Shown: positions 1 to 64,000, counted from the stretch's first letter. The stretch is DNA of 64,000 bases from Bacteroidota bacterium (GCA_947479085.1 CANJYB010000008.1:62001-126000), one strand, 5' to 3'. Notes: generated by a model from the letters alone, not told the origin. Numbers and translations: made by a program.

Positions 1-1754
1 CAAACGCTTCCATTCTCAGCCACCTGAAGGTTTAGCTTTTTTGCAATGAACAAACTTAATATCAGTTTTACATTGAGCTGGTTGTCTTCTACAAGCAAAA
101 TGTTCAGCCTGCTTAATTCTTCGGAGTTATATTTTTTTTCAATCACTCTATTTTTCGGAGCTTCATATGTAGTTTTTTTGTATGGAATAAAGAAGGTAAA
201 AACGGACCCTTTTTTGAATTTGCTTTTTACGCTTAATTGTCCTCCCTGCAGTTCCACCAGTTGTTTGGCAATGCTTAACCCAAGTCCGGTTCCTCCGTAT
301 TTTCTTGTAGTATGAGATTCTGCCTGGCGAAAACGTTCAAAGATATGCCCAAGTTTTTCTTCCTGTATTCCTATTCCTGTATCCGAAATAGTAAACTCCA
401 GCAACACAAGCGAATTTTTTACCTCATGCACTTTAGCATGCACATTCACATTTCCTTGCTCCGTAAATTTTATTGCATTTCCTGCCAGATTGATAATTAT
501 CTGTATAAGTCTCGTAGGGTCGCCAAGTAAATTTTCCGGCACATCATCGTCACAGGTAAATTGCAATTCAAGATTTTTTTCTTTTGCTTTTTCTATCAGC
601 ATTTCATTGATGGAGGAAAGTGTTTCTTTTACACTGAAATTACTTTCTTCAAATGCCATCATTCCCGAATCGAGTTTCGAAATATCGAGAATATCATTTA
701 TTATAGTCAGCAGGTTTTCTCCTGAATATTTTATTATTTTAACGTATTCTTTTTCCTTGGCTTGTAGCTGACTTTTAAATAATATATCCGAAAAACCAAT
801 GATAGCGTTCATTGGTGTTCTTATCTCATGGCTCATATTGGCAAGGAATGCTTCTTTCAATTTAGTCGATTCTTCTGCTTTTAAAGTGGCTTGTTCGGCT
901 TTGTTCTTGGATTCTATCAGTTCGTTTTCAAATCTTTTTTGTTCAGTAATGTCTCTTGCTACCATTACCACACCTAATACAATTCCTTTTTCATCTTTGT
1001 ACACAGAACCATTAAATAACACTTTTGTTAAAACTCCATCTTTTATTGTTAATGGAAAATCCACAACAAAACCTTTATCAAATATCTGTAAATAAACAGC
1101 TCTTGCTTTTTCGGGTTCTGTAAAATAATCATGAAAGTCGGAGCCTATTAATTTTCTTCTGGATACACCTGTTACTTTTATGGAAGCATTATTCATGTCC
1201 GTAATTTTTCCATCTGTGCCGATTGCAAATAAAGGATCGTGACTAGCTTCAATTAGACTAAGCGAATACTTGGCAAGTAGTTTTTGAGCAGTTACATCAC
1301 TGATCAGCATTTTCATTTCCTCCGCCTGAATAAGCAACTCATGTTTTTTGTTATACAAATCTACAAACACGGCTACCTTTGCTCTTAGTATATCTGGCGA
1401 AAGAGGTTTAATCATAAAATCAACTGCTCCTGCTTGGTATCCTTTAAAAATATGTCCTGGAGCATCCATATTGGCTGTTAAAAAAATAATTGGTACATGC
1501 TTTAGTTTTTCTTTTTGCCGAATCAGTTCCACAGTTTCAAATCCGTCCATCATGGGCATTTGTACGTCCATCAGTATAATTGCAAATTCATGTTCTTTAT
1601 CCAAAATCTCTAATGCTTCCTTTCCCGAACTCGCTTTTACACAGGCATAATTTTCGTTCGATAAAATTATTTCAAGGGCAAACAGGTTTTCTGCTCTGTC
1701 ATCTACCAATAATAGTTTAACCCGATTATCTTCTTTCTTTTTTACTAATGTTAT
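1..1754 (-). CDS. Hybrid sensor histidine kinase/response regulator (receiver - PAS - HisKA - HATPase - receiver), 3' end beyond window
   Basis: Reverse-strand reading frame not in the ORF list: VKLLLVDDRAENLFALE...MDVQMPMMDGFETV (receiver), PAS-like segment, FLANMSHEIRTPMNAIIGFSDIL (H-box), RKYGGTGLGLSIAKQLVELQGG (G-box), then a second receiver start LNILLVEDNQLNVKL. No ATG at the 5' end. Confidence 0.85.
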   Translation of the reverse strand, partial: MTLVKKKEDNRVKLLLVDDRAENLFALEIILSNENYACVKASSGKEALEILDKEHEFAIILMDVQMPMMDGFETVELIRQKEKLKHVPIIFLTANMDAPGHIFKGYQAGAVDFMIKPLSPDILRAKVAVFVDLYNKKHELLIQAEEMKMLISDVTAQKLLAKYSLSLIEASHDPLFAIGTDGKITDMNNASIKVTGVSRRKLIGSDFHDYFTEPEKARAVYLQIFDKGFVVDFPLTIKDGVLTKVLFNGSVYKDEKGIVLGVVMVARDITEQKRFENELIESKNKAEQATLKAEESTKLKEAFLANMSHEIRTPMNAIIGFSDILFKSQLQAKEKEYVKIIKYSGENLLTIINDILDISKLDSGMMAFEESNFSVKETLSSINEMLIEKAKEKNLELQFTCDDDVPENLLGDPTRLIQIIINLAGNAIKFTEQGNVNVHAKVHEVKNSLVLLEFTISDTGIGIQEEKLGHIFERFRQAESHTTRKYGGTGLGLSIAKQLVELQGGQLSVKSKFKKGSVFTFFIPYKKTTYEAPKNRVIEKKYNSEELSRLNILLVEDNQLNVKLILSLFIAKKLNLQVAENGSV

Positions 1755-1770
1755 TTTTTATTGTTTACTC

Positions 1771-4700
1771 TTATTTACTAAGCCACACCCTCATTAATGA
1801 AAGTAATCTTTCAACATCTATTGGCTTGGTAATATAATCGTTGGCACCTGCATCTATGCATTTTTGTTTATCATCTTTCATCGCCTTTGCTGTTAATGCA
1901 ATTACCGGCAGGTGGCGGTATTTCATCTGTAGCCTTATTTTTTTCATGGCCTCATACCCATCCATTACCGGCATCATTATATCCATCAAAACAAGATCGA
2001 CATCAGGATGAGTAGCCAGCATATCCAAAGCTATTTTCCCATTTTCAGCTTTTATTACTGCAATACCGAGCTCAATTAATATTTGTGTTAAAGCAAAAAC
2101 GTTCCTCGAATCATCATCCACCAGCAATACCTTTTTGGAATGAAATATTGCCTCTTTATCATAAAGGCTGTTTATTATAAGTTGTTTCGATTCGGGTAAA
2201 TTGCTTATGGTACGGTGCAGGAACAAAGCTGTTTCGTCCAACAGTCGTTCTTCCGATTTTACTCCTTTTATAATGATGCTTTTTGCATATTTCTGCAATT
2301 CGTTGTTTTCTTCTCTGGTAAGTTCTTTGCCGGTGTACACAATGATAGGAGGGATATTATTGTTCTTTATCTCCTTTAGTTGACGTATCAGGTCGAACCC
2401 ACTAATATCCGGTAAACCAATATCAAGGATAATACAATCAATATGATTTTTTGTATACATGTCTATTGCCTCCTTTCCGTTAGCCGCTTCAAAACATTTT
2501 ACATCCCCGCTCCCAATTAATATTTTCATAGCTTTCCTGGAGTTTTCACTGTCTTCGATAATAAGAAGATTTTTTATTTTTCGGTTTACAAAGTTTTCAA
2601 TTCGGGTAAAGGCATTTTCAAGGTCTGTTTTTTCAATTGGTTTCATCAGGTATTCCACCGCTCCTTCTTTAATTGGTTCAAGAGAACGTTCATTGGCCGA
2701 TATCACATGTACAGGTATATGTCTTACAGATGGGTTGGCTTTTAATTCCAAGAGAACACGATGACCATTGATTCCCGGCAGGTCCATATCGAGTATGATG
2801 GCTTGTGGTTTGTATTTCGAAACCAATACTAAACCATCTTCTCCGGTAGAAGCGGATAAACATTTGAATCCTTTTTTATTTGCCTGGTTTAAAAGTATCG
2901 CAGCAAACTTCAAATCATCTTCAATTACCAGTACCACTTTATCCTTCTTTGTTATCGAATTTCTGTCATCTTCTATGGTAGGATAATTAAGGTATTGGGC
3001 ATTGTTTTCCACACTTGGTTTATTTGCCACAGTTTCTGTTTCTATTGTAGTGTTTACCGGTTCATTTTCTTCTCGAATTTCCAATGGAATTATTAAAGTA
3101 AACGTAGCGCCCTCGTTAATTTTACTTTCCACTTTTATTTCTGCACCTAATAGTTTAGCGAGTTCCCGTGAGATAGAAAGCCCCAAACCTGTCCCACCAT
3201 ATTTCCTTGATGTACCTCCATCAGCCTGCTGAAAGGCCTCAAATATGGCCATTTGTTTTTCTTCTATTATTCCGATGCCGGTATCAATAACTGTAATCGC
3301 AAGCTTATCTGCGCTGTATTTACTGATGTGAATACTTACGCTTCCTTTTTCTGTAAATTTTATGGCGTTTGATAACAGATTTTTTACTACTTGATTTAAC
3401 CTTTGCGAATCAGTCCTCATTGACTCTGGAACTTCCTTATCAAGTTTTGAAATCAGTTTTAATCCTTTTTCTTCTGTGCTATGTTTAAAATTCCTGACCA
3501 TATCTTCAAGGAAAAATTTCAAAGAAACACGTTCAATAGTTAATGACATTTTACCTGCTTCAATCTTCGAAAGGTCCAGCACTTCATTTATCAGCACGAG
3601 TAAATCATGCCCGCTTCTGTAAATTATTTCTGCACTTTCCACTTGTATTTTATCCAAGTTTTTCTTTTTGTTTTCCGATAAATCTTTCGAAAGAATAAGT
3701 AAGCTGTTCAGCGGTGTTCTCAACTCGTGCGACATATTAGCAAGAAATTCTGATTTGTATTTGCTACTTATCTCCAGTTGTTTTGTTTTTTTTTCAATGT
3801 CGTTCTTAGCGTTTTCCACTTCCTTGTTTTTTATTTCAAGAGATTGGGTTTGTTCTTCCAGTTCTTCGTTGGTCATCTGCAATTCTTCCTGTTGCTGTTT
3901 GAGGTTTTGGGTTTGCTCTTCCAGTTCCTCATTCATTTGCCTCAGTTCTTCCTGCTGTGCTTGCAGTTCTTCCGCCTGAAAAGCCAGTTCCTTATTTGCA
4001 ATAATTAATTCTTCCGAACGTTTTTCTTTTTCATCACTCTGAAATGCAAGTTCTTTATTGGCAATAACTAATTCTGCTGCCCTTTTTTCTTTTTCATCAC
4101 TTTGAAAAATTAATTCCTTATTTACTATCACCAATTCTGCCGAACGTTTCTCTCTTTCTTCTGATAGTTTGCCAAGTTCTATCATTTGGTTCTTCGAATC
4201 CGTAATATCAAATCGGATGGAGACATGCTTTTCAATCGTTCCATCAATTTCTTTAAAAGGTGTAATGGTGGTATCTACCCAATAAAAGCTGCCATCTTTT
4301 GCTTTATTCAGTATTTCTCCTTTCCAGGTTTTACCAAGCGCTATAGAAGCCCACATACCTACAAACAAACCTTCAGGTTGCTTTTCCGATTTCAATATCC
4401 TGTGATTTTTTCCCAGCAATTCCTCCCTCGAGTATTTTGAAATGCTACAGAAATTGTCATTTGCGTATATAATAATTCCATTGGCATCCGTTATGGATAC
4501 AATAGCAGCTTTGTTCAACGAATTAATTTGTTGCTCCAGTTCCAGTGCGGATATTTCTATTTCATCTTTCTGAGTTTGTATTCTTGCTAACAATTCCCTT
4601 TGTGCGTCCTGGTTCATTGCAGTATTTACCGACACTGCAATACTATCCATCGAAGCAGCAATTAATTCCTTTTCCTTTTCATTAAAATCTTTCAGACTAC

Positions 4701-5739
4701 CTATTTCTATCACCCCCATTGTTTTTCCTTCAAATACAAACGGAGTAATTATTAAATGTTTTGGTTTGGCATTCAGTACCAATGATGTCACCCGTATCTG
4801 TTCATCCTGCAGGTCGCTTAGTACTATTTGTTTTTGTTCCTCTGCTGCCTGACCTATCAAGCCTTCGTTCAGTTTAAAACTTTGTTTCACATTTCCTTCT
4901 GTCGAAAATGCATATTGGCCATTCAACGAAAGTGTATTCTCTTTTTCATTTAAAAGATAAACTGCCCCTATATTGGCTTTTAAGTATGTACATAGAAATC
5001 CAATAGTATTATTCGCCAACTCATTTAAACTTCCCGCTTCACTTATTTTTTCGTTCAGCAATGTGTTTCCTGTCAGCACCCAGTTTTTATCTGCACTTTC
5101 CGTTTCTGCTGTTTTCAAAGCTTTCAGGTTGCTGCTAATAATATTATACACCACCAGTAGAATAACTAAAATAACAAGCAACAAAACTCCAAACACAATA
5201 TTAAAATTGGATGCTTCGCGGTCATTGTTTTGTTTTCGTTCCTTCATCAGCAGGTTTTCTATTTCCATCGAACGTTCCAATTGTTTTTCGATGGCATCTT
5301 GTATTCGTTTTCCGGCACCTGATGTTACAAAAATCCTGGCCTGTTCAAAACCTTTTTTTCTCTGTTCAATACATTCCTTCAGGATGTCAAACCGTTTGTT
5401 CACTAAACTTTCCAGCGCTTCAATGTTTTTTTGCTGGCTGGGGTTATCTAGTGTAAGATCTTTTACTATGCTTAGATGATCAGTAGCTTCACGTTGATTT
5501 TTCGGAAACGATTCCATAAAATTATTTTCCCCTGTAATAACATAACCTCGGGTAATACTCTCTGCATTAATAGTAGCAACCAGTATCTGTTCAAACTCCG
5601 ATATCACTTTATTGGTATGGTCCACCAATGCATTCGATTCAATAAATTTAGCGCTGTTTTTTATTGCAAATATGGCTACACCTGCCAGCACCACACCGCA
5701 GGTTATAAAGCCAATCAGTATTTTTTTTCTTATTGTCAT
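1771..5739 (-). CDS. Large hybrid histidine kinase (TM/CHASE3-like, GAF, PAS, coiled coil, HisKA, HATPase, three receivers)
   Basis: FLANMSHELRTPLNSLL, RKYGGTGLGLSISRELAKLLG, and three receiver cores (VLVIEDD, LLIIEDSE, VLLVDDDSRN) in one 1322 aa ORF. Confidence 0.93.
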   Translation of the reverse strand: MTIRKKILIGFITCGVVLAGVAIFAIKNSAKFIESNALVDHTNKVISEFEQILVATINAESITRGYVITGENNFMESFPKNQREATDHLSIVKDLTLDNPSQQKNIEALESLVNKRFDILKECIEQRKKGFEQARIFVTSGAGKRIQDAIEKQLERSMEIENLLMKERKQNNDREASNFNIVFGVLLLVILVILLVVYNIISSNLKALKTAETESADKNWVLTGNTLLNEKISEAGSLNELANNTIGFLCTYLKANIGAVYLLNEKENTLSLNGQYAFSTEGNVKQSFKLNEGLIGQAAEEQKQIVLSDLQDEQIRVTSLVLNAKPKHLIITPFVFEGKTMGVIEIGSLKDFNEKEKELIAASMDSIAVSVNTAMNQDAQRELLARIQTQKDEIEISALELEQQINSLNKAAIVSITDANGIIIYANDNFCSISKYSREELLGKNHRILKSEKQPEGLFVGMWASIALGKTWKGEILNKAKDGSFYWVDTTITPFKEIDGTIEKHVSIRFDITDSKNQMIELGKLSEEREKRSAELVIVNKELIFQSDEKEKRAAELVIANKELAFQSDEKEKRSEELIIANKELAFQAEELQAQQEELRQMNEELEEQTQNLKQQQEELQMTNEELEEQTQSLEIKNKEVENAKNDIEKKTKQLEISSKYKSEFLANMSHELRTPLNSLLILSKDLSENKKKNLDKIQVESAEIIYRSGHDLLVLINEVLDLSKIEAGKMSLTIERVSLKFFLEDMVRNFKHSTEEKGLKLISKLDKEVPESMRTDSQRLNQVVKNLLSNAIKFTEKGSVSIHISKYSADKLAITVIDTGIGIIEEKQMAIFEAFQQADGGTSRKYGGTGLGLSISRELAKLLGAEIKVESKINEGATFTLIIPLEIREENEPVNTTIETETVANKPSVENNAQYLNYPTIEDDRNSITKKDKVVLVIEDDLKFAAILLNQANKKGFKCLSASTGEDGLVLVSKYKPQAIILDMDLPGINGHRVLLELKANPSVRHIPVHVISANERSLEPIKEGAVEYLMKPIEKTDLENAFTRIENFVNRKIKNLLIIEDSENSRKAMKILIGSGDVKCFEAANGKEAIDMYTKNHIDCIILDIGLPDISGFDLIRQLKEIKNNNIPPIIVYTGKELTREENNELQKYAKSIIIKGVKSEERLLDETALFLHRTISNLPESKQLIINSLYDKEAIFHSKKVLLVDDDSRNVFALTQILIELGIAVIKAENGKIALDMLATHPDVDLVLMDIMMPVMDGYEAMKKIRLQMKYRHLPVIALTAKAMKDDKQKCIDAGANDYITKPIDVERLLSLMRVWLSK

Positions 5740-5847
5740 GTTGTTTTTATTTCAGTGTGTTTTACTTTAAATTTCTTATGTATATTTTTTTCTTGCATCT
5801 CACCAGTTACCCCCTCTCCTTTGGGGAGGGGATTAAGGGGAGGGGTG

Positions 5848-6414
5848 TTATTGATTATATTTCTTCACCAGTAATTCCGTTATTTTTTCAAGCGATAAAA
5901 TATAATCCATCTCTACAGCCGCTATGGCCGAAGCAGGCATATAGCTCGATTCGGCAGTTTCCGGATCTTGTGCAATAGTAACCCCACCATATTTTTTTAT
6001 TACTTTCATTCCGTTTGTTCCATCATTGTTAGCTCCGGTAAGTATCACCCCGACAAGCTTATTGGTATATGCTTCGGCAGCTGTTTCAAACAAAACATCT
6101 ATGGCTGGCCTTGCAAAATTCACCCGTTCATCTATTGTCAGCGAAAAGGTTTTATCTTTTTCCACCAGCAGGTGATAATTGGGCGGTGCTATGTATATAA
6201 TACCTCTTTCTATTTTTTCTTTTTCATCCGCTTCCTTTATTGGCAGCGGGCTCTTCTGGTTCAGCAACTCTATCCATTGGCTGTCTGACCGGGCATTGAT
6301 ATGTTGCACTATTATTATCGGTGTTGCAAAAGTTGACGGCAATCCTGCAAACAATACTTTCATGGCACTCATTCCACCCGAAGAAACCCCGATGACTATC
6401 GCTTCATAATTCAT
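5848..6414 (-). CDS. cheB: CheB-type protein-glutamate methylesterase domain protein without receiver
   Basis: GVSSGGMSAMKVLF, IIVQHINARSDSQW, LTGANNDGTNGMKVIKKYGG: CheB catalytic-domain motifs. Confidence 0.88.
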   Translation of the reverse strand: MNYEAIVIGVSSGGMSAMKVLFAGLPSTFATPIIIVQHINARSDSQWIELLNQKSPLPIKEADEKEKIERGIIYIAPPNYHLLVEKDKTFSLTIDERVNFARPAIDVLFETAAEAYTNKLVGVILTGANNDGTNGMKVIKKYGGVTIAQDPETAESSYMPASAIAAVEMDYILSLEKITELLVKKYNQ

Positions 6415-6417
6415 CGG

Positions 6418-7308
6418 TTAATATTTCTTTTTATAGATACGATACTTTTTATCCACATCCGAATATTTTGGTGCCACATCCATAAATGTTAACCCTTCCT
6501 TGGAACCAAGGCACAATATGGCACCATTGGCAAGGCTGTTGTAAAACAAATGCTGCACCTTGTTTTGCAAATCCCTGTTAAAATAAATAAGCACATTACG
6601 ACACAGTATCAGGTGAACTTCCGCAAATACACTATCCGTAACCAGGTTATGATTGGCCCATACTATATTTTTTTTCAGCGATTGATTCATTATCACATTA
6701 TTATTATCCGCAGCATAATAGCCCGAGAACTCTTCTTTACCGCCCGAAAGCTGGTAATTCATCGTAAAGTCCTTCATCAGTTTATTCGAAAAGATTCCAT
6801 CTTTAGCCGCATTCAATGCCCGCTGGTTAAAGTCCGTGGCATATATCGTGGTCCTGTCTTGCAGGCCAGCTTCCTGTATTACTATACTCATGGAATAAGC
6901 TTCCTCGCCCGTAGCACAGCCAGCATGCCATATTTTAATAAACGGGTAGGTTTTTAATACAGGTATTACCTGCTCGCGCAATGCCTTGTAAAACTGTGGG
7001 TCACGAAACATTTCCGTTACCGTTATCGAAAGATCTTGTAATAATTGTGAAGCAAATACTTCATCATTCAGTATCCTGTTCTGCATTTCCGAAATGCTTC
7101 CAAACCTCTCCAGACCATATCTTCCCATTATTCTTCTTCGGATATGAGCGGATGAATATTCCCTGAAATCGTATCCATACTTATGATACAGCGCCTGTAA
7201 CAGCAACATTATTTCCAAATCCGTATTGTCTTTATCTTCCATAAATTTTGTTAATGCACAAGTAAACTTCGTTTCATTAACCCCGCAAAGTTGGCTTTCT
7301 TTCAGCAT
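6418..7308 (-). CDS. cheR: CheR-type protein-glutamate O-methyltransferase (true start may be the internal MEDKDN)
   Basis: TEMFRDPQFYKALR, IWHAGCATGEEAYSMSI, LILCRNVLIYFNRDLQ: CheR family motifs. Confidence 0.9.
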   Translation of the reverse strand: MLKESQLCGVNETKFTCALTKFMEDKDNTDLEIMLLLQALYHKYGYDFREYSSAHIRRRIMGRYGLERFGSISEMQNRILNDEVFASQLLQDLSITVTEMFRDPQFYKALREQVIPVLKTYPFIKIWHAGCATGEEAYSMSIVIQEAGLQDRTTIYATDFNQRALNAAKDGIFSNKLMKDFTMNYQLSGGKEEFSGYYAADNNNVIMNQSLKKNIVWANHNLVTDSVFAEVHLILCRNVLIYFNRDLQNKVQHLFYNSLANGAILCLGSKEGLTFMDVAPKYSDVDKKYRIYKKKY

Positions 7309-7396
7309 TTACCCTTTGCATAACAGCAGGCAATACTTACACAATTTACAGTTTGTATAAGAGGTTTTCAGAAAGTATTAAAAAAGGAGTTTGCAT

Positions 7397-7422
7397 AGAT
7401 TCTTCGCTTCGCTCTGAATGAC
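7397..7422. repeat. Interspersed repeat of the type GTCATTCAGAGCGAAGCGAAGAATCT
   Basis: agattcttcgcttcgctctgaatgac; translates to the familiar spurious VIQSEAKNL peptide in ORF 7378-7569. Confidence 0.6.
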
Positions 7423-7440
7423 AAGGTCTCTTATGTTTTG

Positions 7441-7483
7441 GTGGGGGACGGGAAAACGGCTTTGCCGTTTTCCCGTCCCCCAC
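7441..7483. repeat. Perfect 20-bp inverted repeat with 3-nt loop
   Basis: GTGGGGGACGGGAAAACGGC-TTT-GCCGTTTTCCCGTCCCCCAC. Confidence 0.95.
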
Positions 7484-7570
7484 TCTATGATAATAAAATG
7501 TATATCATTCAAAGCAAACCTAAAAATCGTATCTTTAATTATTAAAAGTTGGATCAACAGCAATAACAAA

Positions 7571-7601
7571 AAAAATCCCCGGAATAACCCAAGGGATTTT
7601 T
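7571..7601 (-). terminator. Rho-independent-like hairpin downstream of the DUF2383-like gene
   Basis: AAAAATCCC...GGGATTTTT inverted repeat directly 3' of the minus-strand gene ending at 7640. Confidence 0.6.
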
Positions 7602-7639
7602 AAAAGAATTGTTATTTGTCCTATTGCAAATAAATTTAT

Positions 7640-8098
7640 CTAAGCGAGCAATAATTCTGTATTCAGTTTTTTTGTCCTTTCGTTATTAGCTTTTATAAGA
7701 GAATGTTGCCCCGTTAGCAGATTACATTGCTCTTCATTAATATCATCACTGTAACTAATCAAGGCATTATTATAAATATCATCTATCGCTTCCTCACCAA
7801 ACTCCACCGAATTAAAAATCGCTTTCCGATCCTTGTTCGTCACCGCCAGTTTCACTGTTTTCCATGCCCTCAAAAACTTTCCGTTCGAACCCGTTTGTTC
7901 CGAAGGCGTACCACCCGCACTTATCACCTCATTTGCCAGTTTTATTCTGCATTCTCCACTCCTATCCGCCAGTTGCAGAAACAACGTTTTCAAATCCTCA
8001 TCATCCGTTTCCGCTGCTGCCGCTCTGTAGCCCTCTATCCGGTCGTAATTTATTTCTATCAATACATTCATTTCGTCAATCGATTTTAAAGTGTCCAT
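7640..8098 (-). CDS. PA2169/DUF2383-like four-helix-bundle protein
   Basis: About 150 aa helical protein, LNVLIEINYDRIEGYRAAAAETDDEDLKTLF...LANEV; matches the pattern of the PA2169 (DUF2383) family. Confidence 0.7.
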   Translation of the reverse strand: MDTLKSIDEMNVLIEINYDRIEGYRAAAAETDDEDLKTLFLQLADRSGECRIKLANEVISAGGTPSEQTGSNGKFLRAWKTVKLAVTNKDRKAIFNSVEFGEEAIDDIYNNALISYSDDINEEQCNLLTGQHSLIKANNERTKKLNTELLLA

Positions 8099-8467
8099 AT
8101 TATTTTTTTGAAAGTTTATTTATTTGGTTCGGCACAAAAGTCCGCCTAATCCCTCACACAGCGCTTACACTATACGTTCTGTTTTTTATATAATTTTCAT
8201 CCTCCGAATTCGGTCCTTTCCGAATTTGGAGGTTTCCATTCGCTCTTCACTATTAGGTAGGCGCTTTTCCTCTACCCCTGTCAGGGTTAATGTTATCTAA
8301 TTCCTCTCTGTGTGTTTGCTGAGGTAGGGATGGTATGGCTAATAATATGAACCTGAAATGTGAGTTATGGTTGTTTTGGAAAGGGGATTTTGGGATTTGA
8401 AAGATGGGCGAGGGGTAAAAAAGTTATTTTATGTTGTTTGTTTAATTTGGTTGTATGTTTTCTGCGG

Positions 8468-8764
8468 TTGCCTTGTATGGCTCTTAACTTTACCTTGTAT
8501 GGCTCTCCACTTTATCTAGTATGGATCTTAACTTTACCTTGTATACCATTTTACTTTACTTTGTATGGCGCTTTACTTTACCTTGTATGGCTCTCCACTT
8601 TATCTAGTATGGCTCTTAACTTTACCTTGTATGCCATTTTACTTTACCTTGTATGGCGCTTTACTTTACCTTGTATGCCAATAACTTTATACTGTATGCC
8701 GTTTAACTTTATACCGTATGGAGCTTTACTATGGATGGTATGCCAGGAACTTTATATGGTATGG
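8468..8764. repeat. Degenerate tandem array, 22-bp period, about 13 units
   Basis: Units such as ctcttaactttaccttgtatgg, cgctttactttaccttgtatgg, ctctccactttatctagtatgg; two units are 21 bp. Confidence 0.9.
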
Positions 8765-9175
8765 TGTTGACCTATTACCGGGATGGCAGGAATTGGTATA
8801 AAAAGAGGGAAGTTATATTGCAAAATAATGAAATACAGCTAATTAAGAAAAGGGAGAGCGTGAAAGAAGAGGCGGTTAGGTTGCCATTTCGAAGAATAAA
8901 CCAACCAACATATTTAGCCCTTCTATAATTACTATGACGGAAATTATAAGGAGGATGAGTTGCCAAGTGTTTTTTGGCTCAAAAAGGGGTTTTGGTTTGA
9001 ACGGGTCTGCCATTTTATGGGTTTTTGGTTATGATTTCTTTGATTTTGAGTATGATTTTGTGAAAATCGGGGGCTAAAATGCATTTTTGGAGTTCTGAGA
9101 TGGTGTGGTTTTCTTTTTTTACCACATAGGCACATGGAAACATATAGAAAAAAGCGGCCTGAGGCCGATTAGACC

Positions 9176-9206
9176 GGACTTAGGGGGACCCTACGCCCAA
9201 CTGGGG
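9176..9206 (+). repeat. Dispersed hairpin repeat (copy a)
   Basis: ggacttagggggaccctacgcccaactgggg; related copies at 27661, 29805, 30001, 30308. Confidence 0.8.
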
Positions 9207-9221
9207 TTCCTGCTGTTTAGA

Positions 9222-9281
9222 GATGTTAGATGTTGGATGTTAGATGTTGGATGTCCGATGACGGATGTCCGATGACGGATG
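9222..9281. repeat. Short tandem repeats (TTAGATGTTGGATG and TCCGATGACGGATG, 14 bp)
   Basis: Direct reading of gatgttagatgttggatgttagatgttggatgtccgatgacggatgtccgatgacggatga. Confidence 0.85.
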
Positions 9282-9324
9282 AAAAAATTTAAAACTATCC
9301 TACGAAGAAAGACACTGGCAATCT

Positions 9325-9458
9325 GCACCCGACCCGCGTGAAGTATCCTTTTTTGCCATCGCCCCGCAGGGAAAAAAATATTTTAAAAAAGATACCGCGT
9401 GTGGGCGGGAAGACAGGAAAGAACGAAGTGTCAATGTACCTGCCCTGATTATTATTTT
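9325..9458. repeat. MITE-like element copy 1 (imperfect terminal inverted repeats)
   Basis: gcacccgacccgcgtgaagtatcctttttt...aaaaaagataccgcgtgtgggcgggaagacagg...gtgtc...tgccctgattatta; second copy at 32627-32803. Confidence 0.75.
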
Positions 9459-9557
9459 TGGGTATGGGATGGGGGTATGGAATGTGTGGAAAAGGAAGAT
9501 GGAAGTGCGTTGATATTTTTGTTAGCTTTGGGACTTTAAAAATTAAAAATTAATTAA

Positions 9558-12500
9558 ATGAAAAAAACAGTACTGTTAAGTTTAGCGATAATGATGTTGA
9601 CAGGTTTGCGCGCATTTGCGAGTCCGGGTGATACGGTGGTGGTGCAGGCGTTTACGTTCGGGTCTCCACAGGATGCATGGTTTGTGTTTCCGAAGGATAC
9701 GCTGAGATGTGAAAAGGTGTTGATGAAATATACGCTGAAGTGTAATCCGGCACAGAGTCCGGCCTGCGGGGAGTGGGATTACCTGACGTATACTTATTTG
9801 TATAAACATACGGGGTTGCAGGATTCGACTATGGTGCATCAGCCGACTTATACTGTTAATGGTGGTTCGCCAATGAGTTATGGCTATATGTATTCTCCAA
9901 GTTATAGTTATCATCCTACCTGGCAATATTTTATGACGAATACGGGTGCTACTTCGCTGGTTAGTGATACGGTGGGGAATGGGACTGCTAATGATAATAT
10001 TCCTTTCGGGGTTTCGACTCCTGTATCTCATTCGCAATATTTATGGAAGGCAAGTGAGATTTCAGCCGGGGGGATGAGTGCAGGAAATATTACGGGTTTG
10101 CAGTTTTATTTGCTGTCGTTGGGAGGTGGGATGCATAACCTTACAATCAGGATGAAACATTCGCCTTTGGATTCGCTTACACAGGATACTTACAGTGATA
10201 GTGTGCTAACGACTGTTTACTCTTTGAATACGCAGTTTTCTGCCACAGGATGGAATAGTTTGCAATTTACAACTCCTTTTAACTGGAACGGGACATCGAA
10301 TGTATTGATTGATATTACTTATGATAATACTGTGGCTGATGTTGATAATGAGGTGGCTTCTTCGGCAACATCGTTTCCGGCAGCGTTGTATAACTCGGGA
10401 GCTGACAGGGTTGCTGCATTTCATCAGTATGGTTATGTAAATGTACCGCTGAATAATAAGCTGGTTGCTATTGATTCGTTTGTTACGGTTACGTTCTGGT
10501 GTTATGGTTCGCCAACGCTTCAACCTATGGATGGAACTGCATTTGAGGCAGTGGATTCGGTAGGGAATCGTTTGCTGAATTCTCATCTTCCATGGTCGAA
10601 TAGTAATGTGTATTGGGACGCGGGATACGGAGGAACTTCGTATGACAGGATAAATAAACCTGCTACAAGCCTTGAGATTAAAGGCAGATGGAATCACTGG
10701 GCATTTACAAAAAACACGGTGACGGGTGTGATGAATGTTTACCTAAACGGTGTGCTATGGCATACGGGAACTGCGAAAACAAAAAGTATGAGAGGTATTA
10801 AACATTTCAGAATAGGAAAAGGAAACTGGAATGGTTCGCAAACCTATGAAGGAAAGATAGATGAATTTGCGGTATTTAATTCAGAACTTTCGGCCGCTAC
10901 GATACAGGCTTATATGAATAAACAGATAGATGCATTGCATCCGAATTATAATAACCTGGCTGCCTATTATCATTGTGATGATGGAAATTATCAAACTTTT
11001 TATGATATAGCTATGGGAGGTAATGCTCCTGCAACGCTTGCTTCGGTGGATAATCCGCTTAGACCTGCAAAGGAGATTATTTCGAATTTTAACAGAACTA
11101 CTTTCCGACCAAATATTATTTTTGAACAGGGAGTGTACACGCAACATCTTGATTCGGTGTTGGTGGTAGATTCTACTGTGAATGCACCGGTGCAGATAAT
11201 TACCTATAACGATTCGATTAATAATCCGGGAGTGGCAACGGATACTATGAATGTTTGGCCTGCTTATTATTCCAACTATTTATATACTCCGCAGGGAGTT
11301 GCTTATGATTCTACTTTGGTGCCGGTGGATAGTACTATTACAGAACATTTTTATAACTGGTACACTAAATTTCCGCAGGTAATCCGTTATGAGCTTGCTC
11401 GATTTATTACTCCTTATGGAAATGGGTTGAGCCTTGGCAATGGGTTTACATGGACATTTGATGTGAGCGATTACAGGACCTTACTGGCAGACAGTGTTCA
11501 CCTGAATGCCGGAAACTGGCAGGAATTGCTGGATGTGAAATTTTTATTAATAAAAGGAATTCCGCCAAGAGACCCTATTTCAGTGAAAAATTTATGGAAC
11601 GGAGGATTTAATTACGGTAACGCGAATGACTCGATTAATCATTTGGCTCCAATAAATATTAATACTCCAACAACTACCCGCTATGCCTACACAACATCGC
11701 GCTGGAAATCAAGAATAACAGGTCATGGAATGGATACCCCTCAAAACTGTGCTGAATTTTGCGCAAAAACACATTATTTTAAAGTAGATGGAGTTCAACG
11801 GTTTTCCAAATCCGTATGGAGAGAAAATTGTGATTTAAATCCTTTATATCCTCAGGGGGGAACCTGGGTTTACAGCCGTGCTAACTGGTGTCCGGGTGCC
11901 GAAGTATGGACATATGACTGGGAACTTTCACCGTTTGCCCTTCCCGGCAGTACTGTTAGTTTAAATCACACCGTAGATCCATATATACATTCAGGTGGTT
12001 GGGATTATTTCCAGATAGAAGACCAACTTGTGACTTATGGTGGTCCTAACTTTTCGTTAGATGCAGCGGTTGAAGATATTCTTTCGCCAAGCAAAGACCA
12101 GATGTGGCAACGAATGAACCCGGTATGTACTAACCCGATAATTAAGATAAAAAATACAGGTTCTACCACTTTAACTTCTCTTGATATTACTTATGGTTTG
12201 GCTGGAGGTACATTATCCATTTATCACTGGAACGGGAATTTGAAATTTACAGAAACAGCTACTGTTACCCTTGGTACGTTTGCCTGGATGCAGGGAGCAA
12301 CTGATTTTACAGTAACGGTAGGCAATCCGAATGGAGGTACTGACCAGTATGCTAATAATAATACTAAATTATCTCGTTTCTCTTATCCGCAGGTAATGCC
12401 TTCCCAGTTTGTTATTGTTTTAAAAACAAATTCCTTTCCTCAGGATAACGCCTACACCTTAAAAGATGATGCGGGAAATGTTATTCTTTCAAGAAATGGG

Positions 12501-13022
12501 TTATCAGCAAATATTACTTATAAAGATACTGTGAACCTTGCAAACGGATGTTATACATTCGAACTAAATGACAATGCTGCCGGTAATGGCGGAGGCGGTG
12601 GTGATGGATTGCAATGGTGGGCCAACACTGCTCAGGGTGCAGGTTACCTTCAGTTCAGAAAAGTAACTCCTAATGCAGTTCTTAAATCTTTCGGTGCTGA
12701 CTTTGGAGGTAAAATATATCAGCAGTTTACTGTTGGATTAACTTCTTCAGTTAATGAGTTTATTTTTACAGATAAAGCACAGTTAAATGTATTCCCTAAC
12801 CCTACTGATGGACATGTGTATATTAATATTGACCTATCAAGCAGGAAAGATGGTAAGGTAGAGATATTTGATATGCTTGGTAAAAAAGTATATGATTATG
12901 AATTTAAAAACCTGACTGCTGAAAGTATTGAAGCTGATTTATCGAACCAGCCAAAAGGAATATATACAGTTACGCTTCGTTCGGGAGATGAATTTATTTC
13001 TAAAAAATTAATACTTCAATAA
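9558..13022 (+). CDS. Secreted PNGase F-like protein with LamG/concanavalin-like insertion and T9SS type A sorting domain
   Basis: Signal peptide; CGEWDYLT near N-terminus; NCDLNPLYPQGGTWVYSRANWCPGAEVWTYDWEL (PNGase F-type C-domain pattern); C-terminal NVFPNPTDGHVYINIDLSS...GIYTVTLRSGDEFISKKLILQ. Confidence 0.85.
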   Translation: MKKTVLLSLAIMMLTGLRAFASPGDTVVVQAFTFGSPQDAWFVFPKDTLRCEKVLMKYTLKCNPAQSPACGEWDYLTYTYLYKHTGLQDSTMVHQPTYTVNGGSPMSYGYMYSPSYSYHPTWQYFMTNTGATSLVSDTVGNGTANDNIPFGVSTPVSHSQYLWKASEISAGGMSAGNITGLQFYLLSLGGGMHNLTIRMKHSPLDSLTQDTYSDSVLTTVYSLNTQFSATGWNSLQFTTPFNWNGTSNVLIDITYDNTVADVDNEVASSATSFPAALYNSGADRVAAFHQYGYVNVPLNNKLVAIDSFVTVTFWCYGSPTLQPMDGTAFEAVDSVGNRLLNSHLPWSNSNVYWDAGYGGTSYDRINKPATSLEIKGRWNHWAFTKNTVTGVMNVYLNGVLWHTGTAKTKSMRGIKHFRIGKGNWNGSQTYEGKIDEFAVFNSELSAATIQAYMNKQIDALHPNYNNLAAYYHCDDGNYQTFYDIAMGGNAPATLASVDNPLRPAKEIISNFNRTTFRPNIIFEQGVYTQHLDSVLVVDSTVNAPVQIITYNDSINNPGVATDTMNVWPAYYSNYLYTPQGVAYDSTLVPVDSTITEHFYNWYTKFPQVIRYELARFITPYGNGLSLGNGFTWTFDVSDYRTLLADSVHLNAGNWQELLDVKFLLIKGIPPRDPISVKNLWNGGFNYGNANDSINHLAPININTPTTTRYAYTTSRWKSRITGHGMDTPQNCAEFCAKTHYFKVDGVQRFSKSVWRENCDLNPLYPQGGTWVYSRANWCPGAEVWTYDWELSPFALPGSTVSLNHTVDPYIHSGGWDYFQIEDQLVTYGGPNFSLDAAVEDILSPSKDQMWQRMNPVCTNPIIKIKNTGSTTLTSLDITYGLAGGTLSIYHWNGNLKFTETATVTLGTFAWMQGATDFTVTVGNPNGGTDQYANNNTKLSRFSYPQVMPSQFVIVLKTNSFPQDNAYTLKDDAGNVILSRNGLSANITYKDTVNLANGCYTFELNDNAAGNGGGGGDGLQWWANTAQGAGYLQFRKVTPNAVLKSFGADFGGKIYQQFTVGLTSSVNEFIFTDKAQLNVFPNPTDGHVYINIDLSSRKDGKVEIFDMLGKKVYDYEFKNLTAESIEADLSNQPKGIYTVTLRSGDEFISKKLILQ

Positions 13023-13042
13023 ATAAAAGTACATGATTTATA

Positions 13043-13077
13043 CCCCTTTCAAAGCTAATACTTTGAAAGGGGTTTTT
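13043..13077 (+). terminator. Intrinsic terminator
   Basis: CCCCTTTCAAAG-CTAATA-CTTTGAAAGGGG followed by TTTTT. Confidence 0.85.
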
Positions 13078-13097
13078 ATTAAAATCAGTTTATTCAA

Positions 13098-14729
13098 ATG
13101 CAAAAAACAGTTTTTTTCTTTTTCGTTTTGGTGGCTCTTTCCTCCTGTTCTTCGAATGAAGAAAAAAAAGAAACCAGGACTGTTTTTAAATACAATGAAA
13201 TGGGGTCGGTCACTTCGCTTGACCCCGCAGCTGCCGTCAATTTTGAAAACATTGCATTAGTCAATCAACTATACAATGGACTTGTACAGATGAATGATTC
13301 GCTGCGAATAGAACCTTGCATTGCAAAATCATGGACCATTTCAAGTGATGAAATGACTTATACATTTCATTTAAGAAATGATGTTTTTTTTCACGACAAT
13401 AATTGTTTTGCAAACGGAAAAGGAAGAAAAGTAACAGCTGATGATTTTGTATTCAGCTTTAGCCGATTGCTGGATGCGAAAGTATCAAGTGCAACAAGTT
13501 TGCTCACGTACGTTAATAACGAAAGAGAAAAAGGATTTGAAGCAGCAAATGATTCTACTTTTTTAATTCATCTAAAAAAACCATTTGTTCCGTTTCTTGG
13601 AATTATTACAATGAAATTCTTTTCAGTTGTTCCGACAGAAGCAATAAATATCTATGCTGAAGATTTCAGGTTAAACCCGGTAGGTACAGGTCCTTTTCAA
13701 TTTAAAATGTGGGAAGAAGGTTCCAAACTTGTTTTGCTGAAGAACCCAAACTATTTTGAATTTGAAGGGAACACCAGACTGCCTTATTTAGATGCTGTTT
13801 CTGTTACTTTTATTAAAGACCGAGAGACTTCCTTTTTGAATTTCCTGAAAGGAGTTACTGATATGGTCTCGGGAATTGATGCCATTAATACCGATGAAGT
13901 GCTAACACCGGAAGGAGTATTGAACGATGAGTATAAAAGTAAATTCAGGTTACAGACCACACCGTTTCTAAAAACAGATTATCTTGGTATAGTGGTAGAT
14001 GAAAGTTTGCCTATTGTAAAAAATTCACCATTAAAAATTAAAGCCCTTCGTAAAGCAATTAATTATGGAATTGACAGAAAGAAGATGGTGCAGTATTTAC
14101 GTAGGAACCTCGGTATTCCTGCAATCAGTGGTTTTATACCACCGGGTTTGCCTTCTTATGATGCATCAAAAGTAAAGGGATATGAGTATAACCCGGATAA
14201 GGTAAGAGCATTATTGGCAGAAGCCGGATATCCGAATGGAAAGGGATTACCCGACATTTCACTCGCAACCAGCAACCAATACCTTGAATTAGCTGAGTAC
14301 ATTCAATCGCAACTGGGTGAGTTTGGAATTAAAATAAAAATAGATGTGCAGAAACCTTCTGTACTTTCAGAGAATGCTTCGAATTCGAAAATAAATTTCT
14401 TTCGGAAATCATGGGTGGCTGATTATGCCGATGGAGAAAATTTTCTTTCTCCATTTTATTCTAAAAACCTTAGCCCGAAAGGATTTAACTATACCCATTA
14501 TAATAATGCAGCGTTTGATGAGCTTTACGAAAAATCACAGGAGGAGTTAAATGATTCTATACGTTATAATTATTACAGGGAACTGGATAAACTTTTAATT
14601 GAAGATGCTCCGGTTGTCCCTTTGTATTATGATGAAGTGGTAAGGCTGGTTCAGAATGGTGTCAGCGGACTTACACTTAATCCTATGAACCTTCTTTCAC
14701 TTAAAAAAGTAAAAAAGATTATTAAGTAA
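13098..14729 (+). CDS. ABC transporter substrate-binding lipoprotein, peptide/nickel family (SBP_bac_5)
   Basis: Lipobox-like LSSCSS; LVNQLYNGLVQ, AKSWTISSDEMTYTFHLRNDVFFHD, TADDFVFSFSRLLD: family-5 SBP motifs. Confidence 0.9.
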   Translation: MQKTVFFFFVLVALSSCSSNEEKKETRTVFKYNEMGSVTSLDPAAAVNFENIALVNQLYNGLVQMNDSLRIEPCIAKSWTISSDEMTYTFHLRNDVFFHDNNCFANGKGRKVTADDFVFSFSRLLDAKVSSATSLLTYVNNEREKGFEAANDSTFLIHLKKPFVPFLGIITMKFFSVVPTEAINIYAEDFRLNPVGTGPFQFKMWEEGSKLVLLKNPNYFEFEGNTRLPYLDAVSVTFIKDRETSFLNFLKGVTDMVSGIDAINTDEVLTPEGVLNDEYKSKFRLQTTPFLKTDYLGIVVDESLPIVKNSPLKIKALRKAINYGIDRKKMVQYLRRNLGIPAISGFIPPGLPSYDASKVKGYEYNPDKVRALLAEAGYPNGKGLPDISLATSNQYLELAEYIQSQLGEFGIKIKIDVQKPSVLSENASNSKINFFRKSWVADYADGENFLSPFYSKNLSPKGFNYTHYNNAAFDELYEKSQEELNDSIRYNYYRELDKLLIEDAPVVPLYYDEVVRLVQNGVSGLTLNPMNLLSLKKVKKIIK

Positions 14730-14756
14730 CGAGCCTCCGTTTTATTTTTTGAAATT

Positions 14757-15902
14757 CTATTGAACCTCCAGATAAGTAACGATTGGAAAATGGTCGGAAA
14801 GTTGTTCCCTGATGGTTTTAAAATTATATGCTTTAAATTTATCGGAGTGCAATATATAATCAATCCGGAAAGAAGGAAATTTACCCACATAACTTCTTCC
14901 CAATCCATTACCACTTTCAACAAATGCGTCATCCATGTTTTTAGAAATAGTATGGTAGGTATAGGAACCAGGAGTATCATTAAAATCTCCGCAAATGATT
15001 ACAGGATAACGGCACGTTGCAATACTTGCAGAAATTAACTCTGCTTGTTTTGCACGTTTAATGAAAGCAATTTTTAATCTTCTTAAAATATTCTTTGAAT
15101 GCTCCATATCTTCATTTTCCACATCGTTTTGCAAATCCTCCATATATTTATAATCATTGGGCGCAAAAGCAATGGACTGTAAATGCATATTGTAAACCCT
15201 CACAGTATCTGCACCCATTTTAATATCAGTATAAATACAAACATTATTGCTTTTATATCCAAAGTCTATTTTGCCTTTTGAAATAATAGGATAAGTACTG
15301 AAAGTGGCAATTCCGAAATGCTGATGCAGACGGGCATGTGAAGTGTATTCCACATGAACGTATTTTGCCTTTTGCAAATGAACCAGTGAATCAATATTGT
15401 CAAACTTACTGCTATCACGCGAAAAGAATTCCTGGAAGCACATGATATCCGGCCGTTCATCCTTAATAAGGCTGAACATTTTTGCTCTTGTTTCAATATT
15501 GTGGCTCCAGTTATACAAATCAAAAACCTTGACATTGTAAGACATTACCTTGATTAACTTTTTTAACTTGTCAGGATTGTTATTTAAACTAATCTGTACA
15601 TAATGATGAATGCTTATCCAGCCGGCAAGTATTATTATTAATGAATAAAAACCTCTTTTGCTTAATTGAATTGCCCAGTAAATAACAAAGACTAAATTAA
15701 GAATAACTAAGGTGGGGTAAGCTAAACCAAAAAATGCAATAAAATAAAAATTTTCAGGACTGACGTGAGGCGCGAGATAAGCAATAAGCAAACTGATAGC
15801 AGCAAGATGGTTGCAGAACATGGCAAACTTATTAAAAAAATAACGTTTGCCTTTACGGACTTTGGTTTCCTGATTAGTATATATTCCTTCTTTTTTTGCC
15901 AC
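14757..15902 (-). CDS. Endonuclease/exonuclease/phosphatase family membrane protein
   Basis: N-terminal TM helices, then VMSYNVKVFD, DIMCFQEFF, VIICGDFNDTPGSYTY, SDHFPIV. Confidence 0.88.
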   Translation of the reverse strand: MAKKEGIYTNQETKVRKGKRYFFNKFAMFCNHLAAISLLIAYLAPHVSPENFYFIAFFGLAYPTLVILNLVFVIYWAIQLSKRGFYSLIIILAGWISIHHYVQISLNNNPDKLKKLIKVMSYNVKVFDLYNWSHNIETRAKMFSLIKDERPDIMCFQEFFSRDSSKFDNIDSLVHLQKAKYVHVEYTSHARLHQHFGIATFSTYPIISKGKIDFGYKSNNVCIYTDIKMGADTVRVYNMHLQSIAFAPNDYKYMEDLQNDVENEDMEHSKNILRRLKIAFIKRAKQAELISASIATCRYPVIICGDFNDTPGSYTYHTISKNMDDAFVESGNGLGRSYVGKFPSFRIDYILHSDKFKAYNFKTIREQLSDHFPIVTYLEVQ

Positions 15903-15976
15903 AATTCAGTTTTATGTTTCTTATTCGAATTTGATTTTTACAGAACCTTCATGAAACATTGCACCGAAATTAAAGA

Positions 15977-16882
15977 TTAATTTTTACTGGCTTTAAATAA
16001 AATTTCCTTTTCACCTTTACTCAGACTTTCATATCCCGATTTGGAAATTTTATCAAGGATAGCATCAATCTGTTGCTGGGTAACATTTTTTTTGTAATTG
16101 TATTCTTCGTCCGAAACAGTTCGTTTATAAGCAACCTTCATTTTACTTTTAGGAGAAGATTTAAATAAGCCTGTTATCCAATCAAAAAAACGATTCATCC
16201 ATTTTGATAAATCCCTTCCCTTTTTATATTGCTGAATAAAAACAAAACCCATTAATGCTCCGCCAAGATGAGCCAGGTTTCCACCAACATTATTGTATGA
16301 TGCAACACTTAACACATCAATAAACAAAACAAACAATGCAACATAAATCAGTTTAACCGGACCGATGAACATCAGATTCATTTGGTAATTGGGAACCAAG
16401 GTAGCAGATGCAATGATGATGGCTGTTACCCCTGCAGAAGCACCAATAAGAGGCAAGCCATTAAAAACAGAAAAACCCGGAACAAGAGCAATCAGGATAA
16501 TAGTGATTAATCCCCCTAATATTCCTCCCATCAGGTAAAGTGGAATTACTTTTTTAGAATCGGTAAAGCCGGATAAAATTTGCCCGAACCAGAAAAGTGT
16601 AATCATATTCCAAAAAATATGCATCAGTTCTATATGCACAAACATATAAGTAAACAGGGTCCAGGGTTTATGTAAAAAACCTGAAAAACTTAATGGAAGA
16701 GAAATGTTCCCGACAATGAAGTTTAAAAGTGAAGTAAAACCACCATTGTTACCCGTAAGAAAAAGGAGTATGCGAAATAAACTGATAATTAAAAATACCG
16801 CAACATTTATAATGATAAGACGAGTTACCGTATTACCACCCTTAATCTTTAATTTAATATCTTCAACAATCGGATTTGCCAT
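15977..16882 (-). CDS. Rhomboid family intramembrane serine protease
   Basis: LIGASAGVTA (GxSxG) and NLAHLGGALMGF. Confidence 0.9.
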   Translation of the reverse strand: MANPIVEDIKLKIKGGNTVTRLIIINVAVFLIISLFRILLFLTGNNGGFTSLLNFIVGNISLPLSFSGFLHKPWTLFTYMFVHIELMHIFWNMITLFWFGQILSGFTDSKKVIPLYLMGGILGGLITIILIALVPGFSVFNGLPLIGASAGVTAIIIASATLVPNYQMNLMFIGPVKLIYVALFVLFIDVLSVASYNNVGGNLAHLGGALMGFVFIQQYKKGRDLSKWMNRFFDWITGLFKSSPKSKMKVAYKRTVSDEEYNYKKNVTQQQIDAILDKISKSGYESLSKGEKEILFKASKN

Positions 16883-16884
16883 TT

Positions 16885-17637
16885 CTAATAAATTTTCTTC
16901 TTATTCTTTTGCCAAATCTTGATTAAAATAAAACCAAATAACATTCCCCCGAGGTGAGCAAAGTGAGCCACGTTATCTTCGGGGTTATTTGCAATTCCAG
17001 AAAACAATTCCATCGCCCCGTATAAAATCACGAACCATTTTGCTTTGATTGGAATAGCAAAATAAATGTACAACAATGTATTTGGAAAAAGCATTCCGAA
17101 GGCGAGCAATATTCCAAACACAGCTCCGGAAGCACCTATGGTTGCTGTATTTAAAAGTATGTTCACTTCACCGGCCGCATTGTCTATAAAGTTCTTTCCT
17201 TCTCCTAATATTTCCGAACCTTTTGACAAAATCATATTTAAGTCTTCGGGTGAAACTTGGGTATAAAGAGATTCCAGTCTGAAATAAGTTACAAGTAACT
17301 GAATGCAACCTGCTCCAATCCCCGTAACCATATAATAAATTAAAAATCGTTTTGGTCCCCAGTAATTCTCCAGAACATTTCCAAACATCCACAAAGCAAA
17401 CATATTAAAAAACAAATGCATAAAGCTTCCATGCATAAACATGTAAGTCACCAATTGATAAGGGCGAAATTTTTCTGAAAGAGGGAAATGCAAACCTAAT
17501 GTTTCTGACAAATCGACAGAAAACCGGCTTTGTAAAACCAATGTACCAAGGTAAAATAATCCATTCAGTATTAATAAATTTTTTACAACAGGGGGTAATA
17601 CTCTGAAACTATTCGGGCGATATTGTTCGTAAGCCAT
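16885..17637 (-). CDS. Rhomboid family intramembrane serine protease (tandem paralogue)
   Basis: IGASGAVFGILLAFG and VAHFAHLGGMLFGF. Confidence 0.92.
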   Translation of the reverse strand: MAYEQYRPNSFRVLPPVVKNLLILNGLFYLGTLVLQSRFSVDLSETLGLHFPLSEKFRPYQLVTYMFMHGSFMHLFFNMFALWMFGNVLENYWGPKRFLIYYMVTGIGAGCIQLLVTYFRLESLYTQVSPEDLNMILSKGSEILGEGKNFIDNAAGEVNILLNTATIGASGAVFGILLAFGMLFPNTLLYIYFAIPIKAKWFVILYGAMELFSGIANNPEDNVAHFAHLGGMLFGFILIKIWQKNKKKIY

Positions 17638-17649
17638 ATTTTTTATTCT

Positions 17650-19494
17650 TTATTTTTTAAATCTTTTGTCGAGGTCTTCACTCGAAAAAGTAGTTATTGT
17701 TGGTTTACCCGAAGGTGTGCTATATGGCATGCTGCAGGCAAAAAGCTCGTCTATCAGGTTATTCATTTCTTCCTGGGTCAATGCCTTTCCTGATTTTATT
17801 GACATATTTCGTGCCATAGAGCGGGCAAGGTTCTCTCTTTTGTCAGATTTTAATTCCAGCAAATTCTGTTTATAATTTTCAATCAATCCCTCCAACAAAG
17901 TAACCGAATCGAAGTTGATGGTATCTGCAGGAATTCCGTGAATAACAAAAGTGTTTTTCCCGAATTCGCTTATATCAAAACCCATTGATCGGATTTCGGT
18001 TTGCAACTCTTTTACCAAAGCGAAATCACTGCCGCTTAGTTCTATTGTTTTGGGAAATAGTTCCTGCTGGGTGGCTGATTTGTTTTTTTCAAAAGCATCC
18101 AAAATTCGTTCATACAAAATCCGTTCATGAGCTCCCTGCTGGTCAATCACCATAAAGCCGGTTTTGATGTGTGTTAAAATATATTTGTTATGCAACTGGT
18201 AGGACGACTTTAAATTACTTTCATGCAAGTCATTATCCCAATCGGTATTAATGGTTTGTTGTGGTTCTTCCTTTTTTATTTCAAATTCCAGTTGGTTGTC
18301 TGCATGACGACTATACATTTTTTCCCAGTTGGCATTATTATGCAACTGCCTTTCCGATGGTTTTACAGAAGGCATTGTTTCCGTTTTAAACGGATTGTAA
18401 TTCGGATCGACCTTAATGGTAGGTTGTTTATAAATCCCATCCACCGGCTTAAGCGGCATATTATACATGTGCGCCTCCTGGTTAAAATCAAGACTGGGGG
18501 CAATGTTAAACTGTCCCAGTGATTTTTTAATTGCCGACCTTAAAAATGCATAGATGGCTTTTTCATCTTCGAACTTTACTTCCGTTTTGGTAGGATGTAT
18601 ATTGATATCAATACTCTTAGGGTCTACATCCAGCATCAGGAAATAAGAAGCAAAACTATCGCTGGGCAGTAATTGTTCGAAAGCAGATTGCACCGCATGA
18701 TGCAAATAAGCACTTTTTATAAAACGTTTATTAAGAAAGAAAAACTGCTCTCCTCTTGTTTTCTTTGCAAAATCAGGCTTAATCACATATCCTTTGATTT
18801 TCACAATGTCTGTATTTTCTTCAACCGGAACCAATCGTGTATTGTATGAATTTCCGAAAATGCCCATCAGCCGTTGTTTCAGGTTTCCAACAGGCAGGTT
18901 AAATACTTCTGTGTTATTTTGATGGAATGAAAATGCAACCTGCGGGTTGGGAATGGCGACCCGCTGAAATTCGTCAATTATGTGGCGAAGTTCGACAGAA
19001 TCTGTTTTTAAGAAATTTCTTCTCGCGGGTACGTTGTAAAATAAATTACGGACAGAAATACTTGTTCCTTCAGGGCAACTGGAAGCTTCATGGGTCTTGA
19101 GCTCACTGCCTTCCATATCTATCTTCACCCCTACTTCGTCCCCGATGCGTTTGGTTTTCAGTTCCACCTGGGCAATAGCAGCAATGGAAGCAAGCGCCTC
19201 CCCCCTGAAGCCCATTGTAAGGATGGCAAATAAATCTTCAGCTTTACGGATTTTGGAAGTGGCATGCCGTTCAAAACTCATTCTGGCGTCCGTTTCACTC
19301 ATACCGCAACCATTGTCAATCACCTGTATTAATGTCTTGCCTGCGTCTTTAACAATGAGTTTAACCTGGCTGCTTCCGGCATCCAATGCGTTTTCCATAA
19401 GCTCCTTAACCGCAGAGGCAGGTCGCTGAACCACTTCACCAGCTGCTATCTGGTTGGCTACGGAATCCGGTAAAAGCTGAATGATGTCTGACAT
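17650..19494 (-). CDS. mutL: DNA mismatch repair protein MutL
   Basis: IIQLLPDSVANQIAAGEVVQRPASAVKELMENALDAG, FRGEALASIAAIAQ, C-terminal FACSMPYSTPSGKPTI. Confidence 0.97.
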   Translation of the reverse strand: MSDIIQLLPDSVANQIAAGEVVQRPASAVKELMENALDAGSSQVKLIVKDAGKTLIQVIDNGCGMSETDARMSFERHATSKIRKAEDLFAILTMGFRGEALASIAAIAQVELKTKRIGDEVGVKIDMEGSELKTHEASSCPEGTSISVRNLFYNVPARRNFLKTDSVELRHIIDEFQRVAIPNPQVAFSFHQNNTEVFNLPVGNLKQRLMGIFGNSYNTRLVPVEENTDIVKIKGYVIKPDFAKKTRGEQFFFLNKRFIKSAYLHHAVQSAFEQLLPSDSFASYFLMLDVDPKSIDINIHPTKTEVKFEDEKAIYAFLRSAIKKSLGQFNIAPSLDFNQEAHMYNMPLKPVDGIYKQPTIKVDPNYNPFKTETMPSVKPSERQLHNNANWEKMYSRHADNQLEFEIKKEEPQQTINTDWDNDLHESNLKSSYQLHNKYILTHIKTGFMVIDQQGAHERILYERILDAFEKNKSATQQELFPKTIELSGSDFALVKELQTEIRSMGFDISEFGKNTFVIHGIPADTINFDSVTLLEGLIENYKQNLLELKSDKRENLARSMARNMSIKSGKALTQEEMNNLIDELFACSMPYSTPSGKPTITTFSSEDLDKRFKK

Positions 19495-19577
19495 GCGATT
19501 TTTCTTATTTGCAAAGATAAGAAAGCCGTTCTATTTTTGACTAAAGGAAAGATTTAAAAAAGTGTTAATATTTCAAA

Positions 19578-19937
19578 CTAATGATTATCAGAAGGATTGA
19601 TAATATCCAGAATATTAATATTGAACCAATGATGCAGATAAATTAAAAAAAGAATACCAAATACAAGTACGAAGGAAAAAAGCAAACCAATGGTTTTTCC
19701 CAGCGAATTTGTTCCGGAAAGCAATACTCGCGCTACCATCACTTCTATCTTACTGCTCATATAGCGAAAGGAAGGTACTAAAATAAAAACCAGGCTCACC
19801 ATAGCTATTGCTGTAAACTTAAATGGGTTGATTCCAATCTTTGAATGAATGATTCGATCAGTGATGAACGTAGTCACCAGGTTGACAACGAGAACACTAA
19901 TCATTAAAACCATTAAATTGAATATTTTTTTATACAT
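19578..19937 (-). CDS. Hypothetical small membrane protein
   Basis: 119 aa ORF with hydrophobic segments; no recognised family. Confidence 0.55.
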   Translation of the reverse strand: MYKKIFNLMVLMISVLVVNLVTTFITDRIIHSKIGINPFKFTAIAMVSLVFILVPSFRYMSSKIEVMVARVLLSGTNSLGKTIGLLFSFVLVFGILFLIYLHHWFNINILDIINPSDNH

Positions 19938-20137
19938 ACAACTAAAATTGAATCCTTAAGGAAAAGATGGCAAAACAAAATTACAGCCTTAGACATTTAA
20001 TTCAGTAGTTGTTTGTTGATTTCAATCAACATTATGAAGTTGAAAAGTAAACCATAGTGGTTCCATTGCTACTTTTTATTAGGTGTACTTTTATAGGGTC
20101 TATTTTGTGAAGACGATACAATACTTTAAAATTCAAT

Positions 20138-23065
20138 ATGAAAAAAATTATATTCTTTATACTATCCCTATTTATTGCTGTTTCCGTAAGTTTTATTGAT
20201 AAAGATAAAAACCAGGAAGCTGTATTTTACAAACCTGATTCACGTTGGGCAGATTCTGTAATCAAAACACTAACACCCGAAGAACGAATCGGACAGCTGT
20301 TTATGGTAGCTGCCTATTCCAACAAAGATAAAACGCATATAAAAGAAATAAAAAAATTAGTGAAGGAATATAAAATCGGGGGATTGATTTTTTTCCAGGG
20401 TGGGCCTTTAAGGCAGGCTAATCTTACCAATGAATACCAGGCAATTTCAAAAGTACCATTGTTTGTCGCCATGGATGCTGAGTGGGGATTGGCAATGCGA
20501 CTGGACAGCACGGTAAGATTTCCAAGACAAATGACATTGGGTGCTATACAAAACGATTCGTTGATTTATACCATGGGTGTAGAAATAGCCCGCCAATTTA
20601 AACGAATAGGAATGCAGATAAATTTTGCACCGGATGTGGACATTAACAACAATCCTCTGAACCCTGTAATAGGAACCCGTTCATTCGGGGAGAATAAATA
20701 CAATGTAACTTCAAAAGCATTAATGTACATGCAAGGAATGCAGAATAATGGAGTTCTTGCGAATGCCAAACATTTTCCGGGACATGGAGATACCGATAGT
20801 GACTCGCACAAAACATTGCCAACCATAAAATCTTCAAGAGCGCGATTGGACACCCTTGAATTATACCCTTTCAAACAATTAATGTCAAAAGGACTGGGAA
20901 GCATGATGGTGGCTCATTTATCCATACCTGCATTAGACACCACACCCAACCAGCCTTCTACACTGACCAAAAGAATTGTGACAGGGTTATTGAAAGACAC
21001 CTTAGGTTTCAAAGGTCTGGTATTTACAGATGCTATGAATATGCAGGGAGTAACCAAGTTTTATAAACCCGGGGAAGCAGATTTAAAAGCCATTTTAGCC
21101 GGGAACGATGTATTACTCTTTCCTGAAGATGTGCCCACTGCCATTAAAAAAATAAAAGAAGCAGTGGATAGTGGTTTGGTGACACAGGAAGAAATTGACA
21201 AAAGATGTTTGAAAATTTTAAAAGCAAAGCAATGGGCCGGCTTAAATCATTATACAAAAATTAAAACCAAAAACCTGTACAAAGATCTGAACACGATTAA
21301 TGCAGAGGTTATCAATCGCAAATTAACCGAAGCATCATTAACTCTTTTGCAAAATAAAAACAACATTATCCCCATAAAAAATCTGGATACATTAAGGATA
21401 GCCTCGCTTTCCCTGGGAAATAAAGAAGTAAACGCCTTCCAGCAAATGCTTTCCAATTACGCAAATGTTGCACATTTCGGTATTGATAAGGAAGCAAAGA
21501 AACCTGCGTTCGATACCATTCTTTCGCAGCTGAAAAACTATAACCTGGTGATTATTCACCTCAACAATACCAACAATAAGCCGGATAAAGATTTCGGGTT
21601 AGAACCAAAGGTGATGGACTTATTAAAAGCGGTGATGCGCCAGTCAAAAGTAATTGTGAACGTAAGTGCCAATCCTTACATCCTTGCAAAGATGGATAGT
21701 ATACAGTTTGCTGATGCGGTGGTGATGAGTTATGAAGATACCGATTTAAGCGGGTCGTATGCCGCACAGTTAATTTTTGGCGGAGTTGCTGCCTCTGGCA
21801 AATTGCCGGTAACCGCTAGTTCTTATTTTAAACTTGGAACAGGAATAACTACAAAAGCGGTTCGCTTTAAATATACCATACCTGAGGAATTAGGCATTGA
21901 TTCTAAAGCATTATCAAAAATTGATACGATTGCCTTAAAAGGCATAAAGGATAAGGTATATCCGGGGTGTCAGGTTTTTATTGCAAAAGATGGAAAAGTC
22001 ATTTACCAAAAATCATTTGGTTATCATACGTATTCTAAAAAAGAAAAGGTGAAGAACGATGACATTTATGACCTTGCATCTGTCACCAAAATAGGTGCTT
22101 CCACACCAAGTATTATGAAACTCTATGATGCAAAAAAAGTAAAAGTAAATGAGAAATTAGTCACTTACCTGCCCATGCTGAAAGGAAGTAATAAGGAAAA
22201 CATAATTATCAGGGAAATGATGGCTCATCAGGCCGGCCTTAAAGACTGGATTCCTTTCTGGGGAAAAACAATGAATAATGGTGCTTATAATCCTGCTATT
22301 TACAATAATTCCCAAAACGATATTTATACCAAACGAGTGGCCGAACATTTATACATCAATAAAAACTATGAGGATACTATTTATAAACAAATCATAGAAT
22401 CGCCCGTAAAAGAAAAAGGGAAATTATTATACAGCGACCTGGGTTATTATTTCCTGAAAAAAATTATTGAACAACAAACTTCAATGACTGAAGATGAATA
22501 CACCTATAAAACATTTTATGCTCCTTTAGGACTAACCACCATGGGTTATAAGCCAAGAGAACGATTTGATACCAACCGGATTATTCCGACAGAACTTGAT
22601 AAAAAATTCAGAAAACAATTGGTTCATGGAGATGTACACGACCAGGGGGCTGCCATGCTGGGCGGTGTGGGAGGACATGCTGGTTTGTTTTCGGATGCTA
22701 ACGACTTAGGCGTAATGATGCAGATGTATCTTAATCATGGTACTTACGGAGGTACCCGTTATATCGATTCTTCAACGGTGCATGAATTTACAAAATGTCA
22801 GTACTGCTTTGAAAACAGGAGAGGAATGGGGTTTGATAAACCGGAAATGTCAATAGGAAAAGAAAGTCCTGTAAGTTTATCGTGTAACCCTGAAAGCTTT
22901 GGTCATTCAGGGTTTACCGGAACATTAACATGGGCGGACCCAGTTAACGGTACCGTATATGTTTTTCTTTCCAACCGGGTGTACCCTGATGCAGATGATA
23001 ATAAACTTGCGAAATCAGGCATTCGAACAAAAATACAGGAAGTGATTTATTCCTTAATGAAATAA
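20138..23065 (+). CDS. Glycoside hydrolase family 3 (NagZ-like) fused to a beta-lactamase-class-C-like serine hydrolase
   Basis: KHFPGHGDTDSDSHKTLP (GH3/NagZ signature) in the N-half; ASVTKIGAS (SxxK) and HSGFTG in the C-half. Confidence 0.93.
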   Translation: MKKIIFFILSLFIAVSVSFIDKDKNQEAVFYKPDSRWADSVIKTLTPEERIGQLFMVAAYSNKDKTHIKEIKKLVKEYKIGGLIFFQGGPLRQANLTNEYQAISKVPLFVAMDAEWGLAMRLDSTVRFPRQMTLGAIQNDSLIYTMGVEIARQFKRIGMQINFAPDVDINNNPLNPVIGTRSFGENKYNVTSKALMYMQGMQNNGVLANAKHFPGHGDTDSDSHKTLPTIKSSRARLDTLELYPFKQLMSKGLGSMMVAHLSIPALDTTPNQPSTLTKRIVTGLLKDTLGFKGLVFTDAMNMQGVTKFYKPGEADLKAILAGNDVLLFPEDVPTAIKKIKEAVDSGLVTQEEIDKRCLKILKAKQWAGLNHYTKIKTKNLYKDLNTINAEVINRKLTEASLTLLQNKNNIIPIKNLDTLRIASLSLGNKEVNAFQQMLSNYANVAHFGIDKEAKKPAFDTILSQLKNYNLVIIHLNNTNNKPDKDFGLEPKVMDLLKAVMRQSKVIVNVSANPYILAKMDSIQFADAVVMSYEDTDLSGSYAAQLIFGGVAASGKLPVTASSYFKLGTGITTKAVRFKYTIPEELGIDSKALSKIDTIALKGIKDKVYPGCQVFIAKDGKVIYQKSFGYHTYSKKEKVKNDDIYDLASVTKIGASTPSIMKLYDAKKVKVNEKLVTYLPMLKGSNKENIIIREMMAHQAGLKDWIPFWGKTMNNGAYNPAIYNNSQNDIYTKRVAEHLYINKNYEDTIYKQIIESPVKEKGKLLYSDLGYYFLKKIIEQQTSMTEDEYTYKTFYAPLGLTTMGYKPRERFDTNRIIPTELDKKFRKQLVHGDVHDQGAAMLGGVGGHAGLFSDANDLGVMMQMYLNHGTYGGTRYIDSSTVHEFTKCQYCFENRRGMGFDKPEMSIGKESPVSLSCNPESFGHSGFTGTLTWADPVNGTVYVFLSNRVYPDADDNKLAKSGIRTKIQEVIYSLMK

Positions 23066-23071
23066 GAGACA

Positions 23072-25519
23072 CTACTGAAGGAACACAACTCTTTTTACTG
23101 ATGTACCTTGTTCGGTTTGCATCTTCACAAGATATATTCCGGTATCAGATAGCGAAAACTCATACCGATACTCTCCTGCTCGTTGTTGCTGATTATTAAC
23201 AATAATGTGTACCTTTTCTCCCAGTCTATTATCCACTTCTATATTTACCATACCGCCACTTTTTAAAGAATAATAAAGTGTGGAAACGGAACTGGCCGGG
23301 TTAGGATAGATGGTAAACAGATTAGCATCCGAAAGTTCGGTGATACCTATATTATTAATTACTACCTGTGCGGAAGTATCGGAAGAACAGCCATTATTGC
23401 TTACAATTACATAATAGGTTCCGTTTTGACTAACCAAATAAGTAGATCCGGTAGCACTTGTAATGCTGCTATTATTCATGTACCATTGATTTCCTGTTGA
23501 CGCACTCGATGTTAATGTCATCCCATTTTGTGCAATTACAGGGGTTGAAGGAATCGGGTTTACTGTAACAGAGCTGATGTAACTGGCTGAACAGCCTGCT
23601 AACGTATAGGTGACCGTATAAGTGGTACTTGAAAATGGATTAACCACCGTACTTTGTGTCAGTCCTCCATCCGACCAGGAATAGCTTCCTCCCGCAGGAG
23701 AAGATACAGCAGTAAGAGTAACACTTTCACCGGAACACATCGTATCTGAATTACTGGTAACAGATGGTGAAGGATTTACAGTAACGGTTGCAGAATCGGT
23801 GGCTGTATTGGCACATCCCACAGATGTATAAGTTACGGTATAAGTGGAAGTGGAAGATGGACTAACTGAAATGCCTGCATTGCTCCCTAATCCTCCTGCC
23901 CAGGTGTAGGTTCCTCCTAAAGGAACAGCACTTGCGGTAAGCGTTGCGGTTGCTCCATCACAAATAGTAGTCGAATTTAAAGTAATTACCGGAGTGGTAA
24001 TAATGGAAACGATTCCCGCTACTGTATTGGCACATCCGTTTAAGGTATAAAATACAAGATAGGCAGTGGTTGCAGTAGGAGTCACAGCAATACTTTGTGT
24101 GGTTTGTCCACTGTTCGACCAGTAATAAGTACCTCCGGGAGCCGAAGGAGAGGCTGTTAGTACCGCACTTTGCCCGACACAGATGGAAGTGGAATTGCAG
24201 GTTACCGTAGGCCGTTGAATCACGGTAATCATAGCCGTATCATAACCGGTATTGGTACAACCTGCCAATGTATATCCCACAATAAAACTGGTGTCTGCTG
24301 AAGGTGTTATTGATATACTGCTGGCTGTATCATTGGTTGGTGACCATAAAAAGCTACCTCCTTGTGAAGGTGAAATTGCGTTAAGTGTAACGGTTTGTCC
24401 TGAACAAATGGTGGGAGAATTAACTGTCACTATAGGTGCAGGATGTATCAATACATTGGTAGAATGAGAACAGGTCATTCCATTCGCTGTAACTGTTACC
24501 ACGAGAGTATACGTTCCGGCATCTACCATGGTTACTGAAGGTATTGTTGGATTCTGGACGTTCGATGTAAAACCGTTAGGACCTGTCCAGGCATAGGTTC
24601 CGCCTGTAACGGCAGTGGCAGTTAAATTTAAAGCAGCACCAACGCATAACGGTCCGTTATTCGAAATAGCTACTGTGCATGGAATACAAGGTATAGGTGC
24701 TGTATAGGTAGCAGTCTGGAAACAACTTCCTTCATCCGAAAAAGAAGCATGCACCGTGCAGACGGTACCTGTGGATTGAAGATTGGGAATGCTATAATTT
24801 ACCGGATTGGTAAATGGTGCATTAAAGGTAACACTTCCCCCGCCAGTGGTGCTTACCGTAAGTATGCCTGTAGCAGGTGGTGAAGTAAAATTAATTTGTC
24901 CGTTTAATATATAGGTATTGGAAGGTGCATTACAGGCTGTCGGAACGGCAGTAACTGATGAAACCGAACAGGAAGAAGTACATTGCGAAGTACCCGTGCT
25001 ATTCGGGCTTTGAACAAATGTAATATTACCTGCAAGGTTGGAATAATTGGTGCAAAGCAAAACATAATAATTACCTGCAACAGCTCCGTTAATGGTACAA
25101 ACCTCTGACGCAGAACCGGTATATCCGCAACTTACTATGGCTCCTGCTCCTAATAAAGTATCACCGATTACAGTGCAACCTGCCCCAGGACTTGCAAACG
25201 GTCCCCAGCAAACAAAATCTACATCGCGTGGTGTGCCACCAAGGTCTGTTTGGTTAATGGTAAAAATAATATTCCCGGAAGTGGTTACCTGCATGTAAAA
25301 CCATTTGGCATTAGGTGTGGAGTTCACACAACCATACACTCCTCCTCCACCGATGGAACCTACTCCTGTAACATTGGAAAAATAATAATTTGAACTGGTG
25401 CAAAATTCCACCGCATTGGCACAGCTCGAAGCTTGTGCATTTAACTTCAATGAAAAAGAAGAGAGAACAATAATAAAGAAGTAAAGTTTTTTCATAGCAT
25501 TCGTTTTAATAAAAAACAA
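23072..25519 (-). CDS. Secreted Ig-like/PKD-like repeat protein with T9SS type A sorting domain
   Basis: Repeated SxTICxGxxxTLTAxxxxxGGTYxW blocks; C-terminal FTIYPNPASSVSTLYYSL...GIYLVKMQTEQGTSVKRVVFLQ. Confidence 0.85.
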   Translation of the reverse strand: MFFIKTNAMKKLYFFIIVLSSFSLKLNAQASSCANAVEFCTSSNYYFSNVTGVGSIGGGGVYGCVNSTPNAKWFYMQVTTSGNIIFTINQTDLGGTPRDVDFVCWGPFASPGAGCTVIGDTLLGAGAIVSCGYTGSASEVCTINGAVAGNYYVLLCTNYSNLAGNITFVQSPNSTGTSQCTSSCSVSSVTAVPTACNAPSNTYILNGQINFTSPPATGILTVSTTGGGSVTFNAPFTNPVNYSIPNLQSTGTVCTVHASFSDEGSCFQTATYTAPIPCIPCTVAISNNGPLCVGAALNLTATAVTGGTYAWTGPNGFTSNVQNPTIPSVTMVDAGTYTLVVTVTANGMTCSHSTNVLIHPAPIVTVNSPTICSGQTVTLNAISPSQGGSFLWSPTNDTASSISITPSADTSFIVGYTLAGCTNTGYDTAMITVIQRPTVTCNSTSICVGQSAVLTASPSAPGGTYYWSNSGQTTQSIAVTPTATTAYLVFYTLNGCANTVAGIVSIITTPVITLNSTTICDGATATLTASAVPLGGTYTWAGGLGSNAGISVSPSSTSTYTVTYTSVGCANTATDSATVTVNPSPSVTSNSDTMCSGESVTLTAVSSPAGGSYSWSDGGLTQSTVVNPFSSTTYTVTYTLAGCSASYISSVTVNPIPSTPVIAQNGMTLTSSASTGNQWYMNNSSITSATGSTYLVSQNGTYYVIVSNNGCSSDTSAQVVINNIGITELSDANLFTIYPNPASSVSTLYYSLKSGGMVNIEVDNRLGEKVHIIVNNQQQRAGEYRYEFSLSDTGIYLVKMQTEQGTSVKRVVFLQ

Positions 25520-25696
25520 ATGTAGAATTTTTATCTGGTAATTTAAAACTCATTTCTACTTATTCGAAGTTCCTGCGCGTGAGGGATTATCCATGCGTAA
25601 TTTTTTCTTTATGGAATGAATGAATTCCACTAAGCTCCATTTGTAGTGAAAATCCTTTTTAGTTCTTCACTAAAAAGATTGCAACGAAAAGCCCGA

Positions 25697-25715
25697 CCCC
25701 GATTTTTCATCGGGG
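25697..25715. repeat. Hairpin within an intergenic repeat-like segment
   Basis: CCCCGAT-TTTTC-ATCGGGG inside gcgcgtgagggat...agcccgaccccgatttttcatcgggggcacgccc. Confidence 0.5.
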
Positions 25716-25759
25716 GCACGCCCTGCTATTTCATATAATTAATTGTTAAGAAAAAAAGA

Positions 25760-27229
25760 TTACCTGCTGTAATTAGGTGCTTCCCTGGTAATGGAAACCC
25801 CATGAGGATGACTTTCCCTTATACCTGAACTGGTAATGCGAATGAATTTTGCCTTTTGCAAAGCATCTATGTTTTTAGCACCGCAATAGCCCATACCTGC
25901 GCGTAATCCGCCAATGAACTGGAACACTACTTCAGAAAGATTCCCTTTCACGGGCACTCTTCCGGAGATGCCTTCCGGCACCAGTTTTTTAATATCATCT
26001 TCCGCATCCTGGAAATAACGGTCCTTACTGCCTTTCTGCATGGCTTCAATAGAACCCATTCCACGATACGACTTAAATTTTCTTCCTTCAAAAATAATAT
26101 TTTCACCCGGTGCTTCTTCCACCCCGGCAAACATCGAACCCATCATTACCGAATCGGCACCTGCTGCAAGGGCTTTTACTATATCACCGGTAAACCTTAT
26201 TCCTCCATCAGCAATTACAGGCACTCCTGTATTTCTCAATGCCTTGGCTACTTCTATCACCGCTGTAAATTGAGGAACTCCCACACCTGCAATGATACGT
26301 GTGGTACAAATAGACCCTGGACCTATTCCCACCTTCACAGCATCTGCTCCTGCTTTTACCAATGCGATTGCCGCTTCGGCTGTAGCCACATTCCCTACCA
26401 CTACTTCCAGTTTCGGGTATTTTTTCTTTGCTCTTTTTAATGCTTCTATTACCCCTTTCGAATGACCATGTGCAGTATCTATAATGACTGCATCCACTCC
26501 TGCTGTTACCAACCCGTCTATTCTATCCATCATATCAGCAGTAACACCCACTGCTGCTGCTACCCGCAAACGACCAAGGCTATCCTTGTTTGCAAACGGA
26601 TGTACTTTTACTTTAATAATATCTCTGTATGTAATCAACCCTACCAACCTGTTGTTCTTATCCACCACCGGTAGTTTTTCTATCTTATGGTTTTGTAGTA
26701 TCTGTTCCGCTTTTTTCAGGTCAGTTCCTTCCTTTGCCACTATCAGGTCCTTGCTGGTCATCACTTCTTTCACCAGGCGTTTCATGTTTTTTTCAAAACG
26801 CAAATCACGATTGGTAACTATCCCAAGCAATTTTTTATCTCCATTAATAACCGGTATGCCTCCTATCTTGTTTTCCTTCATCAGGTCCTTGGCATCCTTA
26901 ACAGTAGCTGTTTCCAGCACGGTCACCGGTTCCTGTATCATCCCGCTTTCCGAACGTTTTACCTTACGTACCTGCTCGGCCTGTTCGGCAATGGTCATGT
27001 TTTTATGCAATACACCTATTCCTCCCTCTTGAGCAATGGCAATAGCCAACTGGTACTCCGTTACGGTATCCATAGCAGCCGAAACCACAGGGGTATTCAG
27101 TTTGATTTTTTGGGAAAAATAAGAAGATATGTCCACTTCTCTTGGCAGTACTTCCGAATAAGCGGGTACTAATAATACATCATCGTAGGTTAAGCCTTCG
27201 CCTACAAATTTGCTGGAATCTAATGACAT
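25760..27229 (-). CDS. guaB: Inosine-5'-monophosphate dehydrogenase
   Basis: [24 protein letters not shown] domains, [33 protein letters not shown]. Confidence 0.98.
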
Positions 27230-27359
27230 GTGGTTGGGAATTTGAATTTTTTATAAATAAAATTCGTGCAAATATACAACTTTATTTTGTTCGCCCATTA
27301 AAGGAAAGTTAAATGGAAGTTTGTTGTATTAAGAAAGGGGGTTTAAAGACTGACAGGTA

Positions 27360-27590
27360 TTACTGGCAGAGATAAAAAGAAAAGTATAAGACAAGTTTCA
27401 TTTTGTCTTTCTCCACTTCTTCAAATGCGGCCACCACCCGGAAAATAGGTTTTGAAAATAGTTTGAAGGCAATGAGTGACGGAGGCTCTATTTTGATAAA
27501 CTCACATTCATTGGCATAATTTCCTTTGTCGGGTGCATGCATTATAAAACTCCATTTGCCCTCAACACCAAAATTAAATATTTTTTACTA
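27360..27590 (-). pseudogene. Truncated SRPBCC/AHSA1-like gene remnant
   Basis: In-frame GVEGKWSFIMHAPDKGNYANECEFIKIEPPSLIAFKLFSKPIFRVVAAFEEVEKDKMKLVLYFSFY then stop; resembles the middle of AHSA1-like domains with both ends missing. Confidence 0.55.
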
Positions 27591-27693
27591 TTAAACTTTT
27601 ACAAAGATATTGGAAAATTAAAACCTATACTATTGATTTTCGGCAGGATGATGGTAAAACAGGACGTAGGGGGACCTTATGCCCAACGGGGGG
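27566..27693 (+). repeat. Intergenic repeat unit (about 87 bp) plus hairpin repeat copy b
   Basis: caacaccaaaattaaat...actattaaactt.tacaaagatat..gaaaattaaaac...actattgatttt..g.aggatg, shared with 28519-28608; aggacgtagggggaccttatgcccaacgggggg follows. Confidence 0.8.
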
Positions 27694-27700
27694 CTAATGT

Positions 27701-28333
27701 TTATTTAAGTTTCTTTGCAATATAATTACCTATTTTTTCACCTGCAATTCTATAGCATTCTGTGTAACATCTGTTACACATTCCATATTCATATGGACCG
27801 TTTAAATCCCAGTTCATCGTCCTAAAAGAACAATAAGCTACCGTTTTATTCGATGCAAGTTCTTTCCATTGAACCTGAAAATCAATCATTGGATTGCTTT
27901 GCCCAATCGCAGTCTCCCAAGTGGACCAAATATTAACGATAACAACAACCATATAATACTTTCCAGTTGAAAATTTACCACTTACATTCGCCATTTTCAA
28001 TTTGGTTTTTTTCTTGTTCAATTCATTCAATAAGCCTGTAGTAAATGCTGGATAATAGACATCTTTTTTGTAACTATACCATTGCGCTGCCCATTTATCA
28101 CCATTTCCCCAAACCCTTTTATTTTCCCGTGCTGTAACTTCTGAAACATATTGAGCTTCTGTTATTTTATCATTTGTCATAATATTCTCCGCCCAGAAGC
28201 CATAATTTAGTACAGAGTCTTCTTTCAAAAACGATAGAGATTCATCCCCTTTATCAAAATTGAATTGAAAAATCTTTTTTTGAGCTATTGAAAATTGAGG
28301 GATTAATAAAATTAAAAAAAGTAATTTTTTCAT
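27701..28333 (-). CDS. Hypothetical secreted protein
   Basis: Signal peptide MKKLLFLILLIPQFSIAQ; 210 aa; no family recognised. Confidence 0.7.
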   Translation of the reverse strand: MKKLLFLILLIPQFSIAQKKIFQFNFDKGDESLSFLKEDSVLNYGFWAENIMTNDKITEAQYVSEVTARENKRVWGNGDKWAAQWYSYKKDVYYPAFTTGLLNELNKKKTKLKMANVSGKFSTGKYYMVVVIVNIWSTWETAIGQSNPMIDFQVQWKELASNKTVAYCSFRTMNWDLNGPYEYGMCNRCYTECYRIAGEKIGNYIAKKLK

Positions 28334-28446
28334 ACGTTTCTTGTTTGTTTGTGTTTTTTATAAACTTCTGTTTTTATGGTGGTCTCGGCCATCCTCTCTG
28401 TTTAAATTTTATTTCTGTTTTAAATTCTGTTCGTTGCGATAAAGTT

Positions 28447-28478
28447 CGTTAGCACGTTTCTCATCATGACGGCTAACG
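28447..28478. repeat. CGTTAGC...GCTAACG inverted repeat
   Basis: cgttagcacgtttctcatcatgacggctaacg. Confidence 0.6.
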
Positions 28479-28518
28479 GTATCGGGGTATAGAATTTTGA
28501 ATAGGTGCAGAACAATAA

Positions 28519-28608
28519 CCCAACACCAAAATTAAATAATCTATACTATTAAACTTGTACAAAGATATAAGAAAATTAAAACTAACACTATTGATTTTGG
28601 GTAGGATG
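28519..28608 (+). repeat. Second copy of the about 87-bp intergenic repeat
   Basis: Direct similarity to 27566-27652 by eye. Confidence 0.8.
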
Positions 28609-28667
28609 CCGCTTAAATTGAGCGGGGGGAGACCCAATACCTAAAAGCGGAATGTACTAACCTATGG

Positions 28668-29030
28668 TTAAGGATACATCCGATCATAACCTGGTTTAAG
28701 AAATACTATCTGGTCTTCAATTTTTTTTACAATTGAATACCTATATCTGTTATGAAAGCCAACATCAGTTAAGGGGTTGCAAAACATTAAAATCATGAAT
28801 AAGTCTTTTGGTTCTGTGGACTTAAATACCATTTCGGGAATTTCAAAAAAGCCCATTAGCATGTTTATAATTATTTCCACTTCTATAGCGCTTTCTGCTA
28901 AATCCTCGGGGCTATAATCAGAGCCTTCAAACTGCCTTCCGTTTTTATATGCTTTCAGCATTTGGTTTAGTCGTTCCCTAGAACCTGCTAACAGCAGTTT
29001 AAAACAATACTCTTCTTCTTTTGTAAACAT
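28668..29030 (-). CDS. Hypothetical protein (120 aa)
   Basis: Intact ORF, acidic/helical, no family recognised. Confidence 0.5.
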   Translation of the reverse strand: MFTKEEEYCFKLLLAGSRERLNQMLKAYKNGRQFEGSDYSPEDLAESAIEVEIIINMLMGFFEIPEMVFKSTEPKDLFMILMFCNPLTDVGFHNRYRYSIVKKIEDQIVFLKPGYDRMYP

Positions 29031-29110
29031 ATTTTCTTTGTTATTAAAAAAAACGTCCTACAAATATAAAAAAATATTTCTTCGTAAAAATCCTTTTGCC
29101 TGACGTTCAA

Positions 29111-29210
29111 CCGGGATTTTTCGGGTGTAAGGTAACCTACTCCATTAATTTGAACCTATGCACAGCCGCATTTATCAAAGCTTCAGCTTAGCTTTTACAA
29201 GGGGGACCCT
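29111..29210 (+). repeat. About 95-bp repeat copy A
   Basis: tccattaatttgaacctatgcacagccgcatttatcaaagcttcagcttagct; copies at 29835-29932 and, shortened, 30030-30095. Confidence 0.8.
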
Positions 29211-29254
29211 GTATTTGGGAATTAACGAATTTTTATGGGTAAGGTTTTGTTGCT

Positions 29255-29548
29255 TTGAATGAAAATGCCGACAATTTGATTGAAAATACCAGTGATTTCC
29301 TTTGAGATTCGCACGGTTTTATTGGAAGTTCCAACGGTTTAATTGGAAGTTCGCACGATTTAATTGGAAGTTCCAACGATTTTATTGAAAGTTCAGGTCG
29401 TTTTATTGGAAGTTCCAACGATTTTATTGGAAGTTCAAGTCATTTTATTGGAAGTTCCAACGATTTTATTGGAAGTTCAGGTCATTTTATTGGAAGTTCC
29501 AACGATTTTATTGAAAGTTCAGGTCGTTTTATTGGAAGTTCCAACGAT
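29255..29548. repeat. Tandem array, exact 21-bp period, 14 units without indels
   Basis: Units alternate tttattggaagttccaacgat / tttattggaagttcaggtcat; the consensus unit contains the dyad TTGGAA-G-TTCCAA. Confidence 0.95.
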
Positions 29549-29566
29549 GTTATTGACCTGTTTTAC

Positions 29567-29737
29567 GGGGTTTTACCCGGTTTTTCTTTGAAAAATGAGA
29601 ATCAGGCAACGCTTTGTGAAATACTTAAAGTGGCGGAACGCCAGTAACTTTAGGGCGTTCGGGGGTTTTACCCGGTTTTTTATTGAAAAAGCTGAGTAAG
29701 GACAAGCTTTGCGAGGCAATCAGTGTGACGAATGCCC
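29567..29737. repeat. Two adjacent diverged direct repeats (about 75 bp each)
   Basis: ggggttttacccggttttt...ttgaaaaa...gctttg.ga at 29567-29642 and 29661-29737. Confidence 0.65.
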
Positions 29738-29753
29738 CTAAAAAATAGGGATA

Positions 29754-29837
29754 CAGCAAAATACGCCTGTGCCTGAGGGTATTTCGGGAGGATGCCGGTT
29801 AAACAGGACGTAGGGGGACGCTACGCTCAACTGGGGG
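29754..29837 (+). repeat. 84-bp direct repeat copy 1 (includes hairpin repeat copy c)
   Basis: cagcaaaatacgcctgtgcctgagggtatttcgggaggatgccggttaaacaggacgtagggggacgctacgctcaactggggg; one mismatch to 30257-30340. Confidence 0.95.
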
Positions 29838-29932
29838 ATTTTCAGATGTAAGCTTAACTTACTCAATTAATTTGAACCTAAGCACAGCCGCACTTATCAA
29901 GGCTTCAGCTTAGCTCCTACAGGGGGGACGCC
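29835..29932 (+). repeat. About 95-bp repeat copy B
   Basis: actcaattaatttgaacctaagcacagccgcacttatcaaggcttcagcttagct. Confidence 0.8.
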
Positions 29933-30000
29933 ACCAAATAACAGGAAGTATGCGGAGTTGGTAGGGATGAATTAAATAAGGCGGGACGCCTTGTTAAACT

Positions 30001-30095
30001 GGACGTAGGGGGACCCTACGCCCAACTGGGGGGATTTTCAAATGTAAGCTTAACTTACTCAATAAGGCATCAGCTTAGCTACTATAAGGGGATTT
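30001..30095 (+). repeat. Hairpin repeat copy d followed by deleted copy C of the 95-bp repeat
   Basis: ggacgtagggggaccctacgcccaactggggggattttcaaatgtaagcttaacttactcaataaggcatcagcttagct. Confidence 0.8.
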
Positions 30096-30256
30096 TCTTG
30101 TGAGTTAAAATGTGTCAAAATGGCGTAAAACTGCCATCAAGTTGGGCTAGACTGCCATCAAGTTGTGCTCGGGAGGGTACAAGTTATGCTAAATGATGGA
30201 GCGATGGAGGTGAAGAAGGGAGGCAAACGGAAGTGTATATATAAGGTGGCGGGACG

Positions 30257-30340
30257 CAGCAAAATACGCCTGTGCCTGAGGGTATTTCGGGAGGATGCCG
30301 GTTAAACAGGACGTAGGGGGACGCTACGCTTAACTGGGGG
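30257..30340 (+). repeat. 84-bp direct repeat copy 2 (includes hairpin repeat copy e)
   Basis: 83/84 identical to 29754-29837 by direct reading. Confidence 0.95.
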
Positions 30341-30386
30341 TGCACAATCGTATTTTTACTTTTGTTTCCCTCCATTAAGCCCCCTG

Positions 30387-32573
30387 TCAGGCATCTTCCT
30401 TCCTTTTCTTTTTTTCGTTTTCTTTGCAAACCTTGCACCATACTCCCCTTTTGATACTATAAGGAGCCGCTTGCCACTGATGACCATTTGAGCAAACGAA
30501 CTGCAGTTTGGTTTCAAGGTTAATATATGCTGCAGACAAACATTTACCACCATTATCTGCTGCTATTTGCTGATAGGTTTCAATAGACCCCCTAGTTGCC
30601 TCTCCTCTTGTTTTATCATAGCACTGAGGACACCATGCACCTGTACTGACTACACTTGCTTTCGTTTTCCATATATGCCCTTGGCTACATTCAAATTCCA
30701 ATACCGTTTTATGATTCACATATTCATTGGATAAACATTTACCATTATGTTCGGCAGCAATAGTTATGTATCTTTCTATGGTTACAGTTGTTTTTCGCCC
30801 TATCTTTTTACCATTGCACTTTGTACACCATTTTCCACCCTTAATTTTTGAAGCTATGTCGGTCCAGCGATGTCCGTTTGCACATTCAAATAACAACCTT
30901 GAATGATTGTTTTTATAATCCGATGACAAACATTTACCATTATTTCCGGCTGCTATTTTATAATAGGTTTCAATCGAATCCCTTTGTCTTTCCGCTGCTT
31001 TTTTAATAGCACATTTAGGGCACCAGGTTCCCATTTTTATTCCATGGGCTTGTGTTTCCCACACATGTCCCTCTGCACATTCCATTTTTATCCGGGAATT
31101 CATGTTTTTATATTCCGTACTCAGGCATTTACCTCCTTTTTCTGTTGCTATGGTATGGTATATTTCTATCGAATCTCTATACTTCTCTGCTAATTTTAAT
31201 TTACCGCATTTCGGGCACCAGTTGCCCATTTTAATAGTATTAGGAATGGCTGCCCATTTATGCCCAAGGCCACATTCAAATTTAAGTTTTGATTTACTGT
31301 TAACATATTCTGATGATAAACATTTGCCTCCTTTTAATTCTGCAATCTCCTGGTACATTTCGATGGTGTGTCGAGACCTTTCGCCCTTTTTTTTATCAGC
31401 ACATTTAGGACACCAGCTTCCATTCTTAACATTCGCTCCGGATGCTTTCCATCTATGTCCTTCAGAACATTCAAAAACCAAATAAATATATCTGCTATTT
31501 TTATACTCAAATGAAATACATTTTCCATTATGTGAAGCTGCAATTTTATAGAAAGGTTCTAATGGACCTCTTCTGGTAAGGCCCGCTTGTTTATGGCCGC
31601 AAACCGAACACCAACATCCGCTTTTTATGGTTCCTGCAGCAGTTTTCCATCTATGTCCTTCAGCGCATTCAAACTCCAGCTTATCCTTGCTGCTTTTGTA
31701 TTCAGACGATAAGCATTTGCCTCCTTTTTCAGAAGCAATTTTATGAAACACATCAATAGAATCCCGCAGGCTTTCTAAAACACATTCCCGACACCATTGT
31801 CCACCTTTAATGTTATGTGTTGTTACAAAAAAATTATGTCCTTTAGCACATTCAAATTTAAGTTTGGAAGTGTTCTTAATATAGTTACCGGAGATATACT
31901 TACCACCTTTTTGAATAGCAATTGATTTAACAATTGCTATCTGTTCTTTACTGATTTTCTCCTGTGCACATTCCGGGCACCATCCGCCTCTTTTTATTAT
32001 GGCTGCATTTGTTTCCCAAACATGATCATTTTCGCAGGAAAAATTTAAACGGGTGCTATTATTAATATATTTTTCGGCTAAACATTTACCGCCTTTTTTT
32101 GCTGCAATTTCATTAAGTTCTTCCAATTGTTGCTTACTAATATCATCAGTAATACACGTTCTGCACCAGCCCCCTTCTTTTAATGTTTCAGCTTTGATTA
32201 CCCAGATATGACCATTCTTACAAATGCAAGCCACATTTCTACTGTCCTTAGGAAATTCTTTGGTTAAGCATTCCCCTCCCTTATCTTTTGCAATTTGTTT
32301 CAGTTCTTCCAGTATTTCTTCCCTGGTCTTTCTCTTTTTTAAGCATTGTTTACACCAGGCTCCCTGGTTCACCACTTTATAAGGGCTTTCCCAGCGGTGT
32401 CCCTTTTCACACATCCATTCCAACAAACTGTGTTCATCAATATATTCCTTGCTCAAACACTTGCCGCCATAGTGTTCGGCCAACTGTTGCATAGTGGTTA
32501 TGTCAGTAGTAGTTGCCATTTCATTAATTCCTCCACCAAAGATAAATAATTCCTGTAAATTAAATGAATACAT
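30387..32573 (-). CDS. Protein of 11 tandem treble-clef/zinc-ribbon-like repeats
   Basis: Eleven about 62-66 aa repeats of the form IAxxxGGKCLSxEYxNxxxxLxFxCxxGHxWxxxxxxIKxGxWCPxC; no catalytic domain seen. Likely start MATTTD at about 32519. Confidence 0.85.
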   Translation of the reverse strand: MYSFNLQELFIFGGGINEMATTTDITTMQQLAEHYGGKCLSKEYIDEHSLLEWMCEKGHRWESPYKVVNQGAWCKQCLKKRKTREEILEELKQIAKDKGGECLTKEFPKDSRNVACICKNGHIWVIKAETLKEGGWCRTCITDDISKQQLEELNEIAAKKGGKCLAEKYINNSTRLNFSCENDHVWETNAAIIKRGGWCPECAQEKISKEQIAIVKSIAIQKGGKYISGNYIKNTSKLKFECAKGHNFFVTTHNIKGGQWCRECVLESLRDSIDVFHKIASEKGGKCLSSEYKSSKDKLEFECAEGHRWKTAAGTIKSGCWCSVCGHKQAGLTRRGPLEPFYKIAASHNGKCISFEYKNSRYIYLVFECSEGHRWKASGANVKNGSWCPKCADKKKGERSRHTIEMYQEIAELKGGKCLSSEYVNSKSKLKFECGLGHKWAAIPNTIKMGNWCPKCGKLKLAEKYRDSIEIYHTIATEKGGKCLSTEYKNMNSRIKMECAEGHVWETQAHGIKMGTWCPKCAIKKAAERQRDSIETYYKIAAGNNGKCLSSDYKNNHSRLLFECANGHRWTDIASKIKGGKWCTKCNGKKIGRKTTVTIERYITIAAEHNGKCLSNEYVNHKTVLEFECSQGHIWKTKASVVSTGAWCPQCYDKTRGEATRGSIETYQQIAADNGGKCLSAAYINLETKLQFVCSNGHQWQAAPYSIKRGVWCKVCKENEKKKRKEDA

Positions 32574-32626
32574 TTTTTATAATCCGGTAAATAAAAACTT
32601 AACTAAAAGCTATAAACGCTCCCTTT

Positions 32627-32803
32627 GCACCCGACCCGCGTGAGTATCCTTTTTTTGATTGGACAGTTAGTAAGGAGCTTTAACCTCCAGATCAGGAAAG
32701 GACCGGATTCGGAGGGAGGAGGTGATTAAAAAAAAGATACCGTGCGAGGGCGGGAAGACAGGTGGATAGAGGGGATAAAGTGTCTGCCCTGATTATTATT
32801 ATT
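32627..32803. repeat. MITE-like element copy 2
   Basis: gcacccgacccgcgtgagtatccttttttt...aaaaaaaagataccgtgcgagggcgggaagacagg...agtgtctgccctgattattatt; centre differs from copy 1. Confidence 0.75.
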
Positions 32804-32828
32804 GTTTCGTCAATCGAATGGAATGTAT

Positions 32829-32863
32829 TACCCCTGTCAGGGTTTTGAACCCTGACAGGGGTA
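32829..32863. repeat. Perfect 16-bp inverted repeat, 3-nt loop
   Basis: TACCCCTGTCAGGGTT-TTG-AACCCTGACAGGGGTA; half-site also at about 8271-8287. Confidence 0.95.
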
Positions 32864-32883
32864 GCAGGAAATGGCTAAGCAAA

Positions 32884-33171
32884 GGCAAACACAGAGGGGG
32901 GAATAAAAAGGAAGCAAAGGAATATTAATTAAAAAAATGACACACCCCCTACCCCTCTCGCTTTCGCTAATGCAAACACACAGAGGGGAATAAAAAAAGA
33001 AGCAAAACAAATCTTAATAAAGAAAAACACACCCCTACCCCCTCTCGCTTTCGCAAAGGCAAACACACAGAGGGGAATAAAAAAAGAAGCAGAAAAATAT
33101 TAATTAAAAAAATGACACACCCCCTACCCCCTCTCGCTTTCGCTAATGCAAACACACAGAGGGGAATAATT
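32884..33171. repeat. Tandem repeat, about 87-90 bp unit, about 3.3 copies
   Basis: gcaaacacacagaggggaataaaaaaagaagca...acaccccctaccccctctcgctttcgctaatg repeated. Confidence 0.92.
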
Positions 33172-33211
33172 ACATTCAGGTAAACATTCCCGCTATTCAT
33201 CGCATCGGGAG

Positions 33212-33240
33212 ATTGTGCAACTATTTATTAGTTACTTTTG
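33212..33240 (+). promoter_or_regulatory. Bacteroidota-type promoter (-33 TTG, -7 TACTTTTG)
   Basis: gaTTGtgcaactatttattagtTACTTTTG, 17-bp spacer, upstream of MKKSIILL start at 33269. Confidence 0.55.
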
Positions 33241-33268
33241 TACATATAAATTTAAAATCTATACGAAA

Positions 33269-33757
33269 ATGAAAAAATCAATTATCCTTTTAGCCGCAGC
33301 AGTTCTAGGAATTGCGGGCTTACAGTCGTGTAAAAAAGAACACCATCCTCCTGTACCTGTTACTACTGATTTGAACATTACGCTGAAGCAAAACGAAGCG
33401 TACACATTTACTTTGCCTGCCAACCCTACTCCAATACCTTATAAAATTACCAGCCAGGCGGGGCATTACAGCATAAGCGAAGTATCGAAAGATGCATCAG
33501 GAAATACTGTGTACCTATATACTCCTGCTTTAAATTATACAGGGACTGATAAAGTGAGTGTGGCTGATACCAAAGATGGCGGACCTGACCATGGAAATGG
33601 CGGTGGGTGCGGACATCATCATGGCGGCCACGAGGGCAATGATGGTGATGAGGATGATGTGCAACCGAATATTGTTAATATTAATTTTACAATTGGTACC
33701 GGCACTACCACCAATACAACTGCCACAGAGCATACCGTTTTTACCCCTAGTTTTTAG
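33269..33757 (+). CDS. Putative lipoprotein with Gly/His/Asp-rich segment
   Basis: MKKSIILLAAAVLGIAGLQSCKKE lipobox; DGGPDHGNGGGCGHHHGGHEGNDGDEDD. ORF track start 33215 lies upstream of the predicted promoter -7. Confidence 0.75.
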   Translation: MKKSIILLAAAVLGIAGLQSCKKEHHPPVPVTTDLNITLKQNEAYTFTLPANPTPIPYKITSQAGHYSISEVSKDASGNTVYLYTPALNYTGTDKVSVADTKDGGPDHGNGGGCGHHHGGHEGNDGDEDDVQPNIVNINFTIGTGTTTNTTATEHTVFTPSF

Positions 33758-33785
33758 TTTATAGTTTGTGATTATAGTTTGAATG

Positions 33786-33818
33786 AACCGCTGCCTTAAA
33801 AAGCAGCGGTTTTTTTTG
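33786..33818 (+). terminator. Intrinsic terminator
   Basis: AACCGCTGC-CTTAAAAA-GCAGCGGTT then T-run; ORF-track mtaB start (33783) overlaps this, so the true start is downstream. Confidence 0.88.
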
Positions 33819-33836
33819 TACTTTCGCAGTCCAAAA

Positions 33837-35177
33837 ATGACAAAAAAAGTAGCATTTCATACATTAGGTTGTAAACTGAATTTTTCGGAAACGAGCACCA
33901 TTGCGCGTTTGTTCGAAGAACAGGATTATCAGAAGGTGGATTTTAAAGAGCCTTCGGATATTTATGTTATCAATACCTGTTCGGTAACAGCCAATGCGGA
34001 CAAGGAATGTAAGCTGATAGTAAAATCAGCATTGAGTGTTTCGCCCGATGCGTACATAGTGGTAGTGGGATGTTATGCCCAGCTGAAACCGGAAGAAATA
34101 GCCAACATAGAAGGTGTGGATTTAGTATTAGGTGCTTCTGAGAAATTCAAATTATTGAACTACCTGAACGACCTTACCAAGAAAACGAAAGCGGAAATAT
34201 ACAGTTGCGAAATAGAGGAAGCCAACTTTTTTGTGGATTCCTATTCCTTTGGCGACCGTACCCGTGTGTTCCTGAAAGTGCAGGATGGCTGCGATTACAA
34301 TTGTTCGTTTTGTACCATTCCTTTGGCTAGAGGTAAAAGCCGCAGCGACAGTATCGAAAATGCGGTGAACAATGCAAAGAAAGTTGCTGAACAGGGTAAA
34401 AAGGAAATAGTGCTGACGGGTGTTAACCTTGGGGATTTTGGGAAAGGAGGGGCGAGAGCCGGTGACGAAGGACGAGGGACGAGAGATACTTTTTTAGAAT
34501 TGGTAAAGGAAATGGACAAGGTGGAAGGGATAGAACGTATACGGATTTCGTCCATTGAACCCAACCTGCTGAAAGATGAGACGATTGAATATGTTTCCAA
34601 ATCGGCCCGTTTTGTTCCTCATTTTCATATTCCATTACAATCAGGAAGTAATAAAATACTGAAAGCCATGCGCAGGAGATACCTTCGGGAACTCTATGCC
34701 GACAGGGTAGCTACCATCAAATCGCTGATGCCGCATTGCTGCATTGGTGTGGATGTGATCGTTGGTTTTCCGGGAGAAACGGATGAAGATTTCCTGGAAA
34801 CCTATAATTTCCTGAATGAATTAAACATTTCTTACCTGCATGTTTTTACCTATTCCGAACGTGATAATACAGATGCTATACTGCTGAAAAATGTGGTTCC
34901 GGTAGCTGTTCGCAAAAAAAGAAATAAAATGTTGCGCATACTATCCGCTAAAAAACTTCGTAGTTTTTATGAAGCGCACTTGGGCGAAACCCGCACCGTA
35001 TTGTTCGAAGCCGACCACAAGGAAGGTTTTATGCATGGCTTTACAGATAATTATATTAAGGTGAAAACTCCTTATAACCCAGCCTTGATTAACCAATTGA
35101 GAGAAGTAACCCTTGATGCTTTGGATGCAGATGGTGAAGTGTTGGTGAGTTTTTTGGAGAAGGAATTAGTGGGGTGA
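33837..35177 (+). CDS. mtaB: tRNA (N6-threonylcarbamoyladenosine(37)-C2)-methylthiotransferase MtaB
   Basis: MTKKVAFHTLGCKLNFSET, VQDGCDYNCSFCTIPLARGKSRS (radical SAM CxxxCxxC), LTGVNLGDFG. Confidence 0.95.
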   Translation: MTKKVAFHTLGCKLNFSETSTIARLFEEQDYQKVDFKEPSDIYVINTCSVTANADKECKLIVKSALSVSPDAYIVVVGCYAQLKPEEIANIEGVDLVLGASEKFKLLNYLNDLTKKTKAEIYSCEIEEANFFVDSYSFGDRTRVFLKVQDGCDYNCSFCTIPLARGKSRSDSIENAVNNAKKVAEQGKKEIVLTGVNLGDFGKGGARAGDEGRGTRDTFLELVKEMDKVEGIERIRISSIEPNLLKDETIEYVSKSARFVPHFHIPLQSGSNKILKAMRRRYLRELYADRVATIKSLMPHCCIGVDVIVGFPGETDEDFLETYNFLNELNISYLHVFTYSERDNTDAILLKNVVPVAVRKKRNKMLRILSAKKLRSFYEAHLGETRTVLFEADHKEGFMHGFTDNYIKVKTPYNPALINQLREVTLDALDADGEVLVSFLEKELVG

Positions 35178-35198
35178 TGGAGAAAGTAATTCTGATTT

Positions 35199-35291
35199 AA
35201 CCGCAGAGAAAAAGGAGGAATTCGAAGAGAGCCGGGGAGACAAGTTATATTTTCTGCGGCTCTCTAATTTTCTCAGCGTTTCTCTGCGGTT
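35199..35291. repeat. Palindromic interspersed element with nested inverted repeats
   Basis: AACCGCAGAGAAA (35199-35211) / TTTCTCTGCGGTT (35279-35291), inner AGAGAGCC (35226) / GGCTCTCT (35258). Confidence 0.85.
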
Positions 35292-35443
35292 TATTTCAAA
35301 TCTCTTCTGAACAATTTTTCAACAATATTTTTTGCAATCAGCACAATTTCAATCATTTATTATTAACAACCAAAACACACTCCTTATACAGCCTCCCTTC
35401 TGACTATATTTGAGCATTAAATAATTTTATATAACTATAAAAG

Positions 35444-38128
35444 ATGCTTACAAGAATATCGTTAATCAACTCGAAAGGTTACGGAAAAGCCGAACTGAAA
35501 TTAGACAACTGCGACTCCCTTCAGTTGGTAGGGCCCAATAATATCGGGAAAAGTACGTTGATTTATGCATTGAACTTTTTGTTCATTGTGGACGGACAGA
35601 AAATGTCGTTCAGTGGGCAACGTAAAGGGGATAAGGAAACCATTCACCATTATTTCCCGACTCATAATAAAAGTTTCCTGGTGTTTGAAGTTAACAAGCA
35701 GGGGTATTACTGTATCCTCGTAAAAGCAACTACTGAATGGGAACTGGAGTATTACAAGATAGAAAGCGAATACAACGAAGAGTTCTTTTTCGACAGCCAG
35801 GAAAAGCACCGTATCCGTAGCTTTGATGAAATAGAAATGGTATTAAACTCCAAAGGTGTTGAGTATAGAAAATATGCTAATAAAACAGAGGTGTTTAACG
35901 AAGTATACAAAAGAGGAAAAAACAACAATGCAGTGGTATGGCTGGAAGATGCTGTAAAAACGGATGGTTTGAGTAATAACTTCTCTAAGATTTACCGTTA
36001 CTTAATCAACTCCAAGTTGATTACCAACAAAACCCTTAAGGATTCGTTGATTATAGCGGATAACAGGGAGAATGAAGGGTTGAACTTTTCGCAACGAAAC
36101 AAAACAGATATTCTTAGTTTATTAAAAGCAAATCAGGAAATACGCAATATAAAAGGCATTCAGCACGACTTCCTTGAATTCAGAGAAACCGTTCGTGTGT
36201 TTAATTCAAAATCAAAAATAGTAAGTGAATTGCTTTACTCTTTTAATAAAGCCTATATCACTGCTATTCCGCAGTTTGAAAACACCATCGTGGAAAAAGG
36301 ACAAGGTGTTACTTCCATTCAAAATGAAATAAACGAAATACTTCAGCCAAAAGAGTTGGATTTTGCAACCCGCATAGGTGAAAAGAAATCGGATATAAAA
36401 AACAAAACCAATTATTACCTGGATAAACAGGCAGAACTAAACGAAATCAATAAGTTTGAAACCATCGACTTTTTGACCGAACAGTTAAAAAACCTGGACA
36501 AATCGCGTAAGGAGATTGAGTCGCGTATTACTACCATTGAATCTCAGAAACTTTCGAGCAAACAATTGGAAATGCGTTTGGATAAAATCAATCAGCAGAT
36601 TGCCATTACCGAAAAACAAATTGATGGTTACAATAACTTATTAATCCATAAAATTTCGGATGATGAGGATGTGAAGAAACTATTAAACACTGTCCTTTCG
36701 GAACAGGTTGCAAGTTTATCGAGCAAACAGATTAAAAAACCTATCAAGAAAATCTCTAACAAATTAATGAGCATTTTTGATGGAGAGATTGATATTTCGA
36801 AAGGCTTAATATTAAAAGAATTCAAATCCATCAAGGAATTTAAAGATGAATTGAAAGCGTTGGAGCACGAGAAAAACCAAACGCTGGAATTGTTAAAAGT
36901 AGTTACTGACAAGGAAAAAACAGATTCGAAGTTAAAACAGATTATTGTTGACATCGAAGAGATAAAAGAGAAAATCAAAAAGATTGTGAGCAAACCACAA
37001 TTGGAGAAACACCTTGCTTCTGTGCAGGCAGAAATTAAGAAATTAACAGGAGAGCAAAACGATCTGGATGAATCATTAAAAGATTTGGTGAAAGAGATTG
37101 CTCAGAAACAAATTGCTTTGGAAGCGTTGCAGGATGAGCGAAGAAACTTTGAAGTTCGCTTGAAAGAACTGAAAGAACGCAAAATGGAAGTGGAAACCAT
37201 CACCGACATTGAGCCGACTGAATTTGAAACCACCGACAACTTAGATCACATTTACCAGAAAATACGCATCCACCAAAATGACAGGATGGATATTAAACTG
37301 AACAAAGGCAGAGTGTTCGATAGTTTGAAAAACAAACTGAACAATGACATTGCCGATGAGGAAGAGTTCATCAAATTTGTACAGGAAGAAATTCTTTGTT
37401 TGAGTGATAAAGAAAGAAGTATTGATGGTTTGTTGCAAAGTATCTCCATGCAGTTTGCTACACCTGCTCATGCGCTTATTAAACGTTACGAAGAGTTCAA
37501 ACAATTTGTTTACACAAAATTTAATACCAAACTTTCTAAAACTCGCATCTCCAACATCGAATCGATGAGAGTAGAGTTATTGGATAACGAAAGAATCATT
37601 GGTGAGTTAAAACAAATCAGCGCGATACAGGAGTTCAACGGGCAAATGAGTTTTGAATTTGACCAATCGGAAAACTTAAAAACATTGAACAGCTACCTGG
37701 ATACCGGTAAGAAAATAAACTTTGATGAATTGTTCAACATCCAGTTGGTATTGACTATACAGGGAAGTGAAAAACATGTGGACCTTGCCAACCAGGTGGA
37801 ATCGGACGGAACAGACAGGATGATTCGTTTGGTAATGATTATGTCCATCATCAACCGTTTGGCGGTAACCGATGAGGAAAACAAAATTGTTCTCTTTATA
37901 GATGAAGTAGCAACCATTGATAAACAAAACCGTCCGGAGATTGTGAAGTTCTGTAACGAACATTTCTTCATCCCTATTTTTGCGGCACCGGATGCAGTGG
38001 AAGGATTCAACAAATACTATTTTATCTATCCTTCCAAAAACAAAATCAACATCAATGAAAAGCAAAATGCTATTGTAGTTGAGAAAAACGGAGTGATAGA
38101 AAAGATTGCTAAAAAAGTAAAGTCATAA
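35444..38128 (+). CDS. SMC/MukB-like ATPase of a condensin-like complex (MksB-like)
   Basis: Walker A GPNNIGKST; long coiled coil; SDGTDRMIRLVMIMSI signature-like; Walker B/tail VLFIDEVATIDKQNRPEIVKFCNEHFFIPIFAAPDAVEG resembling the MukB C-terminus (DEAARLD...LIIAAPE). Confidence 0.8.
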   Translation: MLTRISLINSKGYGKAELKLDNCDSLQLVGPNNIGKSTLIYALNFLFIVDGQKMSFSGQRKGDKETIHHYFPTHNKSFLVFEVNKQGYYCILVKATTEWELEYYKIESEYNEEFFFDSQEKHRIRSFDEIEMVLNSKGVEYRKYANKTEVFNEVYKRGKNNNAVVWLEDAVKTDGLSNNFSKIYRYLINSKLITNKTLKDSLIIADNRENEGLNFSQRNKTDILSLLKANQEIRNIKGIQHDFLEFRETVRVFNSKSKIVSELLYSFNKAYITAIPQFENTIVEKGQGVTSIQNEINEILQPKELDFATRIGEKKSDIKNKTNYYLDKQAELNEINKFETIDFLTEQLKNLDKSRKEIESRITTIESQKLSSKQLEMRLDKINQQIAITEKQIDGYNNLLIHKISDDEDVKKLLNTVLSEQVASLSSKQIKKPIKKISNKLMSIFDGEIDISKGLILKEFKSIKEFKDELKALEHEKNQTLELLKVVTDKEKTDSKLKQIIVDIEEIKEKIKKIVSKPQLEKHLASVQAEIKKLTGEQNDLDESLKDLVKEIAQKQIALEALQDERRNFEVRLKELKERKMEVETITDIEPTEFETTDNLDHIYQKIRIHQNDRMDIKLNKGRVFDSLKNKLNNDIADEEEFIKFVQEEILCLSDKERSIDGLLQSISMQFATPAHALIKRYEEFKQFVYTKFNTKLSKTRISNIESMRVELLDNERIIGELKQISAIQEFNGQMSFEFDQSENLKTLNSYLDTGKKINFDELFNIQLVLTIQGSEKHVDLANQVESDGTDRMIRLVMIMSIINRLAVTDEENKIVLFIDEVATIDKQNRPEIVKFCNEHFFIPIFAAPDAVEGFNKYYFIYPSKNKININEKQNAIVVEKNGVIEKIAKKVKS

Positions 38129-38141
38129 TTAAACTATTAAA

Positions 38142-39335
38142 ATGAAGGCAGAACCAAGAACCGTACTCCGATTTTTATTAGAGTATTTTGATATAATAAA
38201 GGACCTGTTTGATACTCAGACAAAGGACAACATCATTACCTACGAGGTAATGAATGAAATTACATCCAAACATAAAATGGATGTAAAGATTCAGTTGCTG
38301 GAATACAAAATCATAAGCAATGTGGCGGAGAACTACCAGTTTCGTCCTGTATTTGCCAGCCTTATTGAATTTATCCTGAGCGAATTCAAACCGATGCTAC
38401 CCGAAACCATTGAAAAGTATCATGTTTCAATTGGTGAATTGTTTCGCAAAATACGTGAGAACATCAATGGAGATAAAGTAATTTTGAATCAACGGATAAC
38501 AGAGTTAAGCAATGAAATTAATAATTTCTATGAATCAGTTGAAAAGAATACACTTGCATTATTGAATGAAACACGTGAATTAAAAGCAAATGTAAAAAAA
38601 GTGGATTACCGGGAAAAGATCATTCGTGCTTCCCGATGGATTGACGAATACATCATCCCGCTTAATAAAATCCTGGATTTGAATCATTCCACTTCATTAA
38701 CTACCAAGCTATACGAAGTATCGGAATATACTAATCGTTATCGTTTGAATTTTGATGATGAAAGTACGCGTATACAGTTTGAGAAACTTTATTTCTCGTT
38801 GATACAAGTGAATGATAATTTGTTGCGCCAGTCAAAAATACTGACCAATGAATTATTGCCATTGATTGAGCGCATTCGTACCGAATCTATTATTCTTACC
38901 GGTTGGATTAATTTCTTAAAAGCACCTCATAAGAAAAAAGTGCCGAAAATACTGGAATCAAAAAGAAATTACATTTACTCAAAAGATACGTTCTTTAATG
39001 CTGCTGAATTTTTTGATGCATTTAAAAATGATGTGGATGTATTTATTGAAGACGAAGAATACGAAGATGAAAAATGGATTTTTGATAAACAACTTTATAA
39101 AGACAAGTTAAAGGATAATTTACCGGTAACGGATTTCTTTAAATGGTGTAATAAAACATTGAAAGAAGACTATAAAAAAGTAGAGATTGAAAAATTCTTT
39201 GCTTTAACATCATTAGCTTTTGATGATGACCTTCAGTTGGAATACCCTGTGAAAGCAGAGTTTGATAAAATAAAAATAAACGATTTAACATTAACAGTAC
39301 CAAAAATTACAATCAATAATCATGGAATATCCTAA
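38142..39335 (+). CDS. Putative kleisin/MukF-MksF-like subunit
   Basis: Helical protein with wHTH-like N-terminus directly between the SMC-like and MksE-like genes; function inferred from position and size. Confidence 0.6.
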   Translation: MKAEPRTVLRFLLEYFDIIKDLFDTQTKDNIITYEVMNEITSKHKMDVKIQLLEYKIISNVAENYQFRPVFASLIEFILSEFKPMLPETIEKYHVSIGELFRKIRENINGDKVILNQRITELSNEINNFYESVEKNTLALLNETRELKANVKKVDYREKIIRASRWIDEYIIPLNKILDLNHSTSLTTKLYEVSEYTNRYRLNFDDESTRIQFEKLYFSLIQVNDNLLRQSKILTNELLPLIERIRTESIILTGWINFLKAPHKKKVPKILESKRNYIYSKDTFFNAAEFFDAFKNDVDVFIEDEEYEDEKWIFDKQLYKDKLKDNLPVTDFFKWCNKTLKEDYKKVEIEKFFALTSLAFDDDLQLEYPVKAEFDKIKINDLTLTVPKITINNHGIS

Positions 39336-39843
39336 AAACCACCGAAAAATAGTTGATGAATTGATGAATGGTAAATTTATTTTACCCATCGAACAGCATT
39401 ACGAAGTATTAAAAGAAAACGAAGAATTTTATGCTGATTTTTTCAAAGTATCTTTTAATTACGATTTGAAATTTACACAGCATTATGCTTACCTGGTTTC
39501 GGACGAATCTGCAGAAATGCTTTCGAGAGATATGTGTATTTTCTTTGCATTGCTAAGTTATGAACTGGACAGGGATGGCAAGAACTTCCTGGAGCGCATT
39601 CAGTACACCGAGTTTGAATTGGATGAAATAGAAAATTATTTCGCTAACTCTTCTTACATTGATTTAATTTTGAGTAACAAACAACTGAAAGATACAGATG
39701 CGCGTAAGAATTTTATTAATACCTTAAACCGTAGAAATATTGTAGAGAAGATTGGTGATAACAGAATCCTCTTTACTTCTGCTCATAAATTCTTTATGGA
39801 CTTTGCTGCTGACATTGTTAAGTTTGAAAATGTAAATGAATAA
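39322..39843 (+). CDS. Putative KITE/MksE-like condensin subunit
   Basis: 173 aa, overlaps upstream ORF by 14 nt; wHTH-like; resembles proteins annotated as condensin complex protein MksE. Confidence 0.62.
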   Translation: MEYPKNHRKIVDELMNGKFILPIEQHYEVLKENEEFYADFFKVSFNYDLKFTQHYAYLVSDESAEMLSRDMCIFFALLSYELDRDGKNFLERIQYTEFELDEIENYFANSSYIDLILSNKQLKDTDARKNFINTLNRRNIVEKIGDNRILFTSAHKFFMDFAADIVKFENVNE

Positions 39844-39907
39844 TATCGGTTAACTATAAATGTTAGCTTCGAATAGTTTGAGTGCTTAGTTAATTAGTAA
39901 GGAAGGG

Positions 39908-41167
39908 ATGGCGAAAGTTGTCCCTTTTTTATTGAACATTTATTTCAGAAAAAAACAAAATATCTTGCTTCTCTTTTCCTTATATAAACAGGCCTTCTCC
40001 AATCTTCAGCGAAACATCTGGATATTGTCCATTGCGAGTTTTATTAACCGCAGTGGCGCTGTTGTATTATTATTTACCTCACTTTATTTAACCAAAGAAT
40101 TACATTTCACCATTCCTCAGGCAGGAATTGTTTTAAGCTTTTACGGCATAGGCAGTGTATTGGGAAGTTATGCAGGAGGCTGGCTGACGGATAGAATCAA
40201 CTATTACAACATCATGATTTTTTCGTTAATCAGTTGCGGATTAATTTTGTTACTGATGCTGCTTACCTCCTCCCCTGCCCTTATTTCTGCAATTATATTT
40301 GCTTATGCGTTCACAGCGGACATGTTCCGCCCCGCTAATTCGGTGGGTATTGCAGCATACAGTACCCCTGAAAACAGAACGCGTTCTGTTTCCTTAATGC
40401 GCCTGGCCATCAATCTTGGTTTTTCTGTCGGTCCTGCATTAGGGGGATTTATTGCCATTCGTCTGGGGTATCATTGGTTATTTGTATTGGATTCATTCAC
40501 CAGTTTTGCAGCGGCTGCAATGATGTTGTATTACCTCCCAAAAAGTAAAATGGAAAAAGACCGACATAAAAATGAAGTACTGCAGGACTCCAGCACTTCT
40601 GCTTACCGTGACAAGGAATACCTGGTTTTTATTTTACTGGTAGCTGTTTATGGCATTTGTTTCTTCCAGCTGTTTGCAAGTGTTCCGCAATATTTCAGTA
40701 CTGTTTGTAATTACCGGGAAGATACCATAGGATTATTGTTAGCGCTGAACGGCCTGTTGGTGGTAATAATAGAAATGCCTCTTATTGCTTCATTGGAAAA
40801 AAGTAAAATCATTTTTCCATATATTATTGGTGGTTGCTTCTGCCTGATTGTTTCATTTTTAATTCTGCAATTCGGAAACGGCCTGATGATAGCAGCCTTG
40901 CTGTATACCTTTGTGATTACTCTTTCAGAAATAATGGCCATGCCTTTTATGATGAGTTATGCACTTTCCCGACCGTTAAAAGAAAGACAGGGACAATACA
41001 CGGCCCTGTATTCCATTTCGTTTGGTCTTGCCAATATAGCAGCCCCATTGCTTGGTCTTGGCATAGCAGGTAAATATGGTTTTAATACTATGTTTATTTC
41101 TGTTATTGCACTTACTTCGATTGCTACTTTAGGTTTTGTAATTCTGAATAAGAAAAAGGCGGGATAG
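39908..41167 (+). CDS. MFS transporter
   Basis: 12-TM pattern; GSYAGGWLTDRINYYNIM motif; RLAINLGFSVGPALGG. Confidence 0.9.
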   Translation: MAKVVPFLLNIYFRKKQNILLLFSLYKQAFSNLQRNIWILSIASFINRSGAVVLLFTSLYLTKELHFTIPQAGIVLSFYGIGSVLGSYAGGWLTDRINYYNIMIFSLISCGLILLLMLLTSSPALISAIIFAYAFTADMFRPANSVGIAAYSTPENRTRSVSLMRLAINLGFSVGPALGGFIAIRLGYHWLFVLDSFTSFAAAAMMLYYLPKSKMEKDRHKNEVLQDSSTSAYRDKEYLVFILLVAVYGICFFQLFASVPQYFSTVCNYREDTIGLLLALNGLLVVIIEMPLIASLEKSKIIFPYIIGGCFCLIVSFLILQFGNGLMIAALLYTFVITLSEIMAMPFMMSYALSRPLKERQGQYTALYSISFGLANIAAPLLGLGIAGKYGFNTMFISVIALTSIATLGFVILNKKKAG

Positions 41168-41184
41168 TTTCTCACAAATAAAAA

Positions 41185-41214
41185 GGTACCATTCCGTATA
41201 TACAGAATGGTACC
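41185..41214. terminator. Bidirectional terminator between convergent genes
   Basis: GGTACCATTC...GAATGGTACC. Confidence 0.75.
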
Positions 41215-41233
41215 GTTATTATTTTGTTACTCG

Positions 41234-42532
41234 TTATTGAACGACTATCTTTTTATTTGTTACATTTTTATTCTCATCCATTATCTGTAAAAAATAAATT
41301 CCATTTTCCATTTCTCCTTTTTCAAGAACATATTCTTTTCCCGAAAAATTTATTGTTTTTATTTCTTTACCAAGAACATCAGTTATTTTTATTGCGTACT
41401 TCCCTTCCTTGTTAAACGTAAGAGTAGTTAGAGAAGTGAAAGGGTTAGGTGAAACTGAAATTGTTTCATTAATTATTTTATTTGTAATTCCTAAACTTGA
41501 ACAGTTAGAATTAACGGTGCTTATTAAAGTATCATAAAGTATAGTACCTACATTGTTTGCAGGAATCATCACAAGCCTATAAATATCACCATAGTTGGGG
41601 TTATGAATCCATAAGGTATCGTTTGTGCCACCCTGGTTGGCATGAATAAAATCACCTGCAGCATCATACCATTGATAACCGGTAAAACCGGCAGGGGCAA
41701 CAAGCATATAAGTAGAATCTGCCGGGCAGAAACTTTCGGTTGCTCTTAAAGGAGATGGATTACTTACAAGACTTGAAAAACTATATGCTTCCAGGAAAAC
41801 TCCTGAATCGAGGATTCCGTCAGAACCGTCCGCAATTACTATTTTGATATGATACGTTTGACCCGGAACTACTAACATCATTGCAAATAAAGGAGTGGTA
41901 TATCCATCGTACTGAATCATTATGCCGGGAGGATTTTCATTATCAACATAATAAACAGGATTAAAATTCAAATTAACATTATCAATACTCACCGGGGTGG
42001 TAGTTCCGGGAATTAATGCAATGTTTATCGAATTGTTGGAAAACGGTCCACTAATTCCAGGTCCGCTTGCAAAAAAACCAAATGCATCAGTAATACCTGC
42101 ATTTGCCTATTCCATATACTCATCAGATGCAAATGAATATTGAAATATTACAGTATCTCCTACCGGAACAAAATCAAATTCGAGAACCGATGCATCATTG
42201 CTCGTTGTTGGGTTCATAATTAAATCAATATCAGGGTCGCCAGGTAGGCTATTATCAACAGAAATGTTTCCTGAATTGTTGGGACCAATTGCATTTTGTA
42301 TACTTCCGGTAGTTAATAGCACCCCGCCTCCAAAACCAATACTATTAGCCGTATCTGTAAAAGCACCAGTAGCCTGAGCTGCCCCGGTATAGGTAACATT
42401 ACTAACTGTAACCGCGCTGCCAAGGAACAAACCCTGCACCCACTGGGTTGGTGTTTGTGTATTATCAACTGTTATTTGAGCCTTAACCGAAGTTATGGCT
42501 ATAACCGCAATAAGAAGTAGTATTTTTTTCAT
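41234..42532 (-). pseudogene. Choice-of-anchor-L-like T9SS cargo gene interrupted by an in-frame TAG
   Basis: ORFs 42107-42592 and 41234-41992 are in the same frame; [58 protein letters not shown] reads through. Confidence 0.85.
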
Positions 42533-42586
42533 TATGTAACTTGTTTTAATTTCCTGTAAAAAATAAACTATTCTTTTCCAAAAAAC

Positions 42587-42621
42587 AAACAATCCCGTTC
42601 TTTTAAAGAACAGGATTGTTT
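42587..42621. terminator. Hairpin downstream of SBBP-repeat gene
   Basis: AAACAATCCCGTTCTTTTAAAGAACAGGATTGTTT; same 35-bp sequence at 44325-44359. Confidence 0.8.
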
Positions 42622-42643
42622 TCTTATAAATTAGTCAGACCTT

Positions 42644-44274
42644 TTATTGAACTACTATTTTTTTATTCCTTACATTTTTATTCTCATCCATTATCTGTAA
42701 AAAATAAATTCCTTTTTCCATTTCTCCTCTTTCAAGAATATACTCTTTTCCAGAAAAAGTTATTGTTTTTATTTCCTTGCCTAATACATCGGTTATTTTA
42801 ATAGTGTATTTCCCTTCTTTGTAAAAAGTAAGGGTAGTTTGAGAAGTGAAAGGGTTAGGTGAAACGTTGGTTAAGGAGGAAGAAACACCCAACTCATCAA
42901 TACCGGTTGAATAACTAAGTTTTGCAAGATATATTAAATATGGAGCGTTAAAAACAGAATTTAGAAATGTAGAATCAAAATACATAGAATAATCAAAATT
43001 TCCAGTAACATAAACCCCAGACGAACTAACACACAATGAGGTTCCATCATCTGATGCATCACCATGAGCACTTTTGGCCCAAATATTATTTCCATTTGCA
43101 TCATATTTTGCTACAAAAGTGTCAGGATACATTGGATTTGAATTTAACAATGTAGTTGAACCAAATACAATTGTTGAATCTCCAAAATAACCTGTTAAAT
43201 AAACAGAAGATGAATATGTATAAATATAATTTGATCGTAAATAACTATAGCCACCTTCTTTCTTTGCCCAAATTACATTTCCATTAGTTGTGTATTTCAC
43301 AATGTATATATTTGAAGCTCCTGAATTATTTAAAGTGGTAGAGCCAAATGTTACACTTGCACTTGAAAAACTTCCGGTTACATATATGCCTGTTGGATCA
43401 GAAGCAACAGATGTTGCATACTCTGCAGAGTTTCCACCACCTTTTTTTGCCCAAATCACATTACCACTTGAATTGTATTTAACGACAAATAAATCCGAAC
43501 TGCCTGCATTTGTTAATGCTACTGCTCCAAAACTAATTGAAGAACTCAAAAAACTCCCAACTACATATACACCTGTTGCATCCAACGAAATTGCAGTCCC
43601 ATAATCATTTAAACTCCCACCACTACTTTTAGCCCAAAGAACTGTACCATTTAAATCATATTTAGCAATGTAAAAGTCAGACAGTACAGAACTATTTGTC
43701 AAAATCGTGGAGCCAAAAACAATTGTATTACTAGTAAATTTACCAGTTATATAAACTCCGGAGGCATCAGCAATAATATAATTACCAAAATCATCCGATA
43801 TTCCACCCTCACTTTTTACCCATAAAACTGTTCCAGAAGAATCGAGTTTTACAATAAAACATCGGACATACCTGAATTTGTTAATGTGGTGCTTCCTATT
43901 ATTAAAGAAGAACTGGAAAAGTAACCCACCACGTAAATATCACCTGATGGATCTACAGTAACCGAATTTAAAAATTCATCAGAATTACTGCCAAAACTCT
44001 TCGCCCATATCATATTTCCATTTTGATCATATTTAACTAGAAAAGCATCTTTTCCTCCTGCATTATTTAAAGTTGTTGCCCCAAGATGCATTCCTCCATT
44101 TGAAAAATATCCTGTGACATAAATATTACCCGCTCCATCTTTTGCAAGAAAATTGACATGATGAACCGTAGTGCTTGGTGCAGAAATTAGTTCGGCCCAT
44201 TCCCAACCTGGCGTTTGCGAAAAACAACTAAATGTTAAAATAAATGCCATAACTGTAAATAGTATTCTTTTCAT
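42644..44274 (-). pseudogene. SBBP-repeat beta-propeller T9SS cargo gene with apparent -1 frameshift
   Basis: ORF 43849-44274 ends TNSGMSDVLL*; one extra base in the T4/A4 run at 43856-43859 gives TNSGMSDVFIVKLDSSGTVLWVK continuing into ORF 42644-43702. Confidence 0.85.
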
Positions 44275-44324
44275 AACCTATTGTTTTAAATTCTTCGTAA
44301 ATATACCCTATTCTTCCCAAAAAC

Positions 44325-44359
44325 AAACAATCCCGTTCTTTTAAAGAACAGGATTGTTT
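44325..44359. repeat. Second copy of the hairpin seen at 42587-42621
   Basis: Identical aaacaatcccgttcttttaaagaacaggattgttt. Confidence 0.9.
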
Positions 44360-44474
44360 TATCCTTGCCTATCATTCAAATTATTTTTTTTATTGAATTC
44401 AGACTTGATCTTTAATACATTTTTCATCCCTTGGAAGAAAAATACGAATGGGTTGAGGGGATTGTTTTATATTT

Positions 44475-45017
44475 GTGGTAGGAAGCTGGGGGGAGAAAAA
44501 GTGGTTATTAATTTTAATAAACTTAATGAAATATTTATTCTTCCTTTTTCTAATTTACACCTTTCCTTTTCAAAAAATAACTGCACAGGATAGTATACCA
44601 AGAATATCATTCAAATTTTCAGAACGTTTTGGTAAATACAAATGCAACGACAAATGGGTTTCAGAAGATAACATGCAATCTGTTTTTAAAGAAACAAAAG
44701 ATGAAAACCTTATTCGACTGGTAAGGAATTCAAACATCTCCTCATGGAATAAACATATCGGGTATGCTGCCATTCCTGCCGGGGTTGGTTGTGTTGTATC
44801 ATTACTTGTATTTAAAGCCAACCTTGATAGTTATAATAACTCGCCCAACCAAACTATTACCCATCAACTTTCCGCAAAAGAATACAACCAATGGTTAACT
44901 GTTATCGGAATCTTTGCAAGTGCCACCATTTCATTTCCTGTAATATCGAAAATTGCAGATATAAGCCGCAGGAAATATAACAGACAGGCCATTAAACTAT
45001 ACAATGAAAAGTATTAA
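44475..45017 (+). CDS. Hypothetical membrane protein (likely start 44526)
   Basis: MKYLFFLFLIYTFPFQKITAQD signal-like start; two TM segments; ends RQAIKLYNEKY like 45746-46447. Confidence 0.65.
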   Translation: MVGSWGEKKWLLILINLMKYLFFLFLIYTFPFQKITAQDSIPRISFKFSERFGKYKCNDKWVSEDNMQSVFKETKDENLIRLVRNSNISSWNKHIGYAAIPAGVGCVVSLLVFKANLDSYNNSPNQTITHQLSAKEYNQWLTVIGIFASATISFPVISKIADISRRKYNRQAIKLYNEKY

Positions 45018-45051
45018 CTTTACAATGGTTAAAATTTAAAATAAAGCTACT

Positions 45052-45666
45052 ATGAAAAAGGTACTCCTGCTACTTTTGTTTTCCTTCATTTTGCTTTCCG
45101 CATGCAAACGGAAAAAAGATGCGACACCTATAGAGCAAAGTCCGGAGAAAATAAGTTCTGGGTTATATCCATTGTTGTTTAATACCAATTCTTACTGGGT
45201 ATACAGAGATACTGTTTCTAATGCTCTTGATAGTGTGGCATTAACTGATGTAAACAGAAGTACATATAATGTACCGCCTTTAAATCCGGGAACAGGCTCG
45301 CAAGGAACAGAAGAAATTTTTGTAAATACTTTATATAGTTCTCATACCAATAATACTTTTCACGAAACCTATATCGGTGATGTAATTAGTATCGGAGATT
45401 ATTCTTCGGGATACATATATCTTGGAGGAACAACCGTTGGGACAAATTCAGGGTTAACAACACTAACAGCAATGATAGATTCATTAACCATAAATAACCA
45501 TACCTATCATCATGTTAAAAAAATATCTTTAGGCTATTCGCCAAATTTCAAATATTATTATTGGGCAGATTATATTGGGTTAATCAGGAAAGAAATAGAA
45601 ACAAACAGTATCATTACTGAAAGATGGGATTTACAAAGAAATTTGAGTTTAATATATCCGTATTGA
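45052..45666 (+). CDS. Hypothetical lipoprotein
   Basis: MKKVLLLLLFSFILLSACKRKK lipobox. Confidence 0.75.
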   Translation: MKKVLLLLLFSFILLSACKRKKDATPIEQSPEKISSGLYPLLFNTNSYWVYRDTVSNALDSVALTDVNRSTYNVPPLNPGTGSQGTEEIFVNTLYSSHTNNTFHETYIGDVISIGDYSSGYIYLGGTTVGTNSGLTTLTAMIDSLTINNHTYHHVKKISLGYSPNFKYYYWADYIGLIRKEIETNSIITERWDLQRNLSLIYPY

Positions 45667-45745
45667 TACTATTGAAATCAATCAAACAAATAAAAAAATC
45701 AATACTCTTTATTTTGGTTTGCTTTAACTAAAAACAACTTACTTT

Positions 45746-46447
45746 ATGAAAAAAATTCTATTCCTCTCCTTCCTTATTTTTATTACCAAAATTTCCTTAT
45801 CGCAGGATACCATTTTTAAAAACAATGGAGACAAGATAAGAGCAAAAGTAATGGAAATAAATACTGAAGAAATAAAATACAAACGATTTGATTTTCCGGA
45901 TGGTCCGCTGTATATTGAAAACAAAGCGGCAGTAACAATGATAAAGTACGCGAACGGAAACAAAGATTATTTTGTAAAAACCGAACAGCCTGAAAGAACA
46001 ACAAGATTTGCTGGTACCGTTAATTATGCTCCACCTGAAAACAGTAAGATAGAAATTCTGGGAGGAAGATATATGTACAAGGCAAATGCATTGAATTTTT
46101 ACGAAGTTCAGGATGTGTTAATGAAAACAAAAGATAAAAAAATAATGGGCCTGAGTACACTTGCTAAAAAACAGAACAATGCGAGATTCCTGCCTTTTGG
46201 TTCCATTCCCAGCGGAATAATAGGTCTTTTGCTTTTTAATGTTGCTGAACAAAAACGAAGTGTTTATTCGGGTTACAGTTACAGTACTGCGTATGTTCTT
46301 TCATCAGCAGAACGTACAAAATATTTAACCATTGCCGCTCTTTGCGGGGTGGTGGCCATTGCTTGCCCTATTACCGCTGGGGTGTTAAAGCATTCGTCAA
46401 GGTTGAAAACAAATGAAGCAGTAAGACTTTATAACGAAAAGTATTAA
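45746..46447 (+). CDS. Hypothetical secreted/membrane protein, paralogous to 44475-45017
   Basis: Signal peptide; GGRYMYKANALNFYEVQDVL; ends NEAVRLYNEKY. Confidence 0.7.
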   Translation: MKKILFLSFLIFITKISLSQDTIFKNNGDKIRAKVMEINTEEIKYKRFDFPDGPLYIENKAAVTMIKYANGNKDYFVKTEQPERTTRFAGTVNYAPPENSKIEILGGRYMYKANALNFYEVQDVLMKTKDKKIMGLSTLAKKQNNARFLPFGSIPSGIIGLLLFNVAEQKRSVYSGYSYSTAYVLSSAERTKYLTIAALCGVVAIACPITAGVLKHSSRLKTNEAVRLYNEKY

Positions 46448-46496
46448 ACTTTTTAATTTTCATAATTACAAAACGTTTATAAACAAAACCTGATTT

Positions 46497-46856
46497 ATGT
46501 TTAAATACGAACACAGAACCAAACCCTTACTTTCAAAAAAACAATACTACAGGAGATTAATATACAATTTTTTTCTTGCGCTGATTATTATTGCTTTTTC
46601 CCTGGCCATGGGCATTGTAGGGTATATGCATTGGGGGGAGCAATCCTTTGTAGATGCCTTACTGAATGCAAGTATGATACTGGGGGGCATGGGTCCGGTG
46701 GATACTTTACATACCGCTGCCGCCAAGTATTTCGCTTCCTTTTATGCATTGTATAGCGGAATTACGTTAATCAGTACGGTGGCTATTTTGTTTGCCCCAT
46801 TGATACATCGTGTTATGCACAGGTTTCACCTGGAAACAGATAATGATGATGAATAA
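46497..46856 (+). CDS. Small membrane protein with 2-TM ion-channel-like layout
   Basis: TM1 - SFVDALLNASMILGGMGPVDTLHTAAAKYFASFYALYSGITLIS - TM2, like K+ channel pore-loop topology but without TVGYG. Confidence 0.6.
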   Translation: MFKYEHRTKPLLSKKQYYRRLIYNFFLALIIIAFSLAMGIVGYMHWGEQSFVDALLNASMILGGMGPVDTLHTAAAKYFASFYALYSGITLISTVAILFAPLIHRVMHRFHLETDNDDE

Positions 46857-46878
46857 TTTGAATTTAAGGAAATAAATT

Positions 46879-47046
46879 ATGTTCAGACTTCTATTCCCCT
46901 TGGTTTTTATTGCCCTTTTTCTTCTATGGGCACTTTACAGGTTATTAATAAAAAAGGACCTTAAAACACAAGTCAATAATCTTTACCTTGGTTTTTTCTT
47001 TATAGGTATCTGGATAATAATTTACTGGCTATTTATAAGAAATTAA
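46879..47046 (+). CDS. Short hydrophobic ORF (55 aa), below the ORF-track cutoff
   Basis: MFRLLFPLVFIALFLLWALYRLLIKKDLKTQVNNLYLGFFFIGIWIIIYWLFIRN*. Confidence 0.5.
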   Translation: MFRLLFPLVFIALFLLWALYRLLIKKDLKTQVNNLYLGFFFIGIWIIIYWLFIRN

Positions 47047-47085
47047 ATTCATTTTTTAAACTTAAAATTCAAAAAAGAAATTTTA

Positions 47086-47667
47086 ATGCCATCACCCTAT
47101 AACTTCAAAATTCAATCTTCATTACCTGTTTCCTCATATTTTCTTGGAATTAATAAAGAATCATTCCTGGAAGCAGCAGAGTATATTAAACTTCTGCCTT
47201 ATGGCAGAAATGCTGACAAATCCAACCTCCTTTCATTATTTACAGATAACCGCGGAACCTGCGGCACCAAACATGCTCTGCTTAAGACATTAGCAACTGA
47301 AAATAATTATGATGAACTAAAACTAATAGTTGGACTTTATAAAATGAATAGTCTAAATACTCCTGAGGTATCAGAAACATTAGCACTTTACAAGTTAGAT
47401 TATATTCCGGAAGCTCATTGCTATTTAAAATACAATGATACCATTCTTGATTTTACAAAAGAATACCCTTTAGATTTTGTAAAAGATTTGTTAGAAGAAA
47501 TAAAAATAACACCATTACAAATTACCGACTTCAAAGTAAATTACCATAAAAATTATCTCACTACATGGTTAAATAGTCCTAATAAAACCAACCTGTCTTT
47601 AAACGATATCTGGCAAATAAGAGAACAATGCATACAAGACATTGCCAGCAAACAAAGACTAAAATAA
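47086..47667 (+). CDS. Transglutaminase-like domain protein
   Basis: RGTCGTKHALLKTLA (Cys), EAHCYLKYND (His), ILDFT (Asp) spacing. Confidence 0.55.
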   Translation: MPSPYNFKIQSSLPVSSYFLGINKESFLEAAEYIKLLPYGRNADKSNLLSLFTDNRGTCGTKHALLKTLATENNYDELKLIVGLYKMNSLNTPEVSETLALYKLDYIPEAHCYLKYNDTILDFTKEYPLDFVKDLLEEIKITPLQITDFKVNYHKNYLTTWLNSPNKTNLSLNDIWQIREQCIQDIASKQRLK

Positions 47668-47775
47668 TTAAAAAAATGACTTCATAAAAAATCACTTAAA
47701 CTTTAAATTATTTTTAAAACCACAAAAAACAATATAGTTCCCTATTAAAGAGAAGTTATTTCAATAGTTTCTGAC

Positions 47776-47783
47776 TACTTTTG
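47776..47783 (+). promoter_or_regulatory. Bacteroidota -7 box TACTTTTG
   Basis: TAnnTTTG match 12 bp before the ATG at 47795. Confidence 0.4.
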
Positions 47784-47794
47784 CTAACAATAAT

Positions 47795-49084
47795 ATGATT
47801 CAAAAGGAAGCAAAGGAAATAAAAATAAAAAAAAAGCCGAACAAACTTGTTCGTTTCTGGAAAATGCTTGGACCAGGACTGGTAACAGGAGCAAGTGACG
47901 ATGACCCTTCGGGAATAGCAACCTATTCGCAGGCTGGAGCAGCTTACGGTCTGGCTACCTTATGGACCTCAATCATTGCATTTCCATTGATGGCATACAT
48001 TCAACAGATGTGTGCACGCATTGGGTTAGTTACTTCGCAAGGCTTAACAGGAACTTTAAAAAAGCATTACCCAAAACCGGTTTTATATCTGATGCTGTTA
48101 TTTAGTTTCCCGGCTATTGTAATGAACATAGGTGCCGACATAGCCGGGATGGGAGCAGTAGGAAATTTACTTTTCCCAAAAATCGATGCTACCTTTTTTA
48201 GTGTGTTTTTTACTATACTTCTTTTAGGTTTAATTGTGTATTTACCCTACCAGAAAATAGCTTCAGTACTTAAGTACTTATGTATTGTAATGCTGGTTTA
48301 TTTTATTGTTCCGTTTTTATACAAACAGAATTTCACAGAAATATTAAAAGCTACTTTTATTCCTACCATTCAATTCAACAAAGATTACATTGCGATACTG
48401 GTAGGTATATTAGGTACTACCATTTCACCTTATCTTTTTTTCTGGCAAGCATCGGTAGAAGTGGAAGAAATGAAAACAAAGAAAAAGCACCTGATAGTGA
48501 ATAAAAAAATAATTAATGAAATCAACCAAGATGTGGATTTCGGAATGACCTTTTCAGGATTGGTTATGTTCTTTATAATACTTACTACCGGAACAGTTTT
48601 GTTTAATGGAGGAGTTCACCAGATAGACACCGTGGAACAGGCTGCCATAGCTTTAAAACCACTTGCCGGTAATATGGCTTATCTGCTTTTTGCATTAGGA
48701 GTAATAGGTACTGGACTGATTGCAATACCGGTTTTGTGCGGTTCTATATCTTATATTATCACTGAAACCTTTGGTTGGGAACAAGGGTTGGATAAGACCT
48801 TTTATGAAGCTAAAGCATTTTATGTAATCATTGCTATTTCTTTGCTGCTTGGTTTATCACTTAATTACATTGGCATTTCACCAATTAAAGCATTAATCTA
48901 TACTGCTATTCTTTACGGCCTCACAGCACCTGTTTTAATTGCCATTATTCTTCACATCTCTAACAATAAAAAAATAATGGGCGAAAATGTGAACAACCGA
49001 ACTACGAATATTTTTGGTTTTGCTGCTTTAATAATTATGACAGTTGCAGCTATAACTCTTATTTACCTTCAGTTTGCAAGCTAA
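47795..49084 (+). CDS. Nramp family divalent metal transporter
   Basis: GPGLVTGASDDDPSGIATYSQAGAAYG; multi-TM. Confidence 0.92.
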   Translation: MIQKEAKEIKIKKKPNKLVRFWKMLGPGLVTGASDDDPSGIATYSQAGAAYGLATLWTSIIAFPLMAYIQQMCARIGLVTSQGLTGTLKKHYPKPVLYLMLLFSFPAIVMNIGADIAGMGAVGNLLFPKIDATFFSVFFTILLLGLIVYLPYQKIASVLKYLCIVMLVYFIVPFLYKQNFTEILKATFIPTIQFNKDYIAILVGILGTTISPYLFFWQASVEVEEMKTKKKHLIVNKKIINEINQDVDFGMTFSGLVMFFIILTTGTVLFNGGVHQIDTVEQAAIALKPLAGNMAYLLFALGVIGTGLIAIPVLCGSISYIITETFGWEQGLDKTFYEAKAFYVIIAISLLLGLSLNYIGISPIKALIYTAILYGLTAPVLIAIILHISNNKKIMGENVNNRTTNIFGFAALIIMTVAAITLIYLQFAS

Positions 49085-49108
49085 ATAAATTTAAAACACT
49101 AATTCCCA

Positions 49109-50584
49109 TTGATAAAAGCTGAAGGAACCAAATTTTTAAATCAAAAGAAAATAATACTTTTCATAGTAATTGCATTATTGGTAATCTACGTTGCATTAAG
49201 AGCCTATTTTTTATCGATTACTTATGACGAATGTCTTTCTCTGGATATTATTAACGGAGATAAGATGAGAGCCGGAACTGCAAACAATCATCTTTTGAAT
49301 ACCTTTCTAATGCGTTTTTTTAAAGGACTATTCGGTTCAGGAGAAATAGTTTTGAGGCTGCCAAATGTTTTTGCCTTTCTTTTGTATTGTTATTTCTGTT
49401 ATAAAATATTGATTAAATCTAAAACACTCACCCTCCTCTTTGTTGGTATTTCTTTCCTTTTATTAAACCCCTACCTATTAGATTTTTTTAGCCTTGCCCG
49501 GGGTTATGGTCTTGCTTTAGGGTTTGCCATGGCTGCCATGTATTTTATGATAGAAAAAACAGAAAATGATTACAAAGATTACCTTAAACGTCTTGCGCTC
49601 TCCTCTGGCTTTTGCCTCTTATCATCATTTTCTAACCTTAGTTTTCTAAACCTGGAATTTGCTGTATTATTTATCTTTCTTTTGGAATTGATTCTATCAG
49701 TAAAAAATAAAAGCTTTCAATTAAACAGAATGAGAATCATATATCTCAGTATTATTCTGCTAATTAATTTTTTCTTCCTGGCAATTCTGATAAGCCAATT
49801 ACTAATTCTTAAAAATCATAATGAACTATATTTTGGTGGTAGCATTGGTTTTCTACATGATACCATCCCTAATCTTATTTTCAATACTTTTTATTTCAGT
49901 ATTTTCAACCCTATTCTTTGGTTGATAGTTCGCATTTTGATTCTCTTCTTGTTTGCAACCGCTATAGGATATTCTATTTACCAAAGAAAAGATACTCCAA
50001 TAGTTAAAACAACCTTGGTCTTATGTTTACTTGTAATAATTCCGTTATTGCAGCATTATCTGTTTGATTCTTTGTTCCCCGTTCATCGCACCTCTTTATT
50101 ATTTGTTCCTGTATTCGGCTTACTTGTTTTTCACTTATTTTCAGCCATTCAGCTACATATCGAAAATAATAAAAAAAGGACATTGCCTTTTAATGCAACA
50201 TTACTATTATTGTTTTGCCTTCCTATGGCAGCAAATATTTTCAATTCCATTAATTTAAAACATACCAAAGAATGGGTTACTGATGCCAATACAAAACACG
50301 TGATGAATAAGATTGAAGATTACTATTCAAACACTCTTCATACGGGTCAAACAATTTCCCTATCCTGTAACTGGGTATTTGAACCAGCGATTAATTATTA
50401 CCGTTCATTGTATTCTATGGAATATTTGAAACCTACAGAGAAAACCGGTTTGGATTTGAATACTGATTTTATTTATTGTACCACAGGTGATAAGGAGAAT
50501 CTCACTCAACCAAATAGCTTTTCTGTTCTTGAAAATTATCCCGAAACGGAAAGCGTCTTGTTAATGAAATCAACAGGTAATTAA
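49109..50584 (+). CDS. GT-C-like polytopic membrane protein (putative glycosyltransferase), TTG start
   Basis: Many TM segments; TYDECLSLDII and NHLLNTFLMRFFKGLFGSGEIVLRLPN resemble PMT/ArnT-like N-termini. Confidence 0.6.
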   Translation: MIKAEGTKFLNQKKIILFIVIALLVIYVALRAYFLSITYDECLSLDIINGDKMRAGTANNHLLNTFLMRFFKGLFGSGEIVLRLPNVFAFLLYCYFCYKILIKSKTLTLLFVGISFLLLNPYLLDFFSLARGYGLALGFAMAAMYFMIEKTENDYKDYLKRLALSSGFCLLSSFSNLSFLNLEFAVLFIFLLELILSVKNKSFQLNRMRIIYLSIILLINFFFLAILISQLLILKNHNELYFGGSIGFLHDTIPNLIFNTFYFSIFNPILWLIVRILILFLFATAIGYSIYQRKDTPIVKTTLVLCLLVIIPLLQHYLFDSLFPVHRTSLLFVPVFGLLVFHLFSAIQLHIENNKKRTLPFNATLLLLFCLPMAANIFNSINLKHTKEWVTDANTKHVMNKIEDYYSNTLHTGQTISLSCNWVFEPAINYYRSLYSMEYLKPTEKTGLDLNTDFIYCTTGDKENLTQPNSFSVLENYPETESVLLMKSTGN

Positions 50585-50687
50585 TATTGACGTAAAATAC
50601 TTGCCCGCTAAAAGAGTAGAAACTATTAGTTTTATTACCTTCGTGCCGCAATTAAATTTCTTAATTAATAACTCTTAATTACTTAAC

Positions 50688-51860
50688 GTGTATCCATCCA
50701 TTTATTATGCCCTAAAAGATTTATTCGGTTGGGATTTGCCGTTCTTTAAAATGATTCAGAGTTTTGGTTTTTTTGTTGCTATCGCATTTTTATGCGGAGC
50801 ATACTTTCTTACTAAAGAATTAAAAAGAAAAGAAAATCAGGGGTTATTAGGCACCACCACCAATAAAGTTCTTATTGGTCAAAAAGCAACACCATTAGAA
50901 TTATTAACTTCAGGTATAATCGGGTTTTTAATCGGTTATAAATTACTTTTTATAGTTTTTAATTTTACAGCATTTACCGAAAACACACAGGGGTATTTAC
51001 TTTCCACAAAAGGCAATTTTATTGGCGGGATTATTCTTGCCATCATTTCTGTTTATTTAAAATATCGCGAAAAAGAAAAAACCAAATTGCCCGAACCAAA
51101 ATGGATAGAAGAAACCATCCATCCATATCAGCAGGTGGGTAACATTACTTTAATTGCCGCTTTTACCGGATTACTTGGTGCCAAAATATTTCACAACTTA
51201 GAAAACTGGGGCGACTTTATAGACGACCCGATGGGTTCTTTGCTTTCATTTAGCGGGTTAACCATGTATGGTGGGCTCATTTGTGCCTCTGTAGCCTGTA
51301 TTTATTATGGCAAAAAAAAGAATATAAAAACTACTCATTTAATAGATTCTGCTGCACCTTCATTAATGCTTTCTTATGGAGTTGGAAGAATTGGTTGCCA
51401 GGTGGCAGGAGATGGAGATTGGGGTATAAATAATATTGCACCAAAGCCGGGTTGGTTAAGTTGGGCTCCAGATTGGATGTGGAGTTATGATTATGCACAT
51501 AATGTTAATTCAGTGGGCGAACCTATTGCAAATTGTGTAAACGATAAGTTCTGTTACCACCTTGTTCCTCCTGTGTTCCCAACACCATTTTATGAAACCA
51601 TTATGTGCTTGTTTCTATTCTTAGTCATCTGGAAAATCCGAAAAAGAATAACTACCCCGGGAGTTTTGTTTTGCGTTTATCTTATCCTTAACGGAATTGA
51701 AAGGTTTTCAATAGAGCATATCAGAGTAAATACACTATACCAAATCGGTTCTTTCAGTTTTACGCAAGCGCAATTAATTTCATCATTATTATTCTTTACA
51801 GGTATTGCCGGGATATTTTATTTCCGGAGATTGGAGAGAAATTCGTTAAGAAGAACATAA
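50688..51860 (+). CDS. lgt: Prolipoprotein diacylglyceryl transferase, GTG start
   Basis: YGVGRIGCQVAGDGDWG, GLTMYGGLICA, HLVPPVFPTPFYETIMC, GIERFSIEHIRVN. Confidence 0.93.
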   Translation: MYPSIYYALKDLFGWDLPFFKMIQSFGFFVAIAFLCGAYFLTKELKRKENQGLLGTTTNKVLIGQKATPLELLTSGIIGFLIGYKLLFIVFNFTAFTENTQGYLLSTKGNFIGGIILAIISVYLKYREKEKTKLPEPKWIEETIHPYQQVGNITLIAAFTGLLGAKIFHNLENWGDFIDDPMGSLLSFSGLTMYGGLICASVACIYYGKKKNIKTTHLIDSAAPSLMLSYGVGRIGCQVAGDGDWGINNIAPKPGWLSWAPDWMWSYDYAHNVNSVGEPIANCVNDKFCYHLVPPVFPTPFYETIMCLFLFLVIWKIRKRITTPGVLFCVYLILNGIERFSIEHIRVNTLYQIGSFSFTQAQLISSLLFFTGIAGIFYFRRLERNSLRRT

Positions 51861-51943
51861 ATTAGTAACTTACATATTTGCGAGTTATTAAAAGTAATCG
51901 TATTATTTAAGATTGCCAATTACACCAAGGCTACTTTTCGACC

Positions 51944-52195
51944 ATCTGCATTTACATATTCTACCAAAGTAACCACTTTTTGCAATATTCGCATTCAGAC
52001 TTATGCCAAAGTAACCACTTTGTCCCTATCTGCATTCACACATTCTGCCCAAGTAATCACTTCACCTTAATCTGCATTTACATATTCTGCCAAAGTAACC
52101 ACTTTGCCTCTATCTGCAATCATAGATACCCTCAAAGTAACTACTTTCTGCCAATCTGCATTTACATATTCGGTCTAAGTAATTGTTTTAGTTGC
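51944..52195. repeat. Degenerate tandem array, 42-bp period, about 6 units
   Basis: atctgcatttacatattctgccaaagtaaccactttgcctct; dyad CAAAGT-AACC-ACTTTG in most units. Confidence 0.9.
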
Positions 52196-52239
52196 CCTAA
52201 ATAAGCATTTAAGGGAAAAATGGGGGCGGTTAACTTATT

Positions 52240-53967
52240 TTACCTCCTTTCAACACCCTCTTCTAAAAAAATATGGGTGTCTATATAATATAAGTCGGTG
52301 GCAATTTTAAAATCTTCCGGATGCATTCCTTGCAAATTAATGGTTTGTTGGCCATCTGTTGTGGGAAAAACTTCTACGTATTTATATTTTTCAGAAGTAA
52401 TCTTAACAGGCATTCCAAAATGCGAATGTGCCAGTTTTTTATCTTCTTCATTGGTTTGATAGTTTTTAAAACTAAAATAATAATTGGCTTTTAAATCCAT
52501 AAAATCCTGCCAAAAAATTATTTCCAAGGTAGGAATGGATTTACTTCGCAAATAAACATCAAAAACCGAACTCAGGTTGATGCCCGATTGTTCAGAAAAA
52601 TAATTTTCAATATCTTTGGAAGTAACGCATTGGTATTTATAAGTTTCCTGTATCCCTTTTAAGATTTCAAAAAATTTAGCATCGGTATCGATTATACTTC
52701 TTATGGTATGCAATAACAATGCGCCTTTATAATACATGTCATTCGAACCTTCATCGTTTACTCCATATTTCCCAATAATGGGTTCATCATTTGCCACCGA
52801 TTTCTTTTCCGCATTGATGTATTCAAGATAGGCATCGTGACCATACAGATATTCAATATACAACGCTTCGGAGTAAGTTGCAAATCCCTCATGAATCCAC
52901 ATGTCCGCAATATCTTTGGAGGTAACACTGTTTCCCCACCATTCATGCGCACTTTCGTGAATTATGATGTAATCAAATTTATAACCGGTGCCTGACCTGT
53001 CGTATCCTAGGTAACCATTTTTATATTTATTTCCATAAGCAATGCTGCTCTGGTGCTCCATTCCAAGAAATGGGGCTTCCACTAATTTATATCCATCCTT
53101 AACAAAAGGATATTCACCAAAATAATTATAATAAGCATCCATCATTGGTTTTACCTGTGCAAATTGCTTTTCTGCTTTTTCAAAATTGGAAGGAAGAACA
53201 TAATAATCAAGCGCGAGAGAATCCTTATAATCTTTGTTTTTATAAGTATCTTTAAAGTGTTTGTATTTACCAATGTTAAGCGTTACATCATAGTTATTAA
53301 TCGGGTATGAAACATACCATTCATACTTGGTATAATTATCTTCAAGATGAGTTACTCGTTTTAACCGTCCGTTTGAAACTTCATCTAAACCATCAGGAAC
53401 AGCCACACGGATAAGCATTTCATTTGGCTCATCACTTTGGTGATCTTTGCATGGATACCATAAACTGGCTCCCGTTCCCTGGCAGGAAACACCCACAAAC
53501 GGATTTTCTTCCTTGTCTTTGCTCCAGGTAAAACCACCATCCCATGGGGGATTCTTAGCAACCTGCGGATTTCCTGAATAATATATTTGTATCACCTGCA
53601 CAGATTCTTTAATGATGTAATCAGGGAAAGTGATAAAAATGGCATTGAACAAACGGGAGTAAATTAATTCCTTGTCGTGATAAATTATTTTTTCAATTTT
53701 CATATTGGAAAATAAATCTACCTGGAGCGTGCGGAAATTCTGTGTAGCCAGAAATTTAATAGTATTACTTCCGCTGATAAACTTGTTCGCAATATTTACT
53801 TTAATATCTAAATCATACATCAACACATCGTAACAACTGCGCAAGGGAGATAATGTTCCCCTTAAAGAATCGGCTTTGGTAAACCTTTTATTTGAAGTAA
53901 AATCAAGTTGTGCATAATCGCGAAGAAAAAAGAAACAGAAAACTAAAAATAAAAATTCTTTTTTCAT
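52240..53967 (-). CDS. M1 family metallopeptidase
   Basis: IIHESAHEWWGNSVTSKDIADMWIHEGFATYSEAL (HExxH...E); GMEHQSSIAYGN. Confidence 0.93.
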   Translation of the reverse strand: MKKEFLFLVFCFFFLRDYAQLDFTSNKRFTKADSLRGTLSPLRSCYDVLMYDLDIKVNIANKFISGSNTIKFLATQNFRTLQVDLFSNMKIEKIIYHDKELIYSRLFNAIFITFPDYIIKESVQVIQIYYSGNPQVAKNPPWDGGFTWSKDKEENPFVGVSCQGTGASLWYPCKDHQSDEPNEMLIRVAVPDGLDEVSNGRLKRVTHLEDNYTKYEWYVSYPINNYDVTLNIGKYKHFKDTYKNKDYKDSLALDYYVLPSNFEKAEKQFAQVKPMMDAYYNYFGEYPFVKDGYKLVEAPFLGMEHQSSIAYGNKYKNGYLGYDRSGTGYKFDYIIIHESAHEWWGNSVTSKDIADMWIHEGFATYSEALYIEYLYGHDAYLEYINAEKKSVANDEPIIGKYGVNDEGSNDMYYKGALLLHTIRSIIDTDAKFFEILKGIQETYKYQCVTSKDIENYFSEQSGINLSSVFDVYLRSKSIPTLEIIFWQDFMDLKANYYFSFKNYQTNEEDKKLAHSHFGMPVKITSEKYKYVEVFPTTDGQQTINLQGMHPEDFKIATDLYYIDTHIFLEEGVERR

Positions 53968-55290
53968 TTACTTACAATTAAAAATCCGTTTACTCATTGC
54001 CCCTCCATCTCCAAGTTTTTCTGCTTTTTTGTAATCAGCACAGGCATAATCCATTTTATCTTGCAAAACAAAAATATCTCCACGGGCAACCAAAGCTTTT
54101 ACATCATCAGCATTAATCGATAATATTTTATTATAGTCACCCAATGCATTATCGTAATTTTTGGTGGTAAACAAAAGTACAGCACGTTTATGCAATAAAT
54201 CCAAATTATCAGGAGTAATTTTTATTGCCCTGGTAAAATCCGAAAGGGCGCATACAAGATTTCCTTTTTGGGTTTCAGCTATTGCCCGTTGATTAAATGC
54301 ATCACTGCCATTAGGATGTTTTTCAATAGCACTATTATAATCCTTTAAAGCATCCTGGTAATTACCAAGAAAATCAAATGCATTACCCCTTAAAATATAG
54401 GCTTCAAAGTAATCCGGCTTATACTTTATTGCATTAGTACAATCTTCCACTATCTTATCGTATTGAGCTAAATCATATTCCGCAAGCGCTTTGGTATAAT
54501 AGGCTAATGAATTGGCCGGTTCAAGTTCAATTATCTTTTTACAATCATCAACTGCCCCTTTATCATCACCCATTTCATCCTTTATTTCTGCACGTTTTAA
54601 TAAAGCAGTAACATCATTGGGCTCTAATTTTAAACCACTCTCATAGTCTGCCAATGCAAGTTTATTATTATTGAGTTCCCTATACATAACCGCCCTGTTA
54701 AAATAAGCAGAAGAATAATTAGGATTAATTGAAATCAGTTTAGTAAGAACCCCAATAGCTAATGAATCGGAACCTAATGCATTCCAGGCATAAGCTTTAT
54801 TAATATACGCCATGCTATACGATTTGTTTAAAGCTATCGCCTTATCATAATCCTTTATTGCCAAGTCGTATTTTTTTTGCAAACTAAATAGATATCCTCG
54901 GTTGTTATAAATATCAGGTCTTCCTGGGGCAATTTCAATAGCCTTATTAAAGTCATTTAATGCATCATCATACTTTTGCATTCCACTAAATGTTGATCCC
55001 CGGTTAATCAACGCTTCCACCTTTTTAGGATTAAAATAATTGGCTCTTGTATAATCTGAAATGGCTTCCATAGTATTTCCTATGCCGGAATAAGCCACAC
55101 CTCTACCATAATAAGCATCTGCATTTTCAGGTAATTTTTTAACTACTTTATCAAAAACAGCTATTGCTTCCTGGTATTTTTTTTGTGCAAGCAATGAATT
55201 TCCTTCCTTTATTAATGGGTCATCTACCGTTTGCGACTTTGATGATATTGTTACAAAAAACAATAAAAAAATTAATGCTACCTTTTTCAC
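53968..55290 (-). CDS. TPR repeat protein
   Basis: About a dozen 34-aa TPR units (YYGRGVAYSGIGNTMEAISDYTRAN etc.) and a signal peptide. Confidence 0.93.
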   Translation of the reverse strand: MKKVALIFLLFFVTISSKSQTVDDPLIKEGNSLLAQKKYQEAIAVFDKVVKKLPENADAYYGRGVAYSGIGNTMEAISDYTRANYFNPKKVEALINRGSTFSGMQKYDDALNDFNKAIEIAPGRPDIYNNRGYLFSLQKKYDLAIKDYDKAIALNKSYSMAYINKAYAWNALGSDSLAIGVLTKLISINPNYSSAYFNRAVMYRELNNNKLALADYESGLKLEPNDVTALLKRAEIKDEMGDDKGAVDDCKKIIELEPANSLAYYTKALAEYDLAQYDKIVEDCTNAIKYKPDYFEAYILRGNAFDFLGNYQDALKDYNSAIEKHPNGSDAFNQRAIAETQKGNLVCALSDFTRAIKITPDNLDLLHKRAVLLFTTKNYDNALGDYNKILSINADDVKALVARGDIFVLQDKMDYACADYKKAEKLGDGGAMSKRIFNCK

Positions 55291-55330
55291 CTTACTGTTT
55301 AAATAATTTTCATCAAATATAAATACAAAA

Positions 55331-55358
55331 ACGCCCCCCTGATAAATCAGGAGGGCGT
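55331..55358 (-). terminator. Hairpin terminator
   Basis: acgcccccctgataaatcaggagggcgt, 3' of the minus-strand gene ending at 55383. Confidence 0.7.
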
Positions 55359-55382
55359 TTAATTAAAATTAAAGAAACAGAA

Positions 55383-55997
55383 TTATTTTGATTTTACAAT
55401 TTTTCTCGTTTCCGAAACAATTCCTTCTTTGTAAGTACTATAAAAATAAATACCGGAAGGCATTCCATCAAAATTCATTTCCAATGTACCTTGGCTTCCT
55501 CCCATTTCAATTGACTTTACCTGTTCTCCAAGAACATTCATTAATTCAATTTTATTAATCCCGTTGTAATTAATGGAAAGTTTGTCTGTAAAAGGATTTG
55601 GATAAGCAAGGGAAGATGAGTTTACTTTGTAATCTGCAATTCCAACAGAACCAGCAACAGTGAAGTTTGCAACCATGTTTGGGTGAAAACTACAAACATA
55701 ATTGTAGGTACCCGCTGTTGTTATTACATAAGAAAACATTCCTCCAACAGTTGTCATTGGTCCGGAATCAAAAGTAAGTGCTCCAGCCGGTACTGAACTA
55801 CTTGTAGCAGTATGTGCATTAAATAGTAAAGTCCAAGTAACTGTATCACCAATTGATGCAGTGAAAGTTGAAGGTAAAAATGCATTAGCTGCACCAACAC
55901 CATTTGTCCCAACTACCACTAAGTGCGTTGTAGCTTTTGAGTTTAATGAAATTAAAGAAAGAAAAGATACACAAATAATAATATAAATATTTTTCAT
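55383..55997 (-). CDS. Plastocyanin-like cupredoxin with T9SS sorting domain
   Basis: AHTATSSSVPAG...YNYVCSFHPNMVANFTV (type-1 copper ligands); YPNPFTDKLSINYNG...KIVKSK. Confidence 0.85.
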   Translation of the reverse strand: MKNIYIIICVSFLSLISLNSKATTHLVVVGTNGVGAANAFLPSTFTASIGDTVTWTLLFNAHTATSSSVPAGALTFDSGPMTTVGGMFSYVITTAGTYNYVCSFHPNMVANFTVAGSVGIADYKVNSSSLAYPNPFTDKLSINYNGINKIELMNVLGEQVKSIEMGGSQGTLEMNFDGMPSGIYFYSTYKEGIVSETRKIVKSK

Positions 55998-56042
55998 TTT
56001 TTTTATTTTATTGGTTTAAAACAGTTGTAATGATTCAAATCA

Positions 56043-56077
56043 AAAAGACCTCAATGCAATATGCATTGAGGTCTTTT
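56043..56077 (-). terminator. Hairpin terminator
   Basis: AAAAGACCTCAATGCA-ATA-TGCATTGAGGTCTTTT. Confidence 0.85.
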
Positions 56078-56092
56078 GATTTGCGCTAAAAT

Positions 56093-56722
56093 CTATTTTT
56101 TAGATTTTACAATTTTTCTGGTTTCAAAAATAGCACCGTCTTTGTAAGTACGATAGAAATAAATACCAGCAGCCATTTCGTCAAAATTCATTTCGATAGT
56201 TCCGAAATTCCCTCCCGTCTCAACAGATTTAATTTGCTCTCCTACAACATTGAACACAGATATTTTATCTACTCCATTGTATTGAAAAGTGATGTTACTC
56301 GAGAAAGGGGTTGGATAAGCTGTTGTTGCTAAGCTTTGTGTTGGATCTGTAATTCCTGCTCCACTTCCACCGGTTACGTTAATTGTACCAGTCATTCCGG
56401 AATGCAATGTACATTGATAATTATATGTACCTGCAACAGTAATGGTGTAACTAAACATTGCACCTGAAGTAGATAATGTTCCAGAGGCAAAAGTAGCAGC
56501 ACCAGCGGGAACCGAAGTACTTGTTACATTATGAGGATTAGGATAGGTCCAGGTAAACTGAATAACATCTCCAACCACTGCACTTACCGTGGAAGGCGTG
56601 AAAGAGTTAGCTGCTGTACCAGATGCATTAAGACCAACTCCAACTACAATAGTTGTAGCATTGGCATCAACGCTTAGTAAAGTTAGTGCCGAAGCACAAA
56701 TAATTGTGTAAAGTTTTTTCAT
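56093..56722 (-). CDS. Plastocyanin-like cupredoxin with T9SS sorting domain (tandem paralogue)
   Basis: NPHNVTSTSVPAG...YNYQCTLHSGMTGTINV; C-terminal YPTPFSSNITFQYNG...RKIVKSKK. Confidence 0.85.
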   Translation of the reverse strand: MKKLYTIICASALTLLSVDANATTIVVGVGLNASGTAANSFTPSTVSAVVGDVIQFTWTYPNPHNVTSTSVPAGAATFASGTLSTSGAMFSYTITVAGTYNYQCTLHSGMTGTINVTGGSGAGITDPTQSLATTAYPTPFSSNITFQYNGVDKISVFNVVGEQIKSVETGGNFGTIEMNFDEMAAGIYFYRTYKDGAIFETRKIVKSKK

Positions 56723-56784
56723 ATTTTATGGTTTTAAGGTTTATATGGAATCAAAAGTAAGGCTTTTTTAATCAACTGCAAAAT

Positions 56785-57510
56785 TTAGCTTATTACTTCC
56801 TCCAAAACTTCCATAGATTTAATGTCGCCAAACCCAACTATATGTAATTTATAAAACAAAAGAACAGACTGAAGTAATTGCTTTCGTTCAGTTTTGTTCA
56901 TTTTTATCAAATGCATTGTTGCAAACCCTTCATTTAAAAATAAATTTAATAATTCGCTTTGTCTTGCATCAATAAAATGAATATGTTTGGGTAAATGATT
57001 AATAAATAACCCCTCTTGCAAATCGAATAAGGAAGTTTTGTCAATAAATTTTCCATGAGGATAAAATCCAAGAAATTTGCTTAATTCCAACATAAAAACA
57101 ATATGAAAATTAGAACAGTTTTCCATTCTCAGGTCCAAAAACAAAATTGCATTTTTAATAAATTCAAATAAATCTTCGTCAGGATGAGATTCCTTTATCG
57201 ACTTATTTAAAACTTCCTGCAAGAACAAAACAACAGAACTCTTAATAATGTCGAAAGAAATGGAAAGGAATGGAAGATGGTTATTAATTTCCGACAATTT
57301 TTGAAGTCCCCCTTTTTCAGAATGCAATACCTCCATATCTATAAGAGATAATGGCTGAAAAAGTGTTGCTTTTGTTTTCGATTTTTTACTTCTCGAACCG
57401 TTAATTATATAAGTTTGAAGACCAAAATCTCTGGTAAATATTTTGACAATTAACTTTGATTCTGAATATTTTTGGGTGAAAAGAACAATACCGCTTGTTT
57501 TCTGGACCAT
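56785..57510 (-). CDS. recO: DNA repair protein RecO
   Basis: MVQKTSGIVLFTQKYSESKLIVKIFTRDFGLQTYIINGSRSKKSK...LFQPLSLIDMEV. Confidence 0.93.
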   Translation of the reverse strand: MVQKTSGIVLFTQKYSESKLIVKIFTRDFGLQTYIINGSRSKKSKTKATLFQPLSLIDMEVLHSEKGGLQKLSEINNHLPFLSISFDIIKSSVVLFLQEVLNKSIKESHPDEDLFEFIKNAILFLDLRMENCSNFHIVFMLELSKFLGFYPHGKFIDKTSLFDLQEGLFINHLPKHIHFIDARQSELLNLFLNEGFATMHLIKMNKTERKQLLQSVLLFYKLHIVGFGDIKSMEVLEEVIS

Positions 57511-57553
57511 GAAAAAAATCTGAGGCTAAACTATTTCAGAAATCCAAATTTCT

Positions 57554-59887
57554 TTAATTGATAAACAAAATCTTTGTAACGCATTTTTGAGAGCCATCTT
57601 CATTGGTACAAAATGCCATATACACCCCGGTACTTACTCGTTCTCCTTTAAAATTCTTTCCAAACCATAAAGCTTGTCCACCCTCAGATTTGACTTCATA
57701 AACTAATGTTCCACTTACATCAGTTATTTTTACTGTTGAATTTTCCATCATTCCTTTTATAGCTATTGGTCCTTCATAGTCAGGTTTCACAGGATTAGGA
57801 AATGCATACATTCCACTGCAATCCTCATTACCTTCTGTTGCTTCCCCCCTAAATTGAATAATACCTTTTGCTGTTCCGAAATAAACTTCACCCGTTTTAT
57901 GATTTATAGCTATGGTTCTTACATCATTGTTAAATAACGGGCTATTGCTTTCATCAAAATGGTAGATTTGTTTTGTGCCATCTTCTGACATCAAAAAAAC
58001 GCCAGAATTGGCGGTAGCTATCCATTTTCTGTTTGCGTCATCCACAGCGATGGCTTGCACCAGCTCAGTGAGGAGCAATATCTGAACGTGTCCATCCTGC
58101 TCCAACAGTATTTGTTGTGAATCAAAATTCTGTCCTGAAACAAAAACATTCTCCGGAGAATAAAAAACTGAAATCCCTTTGTCAGATCCTACCCAGATAG
58201 CCCCATTTTTATCTTCCGCCATACAATTGATATTTACACTTGGCAGAGCACCGTTTCCTAATGAAGACGTAAGAAATTTAGTATTGCTGTTAGTCGCTGT
58301 AGAATAACTACCCGCAGCGCATACCATCATTCCTTTCCCTTGCAACAGCACCCATTTCTGGTCGTTTTTATCAACTAAAATTTGCCCTACATAAGCTCCT
58401 CCGTTTCCAATTAAACTTGTAAAATCAACATAGGACCAATGGCCGGACGGAGACTTTTTTACTAAACAATGAGGAACAGAAGAGTTTCCTACCCATAAGT
58501 TTCCAGAAGCATCTATTGCCAGACCATCTGTATAAATCGCACCGTTTCCTGATAAACTACTATTATACGATTTATAAAGTTTTGTAGGGACATTGTTATA
58601 TAGTTCCAACACACCTCCCCCCCATGAAGTGGCATATCCATGGTTCTCATCATTTGGGTCCAAAACCGTACTTACAAAATCAAAAATTGAATCTCTTAAA
58701 TCAACTATACCAGGATAAGTATCACTAGTTGTACTCCATGTATTGTCTTTGTAACCATAAACTTCTGCCTTTCTTAAAAGCCCGTACCTGCTAACATCAT
58801 AGCCTCCGGGTGCAACCAGCAAATTATTTCCTGAACAACTCATCCCGAATGACTTTTCTGTTGCCGGACCATTTGGGTATCGCTTTTCAAACCCTGTGCT
58901 ATGTCTCCATGAAACTAAACCATTATTCCCATCAGCTATCCAAATATCAAAATTTTCATCTAAAGCTGCCGAATTAGCTGAAGTTACAAAATTGGGATCC
59001 GAAAAAGGATGTCCCGGTGAGTTGACCCCTGTAATGCTATCGTAATAGGTAACGCTGCCAGGAAAAGAAACTATCAGTTTATCATGGTTATTTCTCAGTT
59101 GTGTAGTAGTGTATAAACTTTGGAACCAAGGACTCCAACTGCCGTCAGCAGGATTATATATTTTAATCGTATCACGCTCTGTTGCACTTGTTTCTAAAAA
59201 TCTGGAACGATTAACATAAATCTTTCCTTGAAATGCTGCAATGGTATTGTACTTTCCTGTTGGTAATCCTGGAATAACATGCCATGAGTTAAAATCCGCG
59301 AGAACACTGCTATTTACTGATGCTTTATACACCCCTGTAACAGTGGCAGCGTAAATATAAGTATCATCTGAGGTAATATCATAAACTTTAACAGAACTTC
59401 CTCCCGCGCCAATATAGTAGGTATCTGCTATTTCCATTCTGTTCATGTCCAACACAACAATTCCAAAACCACAAGCCAGATAGGCAAATTGATTAATAAA
59501 ATAAACATTATAAATAGACTTATCACCTAAAATGTTCTTCCGTTTAATATCTGATATATTTGTAATTTTATTACTATTATCAATTATATCAATATTAGCA
59601 TTTTCATAACAAATAATGGCCTTGTTGTTGAAATGATTAAAACCAACCACCGTTCCTTCTACATCCGAAAGTCCGTTGATTTTGGATAAACGTTCCATCG
59701 AATTGTCAGTTTTACTATAGGTAAATATTCCACTTTTTGTTATGCAAAAAGTTTTTCCGTTTCCTTCTGCCACAGACACTCCACTCTTATAAGAAAGGTG
59801 GTCAGCCCATTGAAATATTGGTACTTTTTGAGCAAAAACAAACAAAGAAATAAACAAAGAACTCGCAAATAAAATTAATTTTTTCAT
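57554..59887 (-). CDS. porZ: PorZ-like beta-propeller protein of the type IX secretion system
   Basis: Two-component-regulator-like propeller (NCMAEDKNGAIWVGSDKGISVF), C-terminal sorting-like domain FPNPVKPDYEGPIAIKGMMENSTVKITDVSG; adjacent to recO. Confidence 0.8.
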   Translation of the reverse strand: MKKLILFASSLFISLFVFAQKVPIFQWADHLSYKSGVSVAEGNGKTFCITKSGIFTYSKTDNSMERLSKINGLSDVEGTVVGFNHFNNKAIICYENANIDIIDNSNKITNISDIKRKNILGDKSIYNVYFINQFAYLACGFGIVVLDMNRMEIADTYYIGAGGSSVKVYDITSDDTYIYAATVTGVYKASVNSSVLADFNSWHVIPGLPTGKYNTIAAFQGKIYVNRSRFLETSATERDTIKIYNPADGSWSPWFQSLYTTTQLRNNHDKLIVSFPGSVTYYDSITGVNSPGHPFSDPNFVTSANSAALDENFDIWIADGNNGLVSWRHSTGFEKRYPNGPATEKSFGMSCSGNNLLVAPGGYDVSRYGLLRKAEVYGYKDNTWSTTSDTYPGIVDLRDSIFDFVSTVLDPNDENHGYATSWGGGVLELYNNVPTKLYKSYNSSLSGNGAIYTDGLAIDASGNLWVGNSSVPHCLVKKSPSGHWSYVDFTSLIGNGGAYVGQILVDKNDQKWVLLQGKGMMVCAAGSYSTATNSNTKFLTSSLGNGALPSVNINCMAEDKNGAIWVGSDKGISVFYSPENVFVSGQNFDSQQILLEQDGHVQILLLTELVQAIAVDDANRKWIATANSGVFLMSEDGTKQIYHFDESNSPLFNNDVRTIAINHKTGEVYFGTAKGIIQFRGEATEGNEDCSGMYAFPNPVKPDYEGPIAIKGMMENSTVKITDVSGTLVYEVKSEGGQALWFGKNFKGERVSTGVYMAFCTNEDGSQKCVTKILFIN

Positions 59888-60054
59888 AGTTAATATCAGA
59901 TTGGTGTACTTATATAACGAAAAAGTACCTCTTTTATTGTGTAAAGGTGAAAATATTTTTTCAGAAAATTGAATTTTGTTCCTGATTTTTCAAAAAACAT
60001 TCATTTTTTGAATTATATCTATTCTTTCCATTTAGGTTTGAGACCTAATTTATA

Positions 60055-60062
60055 TATCTTTG
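60055..60062 (+). promoter_or_regulatory. Bacteroidota -7 box TATCTTTG upstream of tRNA
   Basis: TAnnTTTG match 12 bp before tRNA 5' end. Confidence 0.5.
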
Positions 60063-60074
60063 CGGCCGATAATT

Positions 60075-60151
60075 GGCTTCGTAGTTCAACTGGATAGAAT
60101 GGCAGATTCCGGTTCTGCAGGTTGGAGGTTCGAATCCTCTCGAGGTCACCA
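60075..60151 (+). tRNA. tRNA-Arg (anticodon CCG), CCA encoded
   Basis: ggcttcgtagttcaactggatagaatggcagattccggttctgcaggttggaggttcgaatcctctcgaggtcacca; all four stems pair by hand. Confidence 0.93.
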
Positions 60152-60159
60152 TAAAATAC

Positions 60160-61212
60160 TTAAAAAGGTACTTCCGTTTCTTTTACTTTATTAAAAGTTA
60201 ATTTTGAAATAGATTTCAATACTTCAGGTAGTTTTTTCACATCTCTTCCTTGTGTCATTACGGTAATTAAGTATGGTGAATTATTTAAATACACTATTCC
60301 TGATTCTGACAACTGATGAACGTTTGGATCTTTCCTGTCTCCCCATTCTCCAAATTTATGTGCCAGTTGCACATTTTCAGGCAACCCGCTTTGCATTCCA
60401 TCTTTAAAATCACATTGTGATAATAATTCTGCAACATACTCCGAATTACTTATTGTTAAATAACCCGAATTATAAATTACTTTTAAAAAAGCTGAATAAT
60501 CCTTAGCTGATATCTGGTAATTCATATCATGCACATCTGGCACTATTAAACCAAAATCAGAAAACATTTTTTTGAACGCTTCCAAATCTACATTTTCATT
60601 TAATAAATAAGTTGCATTATTATCTGAGAAGGCAACCATATACTTTAAAAGTTCTTTTATCGAATAACTTTTCCCCGGTTCTATCTGGTGAGAATTATAA
60701 GTCTGATGAGGAATGCCTCCCTTTGGTTGAGTAAATACTATTTTTTTGTCAAGCGTACCTGGATGCTTTTCTTCCATTGTCATATATGTAATCAGAATTG
60801 GAAGTTTAATCAACGAACCGGGATGATAATAATTATTCTCATTTATACTTATAAACTCACCTCCACTGCCTTGTCCGAGCAATTTTAAATATATTGACGC
60901 GTTATCTATTACTCCTGATTGTTTGTATACATCTAACTGACCAACTAATTCAGTTTTTAAATTTGCTAAGTGCCCTGTTTCACAGGTTTTATCAACATAT
61001 AGTAGTGGCTTAATATATTTATAACCTTCCAGTCGGTGCGAAACGGTACCACAGGATGGAACTACAGTTGGGGCGAGAGTTGCGGCAACAGCTGCAGATG
61101 TTGAATGAATCGGTGAACGTTTGAACTTTGCATAACAAACACTGAATGTTACTGCACTGCACAAAACTGACGAAATAAAAAGGCTCGAGAAACTAACTTT
61201 GTTGTTTAACAT
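60160..61212 (-). CDS. Class A beta-lactamase-like serine hydrolase
   Basis: YHPGSLIKLPILITYM (SxxK), FSDNNATYLL (SDN), LAHKFGEWGDRKDP (KxG-like). Confidence 0.85.
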   Translation of the reverse strand: MLNNKVSFSSLFISSVLCSAVTFSVCYAKFKRSPIHSTSAAVAATLAPTVVPSCGTVSHRLEGYKYIKPLLYVDKTCETGHLANLKTELVGQLDVYKQSGVIDNASIYLKLLGQGSGGEFISINENNYYHPGSLIKLPILITYMTMEEKHPGTLDKKIVFTQPKGGIPHQTYNSHQIEPGKSYSIKELLKYMVAFSDNNATYLLNENVDLEAFKKMFSDFGLIVPDVHDMNYQISAKDYSAFLKVIYNSGYLTISNSEYVAELLSQCDFKDGMQSGLPENVQLAHKFGEWGDRKDPNVHQLSESGIVYLNNSPYLITVMTQGRDVKKLPEVLKSISKLTFNKVKETEVPF

Positions 61213-61331
61213 ATTTCTGATTTATTTATTAGTGGTGCGAAATTACTTACTATTACACATTGAAAAAATAATTTAGTCGTAATTGCGTATAGCATAGACG
61301 AATAATGAATTCCCTGTGTTTTCAAGCAAAA

Positions 61332-61365
61332 AAAAAGTCCCGATATTATAATATCGGGACTTTTT
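61332..61365 (-). terminator. Intrinsic terminator of hppA
   Basis: AAAAAGTCCCGATATTATAATATCGGGACTTTTT. Confidence 0.88.
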
Positions 61366-61383
61366 CTTTTATTTCTTGTTGGT

Positions 61384-63975
61384 TTAATGCTTTTCAGCAC
61401 ATGCTGCTCCGCACTTTTTCATACATTCTTCTTTTGTTTTACAGCCATGCTCGCATCCTTCCATGCATGCACTTTCGTGTTTATCTCCACATGATGCACT
61501 TCCATGTTCCTTGCAACAAGCTTTTCCTCCTGCACTGCACATTTTCGAGCACTCTTTACATCCTTTTGATTCACATTCTTCGTGACATTTACCCATGCAT
61601 CCCTTCTCACATTTAATACCCATTTCCTTGCATTTATCCATACAGGCCTGAGAACAGTCTGTCATACCAGCATGTTCCATGCACATTGCTTTTTCTTCTG
61701 GTGAACACTTCATCGAATCGCAATACTTTGCACACTCTTCCTTGCTCATGTTCATGCACTTGTCCATGTCGCATTTCATTTCCATCTTGCAACATTCTGT
61801 TTTCATTTCTCCACATTCTCCTACCATTCCTTGTGCCGGGCTTTCAGCAATGTAAGGTGCTATTACCAATGATACAATAGACATTAACTTAATAAGGATA
61901 TTCATAGAAGGTCCTGAAGTATCTTTAAACGGATCTCCTACAGTATCTCCAGTAACCGATGCTTTATGTGGTTCCGATTTTTTGTAGAACATTTCTCCAT
62001 TAATCATTACTCCTTTTTCAAACGATTTTTTTGCATTGTCCCACGCACCTCCTGCATTGTTCTGGAAAATACCCATCAATACTCCCGATACAGTAACACC
62101 TGCCAATAAACCTCCTAACACTTCAGGTCCAAATGCAAACCCTACTAAAACTGGTGTAATCAAAGCAATGGCTCCCGGCAACATCATTTCTCTGATCGAT
62201 GCTTTAGTAGAAATTTCCACACATTTTTCATATTCCGGTTTGGCTTTGTACTCCATAATACCTGGTATTTCTCTGAATTGTCTTCTTACCTCGTTCACCA
62301 TATCCATTGCCGCACGACCAACAGCCGCTATTGCCAAGGAAGAAAATATAAACGGTATCATTGCCCCAACAAAAAGCCCTGCCAATACATTTGCTTTGTA
62401 AATATCAATAGCATGAATTCCTGCCACACCCACAAACGCTGCAAACAAAGCCAACGCAGTTAATGCTGCAGATGCAATTGCAAATCCTTTCCCAGCTGCT
62501 GCTGTGGTATTTCCCACTGCATCCAGGTTATCCGTACGTTCACGTACTTCCGGTGGCAATTGGCTCATCTCTGCTATCCCTCCTGCATTATCTGCTATCG
62601 GTCCAAAAGCATCTATTGCTAACTGCATTGCTGTTGTTGCCATCATACCTGCTGCTGCTATTGCCACTCCATAAAGTCCTGCAAAATGATATGAAACCAT
62701 AATACCTCCTGCCAATGTTAAAATAGGAATCACCGTTGATTCCATACCTACCGATAATCCACCAATAATATTGGTAGCATGTCCTGTTGCCGATTTTTGA
62801 ATAATAGACATTACAGGACGTTTTCCCATTGCAGTGTAATATTCTGTTACAATACTCATAATGGTACCTACCAAAAGACCCACCATGATGGAAATAAATA
62901 CATTAATATTTGTAAAGTCATACCCTCTAAGGCTCATATTCACAGGTAACATGTACATTACAATAAAATAACTTGCAATAGCAGTTAATATAATAGACGA
63001 CCAGTTACCAAGATTCAACGCCTTCTGCACACTGTCCTTTTCTCCTCTTATTTTTACAAACAAAGTTCCGATAATAGAAAACACAATACCCAATCCGCAA
63101 ATAACCATTGGCAATAATACAGGAGCAAAGCCATTAAAACCATCTATTGCCACACCATTAATTTTTGGCATTGTTATTTCCTGACCAAGAACCATAGTAG
63201 CCAATATGGTAGCCACATAACTTCCAAACAAATCTGCACCCATACCTGCCACATCACCCACATTATCTCCCACGTTATCAGCAATAGTTGCAGGGTTACG
63301 AACATCATCTTCCGGAATTCCTGCTTCCACTTTTCCTACCAAATCCGCCCCAACGTCAGCTGCCTTTGTATAAATACCACCACCCACACGCGCAAAAAGC
63401 GCAATAGACTCAGCACCAAGCGAAAAACCTGTTAATACTTCGATAGCAGTGCGCATTTGCTCACTGTCCACATCCACCACATTAAATATTTTAAGGAAAA
63501 TAATAAACAAACCTCCTAAACCAAAAACAGCCAAACCGGCTACTCCAAGTCCCATGACAGTACCTCCGGTAAAGGAAACTTTTAATGCCTTAGCCAAACT
63601 GGTGCGGGCAGCCTGAGTAGTACGTACATTAGCTTTGGTAGCTACTTTCATCCCGATATACCCAGCGGTAGCCGAAAACACAGCACCTATAATAAATGCA
63701 ATACAAATAATCCAACTCGAGTGAATAGGATGACCATGTATTTCATGTATTGAACCAGAAAAAGCCAATAAAGCGGCAGCAAAAATTACAAAAATGCTCA
63801 ACACTCTCCATTCTGCCTTCAAAAATGCCATTGCTCCTTTGGCAATATATCCTGCCAGCTCCTGCATATTGGCATCACCCGCATCCTGTTTGCTCACCCA
63901 GGCACTCTTTACAGCCATCACTATTAACCCTAAAATCCCTAAAACGGGAGCTAAATAAATAAAATACTCATTCAT
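61384..63975 (-). CDS. hppA: Membrane-bound ion-translocating pyrophosphatase with Cys-rich C-terminal extension
   Basis: [82 protein letters not shown]; tail 61387-61821 with 28 Cys. Confidence 0.96.
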
Positions 63976-64000
63976 CTTTTAATTTGTTTTTTTGTTTAGT

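Follow-up and report, generated by a model that had tools for sequence, protein, structure and literature searches.

The window, as we call the whole 64,000-nucleotide stretch of a Bacteroidota genome analysed here, contains an operon that can be firmly assigned to the MksBEF-type complexes without a nuclease. With a probability of roughly 75%, this former Wadjet-type complex serves as the sole housekeeping condensin of its lineage, in place of the absent SMC-ScpAB, a function that we infer from gene content and conservation. The comparative picture behind this reading, an order-wide MksBEF without SMC-ScpAB and with the loss of the nuclease still visible among relatives, is new. It names a candidate condensin for lineages of Bacteroidota without SMC-ScpAB, and because the nuclease is present in some close relatives, missing from others, and half erased in one, the step of JetD loss can be dated and tested.

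The operon comprises three tightly spaced genes on the plus strand (Table 1), separated by a gap of 13 nt (mksB-mksF) and an overlap of 14 nt (mksF-mksE); the initial annotation had given the same coordinates and spacing, and ORF calling in the window found no fourth ORF in the operon. The neighbours named there, mtaB and an MFS transporter, were likewise recovered, mtaB with radical SAM and UPF0004 domains. The TATATTTG box upstream of mksB fits the -7 promoter consensus of Bacteroidota and may well act as the promoter. The terminator-like hairpin is weak, because four such sites were found against 2.4 expected by chance; it overlaps the first called codons of the MFS gene (39908-41167), whose true start probably lies further downstream.

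Table 1. Features of the mksBFE operon and its flanks (positions counted from the first nucleotide of the window).
Feature	Position	Strand	Description or basis
mtaB	33783..35177	+	Pfam UPF0004 and Radical_SAM; upstream neighbour, outside the complex
TATATTTG box	35405..35412	+	fits TAnnTTTG, the Bacteroidota -7 promoter consensus; predicted
mksB	35444..38128	+	ORF of an 894-aa SMC-like ATPase
Walker A GPNNIGKST	35531..35557	+	MksB residues 30-38; sequence
Signature-like motif ESDGTD	37799..37816	+	MksB residues 786-791; sequence
Walker B FIDEVA	37895..37912	+	MksB residues 818-823; sequence
mksF	38142..39335	+	397-aa ORF, MukF-type kleisin
mksE	39322..39843	+	173-aa KITE subunit
Terminator-like hairpin and T-run	39894..39935	+	3' of mksE; pattern scan

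Searches of MksB, MksF, and MksE against the PDB by sequence alone gave no useful match, and predicted folds were needed because such searches were uninformative for MksB and MksF; both models were folded from alignments of 50 homologues. The AlphaFold2 model of MksB (pLDDT 79.8) has a head that is split between both ends of the protein and joined by a coiled coil (residues ~217-394), a hinge-like region (~395-462), and a second coiled coil (~463-700), which, together with invariant motifs, is the architecture of an SMC-type ATPase. The Walker A motif and the C-terminal FIDEVATIDKQNRPE...FAAPDA noted in the initial annotation are both present. Across the 50 homologues, residues N32, N33, G35, K36, and S37 of Walker A, S787, G789, and T790 of the signature-like motif, and D820 and E821 of Walker B are invariant. 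The best match of the fold among PDB structures is MukB (Foldseek E-value 1.9e-20), followed by Rad50 and JetC (JetC, 1.9e-13), far above RecF, which bears out the earlier view of a MukB-like protein. The length of 894 aa, previously regarded as short for MukB, is ordinary for an MksB, because short arms are a trait of MksBs (PMC4255302) and members of the family range from ~880 to 945 aa. A further probe for SMC ATPases, PF13558 (SbcC_Walker_B), had no match in the window's own genome.

MksF has no match at the sequence level, and its assignment as a MukF-type kleisin comes from the predicted fold (pLDDT 80.7), which carries winged-helix elements at both the N- and the C-terminal end and places MukF structures at Foldseek ranks 1-3 and 5, with a modest best E-value of 3.7e-3; this agrees with the winged-helix protein in kleisin position originally proposed. 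MksE, also recognised as MksE-like at the time, matches the Pfam family MksE (PF21980) with an E-value of 4.4e-20 and 73 bits, above the curated cut-off of 27, which identifies it as a KITE subunit of the MksE/MukE type. The fold comparison, which had been suggested as a check, thus yielded nothing that contradicts an identity of the MukB/F/E type, because the MksE match, the MukF and MukB/JetC folds, and the invariant ATPase residues all agree with it. Weak PADLOC matches to the models of AriA and LmuB raise the idea that the operon encodes some other ABC or AAA defence ATPase (PARIS AriA, Lamassu LmuB, or a RecF/RecN type) and not a condensin, but these matches do not extend beyond the P-loop or the coiled coil, whereas the set is defined by the MksE match and by the MukF and MukB/JetC folds, and RecF ranks only 44th (E-value 2.3e-3) among the matches to MksB; we consider this explanation exceedingly improbable.

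The JetD/MksG Toprim nuclease that characterises Wadjet is absent from the operon and from the entire genome (4.28 Mb, 99.4% complete). The family JetD_C (PF09983) had no match, and since PF09983 alone is too weak, having missed the JetD of one genome of the same order (G001), a profile of eight JetDs was also used, again without a match at E ≤ 0.1. The initial annotation, which had found no JetD/MksG-like gene in the window and proposed a genome-wide search, can therefore be extended to the whole genome, and with either probe a four-gene Wadjet is ruled out for the operon, as is a JetD acting on its behalf from elsewhere in the genome. Of the readings offered at the time, that of a nuclease-less Mks condensin gains support from the MksE match, the MukB/JetC and MukF folds, and the absent JetD, whereas recruitment of a remote nuclease fails in the case of JetD, which is excluded from the genome at profile level. 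That of a reduced Wadjet is correct as history, because relatives carry JetD between mksB and mksF and one locus retains a relic. Within the order, JetD is clear only in three genomes (G001, G002, and G029), where it belongs to separate Wadjet-like operons. Besides the core MksBEF, one of these genomes (G001; L032, L239, and contig C52) harbours at least two Wadjet-like operons with a nuclease and a third JetD match that is weaker.

The order also lacks SMC-ScpAB. In the genome-wide search, likewise proposed earlier, none of the order's 36 genomes had the SMC hinge (PF06470), and its 20 genomes of ≥95% completeness gave no match to ScpB (PF04079). MksB, by contrast, is present in 33 of the 36 genomes and in all 26 good ones, although the sample is taxonomically narrow because all genomes of the order carry one genus code. 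The operon is 72-95% identical across nearly all of the order (only ~73% in most members), and mksBFE is under strong purifying selection (dN/dS 0.02-0.05). In 14 of the 17 regions fetched from the order, mtaB lies upstream of the full B-F-E operon, and a TAnnTTTG box of the TATATTTG type precedes the start of mksB by 34-39 nt at 18 of 18 loci. Judged from these genomes, the universality, the synteny with mtaB, the low dN/dS, and the kept box are the pattern of a core gene, unlike that of a defence island.

This pattern bears on the possibility that the operon is a reduced Wadjet still engaged in defence, which would detect small DNA circles by extrusion and then silence them or call upon a nuclease other than JetD. 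Its closest four-gene relatives are indeed Wadjet-like, with a JetD that retains E143 and D186xD188, and JetD-bearing systems of the order adjoin recombinases (L032 in G001 and L034 in G029). However, there is no JetD anywhere in the genome, and mksBFE is universal, syntenic, and under purifying selection, whereas the nuclease-bearing systems of the order are sporadic, which makes a continued role in defence unlikely.

A few loci depart from the core pattern. The only MksB of one genome of the order (G030; L033/L158) is 49% identical, belongs to a JetD-less operon that is not adjacent to mtaB, and groups with a sequence from a JetD-bearing Pontibacter, suggesting that the vertically inherited mksBFE was probably replaced. 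At another locus (L090:8700-13115), two genes encoding proteins of 318 and 1149 aa, whose ends resemble T9SS sorting tails, are inserted between mksB and mksF. In family f10, four genomes (G273, G458, G463, and G467) have MksB matches with one internal TAA, which are possibly decaying copies.

Relatives at 45-54% identity carry JetD, and seven related operons have the gene order B-JetD-F-E and intact Toprim residues in JetD (E143 and D186xD188 in the numbering of L128). The presence of JetD changed at least five times across the supported branches of a tree of B+F+E. At one locus, L118, the last 55 codons of JetD (E-value 1e-15) survive between mksB and mksF (L118:8653-9082), with the Toprim part deleted; the DNA there is 79% identical to L128 over 214 nt that extend into the beginning of mksF. 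JetD is intact in L128, whereas L130, the sister of L118, has no relic. Since the relic lies in place, at least one lineage demonstrably lost the nuclease, and the B-F-E family appears to show this step frozen part-way, from intact (L128) through relic (L118) to gone (L130). Among the B-F gaps examined for relics of JetD, that of L118 alone was convincing, and the gap of L134 contains an unrelated stretch. For the window's own lineage, the loss has to be deduced from relatives because the 13-nt gap holds no relic; the comparison suggests that JetD was lost and not absent from the start. The trees of JetD and MksB match in two pairs but conflict over L128 and L032; a purely vertical history of JetD is therefore not claimed, and some regain or exchange is possible because the trees are only partly congruent.

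Two JetD-bearing four-gene operons (L128 and L143) occur in genomes without an SMC hinge (G412 and G413). Because these SMC-less genomes keep JetD with its catalytic residues intact, SMC loss can precede JetD loss and does not require it. In a holder of the L143 operon (G257), no SMC complex was found other than one that carries a nuclease, which poses the question of how its chromosome escapes cleavage.

The founding description of MksBEF is reportedly that of Petrushenko et al. (2011) for Pseudomonas aeruginosa PAO1. Published MksBEFs are sporadic and typically occur beside SMC-ScpAB or MukBEF. MukBEF of Escherichia coli, which has the gene order F-E-B and replaced SMC-ScpAB in its host lineage, is the best structural match for the predicted folds of MksB and MksF, although MukB has 1467 modelled residues and MksB only 894. 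The MksBEF of PAO1 resembles the window operon in its three subunits, the short-armed MksB, and the absence of MksG but differs in gene order, which is B-F-E in the window; moreover, PAO1 carries SMC-ScpAB in addition, whereas no SMC complex other than MksBEF was found in the lineage of the window. The PAO1 complex has a proven role in chromosome organisation and segregation (PMC7485682). Wadjet (MksBEFG/JetABCD/EptABCD; PMC10123090, PMC10586767) shares the SMC-kleisin-KITE core, judging by the MksE sequence and the predicted folds, but its published order is mksFEBG, whereas that of the window's family is B-(D)-F-E, with JetD absent from the window operon, and its placement is sporadic, whereas the window operon occupies a conserved chromosomal locus. 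A review speculates that MukBEF and MksBEF, including that of P. aeruginosa, arose from Wadjet immunity by the loss of JetD (PMC10586767).

By analogy with MukBEF and the P. aeruginosa complex (PMC7485682), the MksF kleisin would bridge the two heads of an MksB ATPase dimer into a closed ring that also carries MksE as its KITE subunits, and the assembled complex would bind chromosomal DNA and move it or extrude loops from it with ATP. Loop extrusion would compact the chromosome and aid its segregation in place of SMC-ScpAB. The complex would descend from a four-gene Wadjet (MksBEFG/JetABCD) whose JetD once lay between mksB and mksF; with JetD gone, a complex that stalls on a small circle would be expected to leave it uncut.

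Among 396 genomes of Bacteroidia, 97 have the SMC hinge and 100 a strong ScpB match, and the two sets nearly coincide. MksB of the B-F-E family is strong in 49, all of which have MksE, and it co-occurs with SMC in one genome, against 12 expected if they were independent, although the counts behind this exclusion are driven by few families and thus lack independence (MksB occurs in seven family codes and SMC or ScpB in about twenty, with one common to both). The exception, a Cyclobacteriaceae genome (G206), is that of L159, a locus with JetD in its operon. Among the 46 genomes reached by locus, the SMC hinge is present in two, both JetD-bearing, and in none of the 40 holders of JetD-less operons. 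MksE (PF21980) was detected in 121 of the 396 genomes, and neither the SMC hinge nor MksE in 192, so that part of the class has no named condensin, and a condensin may not be obligatory in Bacteroidia. An MksBEF common to all Bacteroidota was therefore rejected. A Hi-C study of two gut Bacteroidetes species found no known condensin in them and described the SMC complex of Bacteroides as unidentified (PMC10197239); since the control genome of B. ihuae matched neither the SMC hinge nor MksE, the candidate named here does not cover Bacteroides itself.

The many Bacteroidia without any detectable condensin would fit an MksBEF that is accessory and acts conditionally, in plasmid maintenance, repair, or stress, without being the main organiser of the chromosome. 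So would the mild effects of an mksB deletion in P. aeruginosa (review table, PMC4255302) and a related family in which 7 of 46 genomes lack MksB. Within the order, however, the operon is kept in 26 of 26 good genomes, with no SMC-ScpAB to which it could be accessory, and an accessory role is distinctly improbable.

Housekeeping use of such complexes may extend beyond the window's B-F-E family (f1, f10, f24, f39, and f52). Two further SMC-less families carry unrelated JetD-less operons, one in the order F-E-B (f8; L164-L166) and one in the order B-F-E that is close to the JetD-bearing L032 (f4). Another SMC-less family (f36; L220-L223) has JetA-JetB-JetC with a long-armed JetC of 1227 aa and no adjacent JetD, and in two more such families (f32, L225; f15, L228) the third subunits have 1164 and 1204 aa and there is no fourth gene. 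Their gene content suggests that Jet/Mks complexes were recruited as condensins repeatedly in SMC-less Bacteroidota. Whether Wadjet-type immune complexes turned into the only chromosome condensin of Bacteroidota without SMC-ScpAB on several independent occasions is in our estimation evenly balanced; the candidates for such conversions are the B-F-E family, f4, f8, and the long-armed JetABC without JetD (f36, f32, and f15).

Elsewhere in the window, the minus strand encodes a 728-aa protein (30387-32573) with many repeated zinc-finger-like units and weak matches to the Pfam families CapR, Jiv90, and DUF4379.
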